From positions 1 to 39,361 of the forward strand of contig LDOQ01000135.1 of assembly GCA_001887945.1 (NCBI GenBank): DNA of 39,361 nucleotides. Direction: 5' to 3'. The translations under genes were made by a program, and so were the position numbers. Position 1 is the first letter of the stretch, and each line of letters starts with the position of its first letter. Positions 1 to 39,361 of this stretch are shown here, piece by piece. The DNA comes from Spraguea lophii. Lineage: Eukaryota; Microsporidia; Spragueidae. Below the pieces are notes generated by a model that was not told the DNA's origin, made no database searches, and was given only the letters and a program-made list of their open reading frames with translations.

Positions 1-82
1 ATTGAGATAATAAAAATACTAATTGATATTTAAAATTAAATAACTTTTATCCAATATCTTTCAGTGTTGTTTTGTGGTGTTT

Positions 83-127
83 TTAAACTCCAAGGTACTA
101 CCCTTACTGGTAGACCTTAAAGTTTAG
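83..127. repeat. Imperfect hairpin repeat (left copy)
   Basis: The arm GGTAGACCTTAAAGTTTAG (109-127) faces an imperfect inverted arm at about 83-102. The same 19-base arm occurs twice, as a perfect palindrome, at 39191-39238. The repeat overlaps the 3' end of the gene on the minus strand and supplies its last codons and stop. Confidence 0.75.
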
Positions 128-1378
128 AAGCCCCTCCATACCTACCATTTTATATAAATTTATAGTTTTATCTGTATATTTTTTATTAGAATCTACAATT
201 ATTTCATTATAACATTTTAATATTTCAATTATTTTATATTTTATATATTTTATACTGTTTATTATGTTACATTCTTCTTTGTAATCTTTAAATTCTTCAT
301 AATGACAAATGATATATTCTACTTTATTTTTACCATAAAATTTATCTTCATCAATGGTATTCTTATAAGATATTATATCATTTATATTATATACATCTAA
401 ATCTATTTCAAATAATTTAGAAATGACAGTAAATGGTATATCATATTTAACAATATATTTTGAATAAATTTTAAAATCTTCTAAATCCTTTATATTTTTA
501 TTTAAATGGTAAGAATACGAACAATTACTATCTAATTGATAATGTTTTAAAAATACGTTTAGTTCAAGAAATAATTTATGATTATTTTCTGTATTTTTTA
601 TATAAGCAAAGTTGGGTTTAAAATATGAAGCATAATGACTATTGAATAATAAAGAATAATTGTTTATATCGTATGAATATATTATAATATCAGATGATAA
701 ATGATAAAAGATACTAACATATCCTATTTCTATCAAATTATCTAATGAATTAAAAAATATTATATCATAAGAAGATAATAAGGATATGTTATTGTTGCTT
801 ATATATTCTATTAATATATCTATTGTAGATATAATTATATTTCTTTTATTTTTATTGTTTAAAATATATTCTTCTATATCTTCTATTATCTCACCTTCTT
901 CTGTGTTATTATAATATTTTTCAGCTTCATAATATCCATTGAATATGATTATACTGTTGTTTTTTATGTTTATTGCTGTATGTTCATTATAAAAAATTTT
1001 TATGATTTTATAATTATACGTATTTCCATGTTTATTAACATAAGTACTGATGCTACCATTATACGACATATTATTTTTACTATCAAAATGTTTTTTTATA
1101 TGATTAATACTTAAATTCTTAAATTTCCCGAAATAATTATAAACATCTAAGCTGTTATATCCTTGTATGATATCAACAGTATACTTTATTTTATATTTAT
1201 TTAATATCATTATACATATTTCTATATATTTATTATATTTCATATACACTATATCTTTAAGATGATATTCTTTTTTTCTGTTTTTTAAAATATATTCTAT
1301 CATTTTCTTATAATCATTATTTAATATGATAATTTTATTGTTATCTTTTAAAATATCATTATTTAAGTTGTCGGTCAT
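104..1378 (-). CDS. Hypothetical protein, 424 aa, possibly a degenerate helicase-like fold
   Basis: I do not recognise this protein with confidence. The start is supported by a CCCC tract a few bases upstream of the ATG (complement of 1383-1386), the usual microsporidian start context. The protein is rich in Ile, Asn, Tyr and Lys, with no signal peptide or clear membrane segment. Residues about 178-260 have the spacing of the middle of a DEAD-box RecA1 domain: IIISTIDILIEY where a TPGRL motif would be, YDIIFFNSLD where DEAD would be, then IEIGY and IIIYSYD where SAT would be. All catalytic residues are replaced and I see no Walker A, so if the resemblance is real it is a dead helicase relative. 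The last eight residues (LLNFKVYQ) and the stop come from the dispersed hairpin repeat, so the original C-terminus may have been altered. Confidence 0.75.
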   Translation of the reverse strand: MTDNLNNDILKDNNKIIILNNDYKKMIEYILKNRKKEYHLKDIVYMKYNKYIEICIMILNKYKIKYTVDIIQGYNSLDVYNYFGKFKNLSINHIKKHFDSKNNMSYNGSISTYVNKHGNTYNYKIIKIFYNEHTAINIKNNSIIIFNGYYEAEKYYNNTEEGEIIEDIEEYILNNKNKRNIIISTIDILIEYISNNNISLLSSYDIIFFNSLDNLIEIGYVSIFYHLSSDIIIYSYDINNYSLLFNSHYASYFKPNFAYIKNTENNHKLFLELNVFLKHYQLDSNCSYSYHLNKNIKDLEDFKIYSKYIVKYDIPFTVISKLFEIDLDVYNINDIISYKNTIDEDKFYGKNKVEYIICHYEEFKDYKEECNIINSIKYIKYKIIEILKCYNEIIVDSNKKYTDKTINLYKMVGMEGLLNFKVYQ

Positions 1379-2726
1379 TTTTTGAGGGGATATTAAATAT
1401 ATTTATAAATTCTATTTTTAGGAATTTGATTAATTAAAATAGATAGATATATATATCTGAAATATTGATATTTATATATTAACAATTGTTACTGTGTACA
1501 AATATTTTAAAAGTTATTATAAAACAATATTATTTATATAATCATGTTATAGTAATATTTAATTAATTTATTTTATTTTGAACTGCCGTATAATTTATTT
1601 TCAAATATTACATATTTTAGTTATAAAAATTTTGATTAAAAGATATAAATAAATAAAATATAAATAACCTATAAAACCAATTGATATGTTCTGATATTAG
1701 GATAACCCATATAATATTTCTGAACATATGGATAATGGTTCTTTAAAATGATTGTTTTTATTTTCACTTTTGATTAAACTATTATTAGTTTAATAGATTA
1801 TAAACCCAAAAACTTTATTTAAAACATCGTAGTTCTTATTCAAATATCCTTCGTATATAAATCAAAAGGGTTTATTTTCAATCGAATAATAAATTTATTT
1901 TCTTTAAAATATCTTTATTATTCTATAATTCCATAATATTCCGCTGATGATTCTTATTGGTTATTATTTTATAAAAATAAAATAGATAATAAGCATTTTT
2001 TGTATTTTAGTTATAATTAGATAAAAAGAATTTAACTCTTTAAAAAGTTTATATATAAGATGTTATTTTAACGAATACAAATTTATGTATATTTATAATG
2101 ATACATTTAAAACAACATTTATATTTAATAACATTGTATAATTTGTTTATATAATATAGCAAAAGATCATACAGTGTGTTTAAATATAAATCACTTTAAT
2201 TGTATATTTAAAAGATATATATTATTTTTTTAAAAATATAATTAAAAGTGAGATTATAAATTTTGTTTTAAACCTATCATTCAATAGCCAATGTTTATCT
2301 GAAATTATAGATCATAAAAATATATATTATTTGTATTATTTTATCGATACCATATAATATTATTTGTAAAATATATTTATTATATAAATATTTTATAATT
2401 AGAATAATCTTAGATTTAAAATAATTTTTATCCAGTAATATAAATATATAGTATAATATATTGTTTAGAATGATTGATAAAATGAAAATGTTCATTATAT
2501 TATATTTTCTAATAAATCATGTTTAATTGGTATTATATAAAATATATGAAGAATTTTATCAATGTGTATTAACTATATGTGTTTTATTAGTTATATAAAT
2601 AATATCGTATATGATGTATAAACATAAGTTTATATTTTATTAACCATATTATATATTTTATTTATTAAGACAAAATATATAGCATATAATTTTATTAAAA
2701 GAAATTATAATTTAAATATTGACCCT
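1379..2726. other. Intergenic, no recognisable gene
   Basis: About 1.35 kb of A+T-rich DNA between divergent genes. All frames are broken and I recognise no RNA gene or mobile element. A short open frame on the minus strand (2295-2495) is almost entirely Ile/Tyr/Leu from AT codons and is not credible as a gene. Confidence 0.5.
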
Positions 2727-3065
2727 ATGTTAATACCTTTAAACTTATCAAATAAATTGGGTTCTATTTTTCAAATTCATAAAGAAAAATTCATTTTAAA
2801 AAAAGAATTAATTCTCATACAAACATATGGAATAAAGAAAAAAGATAGTTATACATGTACAGATATTAAAGAGCTTAAAGAACTTTTATGGGAACTTTCA
2901 ACACATAATATATATAAAAGAATTGTTATAGATAGTATATCTACACTTAATATAGAAAATAATATTATTCTGTTATTTAGATTATTAAAAATAAAAGGTG
3001 TAGATATTGTATTAGTATGTTTTGAGCACGAGAAATTATGGTATGTAGATAAGATATTGGGATAA
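2727..3065 (+). CDS. Small protein with RecA-like Walker B strand, 112 aa
   Basis: The start ATG is immediately preceded by ACCCT, which supports a real gene despite its size. The sequence ends in a pattern seen in RecA/Rad51/KaiC-type domains: an amphipathic helix (ELKELLWELSTHN), a hydrophobic strand ending in Asp-Ser (KRIVIDSIS, about residues 84-92), a helix, and another strand (VDIVLVCFE). No Walker A P-loop is present and the protein is far shorter than a full RecA domain of about 230 residues. It could be a reduced Rad51-paralogue or Elongator Elp4/5/6-type subunit, which also lack P-loops, but this is inference. Upstream DNA shows no coding continuation, so it does not look like the simple 3' half of a broken gene. 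Confidence 0.6.
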   Translation: MLIPLNLSNKLGSIFQIHKEKFILKKELILIQTYGIKKKDSYTCTDIKELKELLWELSTHNIYKRIVIDSISTLNIENNIILLFRLLKIKGVDIVLVCFEHEKLWYVDKILG

Positions 3066-3783
3066 TTCATTAATATGTATAAAGGTCATTCAGATAAACC
3101 ATTATATATGGATCTTTTATTTTTTTCTTAAAAAAAGAATAGTTATTAAAAATATTTTATTTTGAAATTTATTGGTTTCATTGTAAAATTATTATAAATT
3201 ATATTTTTGTAGGTTTTCATTAATAAATAATCCAATTAAAATTAGAAGTATGAAATATTTACAATTTAAAAGTTTCTTATATTCCATAGTATATGGTAAA
3301 TGAATTTAATATATATATAACTAGCACATTTGATATACGTTTAATAAATAATAGAAATAACCTAACCTCGATCATGATAAATTGTGATTTGTCTGATAAT
3401 TTCGTTAATATAACTTTTAATTATAAATATTTTCAAAATAATTATATCCAGGTATATGCAATGGCTTTTAATTCCTATAGTATTTGAATTATTCTTGTTG
3501 GATGTTAAATTGTATATATTAATTTTATTTTACGTTATATTCCAGGAAATTAGGGTGTTGTATAAGGAATATTTTTTTATATTCAATTTTTACAGAATTT
3601 CCAATCTTCGATATAACATAATAATGAAAAGCTATTAGCTAATATAGAATCTTTCATAAGATGATCGTATATTTCTATTCTAATAATAATATCATATACA
3701 AGCATGTAATATAACGTTATTTTTATTTTGTTAGGTTATTATTCAAGATAATCAAATTTTACTCATCAATAACTTTAAAAGCT
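3066..3783. other. Intergenic, no recognisable gene
   Basis: About 700 bp of A+T-rich sequence. Open frames at 3293-3487 and 3456-3638 lack the start motif and have compositional protein sequence only, so I do not call them. Confidence 0.45.
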
Positions 3784-3797
3784 AACAATCTAAATAA
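3784..3797. repeat. Target-site duplication, left
   Basis: AACAATCTAAATAA, repeated exactly at 4284-4297 on the other side of the SINE. A 14-bp direct duplication is what LINE-type target-primed reverse transcription leaves. Confidence 0.9.
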
Positions 3798-4283
3798 GTC
3801 CCGCCTGGCCCAGTGGTCGTGGGGTGGTAACCAAACCCAAGCCTGGCGGGTTCGAATCCCTCATCCAGAAAAATTTTCAAAACAAAAAAAAAATAATAAA
3901 TGTAGAAGAGAAGAAAAAGGTTGTTGAGTGGGTGAGGTTTCGATAGTGCAGCATAGCTGTGCCTTGTATGACGGCCCCGCTACTAGATTAAAGTAGTGTT
4001 TAGCTGATGTAGTTGCAATCCCTGTATTGATTAGTGACTCGGCCAATACTATGCAACGAAAGAGGCTGGGAATTCCTTAAGAGCTGGAAGTGGGGGCGGC
4101 GACGCGCACCAGACGCAAAATCCTAACACTCTGGAGCATAAGGTAAGATGAGATTAATGCATATCTGTAGCGAAACCAGTTAGTACAAGTTTAATTTCGC
4201 TCGAGGAACCGAAGGTCACAGACCATGGTAGGCCGCAACCGGCCAGGAAGCTTTGATAAATAAAAGTTTCATTCGTAAAAAAA
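3798..4283 (+). mobile_element. Intact tRNA-derived SINE
   Basis: A 486-bp element with far higher GC than its surroundings. The head (3798 to about 3868) carries a tRNA-type RNA polymerase III internal promoter: an A-box-like TGGCCCAGTGGTCG and a B box GGGTTCGAATCCC. The ends of the head do not pair as a tRNA acceptor stem, so this is a tRNA-derived head rather than a working tRNA gene. An A-rich linker follows, then a GC-rich body of about 370 bp (about 3910-4258), then AATAAAAGTTTCATTCGT and a terminal A run. Exact 14-bp target-site duplications flank it, showing retroposition. It has no protein-coding capacity, so an outside reverse transcriptase is needed. Three eroded minus-strand copies lie at about 10571-10984, 34125-34510 and 38704-39116. 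Confidence 0.9.
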
Positions 4284-4297
4284 AACAATCTAAATAA
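4284..4297. repeat. Target-site duplication, right
   Basis: AACAATCTAAATAA, identical to 3784-3797 and directly after the SINE A-tail. Confidence 0.9.
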
Positions 4298-5033
4298 AAT
4301 ATTAAATTTATAAAATAATACGAAAAACTATTTTAATATGAGGATTCTCATAAAACATATTATTACTATTAAAATCAATTAATAAAAAATGAGTGTACTA
4401 AGCTTATTTTATAAACTATAACTCGCATTAAATATAATTATAATATTTTCTGATTATAACTTTTTAATCTTAATAATCTTATTGTTCTAAAACATTTAAT
4501 TTATAAAAACCTAGATACAATAATTTATATTATAAAATATATTTATTCTAAGATATGTAATAGTTGATTTAATTACTTTCAGTTTGTATTAGAAATATAT
4601 ATTTTTAAAATTTATATAATATAATATCTTTTTATTAAAAGCCTCTTAAATTATGAATGAAAAATATCAATCCAACGATTACAACATTTATCAATGATTT
4701 ATTTTATTAATTTTTTAGAGTAATTATCAACAGATGTTTAAAATAATTATATATTAAAAAAATAAGCATGTGTTATAACCTATAATATTTATAATAACCT
4801 TCTCATTATATTTTTATTTAATATTATTTTTATGTATGTTTTGTTTATTTGTAAGATTTGTTTGTTTAATTAATTTATTGATATGATATTTTCTGTTTGG
4901 TATAAATTTTTTTTAAAATCTTATTTTATAAATAAAACATAAGAAAAAATATTATTATATCGTTTATATTTTTTTATGATATTGTAAATATTTATTATTT
5001 TGATTTTATTAACAAATATTTAATTAATGTTTC
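4298..5033. other. Intergenic upstream of the SLC19-type transporter
   Basis: About 735 bp of A+T-rich DNA with no recognisable gene. The stretch before the transporter ATG lacks a CCC motif. Confidence 0.45.
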
Positions 5034-6371
5034 ATGTTGTCTATAAATATATCAACAAAACACATATTTATGTCTGACATAACATCCTTTTACTCATTTA
5101 CTTTTTTAAGAAATATAACACCTATAGTACCTTTTCTAACACCGTATTTGATACAAAATAAAAAGATAGCGAATAAAGACGTGCATAATAAACTCATTCC
5201 TTGGTTTTTTATTTCAAGTCTTCTTTTGGCTCTTTCAGGGTCATTTTTAGTGCGTGCTGTTGGAAATAAAATGTGTATACTCATAGATACTGTTTGTGAT
5301 CTTGCGTTGAATGTAATATTTTTAATGATGCCAAATGAAAGTATTGTATTTGGTGCATTGGGATGTTTTCTTCACGGGGTATCTACTTCATTGGCAAGCA
5401 TATCTAAATGTATTGTATATGAGATAGAGCCTGAAAAGCAAAAGAGAAATTATATCATAAGTAATTATAATCTGATAAAGAAATTATGTTCGTTAGGTGC
5501 TGCATGGTTTGCTCAGGATATGTATTTTTCCTGTGGAACTAACAAACCTTCTTTATATACGACAATGATGTTCTTGGTAGGATCTTTGGTATCTGGAATG
5601 TTTATTCCTGAGAATAAAGGTGTACAAAAAGTTAGGGATAATATCTTTGTTAGTTTCTACAATAATGGTGTATTTAACACCCTGGGAGAAATATATTATC
5701 CTAAGGTTTTATTCTTCTCCTTGATACAAATTATCGGTTCTTCTCTTTATATTTCATTTTCGATATATTCTTCTAATGTTTTTATAGAAAGGAGGAAGAA
5801 CATAGATGTTAGTTCTGGAATGTTGGGTAAAATATTTTATAATATTACCATGCCATTCAGATTACTTTCTTTCGTATTCGTTAAAGTATTTTCTCTTTTC
5901 GATAAAGAAATTACTTACAGTCCCAAATACGAGAAAAACACTCTGATTTTCGGATATATTGATGGTTTGGCGAAAGCAATTTCTCTTGTCATCACGTATT
6001 TCCTAGTAGCTAAAAATTACTCTCTATTCACCCTGATTACCATTAACATATCTTTGGTAATATTTCTCATAATCACCAAATTCTTTCTTGGAAAAGTAAG
6101 CTCCCTGACAAATTCATACATTTGTTTCGTTTTAGGAAGTACCGCAGCCAACACTCTCCTCCAAATAGCACATACTGGAATAAATAAAGAAAAGAAAATA
6201 GAGGAATTAGTTAGTTTTAACTTGGTAATAGCATCTATAATCCACATATCAATATCATACATAGCCAGATGGAAAGAAGCAACAGCTCAAAAAAAGATGT
6301 ATTACTACGTAGGAACATCTATGATACTCTTTGCATTAAGTTTGTGTAGTTTAGCTTTTGTAAAGTTTTAA
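5034..6371 (+). CDS. SLC19-family (reduced folate carrier/thiamine transporter-like) membrane transporter
   Basis: A 445-residue polytopic membrane protein with about 11-12 hydrophobic segments and little else. Near the N-terminus FLRNITPIVPFLTPYL matches the conserved RPxEPFLTPYL segment after TM1 of SLC19 carriers. A short loop follows (NKKIANKDVHNKLIPWFF, where the family has the T...EIYPVWTYSY segment), then regular TM spacing. The loop at about residues 130-145 (EPEKQKRNYIISNYNLIKK) sits where the family has EHYQRVSGYCRS. SLC19 proteins move folates or thiamine across the plasma membrane, plausible for a parasite that scavenges cofactors; the substrate cannot be read from sequence. It is not the NTT nucleotide transporter, whose hallmark motifs are absent. 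No CCC motif precedes the ATG, and codon use is richer in G and C than in neighbours. Confidence 0.75.
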   Translation: MLSINISTKHIFMSDITSFYSFTFLRNITPIVPFLTPYLIQNKKIANKDVHNKLIPWFFISSLLLALSGSFLVRAVGNKMCILIDTVCDLALNVIFLMMPNESIVFGALGCFLHGVSTSLASISKCIVYEIEPEKQKRNYIISNYNLIKKLCSLGAAWFAQDMYFSCGTNKPSLYTTMMFLVGSLVSGMFIPENKGVQKVRDNIFVSFYNNGVFNTLGEIYYPKVLFFSLIQIIGSSLYISFSIYSSNVFIERRKNIDVSSGMLGKIFYNITMPFRLLSFVFVKVFSLFDKEITYSPKYEKNTLIFGYIDGLAKAISLVITYFLVAKNYSLFTLITINISLVIFLIITKFFLGKVSSLTNSYICFVLGSTAANTLLQIAHTGINKEKKIEELVSFNLVIASIIHISISYIARWKEATAQKKMYYYVGTSMILFALSLCSLAFVKF

Positions 6372-6647
6372 TAAATGTATCTAAACGTAGTATCTTGTAA
6401 ATAAAAGTTGAAATAATAGTAAATTAAGATTTATTTTTATTTAAATTGAAAATATTTTATATGATAATTATCTTTTATTATTGTTATATTATTGTTATAT
6501 ATCTATTTATTATTCATATTATACTTATCTATCATTTATATATTAATAATAACTTACTGTAATAACACTTTTCTCTTTGATACCATTACATCATATTTTT
6601 CTTTATAAATATTTTTCATTTTTTAAAAAAAAAATATCCATCGCGCA

Positions 6648-7460
6648 ATGATATCAAAGAGAAAAGTATTATTAAAAATATTTTATGATGGTCAATATTA
6701 CCACGGTCTTGCATATCAAACCGATAAAAATAGTGTAAGTGGTGAAATTTTAAAAGTTTTAAAATCTACTAATCTTATAAAATCTATTGATGAATCTGAA
6801 ATAGAATATGCAGGTAGAACTGATAGTGGTGTAAGTGCTGTAGGAATGGTAATATCTATATTTTTATATATTTCAGAAAATATGAAAATAGATTTAATTT
6901 TAAATGATAAATTACCATATTCTATAAGAATATTAGGATATTGTTATGTAGATGATTTATTTTCTGCAAGATTTAATTGTATTTTAAGAGAATATAGATA
7001 TTATTTTAATAAAATAGATACTAAGAAAATGAAAGAATGTGTAGAAAAAATAAAAAATATAAAAAATTATAAATATCTGTGTAAGAGATCAAAAGAAAAA
7101 GAATTTAAGAAAAAAAATATTTTAATGGATGACAGTTATTATAACAGAAATATAGAATATATAAATATTGTAGAAGAAAAAAATATAAATTATTTAGAAA
7201 TAGGAGGTAGAAGTTTTTTACATAATATGGTAAGAAAGATATTTTATTTGATATCTAACGGTGATATGAATATAATAGATAAATTAATAGAAAATAAAGA
7301 AGTGCAGATAGGTACTGCTGAACCATATCCATTAGTATTTTACAATGCAAAATATAATGAAGAAATAAAATGGATTGTATCAGAAAGAACAAAAGAAGAA
7401 AATAAAAAAATAAAAGAAAGAAAAAATATTGAATTTGAGAAATATAAATTTTTAAATTAA
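6648..7460 (+). CDS. tRNA pseudouridine synthase, TruA family (Pus3/Deg1-like)
   Basis: A 270-residue TruA-type synthase, which isomerises uridine to pseudouridine in tRNA. The catalytic motif YAGRTDSGVSA is at residues 54-64, with catalytic Asp at about residue 59. The variant ending GVSA followed by VGMVISI resembles Pus3/Deg1 (positions 38/39 of the anticodon stem) more than Pus1 or bacterial TruA, which read GVHA. LREYRYYF (about 113-120) and GGRSFLHNMVRKI near residue 185 are the other conserved family segments, the latter the F-HxMVR motif. It is shorter than yeast Deg1 (442 aa), typical of microsporidian trimming. The ATG lacks a clear CCC motif; only ATCCATCGCGCA precedes it. Confidence 0.85.
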   Translation: MISKRKVLLKIFYDGQYYHGLAYQTDKNSVSGEILKVLKSTNLIKSIDESEIEYAGRTDSGVSAVGMVISIFLYISENMKIDLILNDKLPYSIRILGYCYVDDLFSARFNCILREYRYYFNKIDTKKMKECVEKIKNIKNYKYLCKRSKEKEFKKKNILMDDSYYNRNIEYINIVEEKNINYLEIGGRSFLHNMVRKIFYLISNGDMNIIDKLIENKEVQIGTAEPYPLVFYNAKYNEEIKWIVSERTKEENKKIKERKNIEFEKYKFLN

Positions 7461-7554
7461 AAAAATATAAATTTTAACTTTTTTTGTTCATTTAAATTTT
7501 TTATATTTTTTATATTTCTTTTATAATGATATATTATAATATATTTTTATATGG

Positions 7555-7640
7555 TAATATCATTATAATATATTATAATACATCTTTACCATTATAATAC
7601 ATCTTTATAATTATAATACATTATAATATATACTATTATC
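7555..7640. repeat. Short AT-rich tandem repeats upstream of eS19
   Basis: Units of the type ATTATAATACATCTTTA recur several times in the 5' leader of the ribosomal protein gene. Probably replication slippage. Confidence 0.55.
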
Positions 7641-7717
7641 ATTATTATCGTTATAATTATTTATTTTAAATTTTTATTTTTAAAAAATATTTTTTTAAAA
7701 AAAATTATACCCTTATT

Positions 7718-8149
7718 ATGAATACAGAAATATTTAAAGTAAGACATGATACTTTCATTCCTGCACTCTCTGAATACTTCAGAACCAATAAAACTGTTGT
7801 TCCTATCAAAAATTTTGATATTATAAAAACATCCAGAGGAAAAGAGACATCACCATTGGATATTAACTGGTATTACACCAGAGCTGCATCCATTATCAGA
7901 AAACTTTTGATATCCAAGGCTAAGAATGAAAAACCTCTTAGTATTGTTAGATTCAGTAGTGAATATGGATGTGCTAAAGATAGAGGAAATAGACCTAATA
8001 AACATGTAAGAGCTTCCAAAGGAATAATAATAAAAATTCTTAACGATCTTCAAGAGAAAGGATGGGTAGAGAAAAAAGAAAATGGATGGACATTAAAAAA
8101 AGAAGCAGAAGAGGTATCGAAACAATTAATAGAAAAATTAATTAATTAA
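7718..8149 (+). CDS. RPS19: 40S ribosomal protein eS19
   Basis: A 143-residue protein of normal eS19 length. The diagnostic segment DINWYYTRAASIIRKLL corresponds to the conserved PDWFYVRAASIARHLY region; YGCAKDRGNRPNKHVRASKG and ILNDLQEKGWVEK follow in the expected order. eS19 sits in the head of the small subunit and is needed for late 40S maturation. The start is preceded by ACCCTTATT. It converges with the eIF1 gene; the two stop codons are only 3 bp apart, so the 3' UTRs must overlap. Confidence 0.97.
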   Translation: MNTEIFKVRHDTFIPALSEYFRTNKTVVPIKNFDIIKTSRGKETSPLDINWYYTRAASIIRKLLISKAKNEKPLSIVRFSSEYGCAKDRGNRPNKHVRASKGIIIKILNDLQEKGWVEKKENGWTLKKEAEEVSKQLIEKLIN

Positions 8150-8152
8150 AGT

Positions 8153-8422
8153 TTATCTTTTACCGTGCATAACAATTTTGTATTCACTAAATAATCCTGA
8201 TAAATCTTCTTCTATTTCATATGAATAATCACCCTGCAACTGAACACCCCCATTTTCTTTTGAAATGGAACCACCACAACTTTTTTTCTTCTTCAAAAAT
8301 TTTAATATTTTTTCTTTCTGATCATCTGGTATACCTTCTATGAGTGTTACTTTCTTTCTTCTATTAAGCTGTTGTATTCTTACGTGCAATGTTTTTTCAT
8401 CCGTAACAATTTCTTCAGCCAT
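8153..8422 (-). CDS. SUI1: Translation initiation factor eIF1 (SUI1)
   Basis: An 89-residue SUI1-domain protein, somewhat shorter than yeast eIF1 (108 aa) because the N-terminal tail is trimmed. The core reads VTLIEGIPDD, ILKFLKKKKSCGGSI and GGVQLQGDY, matching the family's TTVQGL-, LKKF.CNGT and I-LQGD blocks. eIF1 binds the 40S P-site region and enforces AUG selection during scanning. The ATG is preceded by ACCCTAATTTTT. It is convergent with eS19 (3 bp between stops). With leaders as short as those of microsporidia, initiation fidelity is an interesting point, but nothing here shows a special adaptation. Confidence 0.95.
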   Translation of the reverse strand: MAEEIVTDEKTLHVRIQQLNRRKKVTLIEGIPDDQKEKILKFLKKKKSCGGSISKENGGVQLQGDYSYEIEEDLSGLFSEYKIVMHGKR

Positions 8423-8673
8423 AAAAATTAGGGTAATATTTTTTTTTATATTTTATTCTAATATTTTCTTTGGTATTTATTATTCGTTTATTATTTATTG
8501 TTTCTTTATTATTTAGTGAATGAAATCTTCTTGACCAAAGAGTAAAAATAACTAAAACGTAAAAATAATATAAAATATAAAACGTAAAAATAATAAAAAA
8601 TAAAAAAAAAGAATTATTAAAAAGAATTAAAAATAAAAATTATAAATAAAAAATAATCATGTTTGAATAATAT

Positions 8674-9216
8674 TTATTCATCCTTTACTCTTTTTTTATT
8701 CTCTTTCTCTTCTTCCTTTACTACACCAAACAATTTATTTTCTTCATAAGGTCTTAATACTTCTTTATTTCTTATATGAGCTATGAATAGAGGATTAAAA
8801 ATAAGATTCTTATAAACAGATATAGATTGAATGATGAGAGGAAGTGGTGATTTCATAAAGAAATTTATCAAAGAAATTATTATAAATTGAATTACTGATG
8901 ATGATAATGCTGATTTAAATGCCCTTTGATCATATTCTTGATATGTAATTTCTTCAACCTCTTCTATACTATCCTGTTGTTCAAACATAGATTTAGGTTT
9001 TGTTACCGTTACTTTTCTTTCATCTTTATTATTCAATTTCTTATTGATAATGTATAACATAAGAAATAAAAATCCTTGGGATATAAAAAATATAGCTCTT
9101 AATATCATCATATTTCTAGGCTCTTGGAAATCAAATCTTTTTGCTAATTGCATACCACCAAGAGATAAAATTATATTTATTCCTTTATCAACTGATTCTA
9201 ATGAAATGTTATCCAT
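8674..9216 (-). CDS. PHO88: Pho88/SND3-like ER membrane protein
   Basis: A 180-residue protein matching the Pho88 family in layout: an N-terminal hydrophobic helix with GGMQLAKRFDFQEPRNMMILR, a second membrane segment (about 40-57), a charged loop ending in TYQEYDQ (family: T-x-xEYD), an amphipathic helix, PLPLIIQSISVYKNLIFNPLFIAHI, and RPYEEN before a charged tail. In yeast, Pho88/Snd3 acts in SRP-independent targeting and insertion of membrane proteins at the ER. AACCCCT lies directly before the ATG. Confidence 0.85.
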   Translation of the reverse strand: MDNISLESVDKGINIILSLGGMQLAKRFDFQEPRNMMILRAIFFISQGFLFLMLYIINKKLNNKDERKVTVTKPKSMFEQQDSIEEVEEITYQEYDQRAFKSALSSSVIQFIIISLINFFMKSPLPLIIQSISVYKNLIFNPLFIAHIRNKEVLRPYEENKLFGVVKEEEKENKKRVKDE

Positions 9217-9739
9217 AGGGGTTATTTATAAATTAGAAATAAAATTATTTGGAATGAAAATATTTTTTTAATTATAAAATAACACAGATTTAATTGAGGG
9301 TAATAGAAGATTATGTACATGATTTAATTGTAAGCAATATAATATAATATATGTAATTTAATTGTGAGTTGTATTATTTGATAAATAATTATTCTCTTTA
9401 TTGTAATATATTTGTCATATTGAAAAATAATAGTTAATTTTATTTCTTACAATGTAAATTAATATTTATTATTGTTTTATTAGATTTTATTATCGTTTTA
9501 TTATTTTATTGTATCATCGTATTATCTCATTATCTTATTGTATTGTTATTTGTTATTTGTTATTATGGTAAAAAATATTAATTTTAATGGTTTGAAAGAA
9601 AAATTTTATTTAAATCTTTTATTTGTTTTATTTTTAATGTCATAATATTTTTATTTTCAAAATATTCTTACTTCTTTTAATTTCTACCTTCTTAATTTTC
9701 ATTTCCTAACCATGTTAAATTTTATTTTAAATTTTATTT
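9217..9739. other. Intergenic AT-rich spacer
   Basis: About 520 bp between two minus-strand genes, with simple T-rich slippage (TTATTGTATTGTTATTTGTTA at about 9530-9560) and no recognisable gene. Confidence 0.45.
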
Positions 9740-10201
9740 CTATTGATTTTGTTTCAATTCTTTTATTTTCATTTCTAAAATCATTTTTACCGCCTCTGTT
9801 ATTATTTCTTTTTTACTTCTTCTTGTTTTGACTTCAAAAAAATCCATCATTGCATTTATACCTAGATTTATAATATTTCTTCTTCTCGTTTCATATTCTG
9901 AATGCATTCGTTTTTTATCCATATTTTTTATTTTCTTCATTTGTTTATTATATTCTATGAATTTTTTAAGATTTTTATAATCAGCTGGTTTTATTTTTGA
10001 AATTTCTGTAAATAATGCTTCTATTTCTTTATAAGATTTATTTTTATCTACTGTTGTGTCTATGAATGACCATTCTTTATTTAATTGAAGTGTGGCAGAT
10101 GCTAATAGATCTAAACTACTCTTAAGTGTCTTTATGTTGTTAGAATTATTTTTAGATGATTTTTTGTTTTTTTCTTCTAGCATATCCTGATTTATAATCA
10201 T
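9740..10201 (-). CDS. Hypothetical charged helical protein, 153 aa
   Basis: I do not recognise this protein. It is very Lys-, Asn- and Glu-rich and is predicted by eye to be mostly helical: an N-terminal low-complexity Asn/Lys tract, a helix pair around residues 25-95, then MHSEYETRRRNIINLGINAMMDFFEV and a C-terminal helix EIITEAVKMILEMKIKEL. No transmembrane segment or signal peptide. No CCC motif precedes the first ATG; a second in-frame ATG six codons later (MLEEKNKK) is an equally possible start. Non-repetitive sequence in the second half favours a real gene. Confidence 0.6.
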   Translation of the reverse strand: MIINQDMLEEKNKKSSKNNSNNIKTLKSSLDLLASATLQLNKEWSFIDTTVDKNKSYKEIEALFTEISKIKPADYKNLKKFIEYNKQMKKIKNMDKKRMHSEYETRRRNIINLGINAMMDFFEVKTRRSKKEIITEAVKMILEMKIKELKQNQ

Positions 10202-10239
10202 ATCTTTTATATATTTGACAGGTATAGAAATTATTTTTC

Positions 10240-10550
10240 AAAAGGAGTGTAAATGTATTTGGTTAAAGGTAAGGTTAAAGGAGATTGTATATTATTTAAT
10301 ACAAATATATGGTTAAATGTGAAATAAAGGAGGTGTTTTTATTAAATAATATATCATTTGATAAAAAATATTTGGTTAGAGGGAATAATATATTGTTTAA
10401 TAAAAATTATTTTATTGGTTTTTTGTTTTTATAAGAGATTGATTATTTAATTAAAAATAATAATTTCAGGAGGTGATATTTTTATTAAATGATAGATTGT
10501 TTAATAAAAATATGTTTTACGTAATTATTTTTATTAATAAAATTTTTATT
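10240..10550. repeat. Degenerate repeats upstream of the hypothetical gene
   Basis: G-rich units containing AGGAGGTG followed by TTTTTATTAAAT occur at about 10330 and 10470, and TTTGGTTA-type words recur in between. On the coding strand of the minus-strand gene this is a C-rich, G-poor leader. Confidence 0.45.
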
Positions 10551-10570
10551 TATTGAAGTTTCTTGGTTAA

Positions 10571-10984
10571 TTGTTGTATATTATAATCTTTGGTTCCTAA
10601 AATACATCTAAACTTATATTAACTAGTTTTGCTACATGTATGTATTAATCTCTTTATACTCATGATTTTTAGGATATTAAATATGGTGTAATAATCATTT
10701 TATCCTCCTTAATCAAATTTTGATTTCTTTTCTGGTATAGCATTGGCCGAGTAATAAATCAATATAGAGATTGTAACCACATCTGCTAAGCATTATTTTA
10801 CTCTAGAGATGGTGTTATCATATGAAGCATATATAAAGTTACACTATCATATCTCCATCCAATCAACAACTTTTCTCTTCTATCTTTTATTTTTTTTTCT
10901 CTGAAAATTTTTTCTGTCCAAAGGATTCGAACACATTAGGATTGGAATTTGGTTGCCACTCCCCAACCACTGAATCAAACGGAC
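10571..10984 (-). mobile_element. Eroded SINE copy
   Basis: Minus-strand, AT-eroded relative of the intact SINE at 3798-4283. The tRNA-like head at about 10984-10914 keeps TTCAGTGGTTGGGGAGTGGCAACC and a B box GTGTTCGAATCC; the A-rich linker, GATGTGGTTACAATCTC-type body and TTAGTATAAGTTTA-type 3' part follow in the same order. No target-site duplication is evident. The small open frames inside it are not genes. Confidence 0.85.
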
Positions 10985-11277
10985 CTATTTTAAAAATAAA
11001 TAGGACAGGTCTTAACACATATATTATTCATATAACTTTATTATTTATAAACATATCAGTTTAAATTCTGACAAATATAAATATTTCATATTATGAATTA
11101 ACTGTAATTACTAATACAGAAGCATTTATAATAATAAGATATGTTTAATTGAAAAGTATAAATGATAAAATATAATAAATATATTTCGAATTTATTTTCT
11201 GATAATTTTTTATTTTATAAAATATATTTTTTCATGGTTAAAGATTTTGATAATATTTTTTTTTATAAAATATCCTC

Positions 11278-12060
11278 ATGGAAAATGAACTAAAGATTTT
11301 TAATAAAACAACAATAGAAACTGAAATAAAAGATAATATAAAAAATAATAGAGTAATTGCAGTTATGAGTGGTAAAGGTGGTGTGGGTAAGAGTACTACA
11401 ACGAGAATTTTATCTGAATATCTTAGTTTTAATGCTGGTGTCTGTATTATAGATTTTGATATCAATTCACCTGTCATGCCTATTATGACTAATACTCTTA
11501 ATGAATATATTTTAGAAGAAGATAAAATACATCCCATTAAAGTTAAAGAAAATTTATATTCCATATCAAGATCTAATTTAATAGCTTATGAAAATGAAAG
11601 AGCTATAGATCCTACTAAGAAACAAAGATTGATGTATAATATTTTAAAAAATATATCTACAGAAGATTTTAAATATATTATTTTTGATACACCACCAGGT
11701 GTAGAAGAGGAGCATATTAATATTGCACCATTTATAGATTATGCAATAATCGTATCTACACCGCAAGATCTTGCTTTAGATGATGTAAAAAGACAATTAT
11801 CATTTTGTAAAAAAGCAGGTGTTAAAATTCTAGGAATAGTAGAAAATATGAAAAATTATATTTGTAGGAAATGTAATAAAGAAAATATTATCTTCAGTGG
11901 ATCTAATGTTAAAAAATATTGTGATGAAAAAAATATTGAATATTTAGGAGAAATAAAAATAAAACAAGAAATAGTTAAAGCTATGGATAGTGGATGTTTT
12001 ATAGAAGAAGAAACAATTAAAAAAATAAGTGAAAAAATTACAGAAAAATATTTAGAATAA
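11278..12060 (+). CDS. Cfd1/Nbp35-type P-loop ATPase (cytosolic Fe-S cluster scaffold)
   Basis: A 260-residue Mrp/NBP35-family NTPase. The deviant Walker A GKGGVGKST is at residues 32-40, IIDFDINSP at 57-64, YIIFDTPPGV at 133-142, and a C-terminal CRKC (196-199) corresponds to the conserved CxxC that binds the bridging Fe-S cluster. The protein begins only about 25 residues before the P-loop and lacks the N-terminal four-Cys ferredoxin-like motif of Nbp35, so it is closest to Cfd1/NUBP2. In the cytosolic iron-sulphur assembly pathway Cfd1 and Nbp35 form a heteromeric scaffold fed by the mitosome. TATCCTC lies directly before the ATG. Confidence 0.92.
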   Translation: MENELKIFNKTTIETEIKDNIKNNRVIAVMSGKGGVGKSTTTRILSEYLSFNAGVCIIDFDINSPVMPIMTNTLNEYILEEDKIHPIKVKENLYSISRSNLIAYENERAIDPTKKQRLMYNILKNISTEDFKYIIFDTPPGVEEEHINIAPFIDYAIIVSTPQDLALDDVKRQLSFCKKAGVKILGIVENMKNYICRKCNKENIIFSGSNVKKYCDEKNIEYLGEIKIKQEIVKAMDSGCFIEEETIKKISEKITEKYLE

Positions 12061-12256
12061 GAAAATTAAAATTTTATATAAAATATATTGCTTCATCATT
12101 GCATGGTTAATTTTTTATATAAAATTTTAAAAATGTTATTAAATTTTGTTTTAATCGGTAGAATCAAGGAAAAAAATATGCTAATTATTATTACAGAGAA
12201 AAAAATACTTTTATAAAACTTTTATTTTAAAAATATTCTCGGCGTATATTCATAGG

Positions 12257-13660
12257 TTAATAAAAAAACAGATGAAGTCTTATTTCACCATAACATCTCA
12301 TTGGTTCACATATCCGTTCTTTTTTATCAAGTGCTAACAATTTTTCCATCAGATCTTTGAAATTTGGATCTTTATTCTGAAAATTTATCTTTGTTATTTC
12401 ACCATTTCTCAAGTAATTAAGAATATCTTCAGTGGTATATGGAGGTCTCTCTTCAAATAAAATATAGAATATAACAGCAAATGACCATATATCCGCATCA
12501 AATCCTACGGGTTTTCCATCCATCACCTCTGGTGAACACTGAAGTAGAGTCCGTTTTCGAATAATCATTTTACTATTGAAATCTAAAAGTTTCGACATTC
12601 CAAAGTCAATAATTTTTACACCAAAATCTTTATCTAACATAATATTAGCGAAATGGAGATCCAAATGAACAATACCGAGGATATGTAAATGTTCTAATCC
12701 ATCTAATAATTGCATTACTATATTTTTCTTTAGATCATCACTCCATACATGAATAGATTCAGAAAACATTTCTCCTAATGCTTTACCAGCGATAAATTCT
12801 GATATTGTAATTGCATGATCAGGGCAAATGACATATGCATATAGTTCCATGATATTGTGATGACGGTTTGCTTTAATAATATCGCATATTTGTTGAGTGT
12901 TTTTAATATATGATGTTTCAGAGTTTTCGCTATCTAACAATTCACATACAAATGCAAATTTTATTTTTTTATCTTTTGCATGTTCAAAGAAATATGCTAT
13001 TCTTTGAAACCCACTACCGATGTTTCCTTTACATTTAAAATGCTTGTTTAATTCATAATAAAACATCGCCTCGTTTTTGGAAAAAAGAGGTTCTAAAACT
13101 TTTAACTTTTTAGCATGCTCTTTAGGACTTTCATCTTTTTGTTTTCCCTTCTTTTTCAATTTTTTTAATATGGCAGCACTATCAAAATCTTTATGTTTTT
13201 TCGGATCTTTTGGTCTTGCACCCATATCTCGGTTCGATGCATGCCAATTAGCTGGGTCACTTAAAGCCATTTCTTCATGTAAAAGTGGACTGTTACTCTC
13301 AGGTTCTAAACATAAGCACAATGATGATAACGAACGGTGGCGTCTGATTTGAGTTCCACCCTTTTTAAAATATTTCTTATATGAATCATTTTTCCTTTCA
13401 AATTTACAATTTGTGCATTTAAACTTAAAATGAAAAAATCCTTTTAATTTAGACTTGATTGTATCATATTTATTTTGACCTTTTATACGTTCGTATCGAT
13501 ATTCAGGAGAACATCTTTTTAAAAATCCAAATAAAAAACTTTTTCTATTATTTTCATCTGAATCACTAACATATTGTTTATATATTTGATCTCTTTCGTC
13601 CAATTCCAATCTTGAAACAGCACAATACACAAAAGAATCGAGTAATATTAAAGACAACAT
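12257..13660 (-). CDS. Atypical protein kinase with possible signal peptide
   Basis: A 467-residue protein with a kinase-like fold in its C-terminal half. The catalytic loop reads VHLDLHFANI (331-340): the Asp (334) and Asn (339) are kept but HRD is HLD and the following Lys is His. DFG (352-354), SPE in place of APE (376-378) and DADIWSF (388-394) are present. The glycine loop is IGSGFQRIAYFF (214-225), missing the third Gly, and the beta3 segment FAFVCEL has no VAIK lysine, so activity is doubtful. The N-terminus (LSLILLDSFVYCAVS) could be a signal peptide. Residues 20-200 are Lys-rich with CTNC (82-85) and CLC (115-117). No CCC motif precedes the ATG. It could be a secreted (pseudo)kinase or just a diverged cytosolic one. 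Confidence 0.88.
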   Translation of the reverse strand: MLSLILLDSFVYCAVSRLELDERDQIYKQYVSDSDENNRKSFLFGFLKRCSPEYRYERIKGQNKYDTIKSKLKGFFHFKFKCTNCKFERKNDSYKKYFKKGGTQIRRHRSLSSLCLCLEPESNSPLLHEEMALSDPANWHASNRDMGARPKDPKKHKDFDSAAILKKLKKKGKQKDESPKEHAKKLKVLEPLFSKNEAMFYYELNKHFKCKGNIGSGFQRIAYFFEHAKDKKIKFAFVCELLDSENSETSYIKNTQQICDIIKANRHHNIMELYAYVICPDHAITISEFIAGKALGEMFSESIHVWSDDLKKNIVMQLLDGLEHLHILGIVHLDLHFANIMLDKDFGVKIIDFGMSKLLDFNSKMIIRKRTLLQCSPEVMDGKPVGFDADIWSFAVIFYILFEERPPYTTEDILNYLRNGEITKINFQNKDPNFKDLMEKLLALDKKERICEPMRCYGEIRLHLFFY

Positions 13661-15049
13661 GTTTACACAAAAATATGCAATTTTATAATGAAACGTAATC
13701 GGTAATTTCTATTTTAAGAAATATTCCATTTTAATTAGGTAAATACTTTAGTAAAAGTTTTTTAAAATTCAATATAATGAATTTTATCATTTTAATATCT
13801 TTATTTTTCAGAAGAAAACAAAAAATATATTTTATATTCGAATTTATAAAAACTTGAGAAATACTTTTTTTTGTTTACATCACCGGATGTGTAACTACTA
13901 TTATGGTAAACACCTTAGTTTAATTAACGTTAGTCTATTTTAACAACAATAATATTAAAATATCATTCTATTAATTATATTCAATATTTCCAAATAAGCA
14001 TAATTGATTATTATAAAAACGTTTTTTCTATTATTCATGAATACCTTAACAATCTACTTTTTTACAGCATTTTCTCAAAGAATTCGCGAAATTCAAAATT
14101 TTAAAATATTCATTCAAAAAACAGTGTTATAACATTTTAATATTTACTTTATATATAACAATATATTTATAAATATTATATATAACGTTTTTATATAAAT
14201 ATTTTATTTAAATTTTTAAATTTTTAATAAAAATCCTATTTATAGAAAAACTCATTAATAAATTACAACATATAATAATATGTAATATTTATTTATAATA
14301 TTTCTTTAACTTATAATTTCTAAGTAATACAATATATAACTTAATTTTATATTATTATTATATTATTATTATTATTATTACCCATATAAACATCAAAATT
14401 ATTTTAGATATGAATTAACAATACACTCTCGTAATAAAAAATGGTTAAATACAATTTTCTACTCTTCCAATACAATAATAAACTACATAGACCAATATTC
14501 CAATATTATTATCTATTTAAAAAATTAAAAAATGATCCAATTATACTATTTCACAACATCTTAAAACTTAATTATCATAGTAATATATTTCAACTCTACC
14601 TATCATAGTAATATATTTATATCGTGATATATTAAATCTAATTATCAGCGTAATATATTTATATTGCTTATTAAAATTTAATTACCATAGTAATATATTT
14701 ATATCTTATAATCAACAAGAATAAAAAACAATAGAATAAATTATTAATTAGCTATAAAAAAATAAAATAATAATATTCTATATCCTTAACTTTAAAACCA
14801 ATATATAAAATATATTTTTAAATAAATTATGATTTACACATATTTTAAAATAATAAATATTTTAATAAGAATCAAAATCTTTCACAAATAATATATCACT
14901 ATTGTTTAATTTATTATAAATAAATATTACATCTTTATTATATTACATCTCATATAAACATTATATATTTATTACATTATATTTCATATAAATATTACAT
15001 CTTCATCACATATTTATTACTTATTATTTTTTTATTATCCCATTGTTAT
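13661..15049. other. Divergent intergenic region, AT-rich
   Basis: About 1.4 kb between the divergent kinase and SBDS genes. No gene seen. It includes a degenerate tandem repeat (14571-14705) and, near the SBDS start, a stretch on the + strand almost without G (about 14930-15049). Confidence 0.5.
14571..14705. repeat. Degenerate tandem repeat, 4 units
   Basis: Four copies of TTAATTATCATAGTAATATATTTAT-like units; the word TAATATATTT starts at 14581, 14609, 14651 and 14691 (spacings 28, 42, 40). Confidence 0.7.
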
Positions 15050-15988
15050 ATGGCAATAATATTTGAAAAAACAAAAAAACTTATAAACGTATCAATAGTT
15101 ACACTTAAAAAATATAATAAACGTTATGAGTTAGCTGTTATACCTAACAAATTACTTTTATATCGTGAAAATAAAATAGAATTATCAGAAGTATTACATA
15201 CATGGACTATATTTAAAGATGTATCAGAAGGAACAATATGTAGTAAAGAAGATCTAGCATTATTTTATAGTAATAATAATAAAAATAATAATAATAGCGA
15301 AAAGAGTGATGAGAATGATAGTGGTAATATGAAAAGTGATAAAAATACTAAAGATAATATAAACAATATAAACACCAATAATAATATAAACAATACAAAC
15401 AATATAAATAATGCTGATAATAAAATATTTATAATTAAACAGATATTAAAAGAAGGTACACTTAGAATTACATCATTTACAAGAAATATTTTATTTAAAC
15501 AAAAAGAAAATGAAATAATAAATTATCTTCAAAAGAATATTTTAAAAGATAATAAATATATTACAAGAGATAAAATAATAAATATAGTATCTAAATATAA
15601 TATTACAGAAAAAGATTCTAAAATACAAGCTAAAGAGATTATTCAGCAATTAGAAAAAGAAGGATATGTACAGAAACATATGAAATTAAAAGTTTATAAT
15701 AGAAATTATAATAAAAGTGGTAGGAAGTCTAATAATAGTAAATCTAACATTAAAGTTAATATAAATAATAAAGATATAAATAATAATACTAATACAATTA
15801 ACAATAATACTAATAATATTATTATATGTAGAAGTAAAGAATACGGAGAGGTAATAGAATATAATGATTATTTTATTATAAAATTACATCCTAAGAATTT
15901 TAAAAAATATATTCAATTATTAAATAATATAGAAATTAAATATAATATATTACCATCTGATGAAGTAGAAGAAGAAGAGATATGTTAA
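15050..15988 (+). CDS. SDO1: SBDS/Sdo1 ribosome maturation protein with Asn-rich insertions
   Basis: A 312-residue SBDS-family protein. Domain I is clear: LINVSIVTLKKYNKRYELAV, LSEVLHTWTIFKDVSEG and SKEDLALFY match the FYSH domain (LTNVAVVRMKRxGKRFEIA, LDEVLQT..VFVNVSKG, KKEDL..AF). Domain II follows (KQILKEGTLRI ... YITRDKIINIVSKYNI) with HMKLKVY at its end, and a short domain III. Sdo1 works with Efl1 to release eIF6 from pre-60S subunits. Two Asn-rich insertions, residues about 74-124 and 221-257, fall exactly at the domain I/II and II/III linkers, making it longer than the usual 250 aa. CCC lies 10 bases before the ATG. Confidence 0.93.
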   Translation: MAIIFEKTKKLINVSIVTLKKYNKRYELAVIPNKLLLYRENKIELSEVLHTWTIFKDVSEGTICSKEDLALFYSNNNKNNNNSEKSDENDSGNMKSDKNTKDNINNINTNNNINNTNNINNADNKIFIIKQILKEGTLRITSFTRNILFKQKENEIINYLQKNILKDNKYITRDKIINIVSKYNITEKDSKIQAKEIIQQLEKEGYVQKHMKLKVYNRNYNKSGRKSNNSKSNIKVNINNKDINNNTNTINNNTNNIIICRSKEYGEVIEYNDYFIIKLHPKNFKKYIQLLNNIEIKYNILPSDEVEEEEIC

Positions 15989-16014
15989 ATTAATAAATAT
16001 TTTATAATATAATA

Positions 16015-16130
16015 TATATTGTATTAGGGTTATGATAGGTTATAATGTTTATTATTATTTATTTTTAAATATAATGTATGGTTATTTATCTTATATTGTA
16101 TTAGGGTTATAATAGGTTAGGTTATAATAA
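16015..16130. repeat. Two copies of a GTATTAGGGTTAT repeat
   Basis: GTATTAGGGTTATRATAGGTTA occurs at 16021 and at 16098, 77 bp apart, between SBDS and the proteasome gene. The TTAGGG core is not arrayed and is not telomeric. Confidence 0.6.
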
Positions 16131-16261
16131 ATATTTAATTATATTAATTCTATTATACTTATCATATACCTATTACCATTGTATACTTATAATCATCTAA
16201 ATAAATATATTATTAATATATTTTAAAGATAGATTCTTAATTAATATTTTTGTTTACCCTT

Positions 16262-16951
16262 ATGTCTGAAGTATATGACAATTACAGTATATTTGCACCT
16301 GAAGGAAAAGTACGTTCTTTTTCATCTGTTGAAAATACTGTTAGTCTTGGAAATATTTGTTTAGGAATAGTATCTAAAGATTATGGTATTATTATTGGAT
16401 ACATGGGAGAAGATAATGGATTACAATATCTTTCTCCTAAGATTCATCGTATTACGAATAATTCTATATTTTCTTTTGCTGGTATTACGAACGATGGTTT
16501 AGAAATTGTGAATTATCTTTTGCATAAATCCGTTGAAGAAGATGTTGGAAGGGATAGAGAATTAGACCCTATGTGTGTATTTGATGATTATAGTTTCTCT
16601 GCAGCAGAAAAGGGTGTATTTGTATCTAAAAGATTATGTGGTGCAGGTGGAATGTTATTATCATGGTATAATAATAATATTTATCTTGTGGAAATATCAC
16701 CGTTAGGTGTTATTAGAAGAATGAAAGCTTCTGCAATGGGACATAGATCACAATCAGCAAAAACTATTCTTCAGAAAAGTGTGGAAGAAATAAATAGTAT
16801 GGATTTAAAAGAATTGATACATTTGGGTGTGGATTCTATAAAAAATACAAATGTGAAAGACGTACATGAACATAATTTGGATGTGTGGGTAGTGGATAAA
16901 AATGGTGGAAGAAAAATTGATGTAGAAGAATTGAAAAATATTTTAAAATAA
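16262..16951 (+). CDS. PRE5: 20S proteasome subunit alpha6-like (Pre5/PSMA1)
   Basis: A 229-residue proteasome alpha-type subunit. The N-terminus YDNYSIFAPEGKVRSFSSVENTV corresponds to the alpha signature (YD...FSPeGrLfQVEYA.eAv), although the usual QVEYA is not conserved. KIHRITNNSIFSFAGITNDGLEIVNYL and SWYNNNIYLVEISPLGVIRRMKASAMGHRSQSAKTIL follow; the R-SQSA-T-L stretch is most like alpha6. Alpha subunits form the gated outer ring and carry no catalytic Thr. The start is the ATG at 16262 because ACCCTT precedes it directly; extending to an upstream TTG would read through this motif. Confidence 0.88.
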   Translation: MSEVYDNYSIFAPEGKVRSFSSVENTVSLGNICLGIVSKDYGIIIGYMGEDNGLQYLSPKIHRITNNSIFSFAGITNDGLEIVNYLLHKSVEEDVGRDRELDPMCVFDDYSFSAAEKGVFVSKRLCGAGGMLLSWYNNNIYLVEISPLGVIRRMKASAMGHRSQSAKTILQKSVEEINSMDLKELIHLGVDSIKNTNVKDVHEHNLDVWVVDKNGGRKIDVEELKNILK

Positions 16952-17328
16952 AAAATTAATAACAGTAATATAAATATTTTAAAATAAATGTTTATACTAT
17001 CAAATGTTATAATAATAATTTTAATGATAAATGTTATGTATTTTTTAATATAAATACTTATTCTTAATTATCATTCACCTTTACAATATATTTATTATTC
17101 TTAATTATCATTCTTCTTTATAATTATCATTACCGTCACTATCAACTATCAACTATAATTATCATTACTATCATTATAACATTTACTATCAACTATAATT
17201 ATATTCATTATAACATTTATATTCTCCTCTACAATATCCATTACCATCATTAATTATAACACTCTCCTTTATAATACTTATCACTCATTATAACTCTCAT
17301 TTTATTTGTTGTTTTATTTCTACCCCTT
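16952..17328. promoter_or_regulatory. G-depleted leader with tandem repeats before Not4
   Basis: About 375 bp. From about 17085 to 17328 the + strand has almost no G and consists of repeated TATCAACTATAATTATCATT- and ACTATCATTATAACATT-type units, ending in ACCCCTT-ATG. Confidence 0.6.
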
Positions 17329-17919
17329 ATGTCCAATATCTTCAATACTATAGAAACACGTGATATGTCTGAACACGATAAGAGTGGTTTACGTGTTATA
17401 CAAAAGAATTTAGTATACGTGATTGGTATTCCATACAAATACGGCTGTGAAGAATTGTTAAAAAACAATGATTTTTTCGGTCAATTTGGCCATATAAAAA
17501 AACTGGTATTAAAAAATAGATCATCTGAAAATAGTATTAGTTGTTATATTACGTACGCTACTGAGAAAGATGCAGTATATTGTATATCTGAAGTAGATGA
17601 ATCATTATTAGATGGAAGAATTATAAAATGTACTTTTGGTACTACAAAATATTGTTCATTTTTTTTAAAAAATCAATTATGTCAAAATACCGATTGTATG
17701 TATTTGCATGAAAATGGAAAAGAGAAGGATTCATTGACCAAAGAGGAAATGGCAATGGGTAAAAGTAAATTGCATAATTTTAAAATCATAAATAAAAATA
17801 AAGAAAGAATAGGTAAGAATAATAATATGTATAAAAATATCAAAAGTTTATTTGTTTATAAAGATAATGAGGTGTATACACCACCAAGGAAAATATATTT
17901 TAATTTAGATGATTTATAG
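17329..17919 (+). CDS. NOT4: Not4-like RRM plus CCCH protein without RING
   Basis: A 196-residue protein whose residues 22-145 match the RRM and CCCH segments of Not4/CNOT4: LRVIQKNLVYVIGIP, FGQFGHIKKLVL, CYITYATEKDAVYCISEVD, LDGRIIKCTFGTTKYCSFFLKN, and the zinc finger C109-x8-C118-x4-C123-x3-H127 ending CMYLHENG, then DSLTKEEM. Not4 is the E3 ligase subunit of CCR4-NOT; its N-terminal C4C4 RING recruits Ubc4/5-type E2s. Here only about 20 residues precede the RRM and there is no RING in the gene or in the leader before it. The ACCCCTT motif directly before the ATG makes this the true start. The remaining part would bind RNA but could not ligate ubiquitin by itself. Confidence 0.93.
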   Translation: MSNIFNTIETRDMSEHDKSGLRVIQKNLVYVIGIPYKYGCEELLKNNDFFGQFGHIKKLVLKNRSSENSISCYITYATEKDAVYCISEVDESLLDGRIIKCTFGTTKYCSFFLKNQLCQNTDCMYLHENGKEKDSLTKEEMAMGKSKLHNFKIINKNKERIGKNNNMYKNIKSLFVYKDNEVYTPPRKIYFNLDDL

Positions 17920-18567
17920 ATGCTATGATGCTAAGATGTGTGTGATGGTAAGACGTGAGATGGTATGATAGTATGTGATAATGTGATAAATAATAGTAAG
18001 ATAGAATAAATAATATATTTTATTATATTTAATTATTATCTATTGTAAATATTAAAGAAATATAAATTAACACAGTTAAAATAAAATATTTTATTATAAA
18101 TATAAATAATATTTTTTATATTCTGTTACATATATAATTGTATTATATTCTGTTACATATAAAATTTATATCATATTACAGTTAATAGTATTTAAATGAA
18201 GAATAGAAAATATAAAATATCTCCTTTATTTAAAAACTAATTTAAATATTTTATAATACAATTATTTTAATTTAATTTCTTTTCTAATCGTAGATTTAAG
18301 ACTAAAGAGATAATAAATAATTGTAATAAAAATTTATTAATATATTTTTAAATTAAAATATTTTTAATTTAATTTTTAAAATATCAAATCATAGTTTAAT
18401 TTATTATAAAAATAAAAATATATTTCTATCAATTATCATCTTCATTTTAATTTATCACTCACATTCCACTTACTCACAATATCACAGTATAACAATATAA
18501 CTTTAATTTATAACTTTAATTTATTTTTAATTTAAATTATAATTTTATTTTTATCATCTTACCCCTT
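17920..18567. other. Intergenic AT-rich region
   Basis: About 650 bp with no recognisable gene. The last 140 bp before the next ATG are almost free of G on the + strand and end in ACCCCTT. Confidence 0.5.
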
Positions 18568-18927
18568 ATGCTATATAAAATATTAAAACTAATATTAGAA
18601 GAAGATACATTTTCTATTTTCGGTACATATCCATTAGATTATAATCTTTCTCATATTGCTTCTAATGAATATAAGACTGTTGAAGAATTGGAAAATACAT
18701 TATTATTATTTTTTAATAATATGCTGGATCTTCCAGTAAATTCATTTTTTTACAATGAAGCAGTGCGTATGAAAAGATTTACAGAAAAAATATTTAGAAA
18801 TTTAGAAAAACAGAGTGATGTGGATATTGATTATACAGATCATATGATAGATATATATACAGATACAACAGAAGAATATATAGATGTGCCTATTATGGGT
18901 GAGCATATAGATTTTGTATTAAAATAA
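18568..18927 (+). CDS. Small bromodomain-like protein, 119 aa
   Basis: The ATG is directly preceded by ACCCCTT. The first 82 residues resemble a shortened bromodomain: helix Z (LYKILKLILEED), F..YPLDY in the ZA region, SNEYKTVEELENTLLLFFNN corresponding to Y-TVEEL..D..L...N, then FYNEAVRMKRFTEKIFRNLEKQ as helix C. The expected I-x-x-PMDL stretch is missing and the acetyl-lysine Asn is not certain. The C-terminal 37 residues are acidic. Bromodomains read acetylated histones in chromatin complexes such as SAGA or RSC. At 119 aa it is little more than the domain itself. The assignment is by pattern and moderately sure. Confidence 0.7.
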   Translation: MLYKILKLILEEDTFSIFGTYPLDYNLSHIASNEYKTVEELENTLLLFFNNMLDLPVNSFFYNEAVRMKRFTEKIFRNLEKQSDVDIDYTDHMIDIYTDTTEEYIDVPIMGEHIDFVLK

Positions 18928-19230
18928 TTATATATTTTATTTATAAAGTATTATTTGTAAATAAATTATTATAATTAATATTTTTTTTTGTATGATTTGA
19001 TGATATGGTAGTGTGATAATATTTTATATGGTTTAATATCTGAATATTTTGTATAACGTATATTGATAGTATAATGATATTTTATAATAACAATTAAATA
19101 TCTGAATAATATTTTATATATATCAATATTTTATAGAATAATAGTTTAACCAGTGTATCTATTGCAATAAATAACAATTTAAAATAATTGAATTATAGTA
19201 GATTATAATAAAATAGATTATAATAGATTA

Positions 19231-19262
19231 CAAAGCTTCTATAAATAAAAGTTTCATTTTAA
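19231..19262 (+). mobile_element. Possible SINE 3'-end scrap
   Basis: ATAAATAAAAGTTTCATT is identical to 18 bases of the intact SINE tail (about 4258-4274), preceded by AAGCTT-like sequence as there and followed by T/A-rich sequence. Short and AT-rich, so chance is not excluded. Confidence 0.35.
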
Positions 19263-19476
19263 AAAGTATATTACTGTTTGTTTATAATAATTTTATATAA
19301 AATTATCTTTTACAAAAAACAATGTATTTTTATTTATTCTTTTTCTTTTAAATTATTACTTATTTATTAGTTGTTATTTTTTTTATTGTTGTATTTTTTA
19401 TTATCACTTACTGTTAGTTATTATATCTCTTATCATTTGTTATCATCTGTTATTACCAATTACTGTTATATCTCTT

Positions 19477-19600
19477 ATCATCTCACTTATTACCATTTCA
19501 CCTGCCATACCTCTTACTACTACCTATTACTCATTACTACCAGTCATTACCATCTCACCTGCCTATTACTCATTACTACCAGTCATTACTTATCATTATT
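19477..19600. repeat. Tandem repeat, 39-bp period
   Basis: CCTATTACTCATTACTACCA followed by GTCATTAC starts at 19523 and again, identical, at 19562. Related CATCTCACCTGC spacers lie before and between. It forms the 3' flank of the Myb gene. Confidence 0.8.
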
Positions 19601-19617
19601 TATTATGAATTTAAATT

Positions 19618-20619
19618 TTAACTCTTACTACTAGCTATGTCTGTAAGTATATTTTTTAGATTTTCTTCATCTTCACTCCATGAATCAAAATGTTTATTTT
19701 CTTTTTCGATTTCTGAAGATGGTTCTTTTGTTTCATTTTTCTGTGTGTCATTAAAAAATACTTTATGTTGTTGTCCAAATTTGGTATTCATTGGTACTGG
19801 TTGAAATTGAAATATGGATTTTTTATTATTGGTGTATGGTTGAAAGCTGGGTTGGGGTGTTTTTCTTTGAAATAGATTTGATCCATCGATGGATTTTCTG
19901 ATGGGTATTCTTTGTATTGAAGCATGGTATGCTAGTGTGTTTAGATTTTTGAGGTTGTATGGTTTTGTGGATGGTTTTGGAAGATGGGGTTTATGGTGAT
20001 TGAATTCTGGTTGTACGGGGTTAGGATTGGTGGGTTGGGTATTTTCGTTGTTGTAATATAATTTTTCTACTATTTTAACAATATCTTTGTTGGATACTGC
20101 TGACATGGATCTTTTTCTGATATATTCTTTTTGTAATGAAGAATTCCATTGATTTTTAATTGAATTGTCTGTTCTACCTGGGAGGTATTTACTAATCTCT
20201 GACCATTTATTTCCAAAAATATCATGAAGTTTGTATATCATAATATTTTCTTCTAAACTGAATGGTTGTTTATTTATACCTGGATTTAAATGGTTATGCC
20301 ATCTTTCTCTGCACTGTTTGCCTATTCTTGTTCCCATCAATCTTCCTATATCCGACCAATTTTTCCCAGAATACAAACTTACCAATGTTCTTAATTTATT
20401 GTCTTCATCGTGTGTCCACGGTCCTTTTATATATGTTGGACCATGCTTCTTCTCATTTTTCATTTTTAATACATTTTCATAATTATTGTTTATATTTTCT
20501 GTATTATTCATTTCGTCACACATTTCTATATTCCATTTTCTATTCATTCTTCCTTCATCGTGTGTAGATATTGAATTTTCTTCATCTTCGCTTTTGATAT
20601 TACTATTGTCAAAAAACAT
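19618..20619 (-). CDS. R2R3 Myb-type transcription factor
   Basis: A 333-residue protein with two Myb repeats. Repeat one spans about residues 65-112 with Trp 68, 88 and 107 (PWTHDEDNKL, NWSDIGRLMG, QCRERWHNHL); repeat two spans about 118-162 with Phe 120 in place of the first Trp, then Trp 139 and 158 (FSLEENIMI, KWSEISKYLPGRTDNSIKNQW). GRTDNSIKN is the typical recognition helix of R2R3/c-Myb proteins, so sequence-specific DNA binding is expected. The rest is low-complexity (Pro/Asn/Gln-rich) apart from an acidic C-terminus that could activate transcription. TATCCCTTGT precedes the ATG. Cdc5 is less likely, as its repeats would lie at the very N-terminus. Confidence 0.92.
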   Translation of the reverse strand: MFFDNSNIKSEDEENSISTHDEGRMNRKWNIEMCDEMNNTENINNNYENVLKMKNEKKHGPTYIKGPWTHDEDNKLRTLVSLYSGKNWSDIGRLMGTRIGKQCRERWHNHLNPGINKQPFSLEENIMIYKLHDIFGNKWSEISKYLPGRTDNSIKNQWNSSLQKEYIRKRSMSAVSNKDIVKIVEKLYYNNENTQPTNPNPVQPEFNHHKPHLPKPSTKPYNLKNLNTLAYHASIQRIPIRKSIDGSNLFQRKTPQPSFQPYTNNKKSIFQFQPVPMNTKFGQQHKVFFNDTQKNETKEPSSEIEKENKHFDSWSEDEENLKNILTDIASSKS

Positions 20620-20881
20620 ACAAGGGATACGTAAATAGTTGATAAAATTGGAAATTTATCTAAAAAAAATTTTTTATGAAGAAAAAAATCAATATAAAGA
20701 AATGTATAAAGAAAGGAGCATATTTTATCTTTCATATTTAAAATGGTAGGATGTAAAAGTAGTAAAACTTTTTGGGTTTTTTATGGTAAATTAATTTTAT
20801 TTTTATAATAAAAAAATTTTCATATAAATTTAAAAAAAAAGATTTCAAAAAAAAATAAAAAATATTATTAATGATTTAATA

Positions 20882-21035
20882 GCATATTTTATATTGTAAC
20901 GATTTAATAATTGTATTATAATGTACTAATGACATATTTAGTATTATAACGATTTAATAATTATATTAAGAATATATTTTGTATTATAATGAGTTAATAT
21001 ATTATTAACATATTTTATAATATAATTTAATATAC
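20882..21035. repeat. Degenerate tandem repeat
   Basis: Four units related to ACATATTTTGTATTATAACG followed by ATTTAATAATTATATT, starting near 20882, 20931, 20969 and 21004. Confidence 0.55.
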
Positions 21036-21054
21036 TCTTTTTTGTAATATATTC

Positions 21055-21217
21055 TTTTTTTGTAATATAAAATAAAAGGACAATTGAATTTTTTTTTGTT
21101 TTGACATCTATAAAATGTCTTATAGTTCCTGAAAATTAATAGTTGTTTTTAACGTTAGAATACGTTCTAGAATGTTTTAATTTATGTTGATAATTTATTT
21201 TATATTACAAAAAAAAA
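21055..21217. repeat. MITE-like element with perfect 22-bp inverted repeats
   Basis: Left end 21055-21076 (TTTTTTTGTAATATAAAATA plus AA) is the exact reverse complement of 21194-21215, separated by 117 bp that contains the palindrome-like AACGTTAGAATACGTTCTAG. It lies beside transposase remnants. AT-rich composition weakens the significance. Confidence 0.45.
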
Positions 21218-21589
21218 TATTTTAAAAAAAAGATTCAATGTAAATTTTGTATTTTTAAAAAATTATCATATTCAACCCTTTGCGAAAATTAAACAATATC
21301 TAAATTCATAATAAAATAATAAATGACACTTAGAAAGCAGAAGGATTATTATAAAAACAAAAGGATATTATAAATGTAAAAGATAGATGATACCATAATG
21401 GTCTAAGGCAATTAGAAGTATCTACAGAAAGATGCCAATAAAATTTTGACATTTTGGAATTTTAAGACATATGAAAAAAATAAGTTGAATTAAAAAAGAA
21501 ATATAGAAATGGATTAAAAAGTTTATTATTTTATTTTTAAATCTACTAATACTTCATGAAAATTGAAATTTTTTCTTTTTAAGAGAAAA

Positions 21590-21975
21590 TATGCATTATG
21601 TTCTGTTATATATTTTTCCGCTTTGGAATGTTATTTATTTAGATATTTTTAAACCAAATCCGTGTTTATTTAATTTTTTGTGTGTTAATGTTATTATTTT
21701 TTGGATCAACAAAATATTCATATTTTCTTTATTACTGTTATTATATCCTCTCCAACTACTTTTTATTATAATATTGTCCTCTTTTATATATTTTCCTATG
21801 ATTTTATTAAGTTCTGTTAAATATCTTATTTGGTTATTCTCGAAAAATGTATCGGAACTTTCACTGTTGATACCATCTATAATCCATAGATTTTCTAAAA
21901 TTCCACTTTTATTATTTCCTTTTTGAAATACATGATTTATCCATTTCTATTCAAATCTTATTACCACTGGCTTTC
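21590..21975 (-). pseudogene. Decayed Merlin/ISXO2-like transposase, copy 1
   Basis: Reading the minus strand from about 21970 gives, across frameshifts and stops, the ordered segments of an ISXO2/IS1595-type (Merlin) DDE transposase: IEMDKSCISKRK (family: VEIDES.f.kRK, first catalytic Asp kept), KGNNKSGILENLWIIDGI (nrGr...WV.G), RYLTELNKIIGKYIKEDNII, KSSWRGYNNSN (family SD.W..Y; the second Asp is replaced by Ser) and, in another frame, YFVDPKNNNINTQKIK (FV.P..G.HTn.IE; frame then lost). At least two frame changes and an internal stop, so it is dead. The + strand open frame over it is a shadow. Confidence 0.8.
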
Positions 21976-22189
21976 TTATTGTATTTACTATGAAAAAATA
22001 TTGATTAGGATTTTAATAACTTTTTTAATCGATGAATAATTAATATTATATTCATTTGTTATATTCTTATATGAAGAAAAAATACAAATTTTATATATTA
22101 TTTTTATGAGTATTGTAAAAGATTATAACACGTCTTTATGAAAATTATTTAAATATAATCTTGCTTATTTCCTTGGAAACCCATTTGAA

Positions 22190-22565
22190 AACCCCGATGG
22201 AGATGGAATAATAATTCATTTTTATAACATCTCAATAATTACGAGGTATGAAGATATCGGAAGTGTTAGTCCATAAAACACTGTTTAGGTTGTTGGTGTA
22301 ATGGATGTATATAGCAGAAAATGATGTTTGTCAATTTTACAATCCATAGCAGGAAATGATTTGTTTAAGTTTTTAGAAGAATGGATTTTATCAGAATCCA
22401 TAATACATATTGATTCCCATAGGTCGTATTTGAGATTATCTTCCTTATAATACATTCAGTTTACAAGTAATCATTCAAGAGAATCAATATTAATAACAGG
22501 AGTCATATTAATTACATTGAGGGTGTTTTGGTCCATTTAAAAAACTAAGAAGAAAATATGATTCC
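22190..22565 (+). pseudogene. Decayed Merlin/ISXO2-like transposase, copy 2
   Basis: The + strand reads, with one in-frame stop, VGVMDVYSRK then CLSILQSIAGNDLFKFLEEW and ILSESIIHIDSHRSYLRLSS, matching the WVvGvvd....., L...I..gsiIhSD.w.sY segment of Merlin transposases with the second Asp present. After a stop the next segment IIHSVYK and, further on, NRSHINYIEGVLVHLKN matches H..VNHS and VHTN.IEg.W..LK, including the catalytic Glu. The two copies point away from each other and differ clearly, so they are separate insertions rather than a simple duplication. Confidence 0.82.
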
Positions 22566-22959
22566 AATTGATCCAATGTGAACAACTTAAATATTTTTTT
22601 ATCTGAATTTTGTTTTAGATATTATTATGATGTATAGGACAGAGGAAAAACAATGTTGAACCTTTTCTAGGCCGTTATGGTATTTCGTCAACCCAAAATA
22701 AATATATAATAAATAAAGATTTAAATATATTTTTTAATATCTTTGTTTTTAGAATATATTATTTAAGTATTACATACTTCCATTATTCATATTATATCTT
22801 TTAAGATTATCTACTACATATATTATTTGAAAAGACAATTAAATATATTTTGATTGATAATATATTTATATAGACAAATGATTATATTTGTATTCTCTAA
22901 CATATCATATTTTTTGTTTTAAAACATATTTTAGTTAATCTTTGTTTCTCAATGTTTTA

Positions 22960-24849
22960 ATGATAGATAATAACTGTAGATGTTGTAGTAGTAAAAAATG
23001 TCTTAAATGTAAATATTATGAAGATATAGAAGAAAAGGAGTATATATTAAAAAAAGAAACAATAAATGGTGTGTTACAATATTCTATTGTAAAAGATATT
23101 GGTAATGAAAAGAATAATAACAATAATAAAAGAAATAATAGTAAAGAATATAAAAATAATATTTATAATAATGAAATAAGCAATACAGTTGTTGAAATAA
23201 ATAAATATATGGATAATTTAAATATCTGTAATAACGCAAGAGACAATACAATTGTTAAAAATACAAATATGAATATTCATCCAGAAGAAACATGTAATGT
23301 TAAAGATAATGATTATGACAAAAATGAAGAAAATAATAAAATATTTAAAAACAATAAAGATAGTAGTATAATTGATAACAATGTTATTGATTCTATAAAA
23401 AACGTGGAAATTGATACTGAAATAAAAAATACTGAAATGTTAGATTGTCGGGATTCTAAAAATACAATATCCATTACCAAAAATAATATTTTTGAAAAGG
23501 TTAATGAAATTATGCCATCGTATAAAGACAAAAGAAATATAAAAAAATATTCTAAAGACGATATCCTAAAATATAATTTAATAAAAAATGATGATATTAA
23601 AACCGAAACTTTAATCAAAAATGAAACTATTCATCACAACATAAAAATAAATGATTTGCCATCCTTAGAAAAAATAATGGATAATGAGGAAATTGAGGAT
23701 AGTGTTACAGACAAAAATAAAGATGATTTCGAAGATAATAAAACAGATGAAGATGTTAATTCAGATTTTTATAAAGAAGAATATATTTTGAACGAACCAG
23801 AAGAGGAAAAAAATTCAAATTGTAATTCGAATGAAAATATAATATCTAAGTCTAAATACAGAAAAGGTGGAGGACGTGTGTATGGTGATATCTATGGTTT
23901 TTATGGTTCAAAAAACTATGCATATCCTACAAATTTTTCTAAGATGGTTGAAAAGTGGTATGGATTTATTAATGGAGATAAGAGAAAAGAAAAAAGTATT
24001 TTTAGGATATGTAAAGCCGGGTGTTTTAAAGAAAAAGATTTTAATCTGGAGAAAAGAGTATTGGAAGGTGTTCCTTTATTTTTAAAGTATAGAGTATGGA
24101 AAAAGTTATTAAATAGAAATTATGTAGCTGAGAGAGAAAATGTAGATTTCAAAGATCTCAAAGAAAAATATTGTGGATATGAATACCAAATAGATGTAGA
24201 TATCCAAAGAACGTTGAGGGAACATTCCTTATATTTTGAAGAATATGGAGATGGACAATGTGATTTATTCAATGTATTGGTAGCTTTTGCTAATTATGAG
24301 CCTAGAATTGGATATTGTCAGGGCATGAGTAATTTTGCAGGAATAATTTTAATGTATTTTAATGAGGAAGAGAGTTTTGATATGCTGAAAAAAATTATTT
24401 ACAAAAATAATCTTGTAGAATTATTTGATCATTGTTTATCTAAACTCAATGGAATTTTAAATGTTCAAAAAAAGTTGATGTGTATTTTTACTCCGCAGAT
24501 AGTGGCACACTTAGAAAGGAATGGCATCAGTTTATCGTCTTTCATGTGTTCTTGGTATCTTACTCTCTTTTCTAGGTTTGATGTTGAGTATGTTCTTAGA
24601 TTTTATGACCTTTTTTTCTTTTATGGATTTTCTATTCTTTTGGTTATTGCATGTGCAATTTTGAAATATCATGAGAGTAGAATATTAGAATATCAAAGTG
24701 AAGGTTTAATGGAATATTTAAATAATTTGGAAAATGAAGAGATGAATTTAAAATCCATTATAAAGAATATTAAAATGTATTTAGACTTGGTAAAAATCAA
24801 AGAGATAGAAAAAATGATAGAAAAGGTAGACCCTAATAAAAAAATATAA
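22960..24849 (+). CDS. TBC-domain Rab GTPase-activating protein
   Basis: A 629-residue protein. The N-terminus is Cys-rich (C6, C8, C9, C14, C17), then about 280 residues of Asn/Lys/Asp low complexity, then a TBC domain from about 375 to the C-terminus. It shows LEGVPLFLKYRVWKKLLNR, IDVDIQRTLREH with the catalytic Arg finger (about residue 417), PRIGYCQGMSNFAG with the catalytic Gln (about residue 454), SLSSFMCSWYLTLFSRFDVEYVLRFYDLFFFYG, and the final helices. Both dual-finger residues are present, so it should stimulate GTP hydrolysis on a Rab and terminate a step in vesicle transport. The start is the ATG at 22960; an ATG at 22952 runs into a stop after one codon, and an upstream TTG is not credible. 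No CCC motif. Confidence 0.92.
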   Translation: MIDNNCRCCSSKKCLKCKYYEDIEEKEYILKKETINGVLQYSIVKDIGNEKNNNNNKRNNSKEYKNNIYNNEISNTVVEINKYMDNLNICNNARDNTIVKNTNMNIHPEETCNVKDNDYDKNEENNKIFKNNKDSSIIDNNVIDSIKNVEIDTEIKNTEMLDCRDSKNTISITKNNIFEKVNEIMPSYKDKRNIKKYSKDDILKYNLIKNDDIKTETLIKNETIHHNIKINDLPSLEKIMDNEEIEDSVTDKNKDDFEDNKTDEDVNSDFYKEEYILNEPEEEKNSNCNSNENIISKSKYRKGGGRVYGDIYGFYGSKNYAYPTNFSKMVEKWYGFINGDKRKEKSIFRICKAGCFKEKDFNLEKRVLEGVPLFLKYRVWKKLLNRNYVAERENVDFKDLKEKYCGYEYQIDVDIQRTLREHSLYFEEYGDGQCDLFNVLVAFANYEPRIGYCQGMSNFAGIILMYFNEEESFDMLKKIIYKNNLVELFDHCLSKLNGILNVQKKLMCIFTPQIVAHLERNGISLSSFMCSWYLTLFSRFDVEYVLRFYDLFFFYGFSILLVIACAILKYHESRILEYQSEGLMEYLNNLENEEMNLKSIIKNIKMYLDLVKIKEIEKMIEKVDPNKKI

Positions 24850-25021
24850 ATATCATTGATCGCAAATATAAAATAAAATCGTTGTTTAAATTATTTTTAT
24901 ATTTACCATTCAGTTTTAAAAATCAATTTTATATTTAAAAGTTTTCATAACAATTTTGAAACATTTATGCGACAGTTTCTGTTTCATATGATGTTTTTAT
25001 AATTCTGTATATTTTCTTCGT

Positions 25022-25591
25022 ATGAATTCTAAATTTATTAAAAGCAGTATAAAAGTATTATTTGGAACTATGCATATATTATTCTTTGTATTTAGTTTAT
25101 TAATGTTTATAGGAAATATATTTATATCTCTAAGATTGGGTGTATATCTATCTAAAAAAATAATCGTTGTATTATTCGCATTGTCGTTATATTTTATGAT
25201 ATTGTCAATTAGTGGATATTTTGCTTTATTCAGAAAAAATAGAATGGTATTGTTTTTGTATATTGCATTAGCTATATTTGGTATGAATATAATATTATAT
25301 TCGATAAATATTATTACTAGAGATACTGTAGTAAATTTAAATAATGTCTGGAATAAAATGGACAATTCAGCAAGAAATAAAATACAAAGAAAATTGGATT
25401 GTTGTGGATATAACAATGTAAATGATAGAAAAGGAAGTAAATGTAACAGTGCTATACCATGTAAACTTATATTTAATCAAATCGTTATACAATTAATAAA
25501 GAGAATAAATATAACGAGTATAACTATGTTTACTATGCTGTCTATAAGTTTGGTTATGATTTCGTTTTTAAAACTGAAAAGTAATAAATAA
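25022..25591 (+). CDS. Tetraspanin-like membrane protein
   Basis: A 189-residue protein with four membrane segments at about residues 11-37, 46-70, 74-98 and 164-184, a short first loop, and a second loop of about 65 residues. The second loop contains the tetraspanin hallmark: IQRKLDCCGY, with CCG at 127-129, plus C141 and C147 (CNSAIPC) that would complete two disulphides. Polar residues and basic short ends fit the family. The large loop is short compared with animal proteins. Tetraspanins organise membrane partners, and the fungal one Pls1 is needed for host penetration; a role in this organism is inference. No CCC motif precedes the ATG. The gene lies 172 bp after the TBC gene. Confidence 0.83.
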   Translation: MNSKFIKSSIKVLFGTMHILFFVFSLLMFIGNIFISLRLGVYLSKKIIVVLFALSLYFMILSISGYFALFRKNRMVLFLYIALAIFGMNIILYSINIITRDTVVNLNNVWNKMDNSARNKIQRKLDCCGYNNVNDRKGSKCNSAIPCKLIFNQIVIQLIKRINITSITMFTMLSISLVMISFLKLKSNK

Positions 25592-25606
25592 AATGATATT
25601 AACTAA

Positions 25607-25813
25607 TTATTTTCCAAGTGTAATACATATTGTATGATCATTAATAATATTTTTATATTTTAAATGAGTAATAACTTCGGAAAATGGATTTTGGACAATA
25701 AAAGGCCTCGGTATCACCATTCTGGAATCCGCGACTTTTATTGTTTGTAGAATAATGGACACAATCTCAGTAATATGTGAGTGTGTGATTGCCCTTCCTC
25801 TAATGAGAAACAA
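25607..25813 (-). other. GC-elevated open frame without ATG
   Basis: About 68 codons are open on the minus strand, closed 5' by a stop at about 25830. The stretch 25690-25810 has clearly higher GC than its surroundings and the translation (RGRAITHSHITEIVSII, PRPFIVQNPFSEVITHL) is not low complexity. The only initiator-like codon near its 5' end is TTG; the first ATG is internal. It could be an exon after an intron, a gene fragment or a remnant of a mobile element. I do not recognise the family. Confidence 0.35.
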
Positions 25814-26949
25814 AGCAAAATAATATTGTTATAAATAATAGATTATACTTTTGCGAAGAATGATTTTAAATTATACTGTTTTTTAATATGCTTTTATTTA
25901 TAAAAACTTTTTAGATAGCTGAAATTTGTCATAATTTGTAACTTTTGGTTATTGAAAATCTCTATCCGACATTTACAAGTTATTATATCAGATGAATTAA
26001 CCCATTATATCTCATAATTCAGAGATAAAAATGTTGTATATATCATATGCAATCATAATCTATATAATTCTTAATTTCTGTCATGATATAATAATGGTGA
26101 ACCACAAATCAATACAATATTTTTCATAAAACCAATCAGATTTTGTTTAATTATGGCAATAGTTTTTATATAGATACGTAATATTACATTAGTACCATTT
26201 TAATGATTTTATATTAAGCAGTTTCGAGGTTATTTCTTCCAAATAATTTTCAAATGTAACAACTACCATACTATATAAACACTCTTATTATGTTGAATCG
26301 TTTAAAATTAAAAATTTGGATAAAGATTATTGTTATATATGCTGATATTGAAACTTTTTATGTGTCAATCTTGAAGGTTATTGATAACCTCCAAGTGCGA
26401 TTTAGAGGATAAAATATACAATATTCTTATCTTATGTCATTATATTATAAATACATAATATTAGTTGCAAAACATTAGTAATATGTGGTTAGAAAGATAT
26501 CTATCCTTTTTATTATAGGAAAGAAAAATAAAGAAATCATTATGTAATAAGAGTATGCATATAGGAGTTCTCGTTCATCTCTAAACATTTTCTCATTTAA
26601 GTTAATAAAACGAAAAAAGAAATCAACAAAGTTTAATAAAGTAATAAAATATTTTGTTTATAGATATCAATAATTCTTAAAAATTTAAGCTTTTCTTATC
26701 TCATAAAATCTGTTTTCAATAAAGGTAATAAATTTATTCTATGATTTAAGAAAAATATAGATTTTACGTGTTCTTAACCAATTTTCATTGACATTCAATT
26801 AAGGAGGAGTATGTGAAACTCCTTATTTTTATAATATATTCTTTGATTTTTTGTTTTAATTCAAAATGGTGATACATTATAATGTTGTAAACTACTAAAA
26901 TATCATCGTAAATCCGTTTTCGGAATAATCACATATTAACCTAATAACA
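25814..26949. other. Gene-free region
   Basis: About 1.1 kb with broken frames in all directions. No RNA gene or clear mobile element recognised. Confidence 0.4.
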
Positions 26950-27660
26950 TATTTTTAAAAGTATGTTCTATTAACAGTATGTGAATTACATAATAATCTA
27001 TTTTCGATATCTACATATAAATATTATCACATATATGTTTTTCGTTTTAATGCTGGATATAATATTGTTGACAAGAGTACTTCTAGGAGAACAATCATAT
27101 TTATTTCTTATAAAAACATTAAACGCCAATTTCATCCATAAAAACAAAAAATTTATCGTTTATTTCTAATATTTCTTTCAGAATATTTTTTTGTATAATC
27201 TTCTCTTTTTTCATTCGTGGTATCATTATTTTCTTTTTCAAGAACAATAGGAATTTTTTACACTGTAAAAATAAAATCGTGAAAGGTACGATTTATTGTC
27301 GATCTATTCACAGTTGTATTATGTTTCCTAGTGATTTATTCTACGTATTCATAGAATGTGATGGTTACATATTGCCTTGTCTTTGTTATTAAATTCTATT
27401 GTTTCACCGTTTATTTTTTTCTTTTTCGCTTCTTTCATTGTATGTTTTAATATACTATATACCGTTTGTAATTTTATGTCAAATGTTTTTCAATGGATTT
27501 TGCGATATAATCTTTGATTTTTCATTGCTACTACTCTTATTCATATTTCGTGCGTTATGTTTTTTTTGAATATATATGGTATTAATTGTTTCACTCGTAT
27601 TATTATCCCGGTTTTCCACAAATGTGCTTATTCTCCTTTTAAATGTCTTATTATATTATA
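26950..27660 (-). pseudogene. Decayed IS630/Tc1-mariner transposase
   Basis: Minus-strand reading yields ordered parts of an IS630/Tc1-type DDE transposase split by frameshifts: an N-terminal part around 27640-27480 (FVENRDNNTSETINTIYI), an open helical stretch 27480-27360 (IKLQTVYSILKHTMKEAKKK), EINDKFFVFMDEIGV at about 27160-27123 (family ivFiDEtGf, second catalytic Asp kept), then after a +1 shift FNVFIRNKYDCSPRSTLVNN and IKTKNIYVIIF (family mR..yGrSprGt.v, grnisv), and after another shift KIDYYVIHILL with FKNMLL. Several stops and frame changes show it is dead. Confidence 0.8.
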
Positions 27661-27953
27661 AATATGATTAACTAAAAACATCTTGTTCTCTCCATCTTTG
27701 AAATGTAGATTTTTAAAAATATAATGATCAATAAAAATTAGAGAAAGTTTTATTTGAAAATTTTTAATTCAAATTTTGTCCATAAATATGATATTTGTTT
27801 TTATCCTTTATTTTTTTTAAATTCTAGAATACTTTTTTACGTTCCATGGGAATTGATTATGTATTTTGATTTTTATCAACAATATAAACATTTGACTATA
27901 TTTTTTTCTTTTTTTGAAAAATAAATTATAAAATCATTATTAAGAAGAACCTC

Positions 27954-29765
27954 ATGGATGTTTCATGGAAGAATGTTGATATTTTTGTACCAAACGAAGG
28001 AAAAAGAGTACTGGGAAAATACGCACATCTTATAGAAGATTGTTCTGGAAAAGCCAGAAAAGGTAAATTAATGGCGATAATGGGTCCAAGTGGAAGCGGA
28101 AAAACAACTATGTTAAAAGCATTGGCAGGGCGAATACCACCAGGATCAAAAACAAAGGGGGCCATATTGGGAGATGGGAAAGAAAGAGATATAAATGAGT
28201 GGATGACAAAAACTGGATATGTAGACCAAGATGACAATATTTTCGAATCCCTCACTGTTTATGATACAATTATGTATGCCGCCAAGTTTAGAGCAGTAGA
28301 TCAAGAATGCCTAAAAGAAAAAGTACAAACTATTTTAAAAGATCTAAAAATAGAAAATATAGCATATAACAAAATGAATAGTATTTCAGGAGGAGAGAGA
28401 AAGAGAACTATGATAGCTGTAGAATTGGTATCTGATCCAAATCTTATATTTTTAGATGAACCAACATCTAGTCTTGATACATATCTTACTATTTCTTTTG
28501 TAAAACTTTTAAAAGAATATGCAACCAAATCAGAAAAAACTATTATTATTACAATTCACCAGCCACCACAAGAAGCATTTCGATGTTTTGACGATCTTCT
28601 GCTACTTTCCCAAGGAAAAACTGTTTATTGCGGAGAAGCCAATAAATGCGAAAATTTTTTTCAAAGTTATGGATTTATAAGAAATGAAACTTCACCGTTT
28701 TCTGATTTTGTATTAGATGTATTAGCAAGAGAAAATATAGAAAGTAATCCAATTAAAGACATGATCAAACAAAATAGTTTAAAATATGGTAATAATGAAG
28801 TTTTAGTACATAAACAGAAAAGAGGAAACGATATGTTTTTTGATTTCAGGTTCAATTTAAGACATATTCTATTATTAACTAGAAGAAGATTTAGTGTTTA
28901 CAAATTAACCAAGGGAAAGATTTGTTCATATATTTTGAAATTATTGGGTATTTATATATTTACATGTGCACCATACAACATAATCGGAGTAAAAGAAAGA
29001 ACAAGCTTAAGTTTTTTTTCAAGAGAAAGAATTACCAATCCGTGGTTTAACCTCTATTTCTTCTTTATTACAATTAGTTGTTCTGGTTCTGTATTTAGTA
29101 TGCTCCCGGAATATGAAATTATTAAAAGAGAAATAGGAGTTCGAACATATTCTATATTATCATACTTCTTTTCGATATATCTATCTGAATTGTTAGAACA
29201 ATTGCCATTTGTACTCATATACATAATAGTCTCCTTTGTAATGATAGGAAAAATATTATCATGTTTATTCATCTTTATAACCATTAGTGTATTTGTGATA
29301 ATATTACCATCGTTTATTCTATTTGGAACAATTACAAGAAATACCAAAACATTATATTTTTTTATCCTAATTACATTAATAGTTGCAGTTTATTCTACAA
29401 TCCCGTTTTATATTGTTAATACAAACTCCGATTTTGTTGAAATACCAAACGGAGTATGGCAATTTTTGTTGAGTATAAATGGGGGTTGGCCTCCATCGCT
29501 ATTTATGCATTTGTTTCTTTATATTACGATTAAATTTTATACGCTCCCGATTATTTCGAATGCGCTTTCCAAAGAAGAAAGTATAGAAATCCAAAAACGG
29601 ATGTTAGACGCTGTTTACAAATCAATGCCACCTTTTACAATGCACATTTTGGTATATACATGTTATTCTATATTAATATTAATATTGTATACATTACTTT
29701 GTATCTTTTTAATGGGAATTATGTTCCGACCAGCTATAAGGATGAAGCTTTCAAATAAAGAATAA
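27954..29765 (+). CDS. ABCG-type half-transporter
   Basis: A 603-residue reverse-orientation ABC half-transporter (nucleotide-binding domain first). Walker A GPSGSGKT (44-51), Q-loop region YVDQDD (89-94), signature SGGERKR (145-151), Walker B LIFLDEPTSSLD (164-175) and H-loop IHQPPQ (201-206) are all intact. ERKRTMIAVEL and the TSSLD tail are typical of the White/ABCG group. The C-terminal half (from about residue 310) has about six membrane segments. Half-transporters act as homo- or heterodimers, usually exporting lipids or hydrophobic molecules at the plasma membrane; the substrate is unknown. AACCTC lies directly before the ATG, a weak form of the start motif. Confidence 0.95.
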   Translation: MDVSWKNVDIFVPNEGKRVLGKYAHLIEDCSGKARKGKLMAIMGPSGSGKTTMLKALAGRIPPGSKTKGAILGDGKERDINEWMTKTGYVDQDDNIFESLTVYDTIMYAAKFRAVDQECLKEKVQTILKDLKIENIAYNKMNSISGGERKRTMIAVELVSDPNLIFLDEPTSSLDTYLTISFVKLLKEYATKSEKTIIITIHQPPQEAFRCFDDLLLLSQGKTVYCGEANKCENFFQSYGFIRNETSPFSDFVLDVLARENIESNPIKDMIKQNSLKYGNNEVLVHKQKRGNDMFFDFRFNLRHILLLTRRRFSVYKLTKGKICSYILKLLGIYIFTCAPYNIIGVKERTSLSFFSRERITNPWFNLYFFFITISCSGSVFSMLPEYEIIKREIGVRTYSILSYFFSIYLSELLEQLPFVLIYIIVSFVMIGKILSCLFIFITISVFVIILPSFILFGTITRNTKTLYFFILITLIVAVYSTIPFYIVNTNSDFVEIPNGVWQFLLSINGGWPPSLFMHLFLYITIKFYTLPIISNALSKEESIEIQKRMLDAVYKSMPPFTMHILVYTCYSILILILYTLLCIFLMGIMFRPAIRMKLSNKE

Positions 29766-32736
29766 ATTTATTATCTGATATTTAGTTTAATTTAGGTCTT
29801 TTTAATTATGTCAATATTGATACCATATCCATATGATTTTAAATAACTTTCGTTTCTATTTTCATCGTATTATTTTTCGGTCTTGTTCATTCTCCATATT
29901 ATTTCTTATATTCTTACAAGTTAAATATATTATTAATAACAAATCACAACTAGGTTCATTGATTTTATTTTATAATTGGTATAATGTAATGTCATTACAA
30001 TCAATTTTATTTTTCATTAAACTTGTTTTTCTTGTTTGCAAACAAGATATTTCAATTGATTTGATATTTTCTAAAAATGAAAATTTTGAAATAAAATTGT
30101 GCGTATTCAATACTGAAGATTATCATTATTAAGTCAGATATTATATTATTATATTTATTATCAAATATCAGATTCATATCTTAAATTTTATTGATCTTAA
30201 CACTTTTAAGATATATTTTATGTTTATGTATTAGACTAAAGATAATTTTATAGAATATGTTTAATTTGAAATATAGTATACTAATCAATATTAAACATTA
30301 TTAGTAACCTTCTTAAATCAATACAAATTTGGATTTTAATAAAATTCATTTACAAAAAGAAATAAAAAATATTATAGATGTATATATTTATTATATGCGA
30401 ATATACGATAACAACATTATTGCATTAATAAACAGCTTATCCTCTATAATTTTTATTTGATCGATAGATTGTTATTCTTAAAAATATTTGTTTTTAAATA
30501 AAAAAACTTCCGATTGTATGTAAATTTCCGATAAATATTTTTTTAATTATACATATAAATCTATTACATCACAATTTTAAACCCCATTCGCTACATTAGT
30601 TTGTAAATAATAACATCCCAAGTCATATCTTTTGAAAAATTTTAGTTTTTAATATATATTTTTTATTTTTCCTACTTTCGTCTGAGAATAAAAGAGGATA
30701 TTTCTTAAATGTCGAAATAATTGAAACAATCTAATGTTTTTTATGTGTTTTCTTAATTCTTTTTTACAGTTATTTCGTCGCAAATCCTTAAAAATAGACG
30801 TGTGAAAAGTTTTATTTTTTAGTAAAAAACAAAAAACATACACTTATTTATTCCTTTATAATCTCTCTATATACATTTTGATAATCTAATGCTCTTTATG
30901 TATTAATTCAGGTATTTACTAAAAATATGTTTGTTGAATTTTTGATTGAATTTTTCCAGTATTTCACTTTTACTCTGTTTTTAGAGTTTATAAATATGAT
31001 TATCCTATATTTGCAATAAATTTTAAGTACCTTATTTTTTAATAATTTACAAATGGAAAAACTTTAGAAGATAGACTATATATATATTTGATTTTAAAAA
31101 AATGAGTAAATAATATTTATATTTGGATGTTTTTTTAATAATATTTTAATTGTATTAAAAACACTGTATATGATTACAACACAATAGTCCGAGATAATTG
31201 GTTGTTATAAACATGTAATATATTTCATTACCTGAATTTATTATATATATGTATTAATATCATATTCCATTATATCACAAAGACTTAGAAACTCGGATGT
31301 AATTTAGTTAATAGTAAATATTCTTTTATGATATTCTAATTTTTTTCTAAACAGAATTACAAGTTAATATAGAGTTTTGGTTATACCACTTAACATTATT
31401 TCGTTATATCAACTAATGATTGACTAATGGATATATAAAATTGATGTCATGGATATCTTGTTTTTTTATTTAATGTATTTTTATTTGTATTTTTTTGAAA
31501 ATATTTTCTGTCGAAGGATTAAAATTGTTATTTTGTAAATTTATTTATCATCCAAAAATTGCTAGATAATACAATCATATTTTAATTCGCGCGATGTTAA
31601 ACTGTATGTCAAGTATAATTTACTTATTTTTATAGATGTACATGCAAGAGAATTCATTGATAAAATAGTTGTTCCGAGTTCCTTGTCTAAAAATATTTTC
31701 ATCGCAAAAAAAACATAGGTAAAAGAAATACGAATTTATGTCGAAATTATAATTGATCAATAGCGCATATCTTACCAGCAAGTTATTTTAAAGCTGTAAT
31801 TAGTCTGTAATTACAATTCCATATTTATTTATAAAAACCTAATACCATTTTAAGTTAGAAATTATACTAAATTTAAAGAAATATTTTTTATGACTAAAAA
31901 ATTAGACCAAACTATAATAGATTATAATTTAAAAACAGATGTTAACTCGAATTAAAATATTTTTTTAAAAAATAGAAATTTAAACTTTAATAGAACAATA
32001 AAATTATGATATATATCGTATATATAAATTTTTGTTATCCTGGATTGCAAAGGTGTTATATCTTTAATGTGTTATATAACGTACCAATTGACATAATATT
32101 ACGTGTTTAAACCATGAAACCATTATCAACCTATAATCTGACCATGATTTTCTAGCGATTAAAAAATTATTTATATTAAATCAAAATTTTTTTTTATTTT
32201 TTCATTAGGGAAGTAGAAAATCTTTGACCACCTATTTTTAGAGGAAGAATTAGAAAATTATAAAATAATTATGTGTTTCATTAAAAAAAATATATTTTAA
32301 ATAAATTTTCTTATGTTAAAAAAAGTTATTCCTCGAAATTTTGTGATTACTACACTTCACAAATAATAAAAATTATGGATTTAAAATAAAAATACAGAGA
32401 GCCTATAAATCAAAGAATAATTCTTTATTATCATAATAACAGAATAAATAATCCGAATATTACATACTTATTAAGTTTTTATAGGAATGAAAAAATAACC
32501 TTAATAAATAAATATTACATTTGTCTTTTCTTATAATAAATATTTGTTATTGGAAATATAATACTTATCTTGAAAATAATTTTATTCGATTGGATATCGA
32601 AAAGCCATTTAAAACACAACCCAATGAAAAATACATTAATTTATATCAGTCTATTAGAATTTCCATCAAACGATTTAAAATAATAAGGAAATCTTACACA
32701 ACAAAAAAAATATTTTAAAATCTTAATGACTTTTAA
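29766..32736. other. Nearly 3 kb without a recognisable gene
   Basis: A+T-rich DNA with frames broken throughout. Open frames at 29833-30132 (99 codons, ATG), 30649-30843 and 32521-32718 have no start motif and no recognised domains; I treat them as unsupported. A GC-richer open stretch of 50 codons (31566-31715) is listed separately. Confidence 0.5.
31566..31715 (+). other. GC-richer open stretch, possible gene remnant
   Basis: Fifty codons open between stops, without an ATG at the 5' end, translating to a non-repetitive peptide containing NSRDVKLYVKYN and FIDVHAREFIDKIVVPSSLS. It stands out from the flanking AT-rich noise. The family is unknown; it may be a relic of a gene or transposon. 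Confidence 0.3.
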
Positions 32737-33906
32737 TTATTCCATTTTTATTCCATATTCCTCCTTCAACAATTTTATATCCGTAACAGGCATACTCTCA
32801 ATTTTCTTTTTCTCACTAGAAATCATTCCATCCAATTTCTCTATCTCACTTCTATAGTTATCTTCTCTACTCTTTACCTTTTCTCCAAATTCAATCTTCT
32901 TTATTTTGACTTCTTCTACCTTATTTTCTATTTCATCTGCTGAAGATGGTACTTCCACACCTATTTCATTCATGTCTACTATAAGATTGATACCAAGCAT
33001 TAATTCTTTACTCTTCTTTATACTCAATAGAGATTCAATAATTCTATCATATTTTTTAATGTTATCTCTATTCTGTTCTTCTACTATCTTACTCTTCTGT
33101 TCTTCGAATTCTCTCATTTTATTTCTAATTTCTTTTTTATCCTTTTCTACCTTAAGCTGTTTATTAAGTTCGTCTTTATATTTAAAATATTTTTCTTCCT
33201 TGACTTTCTTTTCTTCTATAACTTTTTTCTTTTTCTCCCAAATTTCATTTTTCTTAGCTTTCAGTTTTTCCATGATACTCTCAATCTCTACTATTTTTTC
33301 ATTCTTCTCCTTCTTCTCTGTTATTTTTGTAATATCTGCTTTTATCATCATTATTTTATCTTTCACCTCACTTATCTTCTCATTAAAAACTTTCAACTCT
33401 GCATTAATCTCTTTCATTCTATCATCCAATTTCTTAAACTCCTCTTCTTTTTCCTTAATCTGAGAAAATATTTTCTTCTTCCTCTTCAACTCCAACAACA
33501 TAGAAGAATACTTCTTTTCCTGCTGAGTTGTTAATTTCTCTGTAATTATTTTTTTATTAATATTTTTCTCCTGCTCTTCTATTTCCTGATATGAACCTAA
33601 ATTATATTTCTTTTTCTCACTAAATAAACTATCCTTTATATCCTTATACATAGGATTATTAGATATTCTCTCACCCATTAATACTTTTCTCTGTTCCATA
33701 TATTCTTTGAAAATACTCTCTAACTCTTCCTTCTCCTTATACAATTTCATCTTAGGAGATTGTTTCTTCTCAGCATCTATCCTTTGTAAAAGCTCAGTTT
33801 TATATGTTTCTATCTTCTTAGTAATGCTGTCCATCTCATTATTATATTGTAGAATAAGCTTACGTTCGTCTTCAGTGCCAGGTACTCTAATGCGTTTTTC
33901 AACCAT
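32737..33906 (-). CDS. Bfr1-like coiled-coil protein
   Basis: A 389-residue, almost entirely coiled-coil protein (Lys/Glu-rich heptads from about 15 to 310) with a short non-coiled start. The beginning, KRIRVPGTEDERKLILQYNNEMDSITKKIE, and NNPMYKDIKDSLFSEKKKYN resemble fungal Bfr1/nuclear segregation proteins (RPD...R...L..E...L...I and l....L..lr..l.y.). Bfr1 binds mRNPs and polysomes at the ER. Coiled-coil similarity alone misleads easily, so the family is only probable. TATCCTA lies directly before the ATG, and the 5' region holds a 31-bp tandem repeat. A long open frame on the opposite strand is a shadow of the Lys/Glu codons. Confidence 0.82.
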   Translation of the reverse strand: MVEKRIRVPGTEDERKLILQYNNEMDSITKKIETYKTELLQRIDAEKKQSPKMKLYKEKEELESIFKEYMEQRKVLMGERISNNPMYKDIKDSLFSEKKKYNLGSYQEIEEQEKNINKKIITEKLTTQQEKKYSSMLLELKRKKKIFSQIKEKEEEFKKLDDRMKEINAELKVFNEKISEVKDKIMMIKADITKITEKKEKNEKIVEIESIMEKLKAKKNEIWEKKKKVIEEKKVKEEKYFKYKDELNKQLKVEKDKKEIRNKMREFEEQKSKIVEEQNRDNIKKYDRIIESLLSIKKSKELMLGINLIVDMNEIGVEVPSSADEIENKVEEVKIKKIEFGEKVKSREDNYRSEIEKLDGMISSEKKKIESMPVTDIKLLKEEYGIKME

Positions 33907-33996
33907 TAGGATAAAAAAAATTAAAAAAATAATTACATAAGAAAAAAAAGAATTTTATTTTTTTAAAAAATATTTAAGGAATAAAGAAGTAAATAA

Positions 33997-34075
33997 ATGA
34001 ATATTTAAGAATATGTACATGTTATAAATGAATATTTAAGAATATATACGTGTTATAAATGAATAAAGAATAAAA
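33997..34075. repeat. 31-bp tandem repeat in the Bfr1-like leader
   Basis: ATGAATATTTAAGAATATGT begins at 33997, recurs at 34028, and a partial third copy begins near 34059. Confidence 0.75.
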
Positions 34076-34124
34076 AATATATAATATTAAAGCAATATAT
34101 AACAAATAATTTTAAAATAAAATT

Positions 34125-34510
34125 TTTGATTCCTAAAGCAATTTAAATTGTATTAATTGGTTTCACTATATATGCATTGATACCTTTTTACCTTATGTTC
34201 TAAAATATTAGGATTCTGAGTATGGTATACGTTTCTCTATCTAAACTTCTTAAAGTCTCCTTATTCTTTCTTGGCATAACACTACCCAAGTCACAAATCA
34301 ATACAGAGATTGTAACTACATCAGCTAAACATTATTTTAATCTAGTAATGAATCATTGTAAAAGGTATAATCAATGTTATATTAACGAACACTCAATTAA
34401 CTTTCTCTTATACCTTTTATTATTTTTTGAAAATTCTTTAGGATAAAGGACTCGAACCCGGTAGATTAGAAATTTAGTTAACATTTCATTACCACTCAGC
34501 TAAACAGATT
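34125..34510 (-). mobile_element. Eroded SINE copy
   Basis: Minus-strand relative of the SINE at 3798-4283. It keeps ACCTTATG, GAGATTGTAACTACATCAGC, TTTTAATCTAGTAATG and a B box whose complement reads GGACTCGAACCCGG, in the same order. The open frame 34222-34446 lies wholly inside it and is not a gene. Confidence 0.85.
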
Positions 34511-34715
34511 TAATGAATATAAAAAATAATCAGAATACATTCTTAATATTTTCATATTCTACTTAAATATATTTAATATAAAATAAACAACAAATAATTA
34601 TTACACCTAAAAAACAATAATAATAAAATATTACACCTAAAAAACACATTTAACATTAGAAATTAATCATTACACTTAAAAATAGAAAAATCAAAATTTT
34701 TATCTAAAAGAAATT

Positions 34716-36366
<1,651 letters not shown>

Positions 36367-37052
36367 AAGGGTATAATCGATAATAAAATGATAATAAGAT
36401 ATAATAGGATATAATATAATAGATAATAGGATATAATAGATAATTATTATTTTAATATCATAATATTATTTTATTATCAGTATTAATATAATATTGTATA
36501 TCATTTTATATTTTTTAATATTCTAAGTTATATTTTATTCTAGAATTTATATTATTATTATAATTATAACAATTATTTTATATGATATCAGTATAAGTTA
36601 ATATAATATTCTTATATTACTTTTTATCGTTGTTTTATTATCATTATTTTACTATATCACTTTTTTATTATCACCAAGTATAATATAGTATAACATTCCT
36701 TATATCATTATTTTACTATATCACTTACTATCACTCAGTATCTTTTAATATAACATTCTTTATATCACTTATTATCTTTTAATATAACATTCTTTATATC
36801 ATTTACTATCACTTACTATCACTTAGTATATAACATTGTGTATCACTATAACGAATATAGTGGATATTATTTATTTCTTCTGTTACATTTTAATATTTAT
36901 ATGTTATTTCTCTTATTAGGCTTTTGATTCTTCCAATCAATATTATTTAATCTTTATTATATCATGTATGCATCAATAGATCTTGTTTCTTGTTATATCT
37001 GATATATGTTTTAGATTTGTTTGCTATAAATATTTTTTTTGTAACAAATATT
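36367..37052. other. Divergent intergenic region with tandem repeats
   Basis: About 690 bp between the Asn-rich gene and the Ste12-like gene. Near 36375-36445 it has AGATAATAGGATATAATA repeats; at 36739 and 36773 it has two exact copies of TATCTTTTAATATAACATTC (34-bp period), and TATCACTTACTATCACTTA repeats follow to 36835. No gene. Confidence 0.65.
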
Positions 37053-38477
37053 ATGAATTTGCAATATGATAAAGAGCTTTTTAATTTTCTTACCTGTGCT
37101 CCGAAGGAGTTTCGTGGTGGTGAAAAAATAAAAAAGCTTCAATTGAAAAATGGTGATTATGTGCACTGTGTATTATGGAATATGCATTTTTATATGACTG
37201 GTACCGATATTGTGAAAATTCTTGTGTATAGGTTTCAGCAATCTAATAGAGTTATCTCATCGTTGAAGAAGTTTGAAGAAGGAATATTTAGTGATCTAAG
37301 AAATCTAAAACCTGGAATAGATGCGACGTTGGAAGGTCCGCGTTCAGGATTTTTGGAATTTTTATATAAAAATGGATGTATTAGAACACAAAAAAAACAG
37401 AAAGTATTTTTTTGGTATTCTGTGCCGCATGATGCATTGTTTTGTGATGCGTTGGAAAGAGATTTGCGAAGAGAAACAAATATTTATACGTATTCTAAAT
37501 ATTTGAATAATATTAATAAGAATGGTTTGGCGTATAAAAATAAAAAGATGAGTAAGAGAGAAAATGGACATATTATAGGATTGGCAGCAGATAATAGTGA
37601 TGGTGGTAGTTTTATAGGTGCTGAAGGTGTGTATAAATATAATTTTGAGGGATTGGAAAATGGGTATTATAATGGAAATAACGTTAATATGAATATGATA
37701 CAGTATGTGGATAATGAAATAAATAGAGGTAATTATAAAAATAAAAATAATATGAATAGCACTTTGAATTTGAATAATAATTTAAATAATATACAGAATT
37801 TGAATAATAATTTAAATAACCCGCTGAATAACCCACTAAACAACACATTAAATTTAAACAATACACTAAATTATAATGATACATTAAATTATAACGATAC
37901 ATTAAATTACAATGATGCAATGAGAAATTACAATGACAATAAAATCAATCCATTAGACAATACATTGAATATTACAGATAATAATAAAATAAATACATTG
38001 CATGCTACAGATAATAATACACTGAACAATAAATTAAATTATACTGATAACACATTAAATTATACTGATAAAAACAATAACCGACTTTCTTATCTCGATG
38101 ACAATATTAATAGAATTAAATTGAGTAAAGAATCTATAAATCCTGTTTTATCGGAAAATGCCAGTAGAAGTCATTTAAGTAGTATTAGTGCTATACTTGG
38201 TAAAAATTATAATAAAGAAGAAGATAGAATAGAAGAACATAGTAAAGAGAAAGAATGTATTGATGAAAGTAATAATCCGAAAAAAGAGGAAGAGGCAAAA
38301 TATCGTAGTGAGCCTACATTTGTTAGATATCCTAATATGGATTTTAGTGATTGGGATGATAGATATTTTACTCCGCCTAAGGAACAAAGTTATCAAATGC
38401 CCGATATTTTTCAAAATGATGAAGATGAGACAAAAGATAAAGTTATTCCTAATAAACAATCTAGTCATCAGAAATAA
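37053..38477 (+). CDS. STE12: Ste12-type transcription factor
   Basis: A 474-residue protein. Residues about 11-140 are a well-preserved STE domain: LKNGDYVHCVLWNMHFYMTGTDIVKILVYRF, LKKFEEGIFSDLRNLKPGIDATLE, GFLEFLYKNGCIRTQKKQKVFFWYSVPHDALFCDALERDL. In fungi Ste12 is the target of the mating/invasive-growth MAP kinase pathway and binds TGAAACA-like sites. No C2H2 fingers follow. Instead there is a long Asn-rich tract (about 225-355) with tandem LNYNDT units, then an acidic C-terminal third with EPTFVRYPNMDFSDWDDRYFTPP. I take the ATG at 37053 since 5' extension needs a TTG and adds a hydrophobic segment unlike Ste12 starts. No CCC motif. Confidence 0.93.
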   Translation: MNLQYDKELFNFLTCAPKEFRGGEKIKKLQLKNGDYVHCVLWNMHFYMTGTDIVKILVYRFQQSNRVISSLKKFEEGIFSDLRNLKPGIDATLEGPRSGFLEFLYKNGCIRTQKKQKVFFWYSVPHDALFCDALERDLRRETNIYTYSKYLNNINKNGLAYKNKKMSKRENGHIIGLAADNSDGGSFIGAEGVYKYNFEGLENGYYNGNNVNMNMIQYVDNEINRGNYKNKNNMNSTLNLNNNLNNIQNLNNNLNNPLNNPLNNTLNLNNTLNYNDTLNYNDTLNYNDAMRNYNDNKINPLDNTLNITDNNKINTLHATDNNTLNNKLNYTDNTLNYTDKNNNRLSYLDDNINRIKLSKESINPVLSENASRSHLSSISAILGKNYNKEEDRIEEHSKEKECIDESNNPKKEEEAKYRSEPTFVRYPNMDFSDWDDRYFTPPKEQSYQMPDIFQNDEDETKDKVIPNKQSSHQK

Positions 38478-38703
38478 TGGTGATAATAATTTATGGATGA
38501 AAATAAATATTGAAGTTGAAATATTGTTTTTAAAAAAAAGATAAAATGTTTTTGGAGATAAAAAAGTCTTTGTGTTTTTTGTTTTAATGTAAATTTGTAA
38601 GTATTTCTTTTATTGTTTTATAGTAATATAGAGTTATGATAGAATTATTATTTATTAAGATATTATTATTAGTTTCTATTATTATTTATTAAGATGATTA
38701 TTA

Positions 38704-39116
38704 GTTGCAATTTATTGGGGTCTATGACCTTTGGTTCCTAACACATATTTAAACTTATACTAACTAGGCTCGCTAAAGATATGTATTGGTCTCATCTTAC
38801 GTTATGCTTTAGAACGTTAATATTCTAAGTATAATGTACGTTTCTGTCACAACTTTTTAGAGATTCATAATTTTTTTCTCGGCATAATACTGGCCAAGTC
38901 ATTAATCAAAACAGGGATTGTAACTACATCAGCTAAACATTGTTTTAATCTAATAATGAGCCATTGTATAAAATATAATATTACTTATAAAATCCACATC
39001 CACTCAACTAACTTTCTATTTTATCTTTTATTGTTTTTGACTATTCTTCAGGGTGAAAGATTTGAATTCGTTAGATTTAAGATTTATTTATTATTTAACG
39101 ACACTCAGATAAGTAC
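38704..39116 (-). mobile_element. Eroded SINE copy
   Basis: Minus-strand relative of the SINE at 3798-4283 and the eroded copy with the best 3' coverage: TTGCAATTTATTGGGGTCTA (38706) corresponds to the region just before the intact tail. CTCGGCATAATACTGGCCAAG, CAGGGATTGTAACTACATCA and TTTTAATCTAATAATGAG follow. The tRNA-like head near 39060-39116 is the most decayed part. Confidence 0.85.
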
Positions 39117-39190
39117 AGATAAATAGACCTACCTTCTTATCGTTCTTTATAAGATAAATATTTAATTATAATATAAATATTTTGGGACTC

Positions 39191-39238
39191 CTAAACTTTA
39201 AGGTCTACCAAAAAAATTCGGTAGACCTTAAAGTTTAG
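39191..39238. repeat. Perfect 19-bp hairpin repeat (right copy)
   Basis: CTAAACTTTAAGGTCTACC (39191-39209), a 10-base loop AAAAAAATTC, then its exact complement (39220-39238). The same 19-mer is at 109-127 at the other end of the window. As a transcript it would fold into a strong stem. Confidence 0.92.
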
Positions 39239-39269
39239 AAAAGCAAAATAAAATTTTTTTTACCCCAAC

Positions 39270-39361
39270 ATGGCTTTTTTTAATAACCGATAAGGCATTC
39301 AAATCTATAGAAGACCTCAAAACATTCTTAATAGATGAAGAGGTTTTGTTGGAATTTTATG
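39270..39361 (+). CDS. Start of an ORF cut by the window edge, possibly frameshifted
   Basis: ACCCCAAC precedes an ATG at 39270, a good microsporidian start context, but that frame stops after seven codons. From 39271 the next frame is open to the window end and reads LITDKAFKSIEDLKTFLIDE, which looks like real protein. The two frames meet at a run of seven T (39275-39281); loss of one T would join them. So this is either a pseudogene, a sequencing error in the run, or a gene with a slippery start. The family cannot be judged from 30 residues; the nearby hairpin suggests, but does not show, a mobile element. Confidence 0.45.

Follow-up and report, generated by a model that had tools for sequence, protein, structure and literature searches.

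A recently inserted SINE with a LINE-like tail in a microsporidian genome and old family copies behind tRNA genes

Results

Structure of the element in the window

The DNA analysed here, referred to as the window, is a stretch of 39,361 nucleotides that forms contig C38 in an assembly of 73 contigs and 5.27 Mb. An earlier note, made from the letters of this stretch, had assigned it to a microsporidian-type genome. This agrees with one protein of the assembly: the Sec61-alpha encoded on C2 is, along its whole length, 100% identical to that of Spraguea lophii 42_110 (next match 67%), and the host is therefore either S. lophii itself or very closely related to it. The window contains one full-length young copy of a repeat and three old copies of the same family:

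3784-3797, plus strand: left target-site duplication AACAATCTAAATAA, identical to the right repeat
3798-4283, plus strand: full-length young SINE copy of 486 bp (40 scored copies 96-100% identical; family consensus 492 nt)
3798-3869, plus strand: tRNA-like head, as similar to the genome's tRNAs as these are to one another, with no single donor
3806-3816, plus strand: A-box-like TGGCCCAGTGG, by sequence inspection
3849-3859, plus strand: B-box-like GGTTCGAATCC, by sequence inspection
3870-3925, plus strand: A-rich linker, its length varying between copies
3926-4193, plus strand: GC-rich central body of ~270 nt, without Rfam match, LINE similarity not above shuffles
4194-4248, plus strand: block in common with a LINE 3' UTR (L099:1819-1873), 83.6% over 55 bp, inner 49 bp 85.7%
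4250-4283, plus strand: terminal segment and A tail, resembling the LINE's last bases (local score 36, equalled by 1/500 shuffles)
4284-4297, plus strand: right target-site duplication AACAATCTAAATAA, 14 nt, exact match to the left repeat
10528-10983, minus strand: old family copy, ~32% diverged, 27.5% GC
34128-34502, minus strand: old family copy, ~31% diverged
38718-39074, minus strand: old family copy, ~31% diverged

A Ste12-type, STE-like transcription factor is also encoded in the window (36990-38477; Pfam STE 9.8e-52).

The earlier note had described an intact, recently inserted tRNA-derived SINE with exact 14-bp target-site duplications, A and B boxes, an A-rich linker, a GC-rich body and a terminal A run. 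The duplications are indeed exact (3784-3797 = 4284-4297), and all of the named parts were located within 3798-4283. Measured against the 40 scored members of the family, the copy has its full length, and it differs from their consensus by 5 substitutions, several of them at subgroup-shared sites, which bears out the words "intact" and "recently inserted". Its GC content is, as had been noted, far above that of its surroundings: it reaches 45.5%, where the whole window has 22.5% and the flanking 500-bp intervals (3001-3500, 4501-5000) have 13-19%. The consensus is short and non-coding: its longest stop-to-stop frame comprises 94 aa and had no match at E ≤ 1 in a protein search, which is a weak test for the element among predicted proteins of other organisms. 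A search of a plasmid collection likewise gave no match.

The motifs TGGCCCAGTGG and GGTTCGAATCC resemble the A- and B-box consensus, respectively; the small-RNA-like head thus carries predicted internal pol III boxes. ARAGORN called no tRNA in the window, Rfam gave no match at gathering level, and a permissive Rfam scan yielded a 13-nt T-arm-like match and nothing else. Compared with 21 of the genome's tRNAs, 45-50 of the ~72 head positions are common to several tRNAs, and the best head-tRNA scores (14.0-14.5) are similar to the mean of 12.4 between different tRNAs, with no single donor standing out among the 21. The predicted minimum-energy fold of the head is not a cloverleaf. The head is tRNA-like, yet no recognisable tRNA. 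Consequently, the earlier label has to be divided: "SINE" holds, given the boxes, linker, A tail, duplications, dispersal and lack of a protein match, whereas "tRNA-derived" is only partly borne out, because no donor tRNA is prominent.

Copy number and dispersal of the family

A DNA search of the genome against itself gave 445 first-look candidates, of which the best 40 are 96-100% identical over (nearly) their full length. Allowing up to 3 mismatches, a 41-nt body probe matched 118 sites, 49 of them forward and 69 reverse; for a 27-nt core probe there were 233 sites (109 forward, 124 reverse). Reversed-pattern control probes for both had no matches. The element is therefore present in many dispersed copies, and 118 copies of ~490 bp would amount, by arithmetic, to ~1.1% of the assembly. 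The earlier note had named a single-copy match, or a conserved non-coding RNA gene at the same locus in related species, as findings that would speak against a SINE. Neither applies: the genome holds many copies, and their positions at many unrelated places exclude an RNA gene conserved at a single locus.

Of the 100 listed SINE sites, five are found no more than 155 bases from a contig start, and four of these share the offset 85. The contigs concerned start within a SINE copy (C3, C19, C35 and C46 at offset 85, C36 at offset 114), and the repeat therefore seems to break the assembly. The copy counts are probably underestimates.

Insertion marks

Target-site duplications reaching the set score were found in 33/40 copies, compared with 9/1560 mismatched pairs of upstream and downstream flanks. 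They lie beside the simple tail and vary in length, with 12 (2 copies), 13 (7), 14 (15), 15 (7), 17 (1) and 20 bp (1, extending into the A tail). The base preceding the duplication is T in 22/33 copies, and its first base is A in 18/33. Seven of the 40 copies fell below the threshold, including one (L019) with a 13-bp repeat containing one mismatch; in the other six no duplication was persuasive, and the 450 bases upstream held no exact repeat. An empty site was also found: one copy on C44 lies inside a repeat whose paralogue on C48 lacks the insertion and holds a single copy of the target sequence. Together, the duplication test and the many genomic copies with the same two ends place the window element far beyond chance.

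Age series and GC decay

Each of the 40 copies carries 2-9 substitutions relative to the majority consensus (492 nt, 46% GC), many of them at subgroup-shared positions. Twelve further pieces could be aligned that are 10-36% diverged from the consensus, among them the three old copies of the window. Along this series the GC content drops from 46% to 27%: it is 43% at ~10-11% divergence, 39.5% at 12-19% and 27-33% at 23-36%, and in 12/12 diverged pieces changes from GC to AT are more numerous than the reverse. The argument of the earlier note that the window copy has not had time to equilibrate with the local AT pressure is thus matched by an age series within the same genome. The declining GC content and the near-identical copies together indicate that the family is a long-time resident that was recently active.

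Search for a partner LINE

The earlier note had postulated a partner LINE elsewhere, and a candidate with a 3' region common to the SINE was found in the genome. A profile search with RVT_1 marked nine places, namely LTR-type elements (by inspection), a telomerase, degenerate pieces and the start of C72. The latter carries a 458-aa LINE frame with 43% GC that is cut by the contig start, with an upstream endonuclease part in a different frame. The 458-aa frame matched no Pfam family at 1e-3; its match to a metagenome protein of 728 aa that carries endonuclease domains covers 99% at 31% identity. It is also related to Smittium reverse transcriptases, and the matching Smittium culicis proteins bear the name Transposon TX1. 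On C21, C-terminal pieces of the LINE end in a 3' UTR that holds the SINE-like 55 bp (L099:1819-1873, 83.6%), to which a weaker terminal block is added. The ~100 LINE bases that separate both blocks are missing from the SINE. In the one LINE 3' UTR that was aligned closely, the SINE tail is 84-86% alike, and on this alignment the SINE appears to share its 3' end with a LINE of the same genome. Such an arrangement is usual in SINEs that borrow the tail of a LINE.

A probe from the LINE 3' UTR located five LINE ends in the genome (C21, C6, C8, C61, C11), and old degenerate relatives of the LINE are present as well; none of the LINE pieces examined is complete. The start of C21 (L099:1-3409) is a cluster of LINE pieces including two C-terminal parts, a 68-bp piece that matches the C72 LINE at 98.5%, and a long stretch that matches the region upstream on C72 at 86-96%. 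An origin of the SINE body from the LINE was rejected at this sensitivity because the local scores (49, 42) were below the best of 20 shuffles (53.5, 47.5).

Other reverse transcriptase matches were dismissed as partners. The one on C2 is a telomerase with RNA-binding domain (L059:2222-5896, minus strand, 1224 aa, Telomerase_RBD 1.4e-15), which contains long Asn-rich stretches. Those on C73 and C44 have integrase-, protease- or gag-like frames next to them and were read by inspection as Ty3/gypsy-type LTR elements; Ty3/gypsy-like elements with reverse transcriptase, integrase- and gag-like frames are seen in L055 and L056.

Old family copies behind tRNA genes

Rfam annotated 57 tRNA genes in the genome, and the downstream flanks of 50 of these were read (30 loci with long flanks and 20 others). 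At 6/50, an old SINE copy on the same strand lies close behind the terminator T run, separated from it by a few to ~ten bases. The genes are those for tRNA-Lys (C47), tRNA-Asn (C40), tRNA-Ala (C45), tRNA-Leu (C43) and one each on C33 and C56; a decayed tRNA-Lys pseudogene on C29 is a seventh case.

L064, L069, L077, L092, L067 (about 1668-1730), L115 and L121, same strand as the tRNA: tRNA-linked old SINE copies

The linked SINEs on C33 and C56 are 5'-truncated, starting at about position 321 (C33) and 270 (C56) of the family profile. One of the linked tRNA genes spans 117 nt and looks intron-bearing. Within the 30 long-flank loci, 4/12 SINE hits are on the same strand 9-24 nt behind the tRNA, for which random placement gives P = 3e-7 with a 30-nt window that was chosen after seeing the data. 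Among the 100 listed young copies none lies directly behind a tRNA, and there is no enrichment near tRNA genes: 2 are found within 500 nt (1.08 expected), 3 within 1000 nt (2.16 expected) and 5 within 3000 nt (6.49 expected). Lys, Asn, Ala and Leu each also have SINE-free tRNA copies among the 30 loci.

The flanks of the case on C56 bear on the origin of the link. Its tRNA has a partner on C4 of equal length and score with a nearly identical trailer. On the upstream side TACAAAACTTCTT stops 7 nt short of the tRNA, and TACAGAACTTCTT stands behind the SINE tail; this bracketing duplication scores 10.5, compared with 3.0 for the trailer between tRNA and SINE, and 4/5000 random genomic 29-mers match equally well. 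The duplication flanks tRNA and SINE jointly, which argues that both were co-copied at C56 rather than that the SINE was inserted behind the tRNA. For tRNA-Leu (C43), where 47/1000 random 29-mers were equally good, a duplication around tRNA and SINE is suggestive. No bracketing duplication was seen for Ala, Asn, Lys and pseudo-Lys; for tRNA-Asn, whose linked SINE is just 10-12% diverged, there is no duplication between tRNA and SINE either. The linker of this Asn-linked SINE is split by an insert of 1.3 kb (L069:about 1683-2990) that has GGGTTTCCCG/CGGGAAACCC at its ends and carries a transposase-like frame; by inspection it resembles Tc1/mariner.

Upstream of the tRNA genes, TATAT or TATAA occurs at -40 to -18 in 1/5 linked compared with 22/26 unlinked tRNAs (post hoc Fisher test 0.0098, or 0.031 without C56, which has a short upstream stretch). 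Two other forms of the motif did not separate linked from unlinked genes (0.55 and 1.0). In the 45 nt upstream of the tRNA loci L063-L092, CAA stands directly before the tRNA in 8/26 unlinked genes.

Discussion

Nature of the element and alternative explanations

We conclude that the block is almost certainly a recently inserted copy of a SINE, a non-autonomous retrotransposon, of Spraguea lophii or a near relative. The family, its ends, the duplications, the empty site, the shared 3' region and the age series are established from the sequence. From these we infer transcription by pol III, mobilisation by the resident LINE and present-day activity. RNA polymerase III would transcribe the SINE from its internal A and B boxes, and the reverse transcriptase of the resident LINE would recognise its tail via the same 3' sequence. 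The LINE endonuclease would nick AT-rich DNA, weakly preferring T|A, and the A tail would prime target-primed reverse transcription; the resulting duplications would mostly measure 12-17 bp.

Three other explanations were considered for the block. Selection on a non-coding RNA, either a conserved gene or a dispersed family of functional RNAs, would account for the very high identity of the young copies, the tRNA-like promoter boxes and the strong folding predicted for the consensus (a raw value). It is very improbable in view of the spread over many contigs and both strands, the continuous decay series, the unfilled site on C48 and the lack of a gathering-level Rfam match, and the target-site duplications in 33/40 copies refute it as the sole explanation; exaptation of individual SINE copies is possible. 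A non-autonomous DNA transposon (MITE) or a Helitron derivative might be thought of, since DNA transposons are abundant (PMC4202319) and MITEs present (PMC4405373) in microsporidia. However, the element has neither the terminal inverted repeats (first against reverse-complemented last 40 bases, score 4) nor the fixed short duplications of a MITE; instead, the duplications vary in length and adjoin an A tail, and the 3' end is common to a LINE, so that we give this reading hardly any credence. The high GC content (46% in the SINE, 22.5% in the region) could also reflect a recent horizontal arrival from the fish host or another animal, and other transposons have been exchanged between microsporidia and metazoans (PMC4202319). 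This is unlikely: copies at 10-36% divergence with a parallel drop in GC speak for long residence, and the LINE with the shared tail is itself resident, with 43% GC and old degenerate relatives. An arrival in the distant past is conceivable.

Origin of the tRNA link

With regard to the old copies behind tRNA genes, we see an even chance that they are co-retroposed chimeras of pre-tRNA and SINE, amounting to a SINE-assisted birth of tRNA genes. The linked copies have the orientation of the tRNA, and the junction lies close to its 3' oligo-U. While a SINE or LINE is being reverse-transcribed, the enzyme might leave the SINE RNA, either at the 5' end or internally, and continue on the 3' oligo-U of an unprocessed pre-tRNA; alternatively, pre-tRNA and SINE RNA might first be ligated. 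In either case, the joint tRNA-SINE cDNA would then be inserted and, since a tRNA brings its own promoter, the retrocopy would be a tRNA gene from the outset, with the SINE as its tail. If true, about one in eight tRNA genes (6/50), including the one with the 117-nt span, would be of chimeric origin, and the pseudo-tRNA-Lys with its SINE tail would be an example of a decayed chimera. The deviating trailers of the Lys and Asn cases and the absence of either kind of duplication in the Asn case speak against chimeras.

The SINE may instead have been inserted preferentially just behind existing tRNA genes, a somewhat doubtful though quite conceivable reading. In Dictyostelium, tRNA-targeting elements insert behind tRNA genes. 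The narrow start range of all four same-strand hits within 30 nt (9-24 nt downstream, 30 loci) fits such targeting, and so do the trailers of the linked tRNA-Lys and tRNA-Asn, which are unlike those of the unlinked copies. It is at odds with the duplication on C56, which lies outside tRNA and SINE and not between them (10.5 against 3.0), with the absence of young copies just behind a tRNA (0/100 listed) and, post hoc, with the tendency of linked tRNAs to lack the upstream TATA-like motif (1/5 against 22/26).

Significance

SINEs are hardly described in microsporidia, a lineage known for genome reduction, and the present one could be worked out together with its putative partner LINE, an age series and signs of recent activity. 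Spraguea lophii keeps Dicer and Argonaute (PMC3749934), and a live SINE would therefore be a concrete target for RNAi questions. In addition, the SINE copies offer natural markers for studies of strains and populations, and the tRNA chimeras, if real, would represent a route for the multiplication and movement of tRNA genes in a small genome.

Comparison with known systems

SINEs with a tRNA-derived head and a LINE-derived 3' tail are a general class. A statement of this class is also given in PMC7245038. The present element resembles it in its head with A and B boxes, body, LINE-shared 3' part, A-rich tail, duplications and a LINE in the same genome; unlike the class, it has no recognisable tRNA donor, a 270-nt GC-rich body and a microsporidian host with a 5-Mb genome.

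Among the papers listed in full-text searches of the open-access literature, none describes a microsporidian SINE family. The S. lophii genome paper reports four non-LTR retrotransposon transcripts from the unassembled part (PMC3749934), and a survey of microsporidian transposons counts one LINE family in S. lophii (PMC4202319). These non-LTR elements come from the same species as the SINE, and the word SINE does not occur in the main texts of either paper. The repeat table of Nosema bombycis contains a SINE class of 28,669 bp, or 0.18% (PMC3614468). Like our element it belongs to a microsporidian genome, with the class assigned automatically there; it differs in being a table line, where no family, sequence, duplications or partner LINE is described.

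For the tRNA link, the closest comparison is with the human U6/LINE-1 and tRNA/LINE-1 chimeras, in which U6 is joined in sense and 21 tRNA loci are mostly half-length and antisense (PMC13174262). Both systems have a pol III RNA at the 5' end of a retroposed element, in the human chimeras within one duplication pair and here clearly so at C56; in contrast to the human tRNA/LINE-1 chimeras, the tRNAs here are full-length, in sense and with a trailer, and the partner is a SINE. Overall, the SINE is ordinary in kind and its host unusual, and the link to tRNA genes is the surprising part.
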